Virus record (IMG/VR): IMGVR_UViG_3300036772_000567
Coordinates: 1 to 45,833 of that record
Direction: 5' to 3' (one strand)
Length of the DNA stretch: 45,833 nucleotides
Source: a virus
Made by a program: the position numbers and the translations under genes. Under the pieces are notes generated by a model. It was not told the origin of the DNA. It was given only the letters and a program-made list of their open reading frames with translations, and made no database searches. Of this stretch, positions 1 through 45,833 are shown piece after piece (within the stretch, counting starts at the first letter, position 1; the number at the start of each line of letters is the position of its first letter).

Positions 1-1287
1 TTATATTCCAGCCAATTTCTTATGGGGCATCTGTGGGGCATTGAAGTCGAAATTCTGGTTAAGGATGGCAATTTGGTCGCCGTTTTGCTCAGCCATCCAT
101 TTCCCATAAACGCTGAATACCATCTGAGCATTTGTGTGCCCCATCTGACTGGCAATGAAACTTGGGTTTGCTCCTGCGCTTAATGCCCAGCATGCAAATG
201 TGTGTCGGGACTCATATGCTTTTCGATGCCGAATACCAGCACGCTTCAACAGAGTGTTCCATGATGCAGCAATGGAGCCGGGTATGTAGCAAATGCTTTT
301 TGTCGTATAACGGCCAGTCACTGATGGATTGAAGACAAAAGTGCATATGTCAGTTCTCTGCTTCCCATACTCCCGCAGGTTCACAACTACCTCCTTTTGC
401 TCCTGCATGCGTGTGAATTGCATCTGGCTTTTGAGAGCATTTATTGCAGGATGAGTTAGGTTTATTGTCCTTATCCCACTTTCCGTTTTTGGCGGGGTGA
501 AGTGATCTGAAATTGCCAGATTTCGGCTTACCTTCACAGTCCAGTTAACAGTGTCTACATCCTCCCAAGCAAGCGCGCATATTTCCCCATGTCTCATCCC
601 TGTGCTAACAGCAAACATCCAAATATTCCTTATCTGCTCGTGCTTCGTCGCATCAAGAAGACGAAGAAACTCTTCTTTTGTTAGCGGATCTGGTTCTGAT
701 TTGGATTTCCTGAGTGGTTTGATATCAGATATCACTGACCCACTTGTGTAACCATTCCTCTCAGCAAACTTAATCATTTCCTGCATGACAGCCATATAGC
801 CATTAACGGTGCGGACAGTTCTACCCTTCTTATGAGAGCGTTCCAGTGTTTTTCCCACGAGTTGAAATCCAGTTAAAAGCTCATGCCTTAATGACATCAT
901 ATCTTCATGGGTGAGGGTGGATATTGGCTTTGCGTCATCCAAAATACGGAGGCACATTTTAACGTATGACGTGTATCGCATGTGCGTATTCTTGGCTAAA
1001 ACAGTTTGCTTTAATGCGAGCCATTTGTGAGCCATTTCAGAAATGGAAATTTTCAGTTTATGGTCATTGTTCTCCTGCGCGCGAGGAGAGTTAGGAAACT
1101 GCGATGAGTAATCGAAGTTCCCCGTTCTGATTGCATAGCAGATTGAGGTTCGTAGTTCGCCGGCTACTTTCCTATTTTTAGGGGTGTCAGGGACTCCAAG
1201 ATTTTCGCGAACCCTTTCCCCCTGGTAGATGAACCACAGGCGTAATGAGCCCCCGTGGTTCTCTACCCCAGTTGGATACTTTGACAT
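1..1287 (-). CDS. int: Phage tyrosine recombinase integrase
   Basis: Catalyses site-specific integration and, with Xis, excision of the prophage. The 428-residue protein has the size and layout of the Min27/DUF3596-type phage integrases: an N-terminal arm-binding segment (about 1-65), a SAM-like core-binding domain (about 80-190) and a C-terminal catalytic domain. Visible catalytic residues are Arg232 (GMRHGE), Arg361-His362 (YESRHTFA), His384 (MGHTN) and the nucleophile Tyr394 (FSVYGKW). The first His of the usual HxxR box is Tyr358, a substitution I believe is common in this subgroup. The stop codon is at the very edge of the window, so the attachment site is just outside. It is the last gene of the leftward operon and follows xis. 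Confidence 0.95.
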   Translation of the reverse strand: MSKYPTGVENHGGSLRLWFIYQGERVRENLGVPDTPKNRKVAGELRTSICYAIRTGNFDYSSQFPNSPRAQENNDHKLKISISEMAHKWLALKQTVLAKNTHMRYTSYVKMCLRILDDAKPISTLTHEDMMSLRHELLTGFQLVGKTLERSHKKGRTVRTVNGYMAVMQEMIKFAERNGYTSGSVISDIKPLRKSKSEPDPLTKEEFLRLLDATKHEQIRNIWMFAVSTGMRHGEICALAWEDVDTVNWTVKVSRNLAISDHFTPPKTESGIRTINLTHPAINALKSQMQFTRMQEQKEVVVNLREYGKQRTDICTFVFNPSVTGRYTTKSICYIPGSIAASWNTLLKRAGIRHRKAYESRHTFACWALSAGANPSFIASQMGHTNAQMVFSVYGKWMAEQNGDQIAILNQNFDFNAPQMPHKKLAGI

Positions 1288-1318
1288 GCGCTTTCCTCTC
1301 AGTTCAAAGAGTGGCTAT

Positions 1319-1567
1319 TTAAGCAGATTTTTGACGGGGGATCGCCGGGCGTTGTCGCTCTACCCAGTTATCAATTTCAAGGCGATTGTAGAGAATGGGA
1401 GAATTATCCTTTGGCTGACAATCACCTGAGTAGTGTCGATACTCTCTTCCCTCAAGCCATGATTTCTCCCTTGCTGACTTTATTGCATTTTTAGTGAGCC
1501 CAGTGATTGCCATAAGCACTTCTTCGGATACCCATTTCGCTGGTGTTAGTTGAATGACTCGTGACAT
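1319..1567 (-). CDS. xis: Excisionase-like protein
   Basis: Small (82 aa) basic protein immediately upstream of int in the same orientation, the standard place for the recombination directionality factor. The N-terminal half (LTPAKWVSEEVLMAITGLT) has the winged-helix start seen in phage excisionases that accompany this integrase class, and NRLEIDNWVERQ resembles their C-terminal part. It would bend att-site DNA and direct Int toward excision. Function is inferred from family resemblance and position. Confidence 0.75.
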   Translation of the reverse strand: MSRVIQLTPAKWVSEEVLMAITGLTKNAIKSAREKSWLEGREYRHYSGDCQPKDNSPILYNRLEIDNWVERQRPAIPRQKSA

Positions 1568-1578
1568 TGTAACTTCCT

Positions 1579-1779
1579 CTATTTACCCTCAGCCACCCGA
1601 TGAACCCAAACGCAAAGCCACAGCCACACCTCATGACCTGATGGGCATAGTGGCTTAGCTTGGTTGGCGTATTTATCGAGCAACTGACGGAGAGTGTGGT
1701 TGTTGTCTTTACTGCGGAGTTCGGTGAGGAGTTTCTTTGCGATGCTTCTGACTGCGTTGTCGGCCTCTTCTGGCGTCAT
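1579..1779 (-). CDS. Small hypothetical phage protein
   Basis: A 66-residue protein in the tightly packed leftward operon, a few bases downstream of the 1783-2085 gene. It has a helical, charged N-terminal half and a Trp/Cys-rich C-terminal segment (HEVWLWLCVWVHRVAEGK) that could associate with a membrane or pack as a helix. I do not recognise a family. Codon phasing with its neighbours supports a real gene. Confidence 0.55.
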   Translation of the reverse strand: MTPEEADNAVRSIAKKLLTELRSKDNNHTLRQLLDKYANQAKPLCPSGHEVWLWLCVWVHRVAEGK

Positions 1780-1782
1780 GGG

Positions 1783-2085
1783 CTACTCCATCTTGCGGTA
1801 GCCTGCGTCCCACATCGCTTCTGCAACATTGTCAGGGGCAAGCTCTCCATCTATTCTGAATGTTTCCATTATCTCCTTTATGCCATCCAGCCTGATTTCA
1901 CTACGCTTCCCTTCTGCGATTTCACCGAGCAATTGGGCGCATTTAACGCATATGTTCTTATTTTCAGGGACCGTGATTAGGTGTGATGTCTCGAAGCATT
2001 CTTTGCATAGGCAGCAGACTGTTTTAGGGTCTGGTTCATACTTGGCAAGCTGAAAGTTAAATGTAGGGATTGTGTCAATTGCCAC
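1783..2085 (-). CDS. Hypothetical zinc-ribbon-like protein
   Basis: A 100-residue protein with four cysteines spaced like a zinc knuckle: CCLCKEC at about 24-30 and CVKC at about 47-50. The C-terminal half (ELAPDNVAEAMWDAGYRKME) is helical. It overlaps the end of the upstream gene by 11 bases, consistent with translational coupling. It may bind metal and nucleic acid, but no function is known to me. Confidence 0.65.
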   Translation of the reverse strand: MAIDTIPTFNFQLAKYEPDPKTVCCLCKECFETSHLITVPENKNICVKCAQLLGEIAEGKRSEIRLDGIKEIMETFRIDGELAPDNVAEAMWDAGYRKME

Positions 2086-2569
2086 TTTGCACCTCCAGTT
2101 TTACACCGGGGATTTTGCCTGCTGCGATGGCGTCGTAAATCTGTCTGGCATGTATCAGATTCATCACGCCGATGTCATTGAATGCCTTGGTCGCCTCATC
2201 CCTTGCCACATCTTCAGGTGAGCGGATATGGCGGAACTGCAAGGCGCTTGTCTGATAGACATCTTCAGTTCCGCCGCGAGTTAGAATTACGGTGTAATAG
2301 CCGGAGATAAACTTAATCGTAACTGGAATCCAGTCAGAAACGCGCTTAATCTCACACTCAACCCCAACTGGCGGCAACCCTTCGCCATCCCAAACTGGCT
2401 CGGTGATAGGTTCACGTCTTCCTTTGATAAAATAACCAATAGTCAATTCACTTGGCATTGATTTAGAAAACATAGGAGCAAGACCATGAAAGGAATGCAT
2501 AGCAACCAAGTCCGTATCGCTTGCCCCATAAAAATCACCCTCGCTCCCACAAAAATATTCGTATTTCAT
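2075..2569 (-). CDS. Hypothetical phage accessory protein
   Basis: I place the start at 2569 (MKYEYFCGSEGDF) rather than at the longer upstream ATG. The ATG at 2569 overlaps the stop of the small membrane-protein gene in an ATGA arrangement, and the extra upstream residues are the out-of-frame shadow of that gene. The 164-residue product has a region around PPVGVECEIKR followed by beta-rich sequence (SGYYTVILTRGG) and a polar helical C-terminus. This pattern is common in lambdoid left-operon proteins of unknown role. Confidence 0.7.
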   Translation of the reverse strand: MKYEYFCGSEGDFYGASDTDLVAMHSFHGLAPMFSKSMPSELTIGYFIKGRREPITEPVWDGEGLPPVGVECEIKRVSDWIPVTIKFISGYYTVILTRGGTEDVYQTSALQFRHIRSPEDVARDEATKAFNDIGVMNLIHARQIYDAIAAGKIPGVKLEVQSGN

Positions 2570-2667
2570 TTCCACACCCCATAAATAAGCACACTCAAAG
2601 CCACCCACGATAGGCCACCCACCGCAACAACGATTATCCAAACAGCCAGTTTTGATGCTCTGCTCAT
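2566..2667 (-). CDS. 33-residue single-span membrane protein
   Basis: A very short gene: ATG at 2667, TGA at 2566-2568, product MSRASKLAVWIIVVAVGGLS followed by WVALSVLIYGVWK. The product is almost entirely one hydrophobic transmembrane helix with a basic N-terminus. It overlaps the upstream gene by four bases and the downstream start by four bases (ATGA), so it sits exactly in the operon's translation chain. That spacing is the main evidence that it is real. Function unknown. Confidence 0.6.
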   Translation of the reverse strand: MSRASKLAVWIIVVAVGGLSWVALSVLIYGVWK

Positions 2668-2876
2668 CTCGTTACTCCCACATATTTCCATTCGCCTTTG
2701 CCATCCAGATACGGACATGCGCCGCCACCCGGTGCTATCACTAATCTTCCAACTCCATCATCGTCATATACCCTGCAAGTCATCCCGTACTTGCCCCAGA
2801 CTGGGTAATACTTCCCTGCGGTGAAATACTCACTTCCGGTGTAAGCAGTTTTGATGTACACGTTAGGGTCGGTCAT
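2664..2876 (-). CDS. Small hypothetical phage protein
   Basis: A 70-residue protein beginning MTDPNVYIKTAYTG with a mainly beta-strand composition (AGKYYPVWGKYGMTCRVYDDDG) and a glycine-rich turn (APGGGACP). It resembles the small SH3-like or KOW-like accessory proteins common in lambdoid left arms, without a defined role. It overlaps the downstream membrane-peptide gene by four bases. Confidence 0.65.
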   Translation of the reverse strand: MTDPNVYIKTAYTGSEYFTAGKYYPVWGKYGMTCRVYDDDGVGRLVIAPGGGACPYLDGKGEWKYVGVTR

Positions 2877-2890
2877 GGTTTAGTCCTCGT

Positions 2891-3178
2891 TCAAAGTTTG
2901 CCTTCGCGATATTCCTTTTCGGCAAATGTCTCTCTGGCTGCTATCCCGATTATGGGGGCTAACAACCTCCGGTTAGCGTTTCCAATCGCTGTGTTAGGAC
3001 TGATATCCAACCCACGCAAAGGCTCGGTAACGGCTTCGTTTCGCTGAATAATTTCACCGCGACGGATATCAACCTTTTCTATGACTGCCTCGAAGTGCTC
3101 ATCACATGAGATGAACCCGCGATATTCGTATGCTTCGCCATCCGTTAGCGATTTACCGCACAGACTGCACTTATTCAT
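2891..3178 (-). CDS. Hypothetical zinc-finger-like protein
   Basis: A 95-residue protein whose N-terminus carries CSLCGKSL (Cys4, Cys7) and, about 18 residues later, CDEHF. This gives a C-x2-C...C-x2-H arrangement typical of a single zinc finger or LIM-like knuckle. The rest is polar and helical. It overlaps the next gene start by four bases. A nucleic-acid or protein-binding role is inferred only. Confidence 0.65.
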   Translation of the reverse strand: MNKCSLCGKSLTDGEAYEYRGFISCDEHFEAVIEKVDIRRGEIIQRNEAVTEPLRGLDISPNTAIGNANRRLLAPIIGIAARETFAEKEYREGKL

Positions 3179-3414
3179 GCTGCACTCCCATAATGAACTT
3201 TCGAAAGTTTCCGATGGCCTGCTAACACATTTGCAATGTAACTGGCCTTGTTTGTCGTCACTTCAATCTGATAACGCTTGCCACGGTATTTAACGTCATA
3301 GATTTCTTCGTGATAGAGATGGCTCACGCCGTAGATTTGCTTATGCCGTTCTACTGCATTATGTGCGGCTGCGATGTGGGCAGGGATAGAGTCGCCTTTG
3401 ATGATGATTTTCAC
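3175..3414 (-). CDS. Small hypothetical phage protein, GTG start
   Basis: I choose the GTG at 3414 (VKIIIKGDSIPAHIAAAHNA) rather than an upstream ATG. The GTG overlaps the TGA of the preceding gene and has a GGAG-like ribosome site just before it. The upstream extension is only the shadow of that gene. The 79-residue product is basic and His-rich, with a beta hairpin (YDVKYRGKRYQIEVTTNKAS). Family not recognised. Confidence 0.65.
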   Translation of the reverse strand: MKIIIKGDSIPAHIAAAHNAVERHKQIYGVSHLYHEEIYDVKYRGKRYQIEVTTNKASYIANVLAGHRKLSKVHYGSAA

Positions 3415-3590
3415 GCCACATCTCCATCGGTAGGTGCAATGAGAATGCCGTGCTTCACTATCTCCAAGCAGCCGATACATTCAGCTACTCCAAGTTCTCC
3501 GTTGTATTCGTGAATTAACTCGTTCATCCGCTGAACAAGCTCGGCACAAAGTGGAAATTTCCGCTCGGTAGATAAGTGAAGAACTGTCAT
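3411..3590 (-). CDS. Small hypothetical phage protein
   Basis: ATG at 3590, TGA at 3411-3413, 59 residues, beginning MTVLHLSTERKFPLCAELVQ and ending KHGILIAPTDGDVA. Its stop overlaps the GTG start of the next gene. It is acidic to neutral, with a helix (CAELVQRMNELIHEYN) and two cysteines near residue 40. No family recognised. It follows a terminator-like hairpin that separates it from the gene at 3631-3831. Confidence 0.6.
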   Translation of the reverse strand: MTVLHLSTERKFPLCAELVQRMNELIHEYNGELGVAECIGCLEIVKHGILIAPTDGDVA

Positions 3591-3607
3591 GGCTTTCTCC
3601 AGATAAA

Positions 3608-3626
3608 GAAAAACCGCTCTAGGCGG
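3608..3626 (-). terminator. Hairpin plus T-run, leftward
   Basis: On the minus strand CCGC-loop-GCGG is followed directly by TTTTTC. It lies between two accessory genes of the leftward operon. N antitermination would be needed to read through it. Confidence 0.5.
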
Positions 3627-3630
3627 CTGG

Positions 3631-3831
3631 TTAACTCATGGATTTGTAGAGCATCGGGCTGTCTGTCGTCGCTTCCCTTAGCTCTCTGATATCAGTCCTG
3701 CGCGGGAACGATTCTCCATCCCACAATATGATTGCCTCTGTTACAAGGTCATCCATGTGGACGATTTCAATTACAGTGCCCACGGCTTTACCTGACTTCA
3801 TTGTTACCAATGAGCCGTTAGAGATTGGCAT
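3631..3831 (-). CDS. Small hypothetical beta-rich protein
   Basis: A 66-residue protein (MPISNGSLVTMKSGKAVGTV...) with the alternating hydrophobic pattern and a GKAVGTVIEIVHMDD segment that suggest an SH3/KOW-like small barrel. It lies between two terminator-like hairpins. No functional assignment is possible from sequence alone. Confidence 0.6.
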   Translation of the reverse strand: MPISNGSLVTMKSGKAVGTVIEIVHMDDLVTEAIILWDGESFPRRTDIRELREATTDSPMLYKSMS

Positions 3832-3856
3832 GGGGGATACCTCATGTTGCAGGCGT

Positions 3857-3880
3857 AAAAAAACCAGCTATTGCTGGCTG
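3857..3880 (-). terminator. Strong intrinsic terminator, leftward
   Basis: Minus strand CCAGC-AATA-GCTGG followed by seven T residues. It terminates transcripts from the 3931-4452 gene unless antiterminated. An in-frame TAG of the possible C-terminal extension of that gene lies in the loop. Confidence 0.7.
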
Positions 3881-3930
3881 TTCATGTCAACGACATCATT
3901 GTCGTCGAGATAGGCTAACCATCTGATATG

Positions 3931-4452
3931 TCACTCACCATCCTTCACGATGCCGCCAGCGGCCTCGATTGCTGCTAGAACATCGTCCCTGTCGTAATAA
4001 TCCCCGCCCTTCCAATCCACGCGCTCACCTGCAACGTTTATGTCAAAAGGCATGGGCAACACGACCGGCTTTTGCGGGGCGGTGAATAGCTCAACTAAGT
4101 CTGTCACCTTGCCAGTTTCAATCATCCATTCAGGTGGCCTTTCTCTGCTCAATTCTTTACGCCAGTCTTGGAATCCTTCACATGTTTCACAACCGGCATA
4201 GTTATATGAATATGCGTAAGGCACCTGATCGCCTTTCAGCTCTGCAATTTCCTCCTGAGCCGCAAGAAATTTACGTTCCGCTGCTTTCTCGCGATGTAAT
4301 GCCTTGTGCAGTTCTTCCTCTGAACCGGCAGCCCGCTGGCGTTCTGCTTCGAGCTGGTCGAGCAGGGCCTTGGCTTGCTGAGTAGTTAGAGTAATGACAA
4401 CCTCATCAGGCATGCCTTCAGTTTTAGCCTTTAAAACCTCGATTACATCCAT
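3931..4452 (-). CDS. Ead/Ea22-like accessory protein
   Basis: A 173-residue protein with the layout of the loosely related Ead/Ea22 proteins of lambdoid left arms. An N-terminal helical segment is followed by a coiled-coil rich in Glu/Ala/Arg (LLDQLEAERQRAAGSEEELH). A short conserved-looking C-terminal module follows (PMPFDINVAGERVDWKGGDY then YDRDDVLAAIEAAGG). Its role in phage biology is unknown. The reading frame remains open for 19 codons past the TGA, up to a TAG in the terminator, which could be a lost C-terminus. Confidence 0.65.
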   Translation of the reverse strand: MDVIEVLKAKTEGMPDEVVITLTTQQAKALLDQLEAERQRAAGSEEELHKALHREKAAERKFLAAQEEIAELKGDQVPYAYSYNYAGCETCEGFQDWRKELSRERPPEWMIETGKVTDLVELFTAPQKPVVLPMPFDINVAGERVDWKGGDYYDRDDVLAAIEAAGGIVKDGE

Positions 4453-4453
4453 C

Positions 4454-5209
4454 TCAAACCTCCATCTGTAACTGCATGCTGAAGTGGTCTCGCTTCTCGC
4501 AATATTCCAGCGAACCAGTACTGTTGAATGACTCTATGCGCTCAACCAGAATGCTTGCCCGAGTTTCTTTCGACTGTGGCGAGTAGGTTCCCTTCCATGC
4601 GCTATCAATCCCGATGTTCCTGGCTACGTTTGTGCTGTCAGCCGATGCCAGCGGCAGGCGAGTGAAAATAGTCGGATTAAGCATGCGCAGGCCGTGAAGT
4701 TTGGTGATCGGCTGTCCATGCTCATCTACCACGTGGCGGATAATATCCTTTAGCCGTGCCACCGCTTTGAGTGGTGACTTAACGTCATACTCACCACAAC
4801 TCCCTATTGCTACACGCGGATACTCATTACAAAGCCGAATGAAGCGGTCATCTGACTCATTCATGTGCCAAACAGGGCAGCCGGCGAACTTACCATGCGG
4901 CCACTCGGCCAGTAACGCATCGTTCTCTTCCGCTCCTCCGTCGATAACGTCAGGGATAATTGCAAAATCGAAACCGGGATGATTCTTCCAGCGCTTCACG
5001 AATGCGTAATAGTCCTGCCAGTCGATTTTGTTCTTACCAGCTGCTTTCCATGCGGTGAATGCGCCGTTGTCCAAGGCGAATGACTGGCAGATTTCAGAGG
5101 CAAGATTCAACTGACTTGCGTTAGCGAACGAGATAAAAGCGTGGCGTCCTTTCCAAGCCTTCATTGCGCACGGGTCAGGAGTTATAGGTCCGCCGTGGTA
5201 GTGAATCAT
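4454..5209 (-). CDS. Queuine tRNA-ribosyltransferase-like (TGT/DpdA-like) protein
   Basis: A 251-residue protein that reads like a reduced TIM-barrel of the TGT/DpdA superfamily. It has strand-like segments ending in conserved motifs: FALDNGAF (44-51), FAIIPDVIDGG (82-92), VWHMNESDDRF (113-123), VAIGSCGEYDV (133-143), KLHGLRML (170-177) and LASADSTNVARNIG (187-200). The Asp of SADST would be the candidate nucleophile. In TGT/DpdA enzymes such an Asp helps exchange guanine for a 7-deazaguanine in tRNA or DNA. No queuosine-synthesis genes are present, so a substrate would have to come from the host. The family call is from motif reading only, and the substrate is unknown. Confidence 0.5.
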   Translation of the reverse strand: MIHYHGGPITPDPCAMKAWKGRHAFISFANASQLNLASEICQSFALDNGAFTAWKAAGKNKIDWQDYYAFVKRWKNHPGFDFAIIPDVIDGGAEENDALLAEWPHGKFAGCPVWHMNESDDRFIRLCNEYPRVAIGSCGEYDVKSPLKAVARLKDIIRHVVDEHGQPITKLHGLRMLNPTIFTRLPLASADSTNVARNIGIDSAWKGTYSPQSKETRASILVERIESFNSTGSLEYCEKRDHFSMQLQMEV

Positions 5210-5248
5210 CAGCCACCCCTTATGGTTGTCTCAGTCATGAGGTTGCTC

Positions 5249-5461
5249 CTATACCTGTATCCAGAAAATATCCGCGGCGCCGCCTTCTTCATTGCGGAGA
5301 GCTTCGTATCGCCCCCCTCCACACGTCTCATGCCCGCAAAAACGCGCAACACCGTTGTATTCATTTTCGCTGTGGTCGTGATCTACCAGTAAAACCTCAG
5401 CGTCGTCAGGCACACCGCGTAGTGATTTCTTGAGTTGCTTAACTGTCATGCCAGCCATCAT
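5249..5461 (-). CDS. Small hypothetical phage protein
   Basis: A 70-residue protein starting with two Met codons (MMAGMTVKQLKKSLRGVPDD). The segment TVKQLKKSLRGVPDDAEVLL has the look of the small lambdoid proteins that begin with a TV-x-L-x-x-x-L...PDDA-x-V motif. A Cys/His cluster (FCGHETCGGG) follows. It overlaps the stop of the upstream gene. Function unknown. Confidence 0.65.
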   Translation of the reverse strand: MMAGMTVKQLKKSLRGVPDDAEVLLVDHDHSENEYNGVARFCGHETCGGGRYEALRNEEGGAADIFWIQV

Positions 5462-5913
5462 CCCTTCCTCCCAGCGCGCAGATTGGCGGCGAAATTAACA
5501 GCCCTGAATACTGTGCTTTTAATGGCCTTGTATGCGTTGCTAGACATGGATAACCCAGCAGCTTCAGCACCAATGTTTGACGCAAACTCATCAACACCTT
5601 GTGCGCGGAGTTCTGCGGTGAATGCGTTGGTGTTGGGCATATTCCCGAGGTCGTTAAATGCACCAAGAATCTCAGCAACTTTTTCATGACCAATTTCATC
5701 ACAAATAATCTCAGTGATTTCTTCCGTCACTTTTGAGAACACTGTTACAGCGTCAACCGCTCGCGAATTCTCAGCTACCAGCCCATGCACATCTGATAAG
5801 CGCACAAGAGGCTCATAAATTTCAGGTTCGCTGTCTGCGCCTGGCTGCTGCTCAGGATTCCAAATCATGCCGGTGAATTTATTGAGATAACCTGCTGGTT
5901 TAATGTTGCTCAT
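5458..5913 (-). CDS. Hypothetical phage accessory protein
   Basis: A 151-residue, mostly helical protein beginning MSNIKPAGYLNKFTGMIWNP. The N-terminal 35 residues resemble the leader of other Ead-like accessory proteins. The remainder has amphipathic helices (VTEEITEIICDEIGHEKVAE) and ends basic (NLRAGRKG). I can assign no function. The stop overlaps the downstream start. Confidence 0.65.
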   Translation of the reverse strand: MSNIKPAGYLNKFTGMIWNPEQQPGADSEPEIYEPLVRLSDVHGLVAENSRAVDAVTVFSKVTEEITEIICDEIGHEKVAEILGAFNDLGNMPNTNAFTAELRAQGVDEFASNIGAEAAGLSMSSNAYKAIKSTVFRAVNFAANLRAGRKG

Positions 5914-5934
5914 AACGTGTTCCTTGAAAGAGGG

Positions 5935-6255
5935 TTAGTCGCCCATGCGGCGGCCTTGACCGTATCCGCGATATTTACCAAATCCAGAGTTCTTGTTGTA
6001 TTCCGCTCTGCCGCGAGCATAAGCCTCTCGATTTTCACGCTCCTGCTCCCAACGTTCGCGAGTCGGTGGTCTGTCTGCAGCTTTAATGGCGAGCATTCTC
6101 CAGAATCGTTGCTCGGGAGTAAGGTTGACTATTCGCGGATGTGGCTTGCCAGCGAGTGCGCATTCCATTGCGCTGACTACGTCCAAGATATTTGCTCGGT
6201 ACTGGCGTGCGGAATCCGTCGGGTCATCACTGACCTTAAGGGTGTCTTGCATCAT
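5935..6255 (-). CDS. Hypothetical phage protein
   Basis: A 106-residue protein with a helical N-terminal part (SARQYRANILDVVSAMECAL), a motif LTPEQRFWRMLAIKAADR, and an Arg/Gly/Tyr-rich C-terminal tail (FGKYRGYGQGRRMGD) suggestive of nucleic-acid contact. It sits directly downstream of ssb. Function not known. Confidence 0.65.
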   Translation of the reverse strand: MMQDTLKVSDDPTDSARQYRANILDVVSAMECALAGKPHPRIVNLTPEQRFWRMLAIKAADRPPTRERWEQERENREAYARGRAEYNKNSGFGKYRGYGQGRRMGD

Positions 6256-6293
6256 GTGATTTACCTGCGGAGTGGGGTGTTTAGAGGTGACCG

Positions 6294-6761
6294 TTAAAAC
6301 GGGATGTCGTCGTCAAAGTCCATTGGTGGTTCGTTGTTCTGGGATGCCGGTTGGCTTTGCTGTGCAGGGCGCGATTGCTGTGTGCCTCTCTGTGCTGGCT
6401 TGCTGCCTTCTGATTTCCCGCCGAGCATCTGCATCGTGCCGCCGACATTGACGTGAACCTCAGTGGTGTACTTCTCGACGCCCGCCTGATCTGTCCATTT
6501 CCGCGTGTTCAGCTTCCCTTCAATGTAAATCTGAGAACCTTTCTTCAGGTATTCCCCGGCGACCTCTGCCAACTTTCCGAACAGCACAACCCTGTGCCAT
6601 TCCGTTTTTTCTTTCTGCTCGCCGGTCGCTTTGTCACGCCAGCTTTCTGATGTCGCCAGGGGGATGTTTGCTACCGCGCCGCCGTTTGGCATGTATCGAA
6701 TCTCAGGGTCTTGCCCGAGGTTGCCGACCAGAATTACTTTGTTTACGCCTCTACTTGCCAT
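6294..6761 (-). CDS. ssb: Single-stranded DNA-binding protein
   Basis: A 155-residue OB-fold SSB. It starts with the canonical segment [20 protein letters not shown], continues with the DNA-binding strands ([31 protein letters not shown]), then has a Gln/Ser/Pro-rich linker. It ends in the acidic tip DFDDDIPF that recruits partner proteins in bacterial SSBs. It is adjacent to the Rad52-type annealase, so the two probably act together in phage recombination and replication. The gene starts directly after the annealase stop. Confidence 0.95.
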
Positions 6762-7454
6762 TTATGCCACCTTCTTAAGTTCTGTTCCGCGCGTTTTGAA
6801 AACCTCAACGCATTTGGTTTGGTGTTCCGATGATGTCGCCAGTGCGTTCCATGCAGGTGTGTAAATCCTTTTTAATTCCTCGACTGACTGGCAGTCAGAT
6901 GCTTGAGATGTGAAGTCGTTAAGGATTTCATCAGGCGTCCTTCCTGACGCCGCTTGTGGCTTATCATTTTCGGTGGCGGTGGGCAGTGCCCATGCTGGAA
7001 GTTTTGGCGGGCTCCAGAAAATCTGCTTTCCTTCCTTGGTTTTAGCTCTGTTCCAGCCGTTGCGTTTATCCATGCTGACTTCAGCAAATCCTTCTTCCAG
7101 CATGTAAAGGTACCGCCCGATGCCCCATTGAACGGCAGCGCGTTTCATCGCTCCCGACATACCGCCCTTAACTGCCTCGACCTGCGTGTTTTCAGCCGCA
7201 TCCCATTTTGTGATCCATTCACCATCGACTTTCACCGAGATACCGCACATCACTCCCGAGTCAGGAGCCGGGGTAAATTCATTACGCCATCCTGCTTTGC
7301 CACAAACCTCATCAAGCCGTTTCATGATCGCCCGGTTTGTTACATAAGCCAGAACCATAGCCCAAGGCTTTCCATTTCCAGTGACGCCGCATTGCTGCAC
7401 ACGCCACTCAATATCCTCCGGCGGGAATGGCTCATCGAATTTATTCAAATCCAC
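6762..7454 (-). CDS. Rad52/Rad22-family single-strand annealing protein
   Basis: A 230-residue protein starting from GTG at 7454. The N-terminal 130 residues carry the Rad52-family pattern: FPPEDIEWRVQQCG, AYVTNRAIMKRLDEVCGKAG and GGMSGAMKRAAVQWGIGRYL, the last being the most diagnostic. Proteins of this type anneal complementary single strands and replace Red-beta or Erf in many lambdoid phages. The C-terminal part is a variable tail. It is followed by ssb, forming the phage recombination pair, and lies downstream of cIII as erf does in P22. No exonuclease gene is evident nearby. Confidence 0.9.
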   Translation of the reverse strand: MDLNKFDEPFPPEDIEWRVQQCGVTGNGKPWAMVLAYVTNRAIMKRLDEVCGKAGWRNEFTPAPDSGVMCGISVKVDGEWITKWDAAENTQVEAVKGGMSGAMKRAAVQWGIGRYLYMLEEGFAEVSMDKRNGWNRAKTKEGKQIFWSPPKLPAWALPTATENDKPQAASGRTPDEILNDFTSQASDCQSVEELKRIYTPAWNALATSSEHQTKCVEVFKTRGTELKKVA

Positions 7455-7611
7455 GTTGTGCCTCCTGAATCCTGTTCATTTGCAGGGTGGTTCGGTGATC
7501 TGCATTCGCCTCAATCTGTGCCAGTTCATCCGTGAACCTCGGCTCAGCAATCAGTCGCTCCCAGACTGACGCACTATCAAGTGCTGCGTTAAATCTCTCT
7601 TCCTGAGTCAT
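7441..7611 (-). CDS. Small hypothetical gene in the recombination cluster
   Basis: ATG at 7611, TAA at 7441-7443, 56 residues (MTQEERFNAALDSASVWERL ... IQEAQRGFE). The product is an acidic helical protein. It overlaps the GTG start of the annealase by 14 bases and its own start overlaps the upstream stop (ATGA). P22 has small genes (kil, arf) in the equivalent place, but I see no convincing similarity to either. Confidence 0.6.
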   Translation of the reverse strand: MTQEERFNAALDSASVWERLIAEPRFTDELAQIEANADHRTTLQMNRIQEAQRGFE

Positions 7612-7787
7612 GCTGCGTCCTCCCGTGGCAAGGTCACGCCATATCCTTCAGACCGGAGGAAGTCGCACATCTGCTCGCGGTCTAGTTGGCTGTAAAGCTC
7701 TCGCTCATCCAGCGGCTCAAAGTCGATCTCCGGTTTCTTGGAGAAGAACTCCTGAGTGATGTGGATTTCTTTGCATTGAATTCTCAT
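7608..7787 (-). CDS. Small hypothetical gene in the recombination cluster
   Basis: ATG at 7787, TGA at 7608-7610, 59 residues, starting MRIQCKEIHITQEFFSKKPE and ending LRSEGYGVTLPREDAA. An acidic helical stretch (LYSQLDREQMCDFLRSEGY) dominates. Both ends overlap neighbouring genes by four bases, which supports a translated gene. Function unknown. Confidence 0.6.
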   Translation of the reverse strand: MRIQCKEIHITQEFFSKKPEIDFEPLDERELYSQLDREQMCDFLRSEGYGVTLPREDAA

Positions 7788-7912
7788 ACGAGACCCTTAC
7801 TCTTGCAGAACGCCCGAGCCATCAACTTGTAGCCGAGCTGGTTATTCGGGAATGACTGTTCGCTGCCGTCTATGAGGATGTGCAGCAGGGTGCCGATGAT
7901 TTGAAATCTCAT
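7784..7912 (-). CDS. Small hypothetical gene next to cIII
   Basis: ATG at 7912, TGA at 7784-7786, 42 residues starting MRFQIIGTLLHILIDGSEQS and ending ARAFCKSKGLV. It is linked by ATGA overlaps on both sides. It occupies the position of kil in lambda and P22, directly downstream of cIII, but the sequence does not match Kil in any way I can see. Confidence 0.55.
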   Translation of the reverse strand: MRFQIIGTLLHILIDGSEQSFPNNQLGYKLMARAFCKSKGLV

Positions 7913-8040
7913 GGGCGCCCCGGCTGGTTAAGGATTTCGATTAAACGCTTGGCGGCGTTCTTCGCATTACGACAGATACGGTCTAACAGTGATTCAGAGC
8001 AGCCCACGCAAGGCCCCCCGATGACATAAAAGGTATGCAT
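7909..8040 (-). CDS. cIII: CIII protein (protects CII from FtsH)
   Basis: A 43-residue protein with ATG at 8040 and TGA at 7909-7911. It matches lambda CIII along its length: GGPCVGCSESLLDRI for lambda GWPVAGCPSESLLERI, and AAKRLIEILNQPG for lambda GWKRLIDILNQPG. CIII is an amphipathic-helix inhibitor of FtsH that stabilises CII and favours lysogeny. A longer in-frame start further upstream exists but would run into the neighbouring gene. The short start matches the lambda length. Position between the gp17-like gene and the recombination genes is as in P22. Confidence 0.9.
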   Translation of the reverse strand: MHTFYVIGGPCVGCSESLLDRICRNAKNAAKRLIEILNQPGRP

Positions 8041-8057
8041 GGGATACTCCGGTTTAA

Positions 8058-9017
8058 TTAGTAATTGATTTGAACAGGTGGCTTCGTGCCGGATACGGCT
8101 GAGGCATTCTGATTTTTCACGATGGCAATCACGCATTCTTTTGCGCAATCCGGTGAGATACCAGCCTTGGTCAGAATGGCGATTACTTGGTTGTTGATGG
8201 CTTTCTGATGCTCGATGTTTGCAGCGCGGGCAGCAGCTTCGTCAGCGATGCGCTTCTCTTCTGCCAGACGAGCATCTTCTTTCTGTTTGGCTTTGAGTTG
8301 CTCAGCTGCGATAGCTTCCTGCTTCTCGCGTTCTGCTTGCTGTGCTGCTGCTAACCGGTCGGCTTCAGCCTTGTTGGCTGCATCAATGCGGTCTTGCTCT
8401 GCTTTCTTCTCAGCTGCAATGCGGTTGGCTTCAGCCAGCGCTGCCTGAGATTTCAGGTCGGCTTCACGCTGCAATGCCGCATCACGTTCACGCTGTGCAG
8501 TTGCCTCCGATTCGAGGCGTGCTTTCTCTGCCGCTTCCTTGGCAATGCGTTCTTCGTGTTCTTTCTGTTTGCGCTCGGCCTCTGCTTTTGTGTCGGCGGC
8601 GTCACGGTCGAACTTCTCGTTCATGAGCAGGGCGATTTCGTGATCTGCTTCTGCCAACTTAGCCAGGCGAATGCTTTCCTGTTCCGCTTCCCACTCTTCG
8701 CGAGGCTTCAGCGTTTTGGCCTTGAGAGCATCCAGCCGGTCACGAACTGTTTTCCTGTTTGCGTCGATTTTCTTAGGGATTTCTTTGTACTCATCGACAA
8801 GGTCTTTGCCGAGGCTGTCGAGATATGTTTTTGTTTTGGCGATTTTCAAGCCAAGCGATCCGATAGCATCGCGGCCTTTCTTAGTCGATACATCAGGCAC
8901 AAACGAGCTAACCTCTTGCTCAACCTTCAGCAGGATGGCTTCTATCTCATCGGGTGCAGTAAATACCGTGAGCGCGTTCTTAGGCTCGACGATAACCAGT
9001 TCAGTAGACTCACTCAT
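8058..9017 (-). CDS. Coiled-coil phage protein, TolA-like middle region
   Basis: A 319-residue protein. Residues 1-95 are a folded-looking domain (SFVPDVSTKKGRDAIGSLGL, KEIPKKIDANRKTVRDRLDA). About 95-255 is an uninterrupted Ala/Glu/Lys/Arg/Gln coiled coil that database searches often label TolA-like because of composition. The last 60 residues form a globular tail (ITKAGISPDCAKECVIAIVK). Such proteins are frequent between cIII and gp17 in lambdoid phages, and their function is unknown. The TolA label would reflect composition, not homology. Confidence 0.75.
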   Translation of the reverse strand: MSESTELVIVEPKNALTVFTAPDEIEAILLKVEQEVSSFVPDVSTKKGRDAIGSLGLKIAKTKTYLDSLGKDLVDEYKEIPKKIDANRKTVRDRLDALKAKTLKPREEWEAEQESIRLAKLAEADHEIALLMNEKFDRDAADTKAEAERKQKEHEERIAKEAAEKARLESEATAQRERDAALQREADLKSQAALAEANRIAAEKKAEQDRIDAANKAEADRLAAAQQAEREKQEAIAAEQLKAKQKEDARLAEEKRIADEAAARAANIEHQKAINNQVIAILTKAGISPDCAKECVIAIVKNQNASAVSGTKPPVQINY

Positions 9018-9048
9018 GGCAACTCCTGTAATTGATGTTTAGATGAAG

Positions 9049-9072
9049 AAGCCAGCTCTTGAACTGGCTTTT
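9049..9072. terminator. Terminator-like hairpin
   Basis: Stem AAGCCAG / CTGGCTT with T residues on the plus-strand side. It lies just upstream of the 8058-9017 gene. It is followed on the minus strand by TCTTC rather than a clean T-run, so it may act mainly as an RNA structure. Confidence 0.4.
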
Positions 9073-9081
9073 GCATCCATT

Positions 9082-9103
9082 AAAAAGCCGCGGTTAGGCG
9101 GCT
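9082..9103 (-). terminator. Intrinsic terminator after the gp17-like gene
   Basis: Minus strand AGCCGC-loop-GCGGCT followed by TTTTA, overlapping the last codons and stop of the gp17-like gene. Confidence 0.6.
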
Positions 9104-9402
9104 GATTCTGCTTGCTCATTCAGGCTCTCGATGTACTCGCGAGGGTCTTCGAAATCGTCGTTGTACCAGTCAACCCACTTATCAGAGAGCTCCATGTCGC
9201 GCATGTCTTCTTCTGTCAGGGTTTCATCCCACATCTGCAGGCCGTTCATGTTGCAGTAGTCTGGCTTGATGCGGTTCTCGTATTGGAACAGGTCGTAGTC
9301 AGCCAGTGCATTCATCATGCGGACGCCTTCTTCTACGGTTGCTACTTCGACCTTGAACGACTTCATCGGAAGCTGCGGAACGTGCCAAACTCGTAATTTC
9401 AT
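9094..9402 (-). CDS. P22 gp17-like protein (superinfection-exclusion-associated)
   Basis: A 102-residue acidic protein. Its start (MKLRVWHVPQLPMKSFKVEV) and middle (YDLFQYENRIKPDYCNMNGL) read like the gene 17 family found upstream of cIII in P22-like phages. Gene 17 has been linked to overcoming or causing superinfection exclusion, but the mechanism is not defined. Position matches P22 (upstream of cIII). It is very acidic at the C-terminus (DWYNDDFEDPREYIES). Terminators bracket it on both sides. Confidence 0.6.
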   Translation of the reverse strand: MKLRVWHVPQLPMKSFKVEVATVEEGVRMMNALADYDLFQYENRIKPDYCNMNGLQMWDETLTEEDMRDMELSDKWVDWYNDDFEDPREYIESLNEQAESAA

Positions 9403-9416
9403 ATTTACTCCAGTTA

Positions 9417-9444
9417 TAAAAAATCCCTGCGGGGTGACAGGGCG
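9417..9444 (-). terminator. Intrinsic terminator, leftward
   Basis: Minus strand CCCTG-loop-CAGGG followed by ATTTTTT, just upstream of the gp17-like gene. The roughly 75 bases between it and 9520 hold nothing I can identify. Confidence 0.55.
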
Positions 9445-9520
9445 AAGTGGTTCACAGCATTAAGGTTGATAAGGGGCGCTTATCATGCTGAGCACTCAGT
9501 GAATGCGCAGCAGGAAGGGG

Positions 9521-9689
9521 CTACTTACCGAGTGCTTTTTTGATTGCAGATTCAAGCTGAAAAAGAAGCTCTTCAGTGGGATTTAGAGATACTTCTTTTG
9601 AGTCGTACCCAGCGGCGTAAAGCTGGTTGCGTGAGCGCATACAGGCCTCTAACAGAACAGGTGCCTATCGTTCCTTTAAATTCACTCAT
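9521..9689 (-). pseudogene. Remnant of an MSEFKGT-type phage gene, internally deleted
   Basis: Translation from ATG at 9689 gives MSEFKGT, the hallmark start of a common lambdoid protein family (usually MSEFKGTPGPW). It then goes out of frame and stops early. In the next frame the downstream half reads APVLLEACMRSRNQLYAAGY and ends LESAIKKALGK to the TAG at 9521. That is the usual C-terminus of the same family (normally AAPELLEAC...SAIKKALG). A TAG lies immediately before APVLLEAC. The simplest reading is loss of the central segment, joining both ends out of frame. The start still overlaps the upstream gene's stop. Confidence 0.65.
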
Positions 9690-9856
9690 ACTTCCTCCTC
9701 AACCTTAATTTCAGCCTTACGCAAGAACTTCTCATACTGCTCATGGTTCATTCGAACAGATGAGCGTTCTGCTTCATTTTTAATTACGTATTCGTAACCG
9801 TTAGCCATCCTCAAGACGAGAAAGTGCTCACCGGTTAAAGTGTTGAACAGCTTCAT
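9686..9856 (-). CDS. Small hypothetical phage protein
   Basis: ATG at 9856, TGA at 9686-9688, 56 residues beginning MKLFNTLTGEHFLVLRMANG and ending KAEIKVEEEV. The start is a short beta hairpin, followed by a charged helix. The stop overlaps the ATG of the downstream remnant. Function unknown. Confidence 0.6.
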   Translation of the reverse strand: MKLFNTLTGEHFLVLRMANGYEYVIKNEAERSSVRMNHEQYEKFLRKAEIKVEEEV

Positions 9857-9887
9857 GGGGATGACTCCGGTGGGTTGTTAAGAAGGG

Positions 9888-10073
9888 TTATTCGGTATCT
9901 GGCTCAACCACAAATGAAACACCATCACGAATTAAATCTTCAACCTGATGGCTATTATCTTCATCGTCTCTAACCCAGCACGTGCCGTCTTCATTCTGGT
10001 GAATGGCGTAGATAAAATCATCTTCAAAGCAGGAGTCATTTGAGTCAGTTACGACCAGTTGCATATTACTCAT
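9888..10073 (-). CDS. Small acidic hypothetical phage protein
   Basis: A 61-residue, strongly acidic protein (SNDSCFEDDFIYAIHQNEDG, then DEDNSHQVEDLIRDGVSF). It has the composition of DNA-mimic or small regulatory phage proteins, but nothing in the sequence proves a role. It belongs to the block of short early genes downstream of N. Confidence 0.6.
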   Translation of the reverse strand: MSNMQLVVTDSNDSCFEDDFIYAIHQNEDGTCWVRDDEDNSHQVEDLIRDGVSFVVEPDTE

Positions 10074-10112
10074 ATCGGTAGTCTCAGTTAGTTATGTTAT
10101 GCGGGGTGGGGG

Positions 10113-10256
10113 TTAGACCTCCGCGCTCAATTCGTCGCGGATGTCGCCAGATGCAAGCATTAAATCCCAATCATTATCACGACACGCTTCGCCTGCAATT
10201 CGATAAGAGACGCCGTATTTTTTCATCAGAAACCTAATCATTTCCTCTTTGCTCAT
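10113..10256 (-). CDS. Small hypothetical phage protein
   Basis: ATG at 10256, TAA at 10113-10115, 47 residues starting MSKEEMIRFLMKKYGVSYRI and ending DIRDELSAEV. It is a predicted three-helix protein without a recognised family. It lies in the early leftward operon, where anti-host functions often reside. Confidence 0.55.
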   Translation of the reverse strand: MSKEEMIRFLMKKYGVSYRIAGEACRDNDWDLMLASGDIRDELSAEV

Positions 10257-10275
10257 CTCTCACCTCATAGTGCAG

Positions 10276-10482
10276 TTACTGTTGCTGACACCAGTCTTTG
10301 GCGCCGTTAATCCCAGCCATCTGAGTCGCACACGCGCCGTCTTTAACAATGTCGAAGCACCCAGCGCGATAATAAATATCAAAGCCGTTTTGATGCGTTA
10401 CAAAGCGTTCCGGCTGATATGTTTCGGGTCCATAACCCTTGGCATCTTTGTACCAAGGGTTGGTGTATGTGACGTCTTTCAT
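10276..10482 (-). CDS. Small hypothetical phage protein
   Basis: A 68-residue protein with two central cysteines and a Cys near the C-terminus (AGCFDIVKDGACATQMAG, DWCQQQ). The aromatic-rich first half (YTNPWYKDAKGYGPETYQ, then GFDIYYR) is typical of a family I have seen in P22-like left arms without assigned function. Its ATG overlaps the TAA of the upstream gene (TAATG), so it is translationally coupled. Confidence 0.65.
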   Translation of the reverse strand: MKDVTYTNPWYKDAKGYGPETYQPERFVTHQNGFDIYYRAGCFDIVKDGACATQMAGINGAKDWCQQQ

Positions 10483-10592
10483 TAGGCTTTCTTCTGCTGC
10501 ATCTTACGTTTGATATCAGCAACCATGCGCTTAGCCATATCTCGGTCTTCACACAGCTCTAAGGCTTTCTGAAAGAGTTCTTTGTCTGACAT
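10482..10592 (-). CDS. 36-residue hypothetical protein
   Basis: ATG at 10592, TAA at 10482-10484, product MSDKELFQKALELCEDRDMA followed by KRMVADIKRKMQQKKA. It is a single amphipathic, very basic helix at its C-terminus. The TAATG overlap with the downstream gene supports translation. Function unknown. Confidence 0.55.
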   Translation of the reverse strand: MSDKELFQKALELCEDRDMAKRMVADIKRKMQQKKA

Positions 10593-10607
10593 ATTTTTTA
10601 CTCCTGA

Positions 10608-10871
10608 TTAACGGGCTGTGACTGTGTCAGCTGACTTGCGGAAGCCGGCTGCGAAAATTGCCACGTCAGGCAAACAGATATTGTCTGCGCTTGCCTGTTC
10701 TTTACTGCGCAACGGTAATGACATCGTTGCTTTGTAGACTCTCGCTGAACAGCCTGAGAGGCTCAGAGCGACGTTCTTCTCTAACTTGATATCCTTGCTA
10801 GCCTCAGCTGCTTTCGCTGCGTTGTGAGCTGTCATGCGACGTGCGTTATACCTTTGCTTTGAGTTCATCAT
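10608..10871 (-). CDS. N: N-type transcription antiterminator
   Basis: An 87-residue protein, the first gene after PL and nutL. The N-terminal segment SKQRYNARRMTAHNAAKAAE is an arginine-rich motif for boxB RNA. The C-terminus NICLPDVAIFAAGFRKSADT (then VTAR) closely parallels the C-terminus of P22 N (LLPGVALYAAGHRKS...ITAR). N loads on RNA polymerase with Nus factors at nut sites and lets it pass terminators in both early operons. I place the start at the first of two adjacent ATGs, preceded by GAGGAA. Longer upstream starts would extend into the leader. Confidence 0.85.
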   Translation of the reverse strand: MMNSKQRYNARRMTAHNAAKAAEASKDIKLEKNVALSLSGCSARVYKATMSLPLRSKEQASADNICLPDVAIFAAGFRKSADTVTAR

Positions 10872-10950
10872 GTGTTCCTCGGTAAGTGCTTGGGTGGTAG
10901 ATGGTCGGCACCACATCCTTAAGCCCGACAGGTTCAGGGAATCATCTACC

Positions 10951-10969
10951 CCGAAGCACTTTCCTTCGG
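10951..10969 (-). other. Stem-loop between nutL and N
   Basis: CCGAAG / CTTCGG, 6 bp with a 7-nt loop, in the N leader RNA without a following T-run. In lambda a leader stem-loop at this place is cut by RNase III and controls N translation. The same role here is an analogy, not shown. Confidence 0.35.
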
Positions 10970-10970
10970 T

Positions 10971-11008
10971 CTCCTGAGTTCAGGAGAAATCATATTGTTA
11001 AAGAAGCA
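10971..11008 (-). promoter_or_regulatory. nutL: nutL (boxA and boxB)
   Basis: On the minus strand boxA TGCTTCTTTAACA (11008-10996) is followed about 10 bases later by the near-perfect palindrome CTCCTGAACTCAGGAG (10986-10971), the boxB hairpin. The boxA resembles the rrn/lambda consensus, and the same boxB loop GAACTC recurs in nutR. Placed between PL and N, this is the loading site for the N complex. Confidence 0.85.
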
Positions 11009-11076
11009 GTCGGACTTCCTGTCCAACACGGCTGATAGTTCCTTCTGCCGTATCGATGTTTTGTTTCGATGGAGTG

Positions 11077-11105
11077 ACTTTATCGAAATGATAAATTCAT
11101 GGCAA
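11077..11105 (-). promoter_or_regulatory. PL: PL promoter with operator OL1
   Basis: -35 TTGCCA (11105-11100), a 17-bp spacer and -10 TAAAGT (11082-11077), reading leftward toward N. The spacer contains TTTATC-GAAAT-GATAAA (11079-11095), a perfect 6-bp inverted repeat with a 5-bp centre. The same arrangement occurs in PR, so CI and Cro binding would block polymerase directly. Confidence 0.85.
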
Positions 11106-11153
11106 TAGCAAAATGATAAATTTACTAGGAATTTAGATTATCGTTTTGATTAA
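11104..11153. promoter_or_regulatory. Probable OL2 and OL3 operators
   Basis: A second site has one good half (GATAAA, 11115-11120) and a poor partner (11104-11109). A third reads ATTATC-GTTTT-GATTAA (11137-11153). Both fit the operator consensus TTTATC-N5-GATAAA with mismatches. The stretch 11160-11254 beyond them contains no gene or site that I can identify. Confidence 0.55.
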
Positions 11154-11254
11154 ATTGATAATTTATTTTTAAAATTTCTTATGACAAGACTCATCGCACC
11201 CGCGTTTAGGTGTGGTGAATTGGTGTGGAAGGGGGGTTAGCGGATTACAGGCAC

Positions 11255-11280
11255 AAAAAACCCGGCTCGGTGGCCGGGTT
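11255..11280 (-). terminator. Terminator of the P63C gene
   Basis: Minus strand AACCCGGC-CACCGA-GCCGGGTT, an 8-bp stem ending in a run of T residues, directly after the stop of the P63C-domain gene. It isolates that gene from PL. Confidence 0.85.
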
Positions 11281-11293
11281 CAGGTGGCTTGTA

Positions 11294-12271
11294 TTAGAAA
11301 TCAGGTTTCATCTTGCCGAATACTTTATCGATGCCTTGCTCGTATTCTTCTTTGGTGTCACTCATGGCTGCCACGCCTAAGAGTTTCCCTATATGTTGGC
11401 GGAGTGCTTTAACTCCAATTTCAGAGAGGAATAAGTGCAGTTTATCACTTGGTTTTCCGCCTTCTTCCCTGCTAGCCCTAATCTGATCCAATATTTTGCC
11501 TTTGCTTTTTGCTAGGGGAACATAAATTTGCATGTTTGTTAACTGGCCAAATCGAATCGGCCTACCACGCTCAGGTCTATTAAGTTGATACAAGCGATAC
11601 CATTCTTCGTAAAGTTCATCTGGGAATTCTTTTTCATAACCGCGAGCCTCTTCTCTGACGAAGGCTTTAAATGCATCTATTACTTCTTGGACTTCTGGGC
11701 GATATCCTGCAATCGCATATCCCAAGCCTTTTAACCCAGCCTTCATTGATGCAGTAACAAGTCGCTGTGCAAGCTCAGCTGATTTAGCTCTTGATCTTGG
11801 GAGGGAGCCTGCTCTTTCCGCATTAATAACTGCTGTGGCGATATCTCCAATGAGTACTATGTCGAAACCATGAGCCTCATCTGATAGGGAGTTTGGGACT
11901 GGAGAGCGCCATTGAAAAATAAGTGGTTTCTCTATTTTTTCCAGTAAAAAGGGATCAATGAATTTTGACATGTAATTGGTGTTGAGGAATCGGTCGACAT
12001 CCCTGCCATGCTCACCAATTCCTAATAATTTAGCCAGGCCTGTTTTAGACACTACGACAGTTTTGTCTGCGTCATCTAAGATGTAGCATTCTGCGTCTAT
12101 GCCAAAGTCATCCATAAAACTACCTTTATGGGTGGCTTTGCTAGGCTTTCCTTTCCATCTGGCCGCAGCGGCTTTTTTTGCAATGTCAGCTCGCTGTTCT
12201 TTAGTCAGGGATTTAGCTCTAGCTAGCCCACCTTTAGCTTTGCCTTCTGGAATGGTATTTTTGTCAGACAT
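11294..12271 (-). CDS. P63C-domain protein in the rex position
   Basis: I place the start at 12271 (MSDKNTIPEGKAKGGLARAK), giving 325 residues. The extra upstream codons in the open frame run through the promoter. The N-terminal 45 residues are a basic Ala/Lys segment (GGLARAKSLTKEQRADIAKK) of the kind found in phage and plasmid proteins with this module. Around 230-290 lie FPDELYEEWYRLYQLNRPER and GQLTNMQIYVPLAKSKGKIL, which I associate with the P63C domain. No biochemical role is established to my knowledge. It lies between cI and PL on the repressor strand, like rexAB in lambda, but has its own promoter and terminator, so it is probably a lysogen-expressed cargo gene. Confidence 0.75.
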   Translation of the reverse strand: MSDKNTIPEGKAKGGLARAKSLTKEQRADIAKKAAAARWKGKPSKATHKGSFMDDFGIDAECYILDDADKTVVVSKTGLAKLLGIGEHGRDVDRFLNTNYMSKFIDPFLLEKIEKPLIFQWRSPVPNSLSDEAHGFDIVLIGDIATAVINAERAGSLPRSRAKSAELAQRLVTASMKAGLKGLGYAIAGYRPEVQEVIDAFKAFVREEARGYEKEFPDELYEEWYRLYQLNRPERGRPIRFGQLTNMQIYVPLAKSKGKILDQIRASREEGGKPSDKLHLFLSEIGVKALRQHIGKLLGVAAMSDTKEEYEQGIDKVFGKMKPDF

Positions 12272-12309
12272 TATGCAAGCACCTTTTTTGTGAAATGTGC
12301 TTGCATAAT
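12270..12309. repeat. 13-bp perfect inverted repeat over the P63C start
   Basis: ATTATGCAAGCAC (12270-12282) and its exact complement (12297-12309), separated by 14 bases. The repeat spans the -10 region, ribosome site and start codon of the P63C gene. It could be a protein operator or an RNA hairpin that hides the start. Confidence 0.8.
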
Positions 12310-12334
12310 AGACACTGTGTTTATGTACAAGCAA
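12305..12334 (-). promoter_or_regulatory. Probable promoter of the P63C gene
   Basis: -10 TATTAT (12310-12305) with -35-like TTGCTT (12334-12329) at an 18-bp spacer. The -10 overlaps the right arm of the inverted repeat. Further copies of the GCAAGCA core flank it. Needed because a terminator separates this gene from cI. Confidence 0.55.
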
Positions 12335-12372
12335 GCATTAATTTAAAATATTATGCATGCATGTTTTCATCC

Positions 12373-12398
12373 AAAAAAAAGGCCGCATCTCTGCGACC
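12373..12398 (-). terminator. cI terminator
   Basis: Minus strand GGTCGC-AGAGAT-GCGGCC (one T-G pair) followed by eight T residues, 25 bases after the cI stop. Confidence 0.8.
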
Positions 12399-12423
12399 TC
12401 TCACTCAGGCTCCGAGCTAGCTG

Positions 12424-13110
12424 TTATGGGATGTGCTCCCACTTAATATCTACAACCACGCCGATAATCTTGCAGTTACCGTTAACGATTGTTGGTGGAT
12501 GATGCGGGTTAAGCGCCTTCAAGTAGCAGCGTCCAGCGTCAATCATGTACTGCTTGAAGGTGGCCTCGTTCTCATTTTCTAATTTAGCGACAACTAGCTT
12601 GCCGCTCACTGGCTCTCTTTCTGGATCGACCAGGATAATCATCCCCTCTGGCACGGTGAATCCTACAGGGGATGTCATGGAGTCACCCTTAACGCGCAAC
12701 CAGAAAGAATTATCACTGGCGTCTACTGTCGTTTCAGGCCAAACGTCTATCTCGTCCTTCCTGTAAGGTTCAACCGCCTCAAGCCAGCACCCAGCGCTTA
12801 CCCAACTCACGAGCGGGTACTGACCCTTGCTTTCTTTTTTCCCCACGTAAGAAACGTTAGATGCCTTTTCTGCGCTTTCACTTTGAAGAGTGTCAAGCCA
12901 ACCATTTGGTAGATTGAGTGACGCTTCAATTTTTCTAGCTAAATTCCCGCCAATATTTCTGAACGATTTTTCTCCGGTCAGCTGACTTAGCTGAGCAGGA
13001 ACCAGACCGCACAAAACGGCAAACTCAGCCCGAGTGGATTCAGGGTGTTTGTCGAGGTGATCTTTTAGTAAGGCTGCAAGATTCGCTCGCCTGATGTCTT
13101 TAGTTTCCAT
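12424..13110 (-). CDS. cI: CI repressor, self-cleaving S24 type
   Basis: A 228-residue lambda/P22-class repressor that maintains lysogeny by binding OR and OL. The N-terminal helix-turn-helix covers about 25-62 (TRAEFAVLCGLVPAQLSQLT). The C-terminal S24 domain carries a full autoproteolysis set: the scissile Ala106-Gly107 (WVSAGCW), Ser144 (KGDSM) and a Lys at 186 (EATFKQY). It should therefore be inactivated by RecA during SOS. It is divergent from cro across OR and has its own terminator. Confidence 0.95.
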   Translation of the reverse strand: METKDIRRANLAALLKDHLDKHPESTRAEFAVLCGLVPAQLSQLTGEKSFRNIGGNLARKIEASLNLPNGWLDTLQSESAEKASNVSYVGKKESKGQYPLVSWVSAGCWLEAVEPYRKDEIDVWPETTVDASDNSFWLRVKGDSMTSPVGFTVPEGMIILVDPEREPVSGKLVVAKLENENEATFKQYMIDAGRCYLKALNPHHPPTIVNGNCKIIGVVVDIKWEHIP

Positions 13111-13128
13111 GTGCCAATTTTCACACTA

Positions 13129-13196
13129 TTTAGCAATGCGATAAATATGCAAATTGATAAATATCGGTTGCAGTAAATTTATCATAACGATAAACT
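13129..13196 (+). promoter_or_regulatory. PR: OR operators and PR promoter
   Basis: Three operator-like sites lie between cI and cro. They are TTTAGC-N5-GATAAA (13129-13145), a half-conserved site ending GATAAA (13145-13161), and the perfect TTTATC-ATAAC-GATAAA (13178-13194). PR has -35 TTGCAG (13168-13173) and -10 TAAACT (13191-13196) with a 17-bp spacer that holds the perfect site, mirroring PL. PRM must read leftward from here, but I cannot place it with confidence. Confidence 0.8.
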
Positions 13197-13226
13197 TGCC
13201 TTTGAAATAACCAAGAGGACAAGACC

Positions 13227-13460
13227 ATGAACAACGATTTGCTCCGATGGAGAAAGGAAGCTAGCTCTGATGAATGGTCAAAGCTTGCCATCCTCGCAAA
13301 TACCTCAGTTGGTTACCTCGATCAAATCGCATATGGATTTCGTCGCGCTTCGCCGGGTAAGGCGAAGCAGATTGAAGCGGCAACAAAAGAATTCTCCGCT
13401 ATCGATCCGGTAACCAAAGAAAACCTAGTTTTCGCGCAGGTACGCGCTACAGCAGCATAG
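13227..13460 (+). CDS. cro: Cro-like repressor
   Basis: A 77-residue protein, first gene of the rightward operon, preceded by AGAGGA. A helix-turn-helix is visible in EWSKLAILANTSVGYLDQIA followed by RRASPGKAKQIEAATKEF. Cro binds the same operators as CI and turns down both early promoters during lytic growth. Assignment rests on position divergent from cI plus the HTH. Confidence 0.85.
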   Translation: MNNDLLRWRKEASSDEWSKLAILANTSVGYLDQIAYGFRRASPGKAKQIEAATKEFSAIDPVTKENLVFAQVRATAA

Positions 13461-13466
13461 AACTAC

Positions 13467-13505
13467 CGCTCTTTAAACAATCTGGCCGCTCTCTGAACTC
13501 AGGAG
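13467..13505 (+). promoter_or_regulatory. nutR: nutR (boxA and boxB)
   Basis: boxA CGCTCTTTAAACA (13467-13479) is followed by boxB CTCTCTGAACTCAGGAG (13489-13505). The hairpin has one bulged T relative to nutL but keeps the same GAACTC loop. It lies between cro and cII, as in lambda. Confidence 0.85.
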
Positions 13506-13519
13506 CAATAACAACAGTG

Positions 13520-13560
13520 GCATACCCCACGGTATGCACACGCAAACACACAACTAACAA
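13520..13560 (+). terminator. tR1-like hairpin and C-rich region
   Basis: A perfect 7-bp stem GCATACC / GGTATGC with loop CCAC, without a T-run, followed by a C/A-rich, G-poor stretch. This fits a Rho-dependent terminator at the tR1 position. Confidence 0.5.
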
Positions 13561-13564
13561 CGGA

Positions 13565-13597
13565 AGTATCACGCATGGACATTGCAAGCACTCGCAA
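13565..13597 (-). promoter_or_regulatory. PRE: PRE promoter with CII site
   Basis: On the minus strand TTGC-GAGTGC-TTGC (13597-13584) is the direct repeat bound by CII. It is followed 13 bases later by GATACT (13570-13565) as -10. Repeat spacing and the distance to the -10 equal those of lambda PRE. It would fire leftward into cI and lies over the cII start codon. Confidence 0.85.
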
Positions 13598-13853
13598 TAA
13601 AGCGAATGAAATCACAAGCAAGATTATGAATGGCATAGCTATTCGTGGTCAGCGAGCAGTAGCAAAAGCTGTAGGTGTTAACGAGTCACAAATCACCAGA
13701 TGGAAAGAAACGATGATCCCCAAGATGGGAATGCTCCTGGCAGTTCTGGAATGGGGAGTAGAGGACGAGGAATTGTCGAAGCTGGCTAAGTCAGTAGCGC
13801 GTTTACTCACAAAAGAAAACGCCCCGGAATGCTTGGAACACTTCGAGGCGTAG
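13575..13853 (+). CDS. cII: CII transcriptional activator
   Basis: A 92-residue CII-family protein with the expected helix-turn-helix: GQRAVAKAVGVNESQITRWK, and further WKETMIPKMGMLLAVLEWGVED as in lambda CII. CII activates PRE, PI and PaQ to promote lysogeny and is degraded by FtsH unless CIII is present. The PRE site overlaps its first codons on the opposite strand, as in lambda. Confidence 0.95.
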   Translation: MDIASTRNKANEITSKIMNGIAIRGQRAVAKAVGVNESQITRWKETMIPKMGMLLAVLEWGVEDEELSKLAKSVARLLTKENAPECLEHFEA

Positions 13854-13889
13854 TTGCAAATAACTGTTCATATTCACAGGAGTCATTAT

Positions 13890-14051
13890 ATGCAAAAGAG
13901 CAGAAAACTCAAGCAAGAAGAGGAGCGGCGTTATCCAGACTCACCCGATCCAATCGTAATGGCAGCCGCCACAAACAAGCCGTTCGCTGAACGGTTTATT
14001 GGTTGTTTCAGACTGGCTAAAGCAGGGGTAAAGAATGGGCAACGCAGCTAG
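13890..14051 (+). CDS. Small basic hypothetical protein between cII and O
   Basis: I place the start at ATG 13890 (MQKSRKLKQEEERRYPDSPD), giving 53 residues. It is preceded by AGGAG, and the longer frame has no ribosome site. The product is basic (ERFIGCFRLAKAGVKNGQRS) and overlaps the O start by 17 bases. Small genes of unknown role occur here in many lambdoid phages. Confidence 0.65.
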   Translation: MQKSRKLKQEEERRYPDSPDPIVMAAATNKPFAERFIGCFRLAKAGVKNGQRS

Positions 14052-14856
14052 ATATTTACAGCTAGTACCGACATCTACAGATGTCATGGAGCGGCGCGTG
14101 GCGGATACCGATGATGGTTACACACGCATAGCTAACGAACTCTTAGAAGCGGTTATGAGCGCTGATTTAACGGCTCGACAGCTCAAGGTTGCGTTAGCCG
14201 TTATGCGCAAAACATACGGGTTCAGCAAGAAGACTGACCGGATCACAAACACTCAGATAGCAGGGATGACCGGCATTCACCACACGCATGTGTGTACCGC
14301 CAAGAATGAGATGATTGCGATGAACGTCATCATCACTTCTGGCAGTCAGATTGGAATTAACAAGGTAGTTTCTGACTGGAATTTCAACATTAGCCAAGTC
14401 AGCGAAACATTAGCCAAGTCAGCTAATAAAACATTAGCCGAAGTAGCTAACGACCATTCGCCAACTCAGCTAAACACAAAAGAAACTATTCAAAAGAAAA
14501 AAGAAACTACCCCCAACCCCCTAACGGGTGTTGAGAGTGACAGCGTCAAATCTACAAAGAAAAAACCTCGTGCAGCACGTATCCCATATCAAGCCGTAAT
14601 GGACGCCTACAACGAAACCTTCTCTGAAAGACTGCCTTTCGCTGAAACACTCAACGAAGACCGCAAGCGCGGCATAAAACGCATCTGGGGAGAAATGAAA
14701 CACCAGACGGTTGAAGCCTGCGCAGCTTACTTCCAACGATTCGCCGACACTGCCAAGCCATTTTATTTCGGTGAGAGTGATACAGGCTGGAAGGCGGATT
14801 TTGATTACCTGCTGAGAAGCAAGACGCTCGTTAAGACCAGAGAGGGAAGCCTGTGA
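14035..14856 (+). CDS. O: Replication initiator protein O
   Basis: A 273-residue protein. Its N-terminal domain is the lambda O/phage replication protein type: DGYTRIANELLEAVMSADLT, RQLKVALAVMRKTYGFSKKT, and a winged-helix segment ITNTQIAGMTGIHHTHVC. It should bind iterons inside its own gene (14387-14447) and recruit the helicase encoded next. The C-terminal part (AYNETFSERLPFAETLNEDR to the end) resembles the partner-contacting domain of other O proteins. The stop overlaps the GTG of the helicase gene. Confidence 0.9.
   Translation: MGNAARYLQLVPTSTDVMERRVADTDDGYTRIANELLEAVMSADLTARQLKVALAVMRKTYGFSKKTDRITNTQIAGMTGIHHTHVCTAKNEMIAMNVIITSGSQIGINKVVSDWNFNISQVSETLAKSANKTLAEVANDHSPTQLNTKETIQKKKETTPNPLTGVESDSVKSTKKKPRAARIPYQAVMDAYNETFSERLPFAETLNEDRKRGIKRIWGEMKHQTVEACAAYFQRFADTAKPFYFGESDTGWKADFDYLLRSKTLVKTREGSL
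14387..14447 (+). repeat. ori: Iterons of the phage replication origin
   Basis: Three direct repeats of 17 bases, ACATTAGCCAAGTCAGC, at 14387-14403, 14407-14423 and 14431-14447, the last with changes near its end. They lie in the middle of the O gene. The next 65 bases are A-rich and purine-rich, as in the DNA-unwinding part of lambda ori. Confidence 0.8.
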
Positions 14857-16202
14857 ATTCACAAACGTTAGAGAGTCAGGTCATCGGCGGCCTGCTGCTT
14901 GGCGGGGCAACTCCGGATGCCTACACCGTCTTGTCATCGCTTCCTGAAGAAGCCTTTAGCATTCGCCAGTTCCGTGAGGCTTACGCAGAAATCAAACGTC
15001 AGGCTCTGAGCAAATCCATCATCGACCCTGTGATGATCTCTCAGGTTCTTGGCGGTGAAAGCTTTGCTGACCTGTCACAGGCCGCTAAAGACACATGGAG
15101 CTATGCAAACCTCAAGGGTTACGCCGATGAAGTCCGAAAGGCGTGGCATAAGCGCCGTGTAATCGAGATTGTCTCTGAAGCACATCGCGGCATTGAGTCA
15201 TCCCGAAACAGCGAAGAGTCTGATGCGATTGTTAGCTCATTGCAGAAGCAACTCATCGATATCACCGCAGACCAGAGCGCAGTCGTTCCGGTTCACATGA
15301 AAGACCTGCTGGAAAACTACCTCACAGACTTGGAATCGCGGCAGAACGGCGATGTGAAAGCGCAGACTATTAAATTCGGAATGCCTAACTTCGACCAGGA
15401 GGTTGGCGGTCTGAACCAGACCGATTTGTTAGTACTGGCAGCGCGTCCATCCATGGGTAAAACAGAGTACGCATTAAACCTCATCCGCGGCGTGACCAAT
15501 GACGGCGGCGGGGCGCTCATGTTCAGCATGGAGATGACATCCGGGCAGATCACCGAGCGAACCATTGCTGGGTCTGGCGGCCTGTCCGTTCGCAAGCTCA
15601 AGAATCCTGACGAGCTGCGTGATGAAGATTGGGCGCGGATCTCCATGGGTGTCGCAGAGATGACCAGCAAAGATATCTGGATGGTTGACGCTACCGACCT
15701 GAGCATTGAGCAAATCCGCGCAGTTGCTGAAACCCATAAGCGCCGCTACCCGCACCTCCGAGCAATCTTCGTTGACTACATCGGCCTGATTAAAAAGCCA
15801 AAGGCAGAGCGTAATGACATCGCTGTCGGCCACATCTCACGCAACCTCAAGTTCATGGCTATGCAGCTTAAAACACCTGTAATCGCCCTGAGCCAGCTCT
15901 CACGAAAGGTTGAGGAACGCACTAACAAGCGACCGATTAACTCTGACCTGCGCGACTCCGGAGACATTGAGCAGGATGCTGACGTTATCGCCATGCTTTA
16001 CCGCGATGAGTACTACAACGAAGCCAGCCCAGCCAAAGGAATTGCAGAAGTCATCATCGGCAAAAACCGAAACGGCGAGACAGGGACCGTGTTCCAGGCA
16101 TTCCGCAATGGACACTTCAGCGAAATAGACCAGACCGAAGCGGCCAACGCATCGGCAGAACGCGCACCGGCTAAAGGCCGATACACGAAAGGGGAATTTT
16201 AA
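14853..16202 (+). CDS. DnaB-type replicative helicase
   Basis: A 449-residue DnaB-family helicase starting from GTG, overlapping the O stop. The N-terminal domain (SQVIGGLLLGGATPDAYTVL) is followed by the RecA-like motor. Walker A is ARPSMGKTEYALN, Walker B is in RAIFVDYIGLI, and the later motifs are VIALSQLSRKVEER and DLRDSGDIEQDADVIAMLYR. As in P22 gene 12, the phage brings its own helicase instead of a lambda P loader. It unwinds DNA at the phage fork. Confidence 0.95.
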   Translation: MNSQTLESQVIGGLLLGGATPDAYTVLSSLPEEAFSIRQFREAYAEIKRQALSKSIIDPVMISQVLGGESFADLSQAAKDTWSYANLKGYADEVRKAWHKRRVIEIVSEAHRGIESSRNSEESDAIVSSLQKQLIDITADQSAVVPVHMKDLLENYLTDLESRQNGDVKAQTIKFGMPNFDQEVGGLNQTDLLVLAARPSMGKTEYALNLIRGVTNDGGGALMFSMEMTSGQITERTIAGSGGLSVRKLKNPDELRDEDWARISMGVAEMTSKDIWMVDATDLSIEQIRAVAETHKRRYPHLRAIFVDYIGLIKKPKAERNDIAVGHISRNLKFMAMQLKTPVIALSQLSRKVEERTNKRPINSDLRDSGDIEQDADVIAMLYRDEYYNEASPAKGIAEVIIGKNRNGETGTVFQAFRNGHFSEIDQTEAANASAERAPAKGRYTKGEF

Positions 16203-16405
16203 TGGACACTAAGGCAGCATTTGAGAAGTGGTATATGGGACTTTGTTCCTGTCTTGATGACAAAAAGAAAATGTTTGAAACGGATGAGCTGGGATACACC
16301 GATGTTCTCACGTGGACAGCATTTGCAGGATACAAAGCAGGTATCGCAGCCAGAAATGAAGAGCTTGCCTCCCACGGAATCAGAATTAAGGGGAAGACGG
16401 AATGA
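16202..16405 (+). CDS. Small hypothetical phage protein
   Basis: A 67-residue protein coupled to the helicase gene by TAATG. The sequence LTWTAFAGYKAGIAARNEEL near the middle is the WxA-x-x-x-GY-x-AG pattern frequent in short phage proteins that end ead-like genes. No known function. Confidence 0.65.
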   Translation: MDTKAAFEKWYMGLCSCLDDKKKMFETDELGYTDVLTWTAFAGYKAGIAARNEELASHGIRIKGKTE

Positions 16406-16572
16406 AAGCTTACGAAGAAATTATGAAGGCGCTCAGTTTTTATTTCTCTGATGAGTCAACAGAGCAAATGTCTGAAGAGTCTATTTGCGAAATTATTGGG
16501 CAAGAGCATGACCCTATAGGAACCATTGCCGCCGCTCTTGATGACTACCGAGAAAGCGGAGTTAAGCCATGA
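16402..16572 (+). CDS. Small acidic hypothetical protein
   Basis: ATG at 16402, TGA at 16570-16572, 56 residues beginning MKAYEEIMKALSFYFSDEST and ending ALDDYRESGVKP. Both ends overlap neighbours in the ATGA manner. Acidic and helical. Function unknown. Confidence 0.6.
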   Translation: MKAYEEIMKALSFYFSDESTEQMSEESICEIIGQEHDPIGTIAAALDDYRESGVKP

Positions 16573-17012
16573 ATAACGATTTAGAGAAGTTCAGCGAAGA
16601 AAGGCTGAAAGAGATTGCTAATTTTGCAATGGCAGGAGCGATAGAAGTCGTGGAACTCGCCCGCATCGCCTTATCAGCAAAGCAGGCCAAGCCGGTATAT
16701 CAAATTGAAGATGCAGATGGTTGGCATGACTGCGAAAAGGAAGAATATTTATCGTTGATAAAATCACAGGGAATCCCCGATGTTTACTGTCGGGTTTTAT
16801 TCACCACCCCACAGCCAGCCCATACAGAGCAGGTGATTACGGATAATGTCAGAGATGCATTAGAGAAAGCTCTGAATGCAATGCAATTTATGGATGACAC
16901 GTTAAACAATCTTGATGCCGTTTGCGCAGAGGATGTCGAGCATGTAACTCCTGCATTCGAAGCGATACGCAAATTGCTCGCCGCCACCCCTAAACCGGAG
17001 AGTGAGCTATGA
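16569..17012 (+). CDS. Ead/Ea22-like phage protein
   Basis: A 147-residue protein with a helical N-terminus (LKEIANFAMAGAIEVVELAR), a central folded segment (KPVYQIEDADGWHDCEKEEY) and a helical C-terminus (LEKALNAMQFMDDTLNNLDA). This order is common among ead-like accessory proteins in lambdoid right arms. Role unknown. Overlaps the next gene by four bases. Confidence 0.65.
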   Translation: MNNDLEKFSEERLKEIANFAMAGAIEVVELARIALSAKQAKPVYQIEDADGWHDCEKEEYLSLIKSQGIPDVYCRVLFTTPQPAHTEQVITDNVRDALEKALNAMQFMDDTLNNLDAVCAEDVEHVTPAFEAIRKLLAATPKPESEL

Positions 17013-17227
17013 AACAGATCCAAGCCTGTTATGTTAAACCCGGTGACCGTGTATCGGTCTTCTCTGTCGAATATTTCATTCGCTATATCAGGTACCGGGG
17101 CGTTGAGATTGAATTCTCATTGCAGCCCGCGACTGAGCCGCTATCGCCGTTTACATGCAACGATGTGATATCCATGACGGTGCAATCATCGTTAATGGTG
17201 GATGTTGTCGAACCGGAGAGTGATTGA
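17009..17227 (+). CDS. Small hypothetical beta-rich protein
   Basis: A 72-residue protein (MKQIQACYVKPGDRVSVFSV, then FIRYIRYRGVEIEFSLQPAT) composed mainly of beta strands, with a KPGDRV turn as in SH3-like barrels. It sits just before ninB. No functional call. Confidence 0.6.
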   Translation: MKQIQACYVKPGDRVSVFSVEYFIRYIRYRGVEIEFSLQPATEPLSPFTCNDVISMTVQSSLMVDVVEPESD

Positions 17228-17235
17228 GGTGACAA

Positions 17236-17703
17236 GTGGACAAACAAACGTTCTACCTACGAAGTGAAGATATCCGAAGAAACCTGATAGACCATCTCAA
17301 GAACATCCAGCTAGACCAGTCAAAACCTTTCGAAGTTGAAATATCCCCTCCTAAAAGAACCCTCTCCCAGAATCGGAAAATGTGGCCTTTGCTGCATGAC
17401 CTTTCTGTGCAAGTCGTTTGGTTCGACCAGAAATACGACGAGGAAGACTGGAAGGATTTAATCACCGCTCTGGTTGCAAAAACCAAGAAGGAAGAGCAGA
17501 GGACAGCTCCTGGCATCGGCGGCGGCGTCGTCATGTTCGGTCAGCGTACCAGCAAGATGCGCGTAGCTCAGATGGTTGAAGTCATTGAGGCTATCTACTG
17601 GTTCGGCACAGAGCATGGCGTCAAATTCAGTGAAGAGTCCAAGTTAAACATCGAGTGGGCAAATCGCTGGGGTGAATCAAACAAACTTAAGCAGGTGGCG
17701 TAA
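17236..17703 (+). CDS. ninB: NinB recombination protein
   Basis: A 155-residue protein from a GTG start. It matches the NinB/Orf family of lambda: PPKRTLSQNRKMWPLLHDLS, QKYDEEDWKDLITALVAKTK and GVKFSEESKLNIEWANRW. Lambda Orf is a RecFOR-like mediator that works with SSB in phage recombination, so it may cooperate here with the phage Rad52-type annealase and SSB. First of the nin-region genes. Confidence 0.9.
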   Translation: MDKQTFYLRSEDIRRNLIDHLKNIQLDQSKPFEVEISPPKRTLSQNRKMWPLLHDLSVQVVWFDQKYDEEDWKDLITALVAKTKKEEQRTAPGIGGGVVMFGQRTSKMRVAQMVEVIEAIYWFGTEHGVKFSEESKLNIEWANRWGESNKLKQVA

Positions 17704-18140
17704 TGAATACTCAAGACAGCATCGAATTATTCGAAGCCAGAAAGAAAATCATCAAGAACTTTGTGGCAGCGCATAACGGAGTTCGGCGCGTAGATGTCCA
17801 GAACAAGCTTGGACTGAAAGACACGTTCACGGCTGACCTGCTGACGAGGGTTGTCAGGCTCGGTGAAATATATCGATTCGGTACTGGTCCGACTATTCGC
17901 TACTGGATTAGCGAGGAGCGCATGAACGAATACAACGCCTCACAGGCTGAGCCAGAACCTATCTCAGTGAAAGAGGTGGCTCCTGTCAGCAAATGCAGAC
18001 GCTCAGTATCGGCAGACCCTGAAATGATATTCCTGAGCAGAAAGCGCCCGACAGGAGTGAATGTGGTATTCGAAGAGTGCAAACAGAACTTCGGCATTCT
18101 TCCGGTATTACAGGTGATGGCTCGGAGGCTTTATGGCTAA
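17703..18140 (+). CDS. Hypothetical nin-region protein with winged-helix-like N-terminus
   Basis: A 145-residue protein coupled to ninB by TAATG. Residues about 10-70 read as a winged helix (RKKIIKNFVAAHNGVRRVDV, VQNKLGLKDTFTADLLTRVV, GTGPTIRYWISEER). The C-terminal 60 residues contain ADPEMIFLSRKRPTGVNVVF, a conserved-looking motif. DNA binding is inferred. I do not recognise a named family. Confidence 0.65.
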   Translation: MNTQDSIELFEARKKIIKNFVAAHNGVRRVDVQNKLGLKDTFTADLLTRVVRLGEIYRFGTGPTIRYWISEERMNEYNASQAEPEPISVKEVAPVSKCRRSVSADPEMIFLSRKRPTGVNVVFEECKQNFGILPVLQVMARRLYG

Positions 18141-18294
18141 TTCACCCTGGCAACGAATAGAGAACAACGCAATCTTCAAAGTATCCCACCGCAAGAAACG
18201 CAAGACCCTCCCAGCAGCAAACCAGATAGAAACCTTCGACTACGTACACGGGCTATTACGGGCCAAGTGGAACCGCATGAGGCTTACCCGATGA
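18133..18294 (+). CDS. ninE: NinE-like protein
   Basis: ATG at 18133, TGA at 18292-18294, 53 residues. The basic segment HRKKRKTLPAANQIETFDYV and the ending LLRAKWNRMRLTR parallel lambda NinE (RNKRKPIPKESDVKTFNY...WDIRWLR). Function of NinE is not known. It overlaps both neighbours, in the usual nin order ninB...ninE, ninF, ninG. Confidence 0.7.
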   Translation: MANSPWQRIENNAIFKVSHRKKRKTLPAANQIETFDYVHGLLRAKWNRMRLTR

Positions 18295-18431
18295 ATGAAG
18301 ATTCGCTATGTGCTGGCTGCGGAACGCCACTCAGTGACGATGAAGTCTATTGCTGCGAAGACTGTCGCGACTGGTGGGAAATGACGGGAGTCGAGGTTTC
18401 TGAACATCTGAGGAGTGAGAGTGATGAGTAG
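18291..18431 (+). CDS. ninF: NinF-like zinc-finger protein
   Basis: ATG at 18291, TAG at 18429-18431, 46 residues. CAGCGTPLSDDEVYCCEDC gives C-x2-C and CC-x2-C pairs, matching lambda NinF (CANCGQKL...VCEHCC). The tail is acidic. Likely a small zinc-binding protein of unknown role. Confidence 0.65.
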   Translation: MNEDSLCAGCGTPLSDDEVYCCEDCRDWWEMTGVEVSEHLRSESDE

Positions 18432-18657
18432 AATAGTGATTTTAGGTTTAACCGGTGCGATAACGTCTTGCATGCAAAGGCTCCGTTCTGGGCACGATGT
18501 TGAGATATCCACTGGCTTCAACCTTCCGAAAGAGGCCTACTTCTCTGTCGAGGCTAAAGCTGAAAAACAAAGTGAGGCATGGCAAGAAAAACCAAGCCGT
18601 AATGCCGGATTTGCCCGTGCTAAGCGAGCAGCCAAAAGGCGGGGTAGAGCAAGATGA
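18424..18657 (+). CDS. Small hypothetical nin-region protein
   Basis: I place the start at ATG 18424 (MSRIVILGLTGAITSCMQRL), overlapping the ninF stop. An in-frame ATG nine bases upstream also exists. The 77-residue product ends in a strongly basic tail (FARAKRAAKRRGRAR). It overlaps ninG by four bases. Family not recognised. Confidence 0.6.
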   Translation: MSRIVILGLTGAITSCMQRLRSGHDVEISTGFNLPKEAYFSVEAKAEKQSEAWQEKPSRNAGFARAKRAAKRRGRAR

Positions 18658-19295
18658 AAGACCCGAGGCTACGCAAAGAGCCAAAGAAGCCCAAACCGAA
18701 AATCTGCCCAATCTGCTCCACCGAATACACCCCTCGAAGTTCTCTCCAAAAAGTTTGCCACAACTACAAATGCGCTATCACCTTCAATAAGCAACGTGAT
18801 GCTGAGATAGCAGAGCGTGAATCTCGCAAGCAGGAACGCATACAGCGCGACGATTTGAAGAAGCGAAGGGAAAAGCTCAAGACCAAATCGGACTGGAACA
18901 AAGAGGCTCAGGTAGCAGTTAACAGGTTCATTTTCTGGCGTGATTACGGTAAGCCCTGCATAGCATGCGGTAAGCCACTCAATTACGGCGTTCGTGGCGG
19001 GGCAGTGGATGCCAGTCATTACCGGTCGAGAGGTTCAGCATCACACCTCCGATTTTACACCTTCAACATCGCAGCTGGATGCGTCCGGTGCAATCGAGAG
19101 CTATCAGGCAACCCAATACCATTCCGCATAAATCTAATCGCACGTTACGGCGTTGAGCGCGTTGAGCGAATAGAGCACGACAACACTCCTCGTAAATTCG
19201 ACATCCCATATCTGCAGCGCGTGAAAGCAATATTTACTCGCCGGGCTCGTCATTACGAAAAACTCCGCAAGCGACAAATGGAGATAGCAGCATGA
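18654..19295 (+). CDS. ninG: NinG (Rap-like) recombination protein
   Basis: A 213-residue NinG/Rap protein. It has an N-terminal zinc cluster (KICPICSTEYTPRSSLQKVC), a basic coiled segment (ERESRKQERIQRDDLKKRRE), and a HNH-like core with CIACGKPL, DASHYRSRGSASHLRF and CVRCNRELSGNPIPFR. Lambda Rap is a structure-specific nuclease acting on branched DNA such as Holliday junctions and D-loops. It completes the phage recombination set with NinB, SSB and the annealase. Confidence 0.9.
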   Translation: MKDPRLRKEPKKPKPKICPICSTEYTPRSSLQKVCHNYKCAITFNKQRDAEIAERESRKQERIQRDDLKKRREKLKTKSDWNKEAQVAVNRFIFWRDYGKPCIACGKPLNYGVRGGAVDASHYRSRGSASHLRFYTFNIAAGCVRCNRELSGNPIPFRINLIARYGVERVERIEHDNTPRKFDIPYLQRVKAIFTRRARHYEKLRKRQMEIAA

Positions 19296-19426
19296 CCCAA
19301 TACGACAGATTCGAACTAGCCCGGCTCGCCGAGGAAGAAAAGCTTATCGAGCAAAAGCTAAATCGTATTCGTGAGCAGCGCCGCGAAATCATCAACAGGT
19401 CAGATGCTAATAAGGTGAAGGTATGA
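19292..19426 (+). CDS. Small coiled-coil protein upstream of Q
   Basis: ATG at 19292, TGA at 19424-19426, 44 residues: MTQYDRFELARLAEEEKLIE, then QKLNRIREQRREIINRSDAN and KVKV. Almost entirely a charged amphipathic helix. Overlaps ninG and Q by four bases each. Function unknown. Confidence 0.6.
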   Translation: MTQYDRFELARLAEEEKLIEQKLNRIREQRREIINRSDANKVKV

Positions 19427-20235
19427 AACTGGAATCAATATCGAAATACTTCTTTGCGAAAAGCACGATGATCAGCGACTCACCTCGGGCAACCGCTTCT
19501 GACACTCTCACCGGAACAGACATCATGGCCGCTTTAGGGTTGGCAGACCTCAAAAGCGGCTTTGGATTAGATTTGTTCTTGGCTAAGCAGGGAATTAGCA
19601 AACCAGACAAGGCCGTGGAAAGTCTGTGCCGGTTTGCTGAAAAACAATTACATCAATACAGAGCTGTGGCTCAGCTCGAAGAAGATATTAAACATCACGT
19701 ACTGCAAATACTCGCAACTTTCGCATATCAGGATTACTCCAGGAGCGCGGCAAGCGTCCGGACGTGTGATTGCTGCGGCGGGGAGGGCTTCAAGGAGGCA
19801 GAAGTTTTCACAATGAAATCTGCTTTCGGCGTTGCCCGGCCAGAAGAGTTTACTGGCGTGGTTCGAGTAAGTGAGCAGTTGGCCTGCAACGTGGCAACTC
19901 AACGGCGCGAAGTGGTCAGGGTGCTGTGTAAGCCATGCGATGGGAAAGGGGTGATTAGCAATGCCTGCCGGTGTCACGGAAAGGGCGTAGTGCTGGACAA
20001 AGAGCAAACGGAATTGCAGGGCGTACCGGTTCAGAAAGAATGCCCGAAATGTTCAGGGCGTGGCTATGCCAGATTACCGGCTGAGAACGTTCGTAGGGCA
20101 ATTTGCGGTGAGGTGATGGAATTAACAGAGCCAACGTGGAGGAGGAACTTCAAGCCTCTCTACGAGGCTATGATAACTCGATGCCACGTTGAGGAGTCAG
20201 AGGCTGAGATGATGCTGTCAAAAGTAACTATGTGA
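19423..20235 (+). CDS. Q: Late antiterminator Q (phage 82/21 class)
   Basis: A 270-residue Q with a DnaJ-like cysteine cluster. CDCCGGEGF (about 114-122), CKPCDGKG, CRCHGKG and CPKCSGRGYARL provide CxxCxGxG-type zinc ligands. This is the Q class that differs from lambda Q. It engages RNA polymerase paused at PR' and allows it to read through the terminators at 20361 and 20737 into lysis and structural genes. Last gene of the rightward early operon. Confidence 0.9.
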   Translation: MKLESISKYFFAKSTMISDSPRATASDTLTGTDIMAALGLADLKSGFGLDLFLAKQGISKPDKAVESLCRFAEKQLHQYRAVAQLEEDIKHHVLQILATFAYQDYSRSAASVRTCDCCGGEGFKEAEVFTMKSAFGVARPEEFTGVVRVSEQLACNVATQRREVVRVLCKPCDGKGVISNACRCHGKGVVLDKEQTELQGVPVQKECPKCSGRGYARLPAENVRRAICGEVMELTEPTWRRNFKPLYEAMITRCHVEESEAEMMLSKVTM

Positions 20236-20277
20236 GAATTATTTTCTACGAATTAACTCATATTAAGAAAATGGTTA

Positions 20278-20306
20278 TTGACAACTTGACGAAAGTAGCC
20301 CAAAAT
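20278..20306 (+). promoter_or_regulatory. PR': Late promoter PR'
   Basis: -35 TTGACA (20278-20283), 17-bp spacer, -10 CAAAAT (20301-20306), 43 bases after Q and 55 bases before an intrinsic terminator, the arrangement needed for Q action. A second TTGAC lies in the spacer. Confidence 0.7.
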
Positions 20307-20360
20307 CAACGCTAACACTACAAATCCGTGAATCTGTTACGGTGAGTGAAAAGCATAATG

Positions 20361-20392
20361 AAAGCCCTGAGTTAATAGCTCGGGGCTTTTTT
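20361..20392 (+). terminator. tR'-like late-leader terminator
   Basis: AGCCCTGAG / CTCGGGGCT, 9 pairs with one T-G, loop of 7, followed by six T residues. It would stop PR' transcripts until Q is made. Confidence 0.85.
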
Positions 20393-20393
20393 G

Positions 20394-20666
20394 TTATTTA
20401 ATTTTTATATACGCTTCACCCATAGAAAGCCAAATGCACTCGAAGTTATTATCAATTCCGTACAGTAACTTCCGCATGGCATCTGCATTTGTGTCGGAGG
20501 TAATCATAATGAATACCGATGTTTTTTCGTTTATATAGGCACCAAAATCAGCAGAAGCTCCAGATGCGATTTGGGTAAAGAGTTTATATCCATCACGATT
20601 TACTGCGATAAAATCCTTAACTGATTTGATGGAATCATTATCTATTCGGAATACATAGCTGCCCAT
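20394..20666 (-). CDS. Antisense-oriented hypothetical gene in the late leader
   Basis: A 90-residue protein encoded against the late operon, between tR' and the holin gene. It begins MGSYVFRIDNDSIKSVKDFI and has a central segment SGASADFGAYINEKTSVFIM followed by alternating strands and helices. An AAGGA lies about 10 bases before ATG. Its orientation and flanking terminators on both sides mark it as a moron-type cargo gene probably expressed in the lysogen. I see no clear promoter. Function unknown. Confidence 0.6.
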   Translation of the reverse strand: MGSYVFRIDNDSIKSVKDFIAVNRDGYKLFTQIASGASADFGAYINEKTSVFIMITSDTNADAMRKLLYGIDNNFECIWLSMGEAYIKIK

Positions 20667-20678
20667 ATATGGAAATCC

Positions 20679-20700
20679 TTACGCTCGGGAAAGAGCGTAA
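20679..20700. repeat. 8-bp inverted repeat in front of the 20394-20666 gene
   Basis: TTACGCTC-GGGAAA-GAGCGTAA, perfect 8-bp arms, 12 bases upstream of that gene's start. It could be an operator or leader hairpin. Confidence 0.6.
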
Positions 20701-20736
20701 ATCATAAAGTAAATATCATATTTCAGCATTCCTTTT

Positions 20737-20762
20737 AAGGCTGCCTATTGGCGGCCTTTTTT
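20737..20762 (+). terminator. Intrinsic terminator before the lysis genes
   Basis: AAGGCTGCC-TATT-GGCGGCCTT followed by T residues. A second block in the late leader, overcome by Q-modified polymerase. Confidence 0.8.
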
Positions 20763-20875
20763 AATGTCCAAATTTAGAGCCACGCCAATCAGCGAAACTT
20801 AAACCCTTTTTCCATGCGGTCGCGGCTCTATTCCCTATGACTAATACACGGCCTGCCACTACGAGAGGTTACCGG

Positions 20876-21238
20876 ATGAAGAATATGCCAGATAGACCCG
20901 ACACATGGGCGGCCATGATCGCCTGGCTGGCAAATCATCGTAATGAGGCTGGTTACTCCATTCTGGCATTCGTTATGTCGATACTGGCCACCTCAAGAAA
21001 CAAAAAGACTGTATGGCGTGACCGTATGACCGGCGCGGTGATGTGCGGAATTCTGTGCTTCTTCGCTCAGCCGACCCTTACGGCATTGTGCGCGATATTC
21101 GGATGGGCGTTCCCGCCAGAGCTCTGCTGGCCATTCTCAGCTTTCGTTGGTTACATCGGCGTTGATGCGCTGTTCTCTTCAGTGAGAAAACGCGTCGGCA
21201 TGGAAGGAAGTGACGGAGGCGCGAATGCTGGCAATTAA
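20876..21238 (+). CDS. S: Lambda S-type holin with dual start
   Basis: I place the start at 20876. The product (120 residues) starts MKNMPDRPDTWAAMIAWLAN, matching lambda S (MKMPEKHDLLAAILAAK), including a second Met four codons in. Three hydrophobic segments follow (YSILAFVMSILATS, TGAVMCGILCFFAQPTLTAL, PFSAFVGYIGVDALFSSV). The last matches lambda TSVFIGYIGTDSIGSL. S forms inner-membrane holes at a set time. The ATG-x6-ATG pair suggests holin and antiholin forms as in S105/S107. AGAGG precedes it. Confidence 0.9.
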   Translation: MKNMPDRPDTWAAMIAWLANHRNEAGYSILAFVMSILATSRNKKTVWRDRMTGAVMCGILCFFAQPTLTALCAIFGWAFPPELCWPFSAFVGYIGVDALFSSVRKRVGMEGSDGGANAGN

Positions 21239-21857
21239 ACAGTTCCAACAGGCTGCCGGCCTGAATGATGCAGTGGCGAGTAAGTGGTATCAGCCAGTAC
21301 TGAACGCAATGGCGAAGTACGGAATCAACACTCCGCTGCGCATGGCTCACTTCATAGCACAGACCGGTCATGAGTCATCAGGCTTCGCGAGTGTTGAAGA
21401 AAGCCTGAATTACAAATCTACGGCGCTCACGGCGATGTTCCCGAAAAGAATCACCCCGACGGAAGCCGAGAAATACGGTCGCACTGATTCACACCCTGCA
21501 GACCAGAAGATGATCGGAAGCATCATTTACGCCAACCGAAACGGTAACGGCGATGTGAAATCTGGTGACGGGTACAAATATCGGGGGCGGGGATTAATTC
21601 AGATTACCGGTCGCGGGAATTACTCGGCGTTGGTTAATCAGCTGCGCGTGGATATCGTCAACAATCCTGAAAAGCTGACAGAGCCAAACCTTGCCGCAGA
21701 ATCAGCAGCAGCATGGTGGAAGAATAACGGTTTAAACGAAGTTGCCGACTCGGATGATGTTGACCGAATCACCCGTATCATTAACGGCGGCACGAATGGA
21801 ATGGAAGACAGGAAATCCCGGCTACTCAAAGCTAAGGGGATTCTATGCTCAAAGTAA
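21225..21857 (+). CDS. R: Endolysin, glycoside hydrolase family 19
   Basis: I place the start at ATG 21225 (MLAIKQFQQAAGLNDAVASK), six bases after GGAGG, giving 210 residues. A GTG 15 bases upstream is less likely. GH19 chitinase-like lysozyme motifs are visible: FIAQTGHESSGFASVEESLN with the catalytic Glu, GYKYRGRGLIQITGRGNYSA, and AAAWWKNNGLNEVADSDDVD. It cuts peptidoglycan glycan strands after holin release. It overlaps the holin and Rz genes. Confidence 0.95.
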   Translation: MLAIKQFQQAAGLNDAVASKWYQPVLNAMAKYGINTPLRMAHFIAQTGHESSGFASVEESLNYKSTALTAMFPKRITPTEAEKYGRTDSHPADQKMIGSIIYANRNGNGDVKSGDGYKYRGRGLIQITGRGNYSALVNQLRVDIVNNPEKLTEPNLAAESAAAWWKNNGLNEVADSDDVDRITRIINGGTNGMEDRKSRLLKAKGILCSK

Positions 21858-22285
21858 TAAGCTTTATCCGAAACAACATTGGCATCTTCATTGTCGCGCT
21901 GTTCTGCCTCGCCCTATGGGGATTGAACACTCGCAACTCACAGCTCACCGCCACTAACCAACGTCTTGAGCAAATGAACGACGCTAAAGACACTCAGATA
22001 GCAACTCTCCACAGTAAAAACGACGGCTTGGCTGAATCAGTCAAAAGCCTGACCGATGCCGTGCGAAGTCAAAACGAAGTGGTTAGCCAGGTAGCAGAAC
22101 AACGGGCGGTTACTGCACAGCAAAACAGGAAACTACAGGATGAAATCAAGAAGTATCTGGCGTCAGACAAATGCGCTATTGCTCCTGTTCCCGCTGATGC
22201 TCTTAACAGGCTGCGTGAGAACGCAGACAGAATACGAAGCGGTAAAGATACCAAGCCTGCCATTGCCGGAAAGCCTGCTGGCTGA
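21845..22285 (+). CDS. Rz: Rz inner-membrane spanin
   Basis: A 146-residue i-spanin with an N-terminal membrane anchor (FIRNNIGIFIVALFCLALWG) and a long periplasmic coiled coil (QLTATNQRLEQMNDAKDTQI onward). The C-terminus is Pro/Ala-rich for contact with Rz1. The pair fuses inner and outer membranes at lysis. It overlaps the endolysin 3' end and contains the start of Rz1 in another frame. Confidence 0.9.
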   Translation: MLKVISFIRNNIGIFIVALFCLALWGLNTRNSQLTATNQRLEQMNDAKDTQIATLHSKNDGLAESVKSLTDAVRSQNEVVSQVAEQRAVTAQQNRKLQDEIKKYLASDKCAIAPVPADALNRLRENADRIRSGKDTKPAIAGKPAG

Positions 22286-22427
22286 CTGTCGAATTCCAGA
22301 CATCCCTGATGAGATGACCTACGCAGATAGCGTAGTGCTCAACTTACTGATGCAGGGCGCTCTGGAGGATTGCAGCAATCAGCTCCGGGCGATTAAAAAT
22401 CTCGACACAGCAAAAGCCATTCCATAG
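22140..22427 (+). CDS. Rz1: Rz1 outer-membrane lipoprotein spanin
   Basis: A 95-residue lipoprotein in the +1 frame relative to Rz, starting inside it. It has a basic N-terminus, hydrophobic core and lipobox (LLLLFPLMLLTGC) with the acylated Cys at about 25. Mature sequence is Pro-rich at first (KIPSLPLPESLLADCRIPDI). About half lies within Rz and half extends past its stop, so it is longer than lambda Rz1. Confidence 0.9.
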   Translation: MKSRSIWRQTNALLLLFPLMLLTGCVRTQTEYEAVKIPSLPLPESLLADCRIPDIPDEMTYADSVVLNLLMQGALEDCSNQLRAIKNLDTAKAIP

Positions 22428-22469
22428 CCCATTTACGAGTGGGCTTTAAAAGGCGCTTACGAAAGCGCC
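22426..22469 (+). terminator. Tandem hairpins after Rz1
   Basis: AGCCCA / TGGGCT followed by TTT (22426-22448), then GGCGCTT / AAGCGCC (22452-22469). The first may be a weak terminator. The second lacks a T-run. Confidence 0.45.
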
Positions 22470-22548
22470 TACTGAAATAAAACAGTTACCGAGAATTATG
22501 ATAGTTGCTGCATGCGCAATGTGAGGCAGTTTCAATCATGAGAAAAAA

Positions 22549-22818
22549 TTAAGGCTTAGTCCAACCATGGCGTAGCGTCATATTTGCATATTCCTTAGCT
22601 GCATCTTCGTTGTGGAGTTCCACTACGGGTAGTGTAACGTAGTAATAATGTTCATCAAAATTACAAGTTACCGAGATGATTTTGACAGCATCTTTGAATG
22701 TTGAGTCTTCATACTCCATGCCAGCCACTGGAATCAAGGGAGTATCAATCTCCTTATGCAAAACAGTATGAACTCCATTCCCAGTCACTACTACCAACAT
22801 ATTTGCAATCACTTTCAT
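22549..22818 (-). CDS. Antisense-oriented hypothetical gene between lysis and packaging genes
   Basis: I place the start at 22818 (MKVIANMLVVVTGNGVHTVL), eight bases after AAGGAG, giving 89 residues. The longer frame has no ribosome site. It is a beta-rich product (KIISVTCNFDEHYYYVTLPV) ending in a helix (EDAAKEYANMTLRHGWTKP). It faces away from the late operon, with its start only 27 bases from the terminase gene. It is another candidate cargo gene of unknown function. Confidence 0.65.
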   Translation of the reverse strand: MKVIANMLVVVTGNGVHTVLHKEIDTPLIPVAGMEYEDSTFKDAVKIISVTCNFDEHYYYVTLPVVELHNEDAAKEYANMTLRHGWTKP

Positions 22819-22844
22819 TGTTATCTCCTTTTTTGGGGTAAAAT

Positions 22845-23420
22845 ATGGCACTCACCGACAAGCAAGAAATGTTCTGTCGCGAGTACCTCATCGATTTGAA
22901 CGCCACGCAAGCGGCTATTCGGGCGGGGTACAGCGAAAATACCGCCCGGAAGATTGGCAGTGAGAACCTCACAAAACCAGACGTCCAGAACAGAATCGCC
23001 GAACTTAAATTACAACGCAATGAGCAGGTTAACATTGACGCGGCTTATGTTTTGAGACGCCTAGTTGAAATCGACCAGATGGATGTGCTCGACATCATGA
23101 CCGATGACATGAGTATTAAACCCGTCTCTCAGTGGCCTGCATCTTGGCGTCGCTACCTGAGTGGTTTCGACCTAGCAGACATGTTTGAAGGGCGAGGTGA
23201 AGAGCGCGAGATGGTCGGCATCCTTAAAAAGATTAAATGGCCGGACAAGGTGAAGAATCTAGAACTGCTCGGCAAGCATATCTCCGTCATGGCTTTCAAA
23301 GAGCAAGTCGAACAATCTGGCTCGGTTACACACAACATCATGCCAGTTCCATCATGCAGCAGCGCTGAAGAGTGGGAGGCAGCCGCACAGCAACAGCAGA
23401 GCGAGGTATTAGGCAAATGA
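22845..23420 (+). CDS. terS: Terminase small subunit
   Basis: A 191-residue Terminase_2-type small subunit. The N-terminal helix-turn-helix [20 protein letters not shown] / [20 protein letters not shown] is the characteristic DNA-recognition motif. The middle contains an oligomerisation region ([20 protein letters not shown]) and the end is Gln-rich. It selects phage DNA for packaging. Overlaps the large-subunit start. Confidence 0.9.
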
Positions 23421-24973
23421 GCTACAACGTAGTTTGGAAGCCTTTGCCAGGCTCGCAGTCGCTTTCGCTTAGCTGCCCGTGTGATGAGATATTGTTTGAA
23501 GGTACGCGCGGACCAGGCAAGACAGCCGCGCAGTTGGCTCGCTTTCGTCGCAAGGTCGGCTTGGGGTACGGAACATTTTGGCGTGGCGTCATCTTCGACA
23601 CCGAATATAAGAACCTCGCCGATATCATCACCCAGTCAAAGCGTATGTACCGCCTGTTTGGTGATGGTGCGCGATTCCTAAACTCAGCATCAGAACTTCG
23701 TTGGGTATGGCCTACTGGTGAAGAGTTACTGTTTCGCTTCGGCAAAGAAGAGAATGACTACTGGGACTATCATGGTCAGGAATTCCCGTTCATCGGCTTT
23801 AACGAGCTGACAAAGCAACCTAACGCCGATTTCTACGAGTCGATGTTCTCTTGCAGGCGTTCATCATTCAGGCCGCAGGATTACCCGCTGGCAGATGGAA
23901 CTTTGCTACCGAGCATCCCGCTTGAAACTTTCAACACGACTAACCCATTCGGCATCGGGCATACATGGGTTAAGAAGAGGTTCATTGAGCCAGCGCCGCG
24001 TGGAACGATTATCCGTGACACGCAATTAGTGCCAAACCCACAGACGCAGCAGGAAGAAAAGATAACCCTCACGCGAGTTGCTATTCACGGCTCCTTCAAA
24101 GAGAACCCGTATCTCGACCCGGTATACATCGCCACGCTGATGAACATCAAAGACCCGAACAAGCGCAAAGCTTGGGTTGAAGGTTCGTGGGATGTTACCA
24201 GCGGCGGCAGATTTGACCATCTTTGGAATGACGCCTTACACGTTATCAAACCTTTCACTATTCCTGAAAGCTGGACTGTAGACCGCTCGCACGACTGGGG
24301 TGAGTCGAAGCCATTCTCTAATCTGTGGTGGGCTCAAACAGACGGTACTGAGGCAGTGTTACCTGACGGCTCTAAGTTCTGCCCGCCATCAGGTTCGCTC
24401 ATCCTAATAGGTGAGTGGTACGGCTGCCCGCCGGATGAACTTAACAAAGGTCTGAACATGTCCTCCACCAATGTCGCCAAGGGTGTTGCGTGGTTGGATA
24501 AGCGGCTTGTTGGCGAAGATGCTGAAGAGCCAGAGGAAACCAAAGGGCAGGGTCAGATGCACATCATGCCTGGCATCTGCACCAAGATTATCCCCGGACC
24601 AGCTGACAGTGCGATTTACAACACCGCTGACAATGAGCTCTCTATCGGACAGAAGATGGAGAAGCAAGGAGTTAAGTGGCTTGAGTCAAACAAGAAGCCC
24701 GGATCACGCATCAACGGCGCTTCACTCTTCGCCGACATGCTCGAAGCGGTCATTGAAGGCAAAAAGACTGAATCAGGCATACCTGAGAAGCCTGCTCTCT
24801 ACGTATTCGATTATTGCCGTGGCTGGATAAGCCGAGTCCCCGTTTTAGTCCGTGATGAAAAGAAACCTGATGACGTGGACACCACGCAGGAAGATCACGA
24901 CTGGGACGCAACCCGATATCGCGTTCTGCATAATCCTCCAAGGATGACCAAATCAATTCCTTTCAAGTGGTAA
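23417..24973 (+). CDS. terL: Terminase large subunit
   Basis: I place the start at ATG 23417 ([20 protein letters not shown]), overlapping the small-subunit stop, giving 518 residues. The upstream in-frame ATG lies deep in the neighbour. Walker A is [13 protein letters not shown] at about 30-42. Walker B-like [10 protein letters not shown] follows, and the C-terminal nuclease part begins near [15 protein letters not shown]. It is the ATP-driven packaging motor and nuclease acting at the procapsid portal. Confidence 0.95.
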
Positions 24974-24977
24974 TAAT

Positions 24978-26369
24978 ATGGCCGATCTCGACATTGACTA
25001 TCGTCACCCGGCATACGCTGAATTCATGCCCGAATGGGAGATGATCGGCGATTGTGTAGATGGCGAACGTAAGATTAAGAAAAAAACAACTAAGTATCTC
25101 CCTCATCCAAGTAGCGACCACCTGAACGATGACCCAACAGGTGAGCGGTACGATGCATACATGATGCGTGCAGCCTTCATTAACGCCACTGGCAGAACCC
25201 AGTCAGGAATGTTGGGCATAGCTTTTAATAAGCCTCCGAAAATTGAGCTCAGTGGCGGCATTGAAGATATTGAGTCGGATGCTGACGGTGAAGGGCAGCA
25301 ACTAGAACAGATGATCCGTGATGCACTCGCTCAGAATCTACAACGCGGGCGGGCTGGGATTCTTACTGACTTCACCGGTTCTGGACTACAGACGGAAGCG
25401 ACCAAAGGAAGGCCAGTGCTTAAGCTATTTACTGCCAAGGAAATCATTAACTGGCGTGTGACTAACGGAAAAACCTCATTGGTAGTCATCCATTACGTCG
25501 AACCTATTGATGACCCTGCTGGATTTTCTCTTACGTTAAAAAAATGTTGGATCGAGCTCAGATTAATCAACGGAATTGCCTATTCCCGCAAATGGGAGGA
25601 AGGCGATACAGAGATTGCTGGAGGTGGTCTGATAATGCTGAAAGATGCTAATGGTTCTGAGCTGAAGGAACTGCCCTGGTCATGGATTGGTGCTAACAAT
25701 AATGATCACACACCGGATTCACCTCCATTAGCCGATATTGCGTACGTGAATATTAAGCACTATCAGGCAGAGGCAGATATCGCTGAGGCAGCTCACACAG
25801 TGGGACAGCCAATGGTTGCCTTGACCGGTCTTAATGATGACTGGGCCTGTAAATACCTGGCAGATGGTTTCAAGGTTGGCTCCCGCAAAGGAGTCCTGCT
25901 TCCTGTGGGCGGTGATTTGAAGTTCGCTCAACCTGATGAGCGGAACATCTTAATCACTTTGGCCGAACGTCGCGAAAATCAGATGGCAATGCTCGGTGCA
26001 AAGTTGGTAGAGCGTAACACCTCGGCCAGAACAGCTACTCAGGCAGGCGACGAGGCGCAAACTGATAACTCTATACTTTCACTCTGCGCAGGTAATGTTG
26101 AGCAGGCTGTCAATCGCGCCTTGCGCTTTGCTATCCAGTTCGCAGGGAGTGGTGAGGGAGCAGTCGAGCTAAACAAGAAGTATGAAATAGCCAATCTCGA
26201 CTCACAGGCTATTACCGCGCTTCTCTCTGCCGTGCAGTCTGGGAAAATGCGTCTTTCAGACTTTGTTCGCTTTCAGCAACGCATCGGCCTTATAGGACAG
26301 GATGAAAGGCCAGAGGAAGTCGTTGATGAGCTTTTAAACCAGAAACCATCATTACTGCTTGGAGAATAA
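24978..26369 (+). CDS. Portal protein (DUF4055 type)
   Basis: A 463-residue protein following terL. Segments such as AFINATGRTQSGMLGIAFNK, GRAGILTDFTG and LVERNTSARTATQAGDEAQT fit the DUF4055 portal family of lambdoid siphophages. The portal forms the dodecameric DNA channel at one capsid vertex, binding terminase and then head-tail connectors. Directly followed by the minor head gene. Confidence 0.85.
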   Translation: MADLDIDYRHPAYAEFMPEWEMIGDCVDGERKIKKKTTKYLPHPSSDHLNDDPTGERYDAYMMRAAFINATGRTQSGMLGIAFNKPPKIELSGGIEDIESDADGEGQQLEQMIRDALAQNLQRGRAGILTDFTGSGLQTEATKGRPVLKLFTAKEIINWRVTNGKTSLVVIHYVEPIDDPAGFSLTLKKCWIELRLINGIAYSRKWEEGDTEIAGGGLIMLKDANGSELKELPWSWIGANNNDHTPDSPPLADIAYVNIKHYQAEADIAEAAHTVGQPMVALTGLNDDWACKYLADGFKVGSRKGVLLPVGGDLKFAQPDERNILITLAERRENQMAMLGAKLVERNTSARTATQAGDEAQTDNSILSLCAGNVEQAVNRALRFAIQFAGSGEGAVELNKKYEIANLDSQAITALLSAVQSGKMRLSDFVRFQQRIGLIGQDERPEEVVDELLNQKPSLLLGE

Positions 26370-26370
26370 A

Positions 26371-27480
26371 ATGACAGTCAATGAGAGGTTGCGTGATGAG
26401 GCAATAAGCCACTCGCTGTTTGTCAGCCGCTATTCGACCGGCGTCGCGCAGCGCATGGTGAAAATCCTCAACCAGAGCGATGCCGAGCTTTCGATTCGTT
26501 TGCAAATAGCTTTGGATGACCTTTCACCTAATAGCTTCACGGTCAGGCGGTTGGAAGGGCTGTTGGGCAGCGTTCGCCAGATAAACCAGACAGCCATTCA
26601 GGCCACATTCAACAGCTTGGGCGAGGAGTTGCAGAGCTTTGCTGACAATGAGGCGGGTTATCACCTCAGTCTGTTTGAGTCCATTCTACCCGCAACAGTT
26701 ACGCACCAATTTCCGCTGGCGGCCATTACGGCAGATCAGGTATACGCCGCCGCGATGGCCCAGCAATTTCAGGGGCGCTTGCTGAGCGAGTGGGCCAGCA
26801 ATCTTGAAAGCGACCGGATGACACGGATCATCAACACTGTCCGAACCGGTTATCTCACTGGACAGTCAACCGAGAAAATCGCCAAAGATGTGCGCGGTAC
26901 CGCGACAAACAACTTTCAGGACGGCGCAATTCAGGTTAGCCGCGCCAATGCCTCCAGCATCACGAAGACGGCGATCAACCATCTCGCTGCAACGGCGCGT
27001 ACCCAGTTCGCAGAGCACAACAGAGATATCGTGGACTGTAAGCAGTGGCTTTCGACGCTGGACAACAAAACCACGCCGACATGCATAATACGGGACCGGC
27101 TGAAGTTCTCGCTGGAGAATAAGCCCATCGGTCACAAAGTCCCTTATCTGCAGGGACCAGGCAGGATCCATTTCTGCTGTCGCTCGACAGAAACGCTGGT
27201 AACGAAATCATGGCGCGAACTCGGCATCGATGCAGACGAAATGGATGCGGGAACGCGCGCCAGCATGGATGGGCAGGTTCCGGCGAACACGACTTACAGC
27301 GATTGGCTCAGCCAGCAATCCCTATACCGACAGGTGCAGGTGCTGGGGAATACACGCGCTAGGCTCCTGCGGAACGGTGGCATGAATGTACCTGACTTTT
27401 TCACTGACAAAGGCGAATGGATCACGCTGGATAAGCTGAAAGAAATCGATGCGGCTGCGTTTGAGAAAGCCGGTTTTTAG
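26371..27480 (+). CDS. Minor head protein (Mu gpF/SPP1 gp7-like)
   Basis: I place the start at ATG 26371, just after the portal stop and behind GGAG, giving 369 residues. The C-terminal part has the head-morphogenesis motif of Mu gpF-like proteins: DCKQWLSTLDNKTTPTCIIR and GPGRIHFCCRSTETLV, with paired cysteines. These proteins enter the procapsid with the portal. The N-terminal 200 residues are helical. Confidence 0.85.
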   Translation: MTVNERLRDEAISHSLFVSRYSTGVAQRMVKILNQSDAELSIRLQIALDDLSPNSFTVRRLEGLLGSVRQINQTAIQATFNSLGEELQSFADNEAGYHLSLFESILPATVTHQFPLAAITADQVYAAAMAQQFQGRLLSEWASNLESDRMTRIINTVRTGYLTGQSTEKIAKDVRGTATNNFQDGAIQVSRANASSITKTAINHLAATARTQFAEHNRDIVDCKQWLSTLDNKTTPTCIIRDRLKFSLENKPIGHKVPYLQGPGRIHFCCRSTETLVTKSWRELGIDADEMDAGTRASMDGQVPANTTYSDWLSQQSLYRQVQVLGNTRARLLRNGGMNVPDFFTDKGEWITLDKLKEIDAAAFEKAGF

Positions 27481-27501
27481 TACCGAGAAATAATCACACA
27501 G

Positions 27502-27525
27502 GGCTGCCTCCGGGCGGCCTTTTTT
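27502..27525 (+). terminator. Intrinsic terminator inside the late operon
   Basis: GGCTGCC-TCCG-GGCGGCC followed by six T residues, between the minor head and scaffold genes. Confidence 0.75.
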
Positions 27526-27570
27526 ATTGTCCGCGGCCAGAGGCTGCACACATCTGACCAGAGGTTAAAG

Positions 27571-28293
27571 ATGGCCCTTAAATTTGCATTAACCAAAGAA
27601 GAATTTGAAGCACTCGATGAATCCGTTAAAGCCTTGTATGTCGCAAAAGGCGAAGGCTATCAGCTTGCAGTTGATGGTGCTCCAGATGTAGACGGGCTGC
27701 AACGTAAGAACGAAGAGTTGCTGAAAGAAAAGGCCAAATGGCGTGAAGACCGTGAAGCAGCCGAAAAATTAGCGAAAGAAAAAGATGATCAGGCCAAAGA
27801 GTTGGCGGAAGAGCAAGCCCGCAAGAAAGGTGACATCGAGACTTTAGAGAAAAGCTGGCAAGAAAAGCTGACTGTCCGCGAAAAAGAACTTCTCTCACAG
27901 ATTAAAGAGCGAGACGGCCGGTTGACCACGCTTTTAGTTGATAACGTTGCGCAGTCATTGGCAACAAAGCTAGCAGGCGACAGTGCTGCGGTAATCATGC
28001 CCCACATCAAATCACGTCTCATTGTTGAAGATGGTAAAACTCGCATTGTTGATGCTGAGGGTAAGCCATCAGCGGCAACTCTTGAAGATTTAGAGAAAGA
28101 ATTCCGTAGCAATAAATTATTTGCACCGATTGTTATCGGAAGCAGGGCATCCGGCACCGGAGGTAATGGAAGCCTGTCCATCGTCAGCGGCGAAGGCAAA
28201 AAATGGAGCGATTTCACTGAAGCTCAGCGCATTCAGTTATTCAAAGAAAATCCTGAAGAGTTCAAACGACTCCAGGCAACCCAAAATCATTAA
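27571..28293 (+). CDS. Scaffold-like protein
   Basis: A 240-residue protein rich in Lys/Glu. A long coiled coil at about 45-115 (LQRKNEELLKEKAKWREDRE onward) is followed by a compact region and a C-terminal helix (WSDFTEAQRIQLFKENPEEF). This composition and its place directly before the major capsid gene are typical of internal scaffolds that guide shell assembly and then leave or are degraded. Confidence 0.8.
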   Translation: MALKFALTKEEFEALDESVKALYVAKGEGYQLAVDGAPDVDGLQRKNEELLKEKAKWREDREAAEKLAKEKDDQAKELAEEQARKKGDIETLEKSWQEKLTVREKELLSQIKERDGRLTTLLVDNVAQSLATKLAGDSAAVIMPHIKSRLIVEDGKTRIVDAEGKPSAATLEDLEKEFRSNKLFAPIVIGSRASGTGGNGSLSIVSGEGKKWSDFTEAQRIQLFKENPEEFKRLQATQNH

Positions 28294-28306
28294 GAGGTAA
28301 CGCCGC

Positions 28307-29284
28307 ATGGCTTCCACTCGTCTTTCAGACATCTTCATCAGCGATTACTACCAGACAATCGCACCGGTTAACAGCCCGGAGAAAACCGCTGTATACGATT
28401 CAGGAATTATCACACGCCTTCCAGCACTCGACGCGGTTGCACAAAATGGTCAAGGTACTGCCACTATCAGCTACTGGCAGGATTTAGACGCGGATGAAGC
28501 ACCAAATGCTTCTACTGATGATCCGGATGAAATCGGTAAGGTTGGTAAAGCCACCCAGGGCAGCATGCGTTCTCGTACCCTATTCCTGAATAAGGGTTAT
28601 GGCGTGGCTGACTTAGCATCTGAGTTAGCTAACAGCGATCCAATGACACAGATTCGTAACCGTTTCGGTACCTATTGGACTCGCCAATGGCAACGCTATC
28701 TGATTGGCACAGCCCGCGGAATTATCGCTGCGAATATTGCAAACGATGACAGCGACATGGTTATCCAGTCTGGAGCAACAATTAGCGCGCAAAACTTCAT
28801 CGATGCTGCTTATACCGCTGGCGATGCTGCGGATGGTTTCTCTGCGCTTGGTGTGCATTCGGTCGTCATGAAACAAATGGCTGAGCAGGATTTAATTGAA
28901 TACCTGCGCGACTCAACCGGCCAGATTATCTTGCGTACTTACTTAGGCAAGCCAATCTTCATGGATGACAGCCTAAAAACAGCAGATAACGGCTATTTGT
29001 CAGTATTCTTTGGTTCAGGTGCATTCGGTTATGGCGTTGGCACTCCACACACGCCGACTGAGCTTGAGCGCAAAGCATCTGGTGGTAATGGCGGCGGTGC
29101 AGAAGTGTTATGGGAGCGTAAAACCTACATCATTCAGCCTGCCGGTTTCAGCTGGAAAGGTGAAGATGATCCGAACCTGACACCCTCTTATACCCAAATG
29201 GCAACTGCCTCCAACTGGGAACGCGTCTTTGACCGTAAGCAGGTGCCATTTGCAGCGGTTCTTTCACAAGCTGCAGGTTCGTAA
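28307..29284 (+). CDS. Major capsid protein
   Basis: A 325-residue coat protein in the expected place after the scaffold. Recognisable segments are DIFISDYYQTIAPVNSPEKT, QRYLIGTARGIIAANIANDD, QNFIDAAYTAGDAADGFSAL and GKPIFMDDSL, which fit the HK97-like fold of lambdoid siphophage capsids. Hundreds of copies form the shell. A strong UUCG hairpin follows the gene. Confidence 0.85.
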   Translation: MASTRLSDIFISDYYQTIAPVNSPEKTAVYDSGIITRLPALDAVAQNGQGTATISYWQDLDADEAPNASTDDPDEIGKVGKATQGSMRSRTLFLNKGYGVADLASELANSDPMTQIRNRFGTYWTRQWQRYLIGTARGIIAANIANDDSDMVIQSGATISAQNFIDAAYTAGDAADGFSALGVHSVVMKQMAEQDLIEYLRDSTGQIILRTYLGKPIFMDDSLKTADNGYLSVFFGSGAFGYGVGTPHTPTELERKASGGNGGGAEVLWERKTYIIQPAGFSWKGEDDPNLTPSYTQMATASNWERVFDRKQVPFAAVLSQAAGS

Positions 29285-29295
29285 GCGTCAATCAT

Positions 29296-29316
29296 AAAGG
29301 GGCTTCGGCTCCTTTT
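29296..29316 (+). terminator. UUCG-capped terminator after the capsid gene
   Basis: AAAGGGGC-TTCG-GCTCCTTT, 8 pairs with one G-T, followed by a T and TTGTG. It could stop or stabilise capsid mRNA and sets the capsid gene apart from the downstream cassette. Confidence 0.65.
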
Positions 29317-29338
29317 GTGTTTATTTAGGTATTGTGAA

Positions 29339-29908
29339 ATGACCAACAAAATCTTTTTGAGCTTTAACCGTCTTTATACGTTGAAAGATGGCGATTATCA
29401 CGGTGCAACGCTGACTTATCGAATTAAGCACGGCGATGACCTGCTGGCTGAAGGTGAGATTAAGGGTAAGTCACTCTCACAATTCATCCGTCCGGTAGAA
29501 ATCGAGGAAATGGAGCTTACCAAGCCACTTTCAGTTGATTACGTCTGTACTGGCAATGTAGAAGATATCGCCGTTTCATTAACACCTACAGATGACAGGG
29601 CTTTCCGAGTCGTAGATGGGGGCTTTTATATTAAGGACTGCTTTATCCGGGATGGTTGGCTGGATGACTGCAAGAAACGATTTGGTGATTCTGAACCGAT
29701 GCCATTTGGTGGCTTTCCTGGCGTAAAAGAATGCCAAACACATGCGGTCAGTTCAGATGCCCAATCCATTATCAATCATGCTATAACTCTGCGCGAAGAA
29801 TCCATATCCGATCAGCGGGAAATGAAATCGTCAGATGATCTAACCGCGAAAGTTGAATCCATCATCTTGGCGCAATTAAAGCCGGGTGGAATTCTTTGGC
29901 GTAAATAG
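29339..29908 (+). CDS. Hypothetical protein ahead of the glycosyltransferase genes
   Basis: I place the start at ATG 29339 (MTNKIFLSFNRLYTLKDGDY), giving 189 residues. The N-terminal half is a beta-rich domain (HGATLTYRIKHGDDLLAEGE, KSLSQFIRPVEIEEMELTKP). The middle (FYIKDCFIRDGWLDDCKKRF) has a Cys pair. The C-terminal 50 residues are helical. It lies 12 bases before the glycosyltransferase gene and may belong to the same cassette. No family recognised. Confidence 0.65.
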   Translation: MTNKIFLSFNRLYTLKDGDYHGATLTYRIKHGDDLLAEGEIKGKSLSQFIRPVEIEEMELTKPLSVDYVCTGNVEDIAVSLTPTDDRAFRVVDGGFYIKDCFIRDGWLDDCKKRFGDSEPMPFGGFPGVKECQTHAVSSDAQSIINHAITLREESISDQREMKSSDDLTAKVESIILAQLKPGGILWRK

Positions 29909-29919
29909 TTGGGGTAATT

Positions 29920-31377
29920 ATGCAGGTCACTATTGATGGTGTCCCGTATGCGCCTGCGTGCAATTCGGGCTCTCGGATTGGAATCGCCATCACGACGCAC
30001 AACCGGCCTGCTGTTCTGGCAAAGACGATTGAGCAGCATCTGAAGCACTTCCCGGCTGGCGCCAAGTTGATTGTGATAGATGACGGTTCCGCGCCAGCAG
30101 CCACCGCCGCCGGTATCGAAATAATCAGGCATGAGAAATCACTGGGGATCGTGGCTTCGAAGAACCGGAGCCTCGAGGCGCTGATTGATGCTGGCTGTAA
30201 GCACCTTTTCCTGTGGGACGATGATGCCTATCCGATCAGCGATAACTGGCACGTCCCATACGTCGAATCACCTGAGCCGCATCTGGCTTACCAATTTCTC
30301 GATCTGGCTGGCGTGCAGAAGCTGAAAGATATGGCGGTGCTGTATCGGGATGAACAACATATCGCTTATACCGGCCAGCGTGGCGTGATGCTCTATTACC
30401 ACCGCAGCGCAATTGAGAAGGTCGGCGGCTTTGACCCGGTTTATGGTCGTGGCATGTACGAACATCCCGATCTGGCGCTGCGCATCCATAATGCTGGCTT
30501 GTCTACGTGGGCATTCGCTGATGTAACTGGTTCGGAAAAGCTGATTTATTCGCTGGATGAGCATGCGGCTGTCGAACGTTCTGTTCCACGGCCTGACCGT
30601 GAGACGCTGGTAAAGCGCAATGTAGGGATTTACAACAACAGGCGGGACAGTGGCTATACCGGCTTTGCCCCTTATCGGCGTGAGCGTGACGTGGTCATTA
30701 CGACCCTGCTGACCAGCCAGCCAGATCCCCAACGTGCAGCTGCAATGAAGCCAGATGAATCAGTTCTTTCTGCTTGGTCGTCTTCGATTCGCGGCGCTGA
30801 CGCTGTGGTACTGGCCGACCAGCTCAGTGTTGCACCTGCTGGCGCTTCTTTGGTTATGGTGCCCGCGGTTCAGATGAGCCCGTACTTTGCCCGCTGGGTT
30901 CACATCTATCAGCACCTCAGAGCGCATCCTGAATACCGGTTCGTGTGGTGTACGGATGGGACTGACGTCGAGATGTTGCGTGAACCTTGGGCTGAGATGG
31001 CTTCCGGCAAGATATATGTTGGCTCTGAGCATAAGACTTACGCTGACGGATGGATGAAGGCCAATCACCACGGTCGAGCATATGGCGAGTTCATTGATCA
31101 GTATCGCGATGAGTCACTGCTTAACGCCGGTCTCCTCGGCGGCTCGCGTGATGACGTGATGGAGTTTGCTCACCGGATCGTAAGGCTGCATTACCGCATT
31201 GAGAGCCAGCGGTTCTGGAAGATGGAAACAGCGCCAGCGACCGCGGTTGATATGGGCGCGTTTGGCATGGCTGCAAAGTCATTCGGTGACCGCGTTGTTA
31301 CGGGGCCAAAGGTTCACACAGTCTTCAAATCTGATGATGGTATGGGTAAGGAGTTCGCCTGGTGGAAGCACAAATAA
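29920..31377 (+). CDS. Two-domain glycosyltransferase
   Basis: A 485-residue protein. Residues about 18-215 are a GT-A/GT2-type domain: RIGIAITTHNRPAVLAKTIE, IVIDDGSAPA (DDGS at 54-57), FLWDDDAYP (DxD around 100-102) and GGFDPVYGRGMYEHPDLALR for acceptor contacts. Residues about 230-480 look like a second nucleotide-sugar domain: VVITTLLTSQP, FVWCTDGTDVEML and LLNAGLLGGSRDDVMEFAHR. In phages such enzymes modify virion proteins or DNA. Its place in the head operon makes a virion protein the likely acceptor. Sugar and target are unknown. Confidence 0.8.
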   Translation: MQVTIDGVPYAPACNSGSRIGIAITTHNRPAVLAKTIEQHLKHFPAGAKLIVIDDGSAPAATAAGIEIIRHEKSLGIVASKNRSLEALIDAGCKHLFLWDDDAYPISDNWHVPYVESPEPHLAYQFLDLAGVQKLKDMAVLYRDEQHIAYTGQRGVMLYYHRSAIEKVGGFDPVYGRGMYEHPDLALRIHNAGLSTWAFADVTGSEKLIYSLDEHAAVERSVPRPDRETLVKRNVGIYNNRRDSGYTGFAPYRRERDVVITTLLTSQPDPQRAAAMKPDESVLSAWSSSIRGADAVVLADQLSVAPAGASLVMVPAVQMSPYFARWVHIYQHLRAHPEYRFVWCTDGTDVEMLREPWAEMASGKIYVGSEHKTYADGWMKANHHGRAYGEFIDQYRDESLLNAGLLGGSRDDVMEFAHRIVRLHYRIESQRFWKMETAPATAVDMGAFGMAAKSFGDRVVTGPKVHTVFKSDDGMGKEFAWWKHK

Positions 31378-31952
31378 AGGTTGTGGTGGTCGGCCATCAT
31401 TCCCGGCGTCAACAGGCATGCCATCTTGCGCACCTGCTCGATGCTCACCTGCTGATTGATGACCAAGACCGCGGCGCTAACTGGAATCACCGGCGCGCCA
31501 TGGAGTGGGCAGCTGACCAGGATCAGCGCGTTGTTGTCATTGAGGATGATGCGATCCCTGTTTCTGGCTTCACTGAATCTGTTTGTGGCTGGCTTGAACG
31601 CTTTCCTGATGACCTCATTAGCTTCTATCTGGGTACCGGGCGACCTCCACAATACCAAATGGCAATCGCAGGCAAACTGATTAACGCCGACAAAAATCGT
31701 TCAGACTTTGTCACGTTGCCGCGACTGCTTCACGGGGTTTGTTACAGCCCCCCGAAACAGGTCATCGATAAGATACTGAGCCGTTGGGACTATGCGCAGG
31801 CTGCAGATTACGCTGTCGGAGACGCCTACGGCGGGGCGGTGATTTATCCATGCTACTCGCTGGTTGATCATCAGGATGAAGCCAGCGTGGAAAATCACCC
31901 TGATAAAACACCTCGCACCGAACGCAGAAAAGCGTGGAGGCTTCATCAATGA
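31362..31952 (+). CDS. Second glycosyltransferase-like protein
   Basis: A 196-residue protein from a GTG start, overlapping the previous gene by 16 bases. KVVVVGHHSRRQQACHLAHL, RGANWNHRRAMEWAADQDQR and VVIEDDAIPVSGF (EDD at 61-63) form the donor-binding half of a small GT-A enzyme of the GT25-like type. LPRLLHGVCYSPPKQVIDKI lies in the acceptor half. Overlap implies co-translation with the two-domain enzyme and possible sequential sugar addition. Confidence 0.75.
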   Translation: MEAQIKVVVVGHHSRRQQACHLAHLLDAHLLIDDQDRGANWNHRRAMEWAADQDQRVVVIEDDAIPVSGFTESVCGWLERFPDDLISFYLGTGRPPQYQMAIAGKLINADKNRSDFVTLPRLLHGVCYSPPKQVIDKILSRWDYAQAADYAVGDAYGGAVIYPCYSLVDHQDEASVENHPDKTPRTERRKAWRLHQ

Positions 31953-32431
31953 TTATCAACGACCCGACGTCACCGGATTTTAATAGCTATGCGAGCGTCA
32001 TAGAGTTAAAGAGCTTTGCCTCATCTCGCGGTTATTCATTGCCGGAAACCGATGAAGAAATCGAGACGTTGCTTATTCAGGCGATGGATTACCTCGAGGG
32101 GCTTGTCTGGCGTGGAAAGCCTGCTGAACCAAATCAGCCATTGGCATGGCCGCGCACCGGCATAAACCTGAACGGTGAACCAGTTACAGGCGTTCCGGTA
32201 AAGCTTAATCAGGCTCAATGTCGGCTGGCAATCGAGGCACAGACCGTCGATCTCTCCCCCTCTTTCTCCGGCGGCGGAGAGGTAACTCAGGAAACCGTTG
32301 TCGGGGCGGTCAGCGTGTCATATGCAGAAGGCAGCAGCACATCAGCGCCTTATTTCAGCTGGCTCTCTGGCTTGTTGCGCGGGCTGACTGGCGCGTCATC
32401 ATCCGTCAACTTTGACGTAATGCGGGGATGA
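31949..32431 (+). CDS. Head-tail connector protein (DnaT-like)
   Basis: I place the start at ATG 31949 (MIINDPTSPDFNSYASVIEL), overlapping the glycosyltransferase stop. The 160-residue protein resembles the small helical connectors annotated as DnaT-like ssDNA-binding in phages: SFASSRGYSLPETDEEIETL, MDYLEGLVWRGKPAEPNQPL, WPRTG. It probably docks under the portal. The DnaT label is a database habit, not evidence of replication function. Confidence 0.75.
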   Translation: MIINDPTSPDFNSYASVIELKSFASSRGYSLPETDEEIETLLIQAMDYLEGLVWRGKPAEPNQPLAWPRTGINLNGEPVTGVPVKLNQAQCRLAIEAQTVDLSPSFSGGGEVTQETVVGAVSVSYAEGSSTSAPYFSWLSGLLRGLTGASSSVNFDVMRG

Positions 32432-32432
32432 C

Positions 32433-32783
32433 ATGGCAATCAATTATCTGCGTATGCGCGCAACCGCAACGCGTCTGCTGACTGAGAACGGCCAGGAATA
32501 TCTGCTTACGCGTGGCGGCTCCGTGAAAATGGTGGCAGGCAAAGAAGTCACCACGCCTGTTGAAACGGCGAAGCCGGTCGGGGTCATTACTGCTTATGCG
32601 CCGGGAGAAATCGACGGGACGCGGATCCAGAATGGTGACGTCAAACTGACAGCGACGTATGCCGTCGAAATCAGGACTGATGACCGGATCGAGGTGGACG
32701 GCAAAAAGTTCCGTGTAGTTTTGCCGGGGCCTGTAAAACCTGCGGCGACGCTGATTTGTTATAAAGCCCAGCTGAGGGCGTAA
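32433..32783 (+). CDS. Head closure/stopper protein
   Basis: A 116-residue, beta-rich protein (TATRLLTENGQEYLLTRGGS, AVEIRTDDRIEVDGKKFRVV) in the position of head-closure proteins between connector and tail-completion genes. The final strand pattern, KKFRVVLPGPVKPAATLICY, is typical of that fold. Confidence 0.75.
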   Translation: MAINYLRMRATATRLLTENGQEYLLTRGGSVKMVAGKEVTTPVETAKPVGVITAYAPGEIDGTRIQNGDVKLTATYAVEIRTDDRIEVDGKKFRVVLPGPVKPAATLICYKAQLRA

Positions 32784-32785
32784 CC

Positions 32786-33370
32786 ATGGCTGATAACGAT
32801 TCGTTCATGGCCTCGATCAACGCCTTCGTCGCGACAGCCAAAGCCAACCAGGAAGAAGTGATCCGCGCTACCGGTATCAAAATCCTCGCTCGTCTCGTCG
32901 ACATGTCTCCGGTGGGAAATCCCGAAGTGTGGGCAGTGAACCAGACTGCGGTGGCCTACAACAAAGAGGTGTTCGACTATAACGAAGCCCTGAAGTCCGA
33001 CTCTGCCAACCTGACTAAAACCGGACGCCTGAAGCGCAAGGCGCGAATCAGTGACGGCATGGATGTGAAAGCCCCGCCCGGTTATACCGGCGGCCGTTTT
33101 CGCGGGAACTGGCAGGTATCACTGGATGCGCCAGCAACCGGAGAAACGGGCGTCATCGATAAAAGTGGTGGGGCGACAAAAGCGGCCGGTGGCCTGGTCA
33201 TGGCATCGTTTAAGGTCGGTACCAAATCCATCTACTTCTGCAACAACGTGCCTTATGCGTATTTGCTGGAGTTCGGCCATTCGAAACAGGCACCCGGTGG
33301 CATGGTGCGGATCACTGCTGAAGAGTTTCAGCGTTTCTTTACTGAATCAGTGCAGGAGGTGGGGCCGTGA
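32786..33370 (+). CDS. HK97 gp10-like neck/tail-completion protein
   Basis: A 194-residue protein with the gp10-family layout. It has an N-terminal helix (SINAFVATAKANQEEVIRAT), KILARLVDMSPVGNPE, PGYTGGRFRGNWQVSLDAPA and a C-terminal YAYLLEFGHSKQAPGGMVRI (LEFGHSKQAPGGM is diagnostic). It helps join head and tail. Confidence 0.85.
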   Translation: MADNDSFMASINAFVATAKANQEEVIRATGIKILARLVDMSPVGNPEVWAVNQTAVAYNKEVFDYNEALKSDSANLTKTGRLKRKARISDGMDVKAPPGYTGGRFRGNWQVSLDAPATGETGVIDKSGGATKAAGGLVMASFKVGTKSIYFCNNVPYAYLLEFGHSKQAPGGMVRITAEEFQRFFTESVQEVGP

Positions 33371-33774
33371 GCCAACAGGCCATAACGCAGCTACTTGAGA
33401 CGCGACTGAGCGAGTGGGCTGAAGCGCAGGGGCTGCAGGTCGCTTTTGACAATATCGGGTTCAGTCCTCCCGATGGTATCTATCTTGAATCCCATGTCAT
33501 GCCTGCGACGACGACTGCGATCGACCTCAGCCGACAGGCCAAAGTGTTTCGCGGCGTCTACCAGATTAACGTTATCGCGCCCGCCGGTACCGGAAAGTCG
33601 GCAGGTGGTCTCATCGCCGAACAACTGATCCAGCTGTTCCCTGAGAATCAGGAGATGAGTGACGGCGGTTTGACTTGTTTCATCAACAGCGCCCCCAGCG
33701 CTTTTGCAGGCATTTCTTCCGACACCTCTTACACCATCCCCGTCAGCATGTCTTATCGCGCTGACATATCGTAA
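33367..33774 (+). CDS. Tail terminator protein (DUF4128/gpU-like)
   Basis: A 135-residue protein overlapping the previous gene by four bases. ITQLLETRLSEWAEAQGLQV, FRGVYQINVIAPAGTGKSAG and TIPVSMSYRADIS match the DUF4128 type of tail-completion protein that caps the tail tube and sets its interface with the head. Confidence 0.8.
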   Translation: MSQQAITQLLETRLSEWAEAQGLQVAFDNIGFSPPDGIYLESHVMPATTTAIDLSRQAKVFRGVYQINVIAPAGTGKSAGGLIAEQLIQLFPENQEMSDGGLTCFINSAPSAFAGISSDTSYTIPVSMSYRADIS

Positions 33775-33777
33775 GCG

Positions 33778-33794
33778 CCGCCTGCTGGCGGTTT
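33778..33794 (+). terminator. Weak terminator-like hairpin
   Basis: CCGCC-TGCT-GGCGG followed by only TTT, between tail terminator and tail tube genes. Confidence 0.4.
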
Positions 33795-33820
33795 AAAATC
33801 CCTCTTAATGGAGAATTCCC

Positions 33821-34498
33821 ATGGGCTTTGCATTGCCTAACGGCGCGACTGTTTTCGTCGGGTCAAAACTCGCTGCCGCAGTGTCAGCAACCGCAGTAAC
33901 AAACGCAGACGGAGCGGTATTCACCGTTGCCACTGGTCACGGTCTCGCGGACGATGATGTTGTTCTTATCTCATCCGGTTGGGGGCTTATTGATAATCTG
34001 GTCGCCCGCGTCTCAAGCCAGACAGCAACGTCGATCACCATCGACGTGCTCAACACCTCTGACACCAATTTCTTTGCCGCTGGAGCTGGCGTGGGCTCAT
34101 TGCGCAAAGTGACAGAATGGACGGAGATCCCCCAAATCACAGAGGTTACCTCCAGCGGTGGCGATCAGCAGTACGTGCAGATTCAGTTCCTGTCCGATGA
34201 TCGCCAGCGCAACCTGGCTACCTACAAAGCTGCGAAAACGCAGACCTTCACGCTGGCGCATGATTCTACCCTGCCAATTTACGGCGTGCTGACGGCCGGT
34301 GACCGCAGTGGGGATACGCTGCCGCTTCGCATGTACGTGCCGAAGGCCAAAGAAATGCGCTACTGGTCAGGCATCCCATCCTTCGACCCGCAGCCAACTA
34401 CAGCTGTAAACGCCGTCGAAACCGTTCAGGCAGCCTTTGCCGTACAGTCTCGCGACATGACGTTCTACAAAGACACCGCGTCGGAGCCTTCCAGCTGA
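33821..34498 (+). CDS. Major tail tube protein
   Basis: A 225-residue protein in the tube position. It has an N-terminal beta domain (FALPNGATVFVGSKLAAAVS), an Ig-like segment (GAVFTVATGHGLADDDVVLI), and a C-terminal core (GGDQQYVQIQFLSDDRQRNL, AFAVQSRDMTFYKDTAS). Stacked hexamers form the tail tube through which DNA passes. Confidence 0.85.
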   Translation: MGFALPNGATVFVGSKLAAAVSATAVTNADGAVFTVATGHGLADDDVVLISSGWGLIDNLVARVSSQTATSITIDVLNTSDTNFFAAGAGVGSLRKVTEWTEIPQITEVTSSGGDQQYVQIQFLSDDRQRNLATYKAAKTQTFTLAHDSTLPIYGVLTAGDRSGDTLPLRMYVPKAKEMRYWSGIPSFDPQPTTAVNAVETVQAAFAVQSRDMTFYKDTASEPSS

Positions 34499-34514
34499 TA
34501 GAACTTCTAATTTG

Positions 34515-34534
34515 AGCCCGGCAACGGGCTTTTT
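34515..34534 (+). terminator. Intrinsic terminator after the tail tube gene
   Basis: AGCCCG-GCAA-CGGGCT followed by T residues. Confidence 0.7.
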
Positions 34535-34558
34535 CTTCACTCATTTACCGAGGCCACC

Positions 34559-34870
34559 ATGGCAGCCAAATTCAAATTAAAACCAAACCCAACGTTTAAA
34601 GCCGATGTGACTATTCCCGTGCCAGGCGACGAGCCAGGGATTGTGACCTTTACGTTTAAGCATCGTCCGATCAAAGAGCTGGCGGATCTGGAAAAGGTCG
34701 AGGGTAAGCACATCTCTCAGTTCCTGCTTGATATCACTGAAGGCTGGGCGCTCCCTGACGAGTTCAATCAGGAAAACGTTGAAATCCTGCTGGATAACTA
34801 TCCTCGCGCCGGTGAGGCGATCATGAAAGCGTATTACGCCGAACTGCTGGGTAATCGCGAAAAAAACTAA
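34559..34870 (+). CDS. G: Tail assembly chaperone G
   Basis: A 103-residue protein (KFKLKPNPTFKADVTIPVPG, FTFKHRPIKELADLEKVEGK, ILLDNYPRAGEAIMKAYYAE) in the lambda G position between tube and tape measure. It coats the tape measure during tail assembly. The gene ends in GAA AAA AAC TAA, which contains the slippery heptamer A AAA AAC just before the stop. A fraction of ribosomes should therefore continue as the GT fusion. Confidence 0.85.
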   Translation: MAAKFKLKPNPTFKADVTIPVPGDEPGIVTFTFKHRPIKELADLEKVEGKHISQFLLDITEGWALPDEFNQENVEILLDNYPRAGEAIMKAYYAELLGNREKN

Positions 34871-35175
34871 TAGCGGTTGCCTCGGCGTTCTATACGCCTG
34901 ATCCCACTGCTGAAGAGCTGGCCGGTATAGGGTTGACAGCCGATGATTTCGAACAGGTCATTATCGATGTCTGGCCTGACGTTTGGCCTGCCTTCGACGT
35001 CTTTCAGGCGGCCAGCACACAGTGGCGAGTGGGTATGAGTGGGGCGACAGGTCTTGATTACAATTGCCTGCCCTGGCTGATGCGTACTCACGGAATAGAC
35101 GACGAAGCAACCGCGCTGCATGACATCCGCATAATGGAAAGAACGGCGCTGACACTCATGCATAAGGGGGCGTAA
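34559..35175 (+). CDS. GT: Tail assembly chaperone GT (-1 frameshift product)
   Basis: Slippage at A AAA AAC (34861-34867) moves ribosomes into the -1 frame, where translation continues LIAVASAFYTPDPTAEELAG and onward to TAA at 35173-35175, giving 205 residues. The T part (GIGLTADDFEQVIIDVWPDV, TQWRVGMSGATGLDYNCLPW) is a DUF1799-type domain that has no ribosome site of its own. In lambda the same G/GT ratio is essential for tail assembly. The stop overlaps the tape measure ATG. Confidence 0.85.
34861..34867 (+). promoter_or_regulatory. -1 ribosomal slippery site
   Basis: A AAA AAC in the correct phase for a -1 shift, directly followed by the zero-frame TAA. The sequence differs from lambda's G GGA AAG but is a stronger canonical heptamer. 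Confidence 0.9.
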
Positions 35176-38100
35176 TGGCCGGTGATATTGCAACGATTTC
35201 GCTCCGGGTCAATACGTCCGACGTTGAGCGCGGCAGTAACGAGCTGGATAAATTTGCTGAGGCAGCGGCCGTCGCAGCAAAGGGAGCCGATAGTTTCGGC
35301 GCCAGCGGTAAAGGAGCCGCAAAAGCTTCCGCTGAAGTTTCCCGGGAAGTGGAAGACACGCACCAGCGTGTGCGGCGATTTAGCGAAGCGCTGAAGCAGA
35401 ACGAAACCAGTATAAAGGGCGCGGCACAGGCGACCGCTCAGCAACAGCAGGAGCTGCGCACGCTGCTTACCCAGATCAATCCGGTAACTGCAGCGTTCGA
35501 AAAGCTCGACAACATGGAACAGCAGCTGTCGCGCTTTAATGCCAAAGGGTTGATCGACAGTGACACATTCCGGGACGCATCGCGCACCATTCAGCAGACA
35601 CGCGAAGAACTTGGCCGAGCTGCGGAAGCCAGAACTGCCGAAGGACGAGCTGCAGCTGCAGCAGCCCAGGAGGACAAAGCAGCGGCAGCTGCTAAAGAAA
35701 CTTATCTTCAACGCCTGCGTGAACAAGTGGAGCTACAGGGTAAAACCTCCTCTGAGATTCAGGAGTATCGCGCTGCGCAGATGGGGCTTTCACAACAGGC
35801 TGCGCCGCTGATCGCTAAATTGCGCGATCAGGAAAATGCGTGGAAAAGTGGGGCAATTTCTGCGGGGCAATACCGACAAGCCATGCGGCAGCTCCCTGCT
35901 CAGATAACCGATGTAGTGACTTCTTTGGCGTCTGGTATGCCGGTCTATATGGTAGCAATTCAGCAAGGCGGCCAAATTAAGGATTCCTTTGGTGGAATGG
36001 GTAATGCCGCTAAGGCGCTGCTCGGTTTGCTTAATCCTGTAACAGTTGGGATTGCGGCGGCTGCGGTCGTTCTGGGGACGCTGGCTATTTCTGCTTACAA
36101 AGGCAGTGATGAGCTGGAACAATTTAATAAATCACTGGCGCTAACCGGAAATTACGCCGGTACCAGTGCGGGTAATTTGGTAGCACTATCCAAACAGCTT
36201 GCAACTGGTACCACTACAATCGCAGGTGCTGCTGCATCAATCAACGCAGTGGTTTCTTCAGGGAAATTCGGTAGTGACCAACTTGTAGCTGCCTCACAAG
36301 CTGTTATCGATTACCAGAAAGCTACCGGGCTGGCTGCTGACCAGGCTATTTCCGATCTGGAAAAATTGACAACTGCACCGGCTCAGGGTTTGCTCGACCT
36401 TAACGAAAAATATCACTTCGTGACAGCCAGTGTTTACCAGCAAGTCGCTGCTTTAGAGAAGCAGGGCGATACACAGGCCGCTGCAACGCTCGCGATTTCC
36501 ACTTACGCAGATATGATGAAGCAGCGGGCGGCGGATGTTCAGAATAGCCTGGGCGATATTCAACGAGGCTGGAACTCGCTGAAAAATATAGCGTCTCAGG
36601 CGTGGGATGCGATGCTCGGTATTGGGCGAGAAAAAACGCTTGATGAAAAACTTGCTCAAGCGACAGAAAACCTCAGGAATGCTTCAAACCCAAAATTTTG
36701 GGGGCTAGGAGGTGTGTTCGTCGATAATGGCGAAACTGTTGGTGAAGATAATGGCTTAAAAGAAGTGTTAAGCCTTAAAGCCCAAATTACGCAACAGGAT
36801 CTCCTGAATGCTTCTAAAGCAGCAGAAACAGAAACGCGAGAAAAGAATCTTCAGCTTAGTCAAAAAGTAAACTCCCTCGATTCATCCGTTGCGTCAAATG
36901 CGCAAAAACGCCTTGAGAATATCAAAGTCGTCAATGAGGCACTGAAGGCTGGTTTGATAACTCAGGAAAAAGCCAGTCAACTGACAATAGGCATTAACGA
37001 CCGATACAAAGATCCGAAAACACCGAAAGGAGTTACCAAAGCTTATCAGGATGATGCGGGTACTCGCGAGCTGTTGGCAAGCCAGCAGCGACTTGCCGCG
37101 CTGAAGGAACAGGTTTCGGCCAGCACCACGCTGACCAGTCAGGAGCAACAACTCTCGAAGTTCACTCAGCAAATCGCTGACCTGAAAAGTAAAACCACCC
37201 TCACCGCCGATCAGAAGTCTCTGCTGGCGCGCGCAGGGGAAATAACGGCCAGCCTGCAGCTTGAGGCGCAGCTGTCTCGCGAGAACGTACAGCGCGAGAA
37301 GGCGGTGAAGGCGCTCAAGCAGATGCAGGACTACACCACGTCTATCGTCAGCAAGAACGCTCAGACTCAGGAAAAATTCGGACTCACCACGAAGCAGGCT
37401 GGGCGAGTCGATCAGGAAACGCAGCTCAACAACACGTTCCGTAAGCAGACTGACGGCATCACTGATCCGGCGGCACTTTCAAAAGTTACGGAAGAATACA
37501 ACCGGGCTAAAGAGGCTTTGCGTTCAGGATGGGAACAGGAAGATGCCAATCAGGGGGACTGGCTGGCAGGCATGAATCAGGGAATTGCCCAGTTTGGTGA
37601 AAACGCCAGTGACGTGTTCACTGCGACCGGACAGCTGGCGCAAACCACGCTCAGCGATATGTCCTCAATGATGAGTACACTGGCAACAACCGGCAAAGCT
37701 AATGTGAAGGATTTTGCGAAGTCATTCCTGACCAGCATTGTTGAGATCATCAATAAACTGCTCATTGCTCAAGCTGTACAGGCGGCCATGGGCTGGATCA
37801 GTAGTTCGTTCTCGGCTGGTTCAGGTACCGCTACGGCAGCCTCTAACAGTTCGTTTTCATCCGGTGCTTACAGCGGACTATCGTTTGATTCTGGTGGCTA
37901 TACCGGCGAAGGCGATAAGTTCGCGCCAGCCGGTATCGTCCATCGCGGCGAATTCGTCATGACCAAGGAGGCGACCAGCCGGATCGGCGTCGATAACCTG
38001 TATTCCATGATGAGGGGTTATGCAGACGGCGGTCTAGTTGGCGGAAATGCCGGTATGTTTGGCCTGTCCGGTGGTCAATCCAACTCTACGGTTGTGCAGA

Positions 38101-38264
38101 CGTCCGTTGTGGTTCAGACCGGCAACAATCAGCAGCAGACGTCGGGCAACAGTGACGCCATTGGTAAAGCTTACCAGCAGGTGATCGACCAGTCTGTTCG
38201 CGATGGGATTGCGAAAGCTTTGCGTCCCGGTGGTCTCATCTACAACGCAAACAACTCACGTTAA
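35175..38264 (+). CDS. H: Tail tape measure protein
   Basis: A 1029-residue protein that sets tail length. It has N-terminal coiled coils (VNTSDVERGSNELDKFAEAA, SREVEDTHQRVRRFSEALKQ), then the TMP signature around 225-300 (LPAQITDVVTSLASGMPVYM, GGQIKDSFGGMGNAAKALLG), and a hydrophobic segment (VGIAAAAVVLGTLAISAYKG). The C-terminal lambda-H-like portion includes FAKSFLTSIVEIINKLLIAQ and GIVHRGEFVMTKEATSRIG. It is coated by G/GT, and the C-terminus is probably processed. Confidence 0.95.
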   Translation: MAGDIATISLRVNTSDVERGSNELDKFAEAAAVAAKGADSFGASGKGAAKASAEVSREVEDTHQRVRRFSEALKQNETSIKGAAQATAQQQQELRTLLTQINPVTAAFEKLDNMEQQLSRFNAKGLIDSDTFRDASRTIQQTREELGRAAEARTAEGRAAAAAAQEDKAAAAAKETYLQRLREQVELQGKTSSEIQEYRAAQMGLSQQAAPLIAKLRDQENAWKSGAISAGQYRQAMRQLPAQITDVVTSLASGMPVYMVAIQQGGQIKDSFGGMGNAAKALLGLLNPVTVGIAAAAVVLGTLAISAYKGSDELEQFNKSLALTGNYAGTSAGNLVALSKQLATGTTTIAGAAASINAVVSSGKFGSDQLVAASQAVIDYQKATGLAADQAISDLEKLTTAPAQGLLDLNEKYHFVTASVYQQVAALEKQGDTQAAATLAISTYADMMKQRAADVQNSLGDIQRGWNSLKNIASQAWDAMLGIGREKTLDEKLAQATENLRNASNPKFWGLGGVFVDNGETVGEDNGLKEVLSLKAQITQQDLLNASKAAETETREKNLQLSQKVNSLDSSVASNAQKRLENIKVVNEALKAGLITQEKASQLTIGINDRYKDPKTPKGVTKAYQDDAGTRELLASQQRLAALKEQVSASTTLTSQEQQLSKFTQQIADLKSKTTLTADQKSLLARAGEITASLQLEAQLSRENVQREKAVKALKQMQDYTTSIVSKNAQTQEKFGLTTKQAGRVDQETQLNNTFRKQTDGITDPAALSKVTEEYNRAKEALRSGWEQEDANQGDWLAGMNQGIAQFGENASDVFTATGQLAQTTLSDMSSMMSTLATTGKANVKDFAKSFLTSIVEIINKLLIAQAVQAAMGWISSSFSAGSGTATAASNSSFSSGAYSGLSFDSGGYTGEGDKFAPAGIVHRGEFVMTKEATSRIGVDNLYSMMRGYADGGLVGGNAGMFGLSGGQSNSTVVQTSVVVQTGNNQQQTSGNSDAIGKAYQQVIDQSVRDGIAKALRPGGLIYNANNSR

Positions 38265-38284
38265 CCGCCTACGGGCGGTTTTTT
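38263..38284 (+). terminator. Intrinsic terminator after the tape measure gene
   Basis: AACCGCC-TACG-GGCGGTT followed by T residues, overlapping the stop codon region. Confidence 0.75.
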
Positions 38285-38296
38285 ATTGAGGAAATT

Positions 38297-38638
38297 ATGG
38301 CACTCGAAACGTTCAGCTGGCGCGTGCAGGGAACACCTGAGGGGGCTTATGACTGGCGCGTGCGCAGCGCACAGTTTGGCGACGGATATAAACAGGTATC
38401 CGGTGACGGTATCAATCCGGAAACCCAAACGTGGCCGCTCACTTTTCAGGGGCGAGAAAAGGACATGAAACCCATCCTGGCCTTCGTTCGTGCACACGTC
38501 ATTAAGTCATGTGTCTGGACCCCTCCCTATGGCGTGTCCGGTCTATATCGCGTAACGAAAGACTCGATTAAGGCGATGCCGATGGGCGGCGCTACGATGA
38601 GCGTTTCTTTCACATTTGAGCAGGCTTATTCGGTCTGA
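38297..38638 (+). CDS. M: Minor tail protein M
   Basis: A 113-residue protein of the lambda M family: ETFSWRVQGTPEGAYDWRVR, GDGYKQVSGDGINPETQTWP, SCVWTPPYGVSGLYRVT and MSVSFTFEQAYSV. It acts at the tail tip with L, forming the distal tail ring around which the central fiber assembles. Confidence 0.9.
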   Translation: MALETFSWRVQGTPEGAYDWRVRSAQFGDGYKQVSGDGINPETQTWPLTFQGREKDMKPILAFVRAHVIKSCVWTPPYGVSGLYRVTKDSIKAMPMGGATMSVSFTFEQAYSV

Positions 38639-38652
38639 CAGCAGGCAATCAC

Positions 38653-40311
38653 ATGGTCATGAATTCTGACGTCCAGAAGCTGGAGCCGGGCGATAAGTTA
38701 CGCCTGTTCGAAGTGGATGGATCTGCATTCGGCGCAGATATTCTGCGCTTTCACAATGAAACGCTTCCTTATACGGCCGAGGAGCTTGATGCCACAAACC
38801 CGGTCAGTCCGATCCGTTTGGATGATTCGACGTTGGATGGACGGGTTACTTATACGCGCGCTGGCGCTGCCAGTTATATCGGTCAGGATGGAAAAATCTA
38901 CCAGGCCTCTGCGAATCAGTGGCCACTTGAGATTTTCGGAAGGACGGAACCCGAACCTGCCTCAACTAATTTGCTTACTTACTCTAATGCGTGGGCAAAT
39001 GCGGCTTGGGCAAAAGGCCAGGGTTCAGTAATTGCAAATTCCGCCACAGCCCCTGATGGATCAACAACGGCGGCAAAATGGGTACCGAATACTACCGTTG
39101 CGAGTCATCCGATTTACCGGTCCGGGTATATTCCGACGGCGAACACAACATTCACGTTCTCCGCGTTTTTAAAATCAGCCGGATACAATTACGCCAACGT
39201 AAGCATCGTCCAGTCTGCACAATTAGTTAAACAGGTCATCGTTTCAGTAGATCTGATTAATGGTGTGATCGTGAACACTAATGATGCAGCATTATGTTCA
39301 GTTGTTAAATTGGGAAATGGATGGGTCAAGGTAACTGTTACCTCAACCACTGCAGCAACAGTTACTGCCGATATTCGCCCCGCGGTTTATCCTACTGTTG
39401 GACCAAACTCGACGACTTCTTTCGCAGGGGATGGAACGAGTGGAATTTATGTTTGGGGAGGTCAGTTCGAGCAGCGCTCATCTGCTACAAGCCTCATACC
39501 GACTGCTGCCTCTACAGCATCACGCCCGGCGGCAGCAGGATCTGTTCCTGCAAACGGTGCCACTGGTGTAAAAATTACATATTCAACTGGCGAGACGGCG
39601 AGCCTCTCCTTCGGTTCTGCGAGTTCAGTTGCAATACCGGCGGCAAGTAAACCGTGGGGCACCCGCTATATCACCAAAATTGAATATATCGGTGGTACAC
39701 CCTCATACGATGAATCAAAGCTGACTGGTAAAACTATCTGGTGGCAGGGTAACGAATATTCTCCATGGCCTACGCAGATAGAGGGGCTTGAAGACTCAAC
39801 GGATGGTTCTTCTGCTCAACCTAAACTGACGGTTGCTAACCTGAACAGCAGCATTACCGCTCTGTGTCTGGCCTATGACGATATGCTGCAGGCGAAAGTC
39901 ATCGTGCATGACACGCTGAAACATTATCTCGATGCGAGAAATTTCACGGGCGGCAATCCTTCAGCAGACCCGACACAGGAAAAGCTCAGCGTTTTCTATA
40001 TCGACAGCAAGAGCCAGGAAGACAATCAGCTTGTCGAATTCACCCTTAGCAGTCCGATGGACCTGCAAGGCGAGATGCTTCCTAAGCGCCAGATCCACGC
40101 CATCTGTACGTGGGCGATAAATGGCTGGTACCGGACGGGTAACGGCTGCACGTATTCCGGTACCGCCTATTTCGACAAATTCAACAACCCGGTTGATGAC
40201 CCTTCAAAAGATGTTTGTCCGGGCTCATTGTCCGGCTGTAAATGCCGGTTTGGTGCGAACAACGAGCTCGATTTTGGCGGCTTCCCCGGCACCAGCTTAC
40301 TGAAGAGCTAA
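38653..40311 (+). CDS. L: Minor tail protein L with a large inserted domain
   Basis: A 552-residue relative of lambda L (232 residues). Residues 1-40 match the L start, and from about 359 the L core resumes (GKTIWWQGNEYSPWP for lambda TWQGRQYQPYP, KLTVANLNSS, LDARNFTGGNPSADPTQE). The cysteine-rich C-terminus (CTWAINGWYRTGNGCTYSG, then VCPGSLSGCKCRF) keeps the residues that bind an iron-sulfur cluster in lambda L. Residues about 40-355 are an insert resembling a carbohydrate-binding jelly roll (TNLLTYSNAWANAAWAKGQG onward, FSAFLKSAGYNYANVSIVQ). The extra domain may decorate the tail tip or bind surface glycans. Confidence 0.85.
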   Translation: MVMNSDVQKLEPGDKLRLFEVDGSAFGADILRFHNETLPYTAEELDATNPVSPIRLDDSTLDGRVTYTRAGAASYIGQDGKIYQASANQWPLEIFGRTEPEPASTNLLTYSNAWANAAWAKGQGSVIANSATAPDGSTTAAKWVPNTTVASHPIYRSGYIPTANTTFTFSAFLKSAGYNYANVSIVQSAQLVKQVIVSVDLINGVIVNTNDAALCSVVKLGNGWVKVTVTSTTAATVTADIRPAVYPTVGPNSTTSFAGDGTSGIYVWGGQFEQRSSATSLIPTAASTASRPAAAGSVPANGATGVKITYSTGETASLSFGSASSVAIPAASKPWGTRYITKIEYIGGTPSYDESKLTGKTIWWQGNEYSPWPTQIEGLEDSTDGSSAQPKLTVANLNSSITALCLAYDDMLQAKVIVHDTLKHYLDARNFTGGNPSADPTQEKLSVFYIDSKSQEDNQLVEFTLSSPMDLQGEMLPKRQIHAICTWAINGWYRTGNGCTYSGTAYFDKFNNPVDDPSKDVCPGSLSGCKCRFGANNELDFGGFPGTSLLKS

Positions 40312-40315
40312 CCCT

Positions 40316-41026
40316 ATGGACGATAAACTGATTCAGGCCATCATGGCTCACGCTGAGGCAGAGTATCCACGGGAATGCTGCGGCGTAGTAGCACAAAAAT
40401 CGCGGGTCATAAAATATTTCCCATGCCGTAATCTGGCCTCTGAGCCTACCGAGCATTTCCATCTCGATCCGCAGGGCTATGCTGGCGCGGAGGACTGGGG
40501 AACGGTGATAGCAGTAGTCCACAGCCACCCAGACGCAACGACGCAGCCGAGCGAGCTGGACAAGGCCCAATGTGACGCCACGGAATTGCCCTGGCACATC
40601 GTCAGTTGGCCGGAGGGGGATTTACGTACAATCCAGCCACGCGGCGAACTGCCGTTACTCGAGCGTCCGTTCGTGCTGGGACATACCGACTGCTGGGGAC
40701 TAGTGATGAGCTATTTCCGGCAGACGCACGGCATTGAGCTGAATGATTATCGCGTCGATTACCCGTGGTGGGAAAAACAGTATCCGGATAATTTCTATCA
40801 GGATTGCTGGTACGAATGCGGCTTTCGCGAATTCTCTGGTGCGCCAGCAGAGGGGGACCTGGTGATCATGCAGGTTCAGTCCGATAAATGGAATCACGCG
40901 GGGATCCTGCTTGAAGGCAATATGTTGCTGCACCACTTGTATGGGAGGCTGAGTCAGCGCGTGCCGTATGGTGGGTATTGGCGGGAACGGACGATGAAGG
41001 TAGTCAGACATAAAGGGTTACTTTAA
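40316..41026 (+). CDS. K: Minor tail protein K (JAMM and NlpC/P60 domains)
   Basis: A 236-residue K protein. The N-terminal half is a JAB/JAMM metalloprotease (GVVAQ near 25, then HSHPDATTQPSELDKAQC with the HxH and Ser/Asp ligands). The C-terminal half is NlpC/P60: HTDCWGLVMSYF with the catalytic Cys and DKWNHAGILLEGNM with the His. In lambda it is needed for tail tip assembly. A strong terminator follows and the expected tail gene I is not present. Confidence 0.9.
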   Translation: MDDKLIQAIMAHAEAEYPRECCGVVAQKSRVIKYFPCRNLASEPTEHFHLDPQGYAGAEDWGTVIAVVHSHPDATTQPSELDKAQCDATELPWHIVSWPEGDLRTIQPRGELPLLERPFVLGHTDCWGLVMSYFRQTHGIELNDYRVDYPWWEKQYPDNFYQDCWYECGFREFSGAPAEGDLVIMQVQSDKWNHAGILLEGNMLLHHLYGRLSQRVPYGGYWRERTMKVVRHKGLL

Positions 41027-41045
41027 CCCTCCTAGGAGGGTTTTT
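41025..41045 (+). terminator. Strong terminator after K
   Basis: AACCCTCC and GGAGGGTT form a perfect 18-bp palindrome followed by T residues. It separates the structural operon from the cargo block. The stretch 41048-41200 is AT-rich with no gene visible. Confidence 0.8.
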
Positions 41046-41235
41046 GCTTTGTGGGCCGCCTATGCATGAGTGTTGTATTAGATACTGACAGCACGATTTA
41101 TCATTTTGAATGTTGCACTGATCCAGTAAATGCCGGAATTAAATTCATTACGATAGATATATGTATGTAATTACAGAATTTACTACCTAGCAAGCTCAGT
41201 TTAGATTGGTATAAAACCATTAAAAAGAGCGAACC

Positions 41236-42261
41236 ATGGAAGAGCATAAAGTCATCATTAAAACGGCAGAAGATTTCTGGGCTTTCACGCAAGACTTCAT
41301 CAGCAAGGAAGATCTTTATTTCAATAACATAGACATTCAATTTGATGGATGGCCAATCCTTTATATTAATATCAAAGGTGATAAATTTCACTCCAGCTTA
41401 ACCGCTTCGATGATTGCTGGAATGGCTTCCATGAATGAGGCTTTCCAGCGTGCTTACGTTATGGCAAAGTACGGCAGCACCAAATTGAACTCTCTCACGA
41501 ACGAAGATCGCCAGGCGTTAGATGTGGTCTTCAAAGTTAAAGAGGGGTCTACAGAATCTACAACCGATTGGTCAGATACAGCCAATCGGGCTATGACCTT
41601 CTTACAACAAACGATGGAAAATATGAGCGGAGCTGAGAAAATGACGGTTCTTCTTGCTCTAATTTCTGCTCTAACTATAGGTGGGTGTTACTATCTTCAC
41701 CAAAAGAGAGCGAGTAAGAAGGATGAGCTAGAAGCAAAAAGTGATGACATCCAGACTGTTGTTACAGGCATGAAGGATGCATTTCAAATCGCTAGCGAAC
41801 TGAAGGCCGCTGGTGAAACTCCAGCGAGCCGCAAAATAGAAAAGCTATCAGAAACAGCCAAAGCGGCGGTGCTAAAATCTGTTGCCAATGATGCTGAATC
41901 CGCTGTTGTTGGAGGAGAGGCGTACTCCGGAGCACAATTGCTGGACTTCAAAAACCGGCAGTCAAAGAATAGAGAGAGTCGTGAAAATTTTGATAATTTC
42001 TATATTTTAGGAATTCAGAGGTCTGGCGTTAGCGATGAGTTTAATCTCTTGGTTCAACGTGAAAGCAACGGTGAGTCTTTTAACCTCAAGGTGCTCGAAG
42101 AAATGACTAGGCCGGAGGAGTTAGCAAGGCTTGCTGGAGCTGTTCTAACCCACGAGCTTCTGAGGATTAGTTACCTTGAGGTCCGGGAAAACGGTGTTGT
42201 TGCAAGGGGGCAATTCAATCTAATTTTAGATGGTTCACCGCCATCCAGGGTAAGTAACTAA
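41236..42261 (+). CDS. Membrane-anchored cargo protein of unknown function
   Basis: A 341-residue protein. The N-terminal 100 residues form a soluble alpha/beta domain (TAEDFWAFTQDFISKEDLYF, FDGWPILYINIKGDKFHSSL). One transmembrane segment lies at about 137-154 (TVLLALISALTIGGCYYL). After a charged linker comes a C-terminal alpha/beta domain (FDNFYILGIQRSGVSDEFNL, LARLAGAVLTHELLRISYLE, GVVARGQFNLILDG). It looks AT-richer than the structural genes. TATAAA at 41210-41215 may be a -10, and a clean terminator follows. This is the profile of a lysogenic-conversion or defence gene. I recognise no family. Confidence 0.75.
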   Translation: MEEHKVIIKTAEDFWAFTQDFISKEDLYFNNIDIQFDGWPILYINIKGDKFHSSLTASMIAGMASMNEAFQRAYVMAKYGSTKLNSLTNEDRQALDVVFKVKEGSTESTTDWSDTANRAMTFLQQTMENMSGAEKMTVLLALISALTIGGCYYLHQKRASKKDELEAKSDDIQTVVTGMKDAFQIASELKAAGETPASRKIEKLSETAKAAVLKSVANDAESAVVGGEAYSGAQLLDFKNRQSKNRESRENFDNFYILGIQRSGVSDEFNLLVQRESNGESFNLKVLEEMTRPEELARLAGAVLTHELLRISYLEVRENGVVARGQFNLILDGSPPSRVSN

Positions 42262-42269
42262 CTTTAAGA

Positions 42270-42292
42270 CCCACCGCTTGGTGGGTTTTTTC
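42270..42292 (+). terminator. Terminator of the membrane cargo gene
   Basis: CCCACC-GCTT-GGTGGG followed by six T residues. It can act in both directions, since the convergent repressor gene ends just beyond. Confidence 0.85.
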
Positions 42293-42301
42293 TTTGTGGA
42301 G

Positions 42302-43000
42302 CTATGGGGTAATTCTATCAGCTGAAGGCAAGATAACTTCAACCAATACGGCAGGAATTAATGTCACATCCGCTGGATCCCCTGGATGCTTGGGTGAGCC
42401 ATTAGGTACGTTAAAAGAACGGTATTTATCATTTAGCGGTGTCAGTTGCGTGTGGAAAAGGTCAGCGAAAATCTGCCTAAACATCTTTCTCCCATCAGGG
42501 AAGAGAGCTAATACAAAATCATTATCTTCTTCGCTCACCGTTGGGTCGAAAACCACAATGCATCCCAGTGGGAAGCCGTATCCATATGGGTTTGAGAAAG
42601 CCATGGCTGGATCATCCATCTTTACGGCGAACGCGGCGTGGCTTAAGCGGCATGAAGTCGGGTACAAGCCCTGGATGTAATTCCCGCTGTCATCAAAATC
42701 AATCATCCACTTTTCGACATCATCCATATTAATGATGGGGATTTGCCTAACAGACTTTGTAGGAGAAATACGCCTCGGATTAGGCTTTTCGCCTGCTCCC
42801 TCCATTAGCCATTCTGTTGTCGTCCCAAGTGCTTCGGCAAGCCTCATCAAAACACCACGCCTTGGTTTTGATTCGCCACCTTCATAAGCCGCAATCTGCC
42901 TTTGAACGACGCCGACCTGGAGTGCGAGGTCAGCCTGCGTTAAGCCAAGAGAAGAGCGAGTTGATGCAACTCGATGTGGAAAATCATTATCATATGGCAT
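42302..43000 (-). CDS. Second repressor: XRE helix-turn-helix with inactive S24-like domain
   Basis: A 232-residue protein. Residues 8-65 are an XRE-type DNA-binding domain (LGLTQADLALQVGVVQRQIA). The C-terminal half is S24-like (GCIVVFDPTVSEEDNDFVLA). Compared with the CI in this window, the Ala-Gly cleavage site is replaced (INMDDVEKW), the catalytic Ser is Ala132 (DDPAM) and the catalytic Lys is Arg175 (KMFRQIF). It should not self-cleave. It is divergent from the arc/antirepressor operon and probably represses it in place of P22 Mnt. Confidence 0.85.
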   Translation of the reverse strand: MPYDNDFPHRVASTRSSLGLTQADLALQVGVVQRQIAAYEGGESKPRRGVLMRLAEALGTTTEWLMEGAGEKPNPRRISPTKSVRQIPIINMDDVEKWMIDFDDSGNYIQGLYPTSCRLSHAAFAVKMDDPAMAFSNPYGYGFPLGCIVVFDPTVSEEDNDFVLALFPDGRKMFRQIFADLFHTQLTPLNDKYRSFNVPNGSPKHPGDPADVTLIPAVLVEVILPSADRITP

Positions 43001-43021
43001 TTGTTCATCTCAAAACTCTAA

Positions 43022-43071
43022 AACTTCATTTTTATAATTGTAAAAACTCTCAAATGAGTTATTATGAAGTT
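43022..43071 (+). promoter_or_regulatory. Promoter and operators of the antirepressor operon
   Basis: -35 TTGTAA (43038-43043) and -10 TATTAT (43060-43065), spacer 16 bp. The spacer holds AACTC-TCAAAT-GAGTT (43045-43060). Outside it AACTTCAT (43022-43029) and ATGAAGTT (43064-43071) form a wider inverted repeat. Likely binding sites for the 42302 repressor and/or the Arc-like protein. Confidence 0.7.
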
Positions 43072-43095
43072 GTGATGTTAATTAAAGGAGATTAC

Positions 43096-43269
43096 ATGAT
43101 GAAGAAAGAAGTAGAAGTTATCAACCCTATGCAGCTCCGCATCCCTCCAGAAATGAAAGAGAAAATCATTGAGGGAGCAAAAAAGTCATTCAGAACAGCT
43201 CATAGTGAAGTGCTCTACCGTTTGCAGATTGCGGATGAGATTTTAAGCAGGAACGAAATTCATGCCTAA
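43096..43269 (+). CDS. arc: Arc-like ribbon-helix-helix repressor
   Basis: A 57-residue protein, first gene of the operon, behind AAGGAG. NPMQLRIPPEMKEKIIEGAK then FRTAHSEVLYRLQIADEIL matches the P22 Arc pattern (PQFNLRWPREVLDLVRKVAE, SVNSEIYQRVMESF): a strand, then two helices of an RHH dimer. In P22 Arc limits antirepressor synthesis. The stop overlaps the antirepressor ATG, as in the P22 arc-ant operon. Confidence 0.85.
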   Translation: MMKKEVEVINPMQLRIPPEMKEKIIEGAKKSFRTAHSEVLYRLQIADEILSRNEIHA

Positions 43270-43969
43270 TCAAAACAGCGAAGCCCCAACTGCGCAAACA
43301 GTTGAGGCCTCTGATTTGTCAGAAACCCTATGCAAGGAAACCGACATGAAAAGTATAGCGAATAACCAGCTTCAGTTCCACAACACAAACTTTGCGTATA
43401 TGGAAATGGCAGGGCAAAAATGGCTGACGGCCGCTGAAGTTGGTCAGGCATTAGAATATGCCGACGACAAAGCGATACACCGCATCTTCAATCGCCATGC
43501 TGACGAATTTACCCAGCAAATGACAGGGGTGGTCAAGGTGACCACCCCCGGAGGAAGGCAGGATATGCGCGTATTCTCTTTGCGTGGGGCGCACCTGATT
43601 GGCATGTTTGCCAGAACACCAAAGGCCAAAGAATTCCGCCGCTGGGTACTCGACATTCTGGATCGCGAAGTGGCTCATTCACCGATTGCCAAGCAGTTCA
43701 CCGATGAAGAACTGATTAACCTTTCCTACATGTGGGTATGGATGGACAAAGGCCGCCGTGTTGCCAAACAGATTTACCCGGCACTGAACCAACTCGGCTC
43801 TCCGCACCATGGTTTCTTCTACGACATGGCAAACGAAAGCCACTACATGATCGACAAGGCGCGGGATAGTCTGGTTCGCGAAACTGAAAATATCGACATG
43901 AAAGGATTTCATGCTCGTAACGCAAAAGGGATGTTAGATCGCTTGAATGGAAAGGAAGGGGTTCACTGA
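43262..43969 (+). CDS. ant: Antirepressor with Bro-N and P22-Ant-like C-terminal domains
   Basis: A 235-residue protein. A 28-residue leader may be optional, since a second ATG with AAGGA lies at 43346. Residues about 30-125 are Bro-N (NFAYMEMAGQKWLTAAEVGQ, RVFSLRGAHLIGMFARTPKA). About 140-225 resemble the P22 Ant C-terminal domain (FTDEELINLSYMWVWMDKGR, YPALNQLGSPHHGFFYDMAN). Antirepressors bind and inactivate phage repressors. The target could be the resident CI, the second repressor, or those of other prophages. Confidence 0.85.
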   Translation: MPNQNSEAPTAQTVEASDLSETLCKETDMKSIANNQLQFHNTNFAYMEMAGQKWLTAAEVGQALEYADDKAIHRIFNRHADEFTQQMTGVVKVTTPGGRQDMRVFSLRGAHLIGMFARTPKAKEFRRWVLDILDREVAHSPIAKQFTDEELINLSYMWVWMDKGRRVAKQIYPALNQLGSPHHGFFYDMANESHYMIDKARDSLVRETENIDMKGFHARNAKGMLDRLNGKEGVH

Positions 43970-43981
43970 AAGGCGTATGGG

Positions 43982-44056
43982 ATGGCGCAAATGAAAAAGC
44001 CAGCAGGTCGGCTGCTGGCAATTCAATGGGTATATGAACTTTCGGAGAACATATGA
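43982..44056 (+). CDS. Possible 24-residue leader peptide before the second antirepressor
   Basis: ATG at 43982, TGA at 44054-44056, product MAQMKKPAGRLLAIQWVYEL then SENI. The stop overlaps the next ATG (ATGA). The coding sequence contains a perfect 8-bp hairpin, GCCAGCAG-loop-CTGCTGGC. It may be translated and couple or gate the following antirepressor. Evidence is spacing only. Confidence 0.4.
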   Translation: MAQMKKPAGRLLAIQWVYELSENI

Positions 44057-44844
44057 AGTCAATTATCAAGCATTTTGAGTTCAAGTCAAGTGATGAGCAA
44101 ATTGTAAGCGTGGACGCTGCTAAGTATAACGGCAAGCCTGTTTTTCTCGCTGTAGAAATGGCTCGTTCTTTGGGCTATGCAGATCCACACAAAGCGCTCA
44201 AGCAACACTGTAAGTCATTGATTAACCTCAATTCGGGTGAATCGTCGGAATCAGGTTTTGGATCTCGCCCACGAGGAGTAATTCTCGCCGGTCAAGCTGA
44301 CATGTTTCGTCTGATTATGCGCAGTAGTCTTCCGTCAGCCGAGCGTGTTCAAGATTGGGTATGCGAAGATGTACTTCCAGCACTGATGGAAACCGGCACA
44401 TATAGCGTTATGAAAGAAAAACCGTCTTCTGGATTGCTTGAGTATCGGCTTGCTAAGGCTATGCAATTGCAGTCCCAGGCGCTTGTGTCAAACATCGCTT
44501 CTGCTCGTGAGTTGATGTCTATGTTTCCACGCCTTGGCGATGCAGCTAATCAGGTCATTGTAGCGACGCTTGTCAATCCACTTATCGGTCACGATATTGT
44601 TCCTCTTCCTGTACTGGAGGAACGCTTTTACACCGCCAAAGAGACTGCTGAGCAAATTGGAGGGGGCGCGTCAGCCAATAAGGTCGGCAGACTTGCCAAT
44701 AAGCACAACTTGAAAACAGATGAGTACGGGAAATTCTTCTTGGACAAGTCGAAGTATTCAGACAAGCAAGTTGAGGCATTCCGTTATAACTCCAACGGAG
44801 TTGAGGCGTTGCGTCACCTGATTCACGGCGCTAATGTAGCTTAG
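44053..44844 (+). CDS. Second antirepressor, Bro-N domain
   Basis: A 263-residue protein. Bro-N covers about 15-115 (YNGKPVFLAVEMARSLGYAD, GVILAGQADMFRLIMRSSLP, VQDWVCEDVLPALMETGTY). Its C-terminal domain differs from that of the preceding antirepressor, with a helix-turn-helix-like end (FYTAKETAEQIGGGASANKV, GRLANKHNLKTDEYGKFFLD). The two proteins probably aim at different repressors or bind DNA differently. It is the third gene of the operon. Confidence 0.8.
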   Translation: MKSIIKHFEFKSSDEQIVSVDAAKYNGKPVFLAVEMARSLGYADPHKALKQHCKSLINLNSGESSESGFGSRPRGVILAGQADMFRLIMRSSLPSAERVQDWVCEDVLPALMETGTYSVMKEKPSSGLLEYRLAKAMQLQSQALVSNIASARELMSMFPRLGDAANQVIVATLVNPLIGHDIVPLPVLEERFYTAKETAEQIGGGASANKVGRLANKHNLKTDEYGKFFLDKSKYSDKQVEAFRYNSNGVEALRHLIHGANVA

Positions 44845-44868
44845 TCGCGTAACTAAAAGGAAATTACA

Positions 44869-45141
44869 GTGAAGCCAAGCAATGAAGAAGTATTTCAGCA
44901 GCTTAAGGATTTGGATTTCATAAAGGTTTACATCGCAGAATTCGAAGGTATTTACCCCTTCAACGAAGAAACCATTAAAGTAGAAATATGGGATGCTTTC
45001 GGTCAGTGCTCGGTATGGCTTGGATTTGAAGACCAATTCGCCATTCGTGACGCTTTCGGAAGTTGGAGGGAAGCCTCAGCAGAAGAATGCTTGCTACTCA
45101 GGGATGGAAAACTTCCCGGCCAGATGTCGCTAGTTAACTAA
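44869..45141 (+). CDS. Hypothetical protein at the end of the antirepressor operon
   Basis: A 90-residue acidic protein from GTG, with AAAGGAA before it. NEEVFQQLKDLDFIKVYIAE and ETIKVEIWDAFGQCSVWLGF read as a small alpha/beta fold. A terminator follows. No family recognised. Confidence 0.65.
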   Translation: MKPSNEEVFQQLKDLDFIKVYIAEFEGIYPFNEETIKVEIWDAFGQCSVWLGFEDQFAIRDAFGSWREASAEECLLLRDGKLPGQMSLVN

Positions 45142-45161
45142 AAGCATCACAGACAAACCAA

Positions 45162-45183
45162 CCTCGCTCCGGCGGGGTTTTTT
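45162..45183 (+). terminator. Terminator of the antirepressor operon
   Basis: CCTCGC-TCCG-GCGGGG (one T-G) followed by six T residues. Confidence 0.8.
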
Positions 45184-45215
45184 ATTGGCGGTGATTAAGG
45201 TTTGGTTTTTTTGCT

Positions 45216-45593
45216 TTATGCAGTTCCAACATGAGGTAGTGATGGATAAATTTCTAACAGAAAGTGGCGAAGGTGATTTATCAGCCACTCTGCACCAGCA
45301 GGCTCTGTCAGCCGATACCACACAGAGACTTTCTCATAGATTCCATGATACTCAAGCGGGGTATACTCCCATCGAAGGCTGCTCTGTGAATAAGCTAATG
45401 GATGGGGTTCCGATTTATCATCCGAGTATAAGTCACCGATCCAATGATAAAAATGTTCATCCAGAATGCGAAGATCATCCATAGTTGGCTGGCGAGACTC
45501 TGGGCGAAGTGAAAACTCAATATAGCCAGCATAGTAGGTTTCATGCGGACCAAAATCACAGCCAAAATGAATAGACCCGGGTTTCGTAGACAC
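45216..45593 (-). CDS. Hypothetical protein, N-terminus probably interrupted by the IS
   Basis: A 125-residue open frame ending in TAA at 45216. The body looks genuine (HFGCDFGPHETYYAGYIEFS, LRILDEHFYHWIGDLYSDDK, WYRLTEPAGAEWLINHLRHF). The only start is a GTG at 45593 that lies on the IS end (complement of TAGACAC), and the first codons appear to be IS-derived or junctional. The native start was probably lost on insertion. Size and orientation are reminiscent of small immunity-type proteins, but that is a guess. Confidence 0.5.
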   Translation of the reverse strand: MSTKPGSIHFGCDFGPHETYYAGYIEFSLRPESRQPTMDDLRILDEHFYHWIGDLYSDDKSEPHPLAYSQSSLRWEYTPLEYHGIYEKVSVWYRLTEPAGAEWLINHLRHFLLEIYPSLPHVGTA

Positions 45594-45833
45594 TTTTTTG
45601 CCTCATAATGGAGGCCTAATGAAGGAGTGTTTATGTCAGTCAAAACGTTCACAGAAGAATTCAAAATTGAAGCCGTAAAACAGATCACTGAGCAGGGGTA
45701 CCCTGTGTCTGAGGTCTCCTCTCGACTTGGTGTATCCACTAATAGTCTTTACGCCTGGGTTAAGCGCTACCAGAAGCCCGAGCCGCAGCGTAAGCAGGAC
45801 GATGCACTTCAGCATGAAGTAAAGCGCCTCAGG
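45587..45833 (+). mobile_element. IS3-family insertion sequence, left end
   Basis: Starts near TAGACACTTTTTTGCC, which has the look of an IS3-family terminal repeat, and contains the beginning of orfA. The element runs out of the window, so its right end, target duplication and subgroup cannot be seen. The boundary is approximate. Confidence 0.7.
45633..45833 (+). CDS. IS3-family transposase OrfA, partial
   Basis: Starts MSVKTFTEEFKIEAVKQITE and continues with the helix-turn-helix YPVSEVSSRLGVSTNSLYAW followed by VKRYQKPEPQRKQ. This is the DNA-binding N-terminal part of an IS3-family OrfA (HTH_Tnp_1). Sixty-seven codons are visible and the rest is outside. GGAG precedes the ATG. OrfA/OrfAB would bind the IS ends and catalyse transposition. 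Confidence 0.9.
   Translation, partial: MSVKTFTEEFKIEAVKQITEQGYPVSEVSSRLGVSTNSLYAWVKRYQKPEPQRKQDDALQHEVKRLR

Follow-up and report, generated by a model that had tools for sequence, protein, structure and literature searches.

The stretch of DNA analysed here (45,833 nucleotides, the complete IMG/VR record IMGVR_UViG_3300036772_000567; subsequently designated the window) carries two glycosyltransferase genes within the head operon of an enterobacterial prophage. The window features listed in this and the next paragraph are located on the plus strand. The left flank is formed by the gene of the major capsid protein (MCP; 28307..29284), which is a Gp13-like protein according to Pfam, matches phrog_247 (E 1.6e-97) and ends in ...LSQAAGS. 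It is followed by an open reading frame of 189 aa with an ATG start (ORF1; 29339..29908), by the gene of a large two-domain glycosyltransferase of 485 aa (29920..31377) and by a GTG-initiated gene for a small glycosyltransferase of 196 aa (GT196; 31362..31952), which overlaps the 485-aa gene. The right flank is the gene of the head-tail adaptor Ad1 (31949..32431; phrog_477, E 7e-50), which overlaps the GT196 gene by 4 bases. Further downstream lies the gene of the major tail protein (MTP), which forms the tube and ends in ...SEPSS (33821..34498; phrog_584, E 1.9e-85). The first-pass annotation of this DNA had listed three ORFs at 29339-29908, 29920-31377 and 31362-31952 and considered them an insertion between capsid and connector genes; all three were recovered, and the Gp13-like MCP and Ad1 on either side confirm the placement. 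Phages and loci carrying the pair of large and small glycosyltransferase genes are referred to as GT+ and those without it as GT-. In the GT- loci L450 and L115, Ad1 immediately follows the capsid gene.

The intergenic region between the capsid gene and ORF1 (29285..29338) contains a terminator-like UUCG hairpin at about 29293-29319 (RNA fold -12.2 kcal/mol), which is only slightly more stable than the folds of shuffled sequence (z -1.7). This hairpin, whose presence we can affirm, had been interpreted as marking the left junction of the insertion. However, hairpins of equivalent type also follow the MCP gene in the GT- relatives L103 and L104, and where ORF1 is absent an equivalent hairpin is found directly 5' of the glycosyltransferase gene. 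Therefore, the UUCG hairpin is the usual post-capsid terminator and not the left edge of the cassette.

Along its entire length, the 485-aa protein matches phrog_1579 ("glycosyltransferase"; E 1.5e-226). Its N-terminal domain (residues about 18-240) is of the GT2 type, as it matches the Pfam model Glycos_transf_2 with 26.5 bits (cut-off 23.3) and carries the acidic motifs DDGS (D54, D55, G56, S57) and DDD (D100-D102). None of 29 homologues deviates from these motifs of the first half or from WxTDxxDV and NxGxxGG in the second, bearing out the initial proposal of a two-domain enzyme with DDGS and DxD motifs. A second sugar-transferase-type domain had also been proposed, together with structure prediction as a check; indeed, AlphaFold models the protein as two GT-A-like lobes (pLDDT 69.5 overall), of which the GT2 lobe is only partly well modelled and the C-terminal one (residues about 255-465; pLDDT about 80-93) appears GT6-like. 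In Foldseek searches, the whole chain was placed near the two-domain heparosan synthase (8vh8) and chondroitin polymerase (2z86), which likewise possess two GT-A domains per chain. However, identity to these synthases is about 10% with a low global TM-score (0.2), and the phage enzyme differs by its apparently GT6-like C-terminal domain and by an acceptor that is thought to be protein-bound. Domain-length matches were obtained to the GT6 enzymes alpha-1,3-galactosyltransferase and the blood-group A/B transferases (GTA/GTB), at E about 1e-5, TM about 0.5 by target length and 12-14% identity, a resemblance that has no sequence-level counterpart. From alignment length and model quality we infer that these matches fall on the C-terminal domain.

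GT196 matches phrog_854 ("glucosyltransferase", E 1e-68). Its identity to Che8 gp110 is 31% (E about 1e-21); to gp35 of NiebruSaylor, the counterpart in cluster O, it is 32% (E 1e-17). NiebruSaylor was used as a stand-in for Corndog in our comparisons. The overlapping gene had been labelled GT25-like, but membership of GT25 was not supported, as 0 of 29 homologues match the Pfam GT25 model. Searches of the PDB by sequence yielded no significant relative of either GT196 or the 485-aa enzyme, and no profile link between the two enzymes was found. The partners of the small enzyme vary between phages, being gp108/gp109 in Che8, gp33/gp34 in cluster O and gp99 in Fruitloop. It is thus the small enzyme that remains constant, which fits an initiating role. 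The idea that GT196 alone suffices, suggested by loci possessing only this gene, was dropped because L298 and L338 retain no more than short 3' remnants and L250 is truncated; HK633, which has lost the large enzyme, has kept nearly the entire gene.

The gene pair is a portable cassette, which resides in the head operon here and at the lysis-terminase junction in HK97-type phages. A scan of viral contigs yielded 505 relatives of the large enzyme, and among the large-enzyme loci with enough downstream sequence the pair is intact in 211 of 213, the small enzyme missing in 2. A search for the same locus in other prophages, as the first-pass annotation had recommended, detected the pair between capsid and Ad1 at no fewer than 10 distinct prophage loci with window-type heads, and additionally at L090 and L178, two loci whose capsid is unrelated. 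In HK97-type and other lambdoid prophages, lysis genes flank the pair on one side and HNH/terminase genes on the other. Complete E. coli genomes rarely contain it (6/5,426 and 8/5,426, using two different queries). The assertion that no such set is described in lambdoid phages proved too strong, as the pair (PHROG 1579/854) is annotated as glycosyltransferase/glucosyltransferase in mEp390, HK542, ENT39118, ECP1 and others, albeit at a different locus. The enzymes of these four HK97-type phages are about 70% identical to those of the window and encoded in the same order, but they lie between the lysis and HNH/terminase genes, and in some cases an HNH gene separates the two glycosyltransferase genes. 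The Klebsiella jumbo phage FBKp24 (L445) possesses the pair (identities about 55% and 44%) in isolation, on the forward strand amid reverse-strand genes; its capsid gene was sought but not located, so that FBKp24 could not serve as a further test of the C-termini.

The placement of the cassette bears on the question of what the enzymes modify. Prophage glycosyltransferases commonly change the host surface, and the lysis-terminase site of HK97-type phages holds variable accessory genes. The pair could accordingly be a serotype-conversion or superinfection-exclusion moron that alters the O-antigen or another glycan of the lysogen. However, in the window the genes lie within the late head operon, Pfam and NCBIfam searches of the cassette proteins gave no match to membrane-type GtrA/GtrB/Gtr, and the enzymes are homologous to a virion-modifying enzyme and co-vary with the tails of virion proteins (see below). 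We therefore regard alteration of the lysogen surface as quite unlikely.

Presence of the gene pair predicts a C-terminal serine, usually as Gly-Ser, on the MCP and usually also on the MTP. In the window, the MCP ends in ...AAGS and the MTP in ...EPSS; the terminal serine codons are positions 29279-29281 and 34493-34495, respectively, and are proposed to specify a first and a second acceptor. The capsids of mEp390 and HK542 end in ...SSGS and their tail proteins in ...ASGS, and GS is likewise the end of capsid and tail proteins in ENT39118 and ECP1. The corresponding ends are ...KTGS and ...SDGS in Che8 and ...LVGS and ...KGDS in the Corndog-like NiebruSaylor, and the unrelated capsid of the GT+ locus L178 ends in ...GGGS. 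Within the MCP family of the window, 17/17 GT+ but 0/72 GT- members have a GS end (8/8 versus 0/14 after dereplication; Fisher p 3e-6). Among the relatives of the window MTP, GS or SS ends occur in 18/18 GT+ and 0/38 GT- proteins, 4 of the latter ending in LS. In the HK97-type set, all 101 full-length MCPs of GT+ phages end in serine, 97 of them in GS, and 49 of 51 MTPs end in GS; the exceptions, L246 and L268, possess an Ig-tailed MTP without the tail serine. Similarly, the L083-type capsid family has a serine end in 63/63 GT+ versus 2/17 GT- members. To obtain a less biased sample, L083-type capsids were searched for in the genomes of one family (295) and of one order (395), and about 10 kb upstream of them were read; L462 lacks upstream sequence and L516 has a broken frame, so that both were left out. 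Again, the serine end was present in 7/7 GT+ but only 1/23 GT- cases (p 4e-6). In the Che8 capsid family, three distant GS-ending relatives carry a gp110 homologue, and one relative ending in the residues GT has none within its 19-kb fragment. Finally, when GS-ending ORFs were collected without bias from GT+ loci, they were mainly MCPs and MTPs.

Co-variation of this kind could reflect ancestry rather than function, the serine being a shared structural feature of GT-carrying lineages. Indeed, GT status clusters on the capsid tree (12 changes observed versus a shuffled mean of 22), and some GT- phages of the HK97 type retain ...SSGS. However, on the tree of HK97-type capsids, for which the last 25 residues had been removed, GT status changed independently at least 8 times, and the serine end is found in 37/37 GT+ rows versus 4/30 GT- rows. 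Phylogenetically independent contrasts were concordant in 5-6 cases, discordant in none and uninformative in 2-3, which taken alone is borderline (p 0.03-0.06). The four serine-keeping GT- capsids (L229, L261, L334, L501) are all nested among GT+ rows, the pattern expected of recent GT loss; the rule would require such a loss in each of them. In L501, the tag protein encoded by a neighbour gene of the cassette is still present at the cassette site. Moreover, GT+ phages show the same tail on tail tubes and on capsids of unrelated families, whether their hosts are Enterobacterales or mycobacteria. Hence, we hold shared ancestry to be a very unlikely explanation for the serine.

ORF1, which had originally been counted among the components of the enzyme set, requires separate consideration. 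A stretch of 25 residues matches minor tail and tail-tip proteins (phrog_18, E 1.8e-6); the protein is otherwise without match, and its AF2 model is poor (pLDDT 46). A relative in L004 (8001-8852) contains an inserted fibronectin type III-like (fn3) domain, and other proteins upstream of the large enzyme match Phage_Tail_Tip (PF09327). Generally, the proteins encoded directly upstream of the large enzyme are variable and many of them are modular, with tail-tip or fn3-like pieces. ORF1 carries a C-terminal tag (29855-29905) consisting of an amphipathic helix, [KRQ]PGG, a hydrophobic pair, a few residues and the stop, and the same tag is present in the tape measure protein (38196-38261). Since such tail-tip-like proteins often lie immediately 5' of the glycosyltransferase gene and share the C-terminal ...PGG-LL tag, they might be the true acceptors or partners of the enzymes, the link to the capsid being indirect. 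However, ORF1 is optional in head operons: nothing of it is found between MCP and glycosyltransferase genes in L035, L096, L097, L099 and L197, and elsewhere unrelated genes take its place. Proteins of the ORF1 type lack a serine end and occur without glycosyltransferases in L501 and mEp237, and tape measures carry the PGG-LL tag regardless of glycosyltransferases. The ORF1 family was consequently rejected as acceptor, and we consider a role of these proteins as the actual targets or partners most improbable. ORF1 is best treated as a separate, apparently virion-like accessory protein outside the enzyme set. The PGG tag was also seen in the upstream proteins of L032, L041, L044, L046, L049, L080, L180 and L193 and in the tape measure proteins of mEp390, HK542, HK633, N15 and HK639, and phrog_13555 matches it in both groups alike.

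Glycosylation of virions by phage-encoded enzymes has been described for mycobacteriophages, involving gp108-110 in Che8 and gp36-38 in Corndog (Freeman et al. 2023, as cited in PMC12363180, PMC11256854 and PMC12619734). In these citing papers, Che8 gp110 and Corndog gp38 are described as essential enzymes for the process (PMC12363180), capsid and tail-tube subunits are said to bear the glycans C-terminally (PMC12619734), and shielding from antibodies by the glycans is reported. The window shares with Che8 and Corndog a homologous small glycosyltransferase of the gp110/gp38 type, an adjacent further glycosyltransferase as elongating partner, and capsid and tail-tube proteins with matching serine ends, NiebruSaylor representing Corndog in the latter respect. 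As in Corndog, the genes are located inside the head operon (PMC4351075). A single fused two-domain enzyme replaces the separate gp108 and gp109 of Che8. Further differences to both phages are the enterobacterial host, the lack of an adjoining O-methyltransferase and the site between capsid and adaptor; moreover, glycosylation is predicted from genes here, whereas it was reported on virions there. The same pair in the same order is present in Fruitloop (cluster F1), where gp99 is 45% identical over the full length and gp102 30%; there, however, it is located at the right genome end and two small genes lie in between. Judging from these sequence comparisons, the system would be a new enterobacterial member of the described kind.

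The characterised homologue is also informative with respect to DNA as a potential target. Phage glycosyltransferases are generally known to modify DNA in many cases, PMC12619734 mentions both roles, and the HK97-type pair adjoins HNH nuclease and terminase genes; the enzymes could therefore glucosylate a modified base of the phage genome as protection against restriction. However, the homologue modifies virion proteins according to the papers cited above, no base-hydroxylating partner is seen adjoining the cassette, and DNA modification provides no reason for matching C-terminal serines on capsid and tail proteins. It is extremely unlikely, in our judgement, that the genome is the substrate.

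Taken together, the cassette can with good confidence be predicted to glycosylate the virion, starting with an O-linked sugar on the terminal serine attached by the 196-aa enzyme and followed by extension through the 485-aa enzyme. This reading is built on several observations: both genes are present and assigned to families, the large enzyme is modelled with two domains, the two genes are linked, and a C-terminal serine co-varies with them. According to the proposed mechanism, the 196-aa enzyme would recognise the flexible C-terminal tail of newly made MCP and MTP and attach the first sugar in O-linkage to its last residue, a serine that mostly follows glycine (...Gly-Ser-COOH). Each GT-A domain of the 485-aa enzyme would subsequently extend the chain by a further sugar. 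Every subunit of the assembled head and tail tube would bear short glycans, as reported for the mycobacteriophages Che8, Corndog and Myrna, and ORF1 would be a dispensable, tail-tip-like neighbour. We infer that the enzymes are catalytically active, in which order they add sugars, that the serine is the point of attachment and that glycosylation occurs in this phage. The terminal serine is the likely acceptor, given that published glycans were located at the C-terminal ends of the capsid and tail-tube proteins. Three sugar-transfer activities encoded by two genes are a fair prediction from sequence and model. The original suggestion of capsid or tail glycosylation through successive addition of two or three sugars thus probably applies, with up to three transfers predicted on the grounds of homology to Che8 gp110, the two GT-A domains and the co-varying C-termini.

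With moderate confidence, we extend this reading to a portable cassette that reads a C-terminal (Gly-)Ser code on structurally unrelated capsid and tail-tube proteins, the serine being gained and lost with the cassette in phages of Enterobacterales and Actinobacteria. It would follow, at the same level of confidence, that virion glycosylation is common well beyond mycobacteriophages and predictable from the last residue or two of the MCP. For a long time, phage particles were regarded as free of glycans, and to our knowledge mycobacteriophages provide the only demonstrated cases. We are likewise not aware of a description of the end-of-chain serine rule, and searching the literature for serine acceptors at the C-terminus was without result. 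This rule is the new part and worth following. If it is true, several hundred enterobacterial prophages, including cultured coliphages such as mEp390 and HK542, bear glycosylated heads and tails, and a simple predictor together with an obvious acceptor residue makes the enzymology testable in E. coli. The tail would represent a short genetically encoded glycosylation tag, and the finding would bear on phage recognition by immune systems and in the gut.

Several additional observations concern the neighbouring proteins and genes. HK97-type Ad1 proteins of GT+ phages often end in ...EEGS (L055 8564 and relatives), so that a GS end is not restricted to MCP and MTP; this end may possibly be a further acceptor or a coincidence. 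The HK97-type MTP exists in a short GS-ended form (144-157 aa) or in a 234-aa form with an Ig-like C-terminus (examples are L201 6680-7150, L202 6678-7148 and L204 6736-7440). Almost all GT+ phages of the HK97 type possess the short form, which gives the impression that the coat is either a glycan or an Ig domain. The tail of the short form leaves the tube at the position of the Ig domain, suggesting that it is surface-exposed. In several phages, an HNH endonuclease gene is located between the two glycosyltransferase genes (L002 7499-8011; L081, L092, L100) and may help to move the cassette. The site 5' of the cassette in lambdoid prophages is occupied by many unrelated accessory genes (L030, L053, L024, L068-L070, L177), some of whose products resemble a phosphatase or a protease from sequence, which suggests that this site is a hot spot for cargo.
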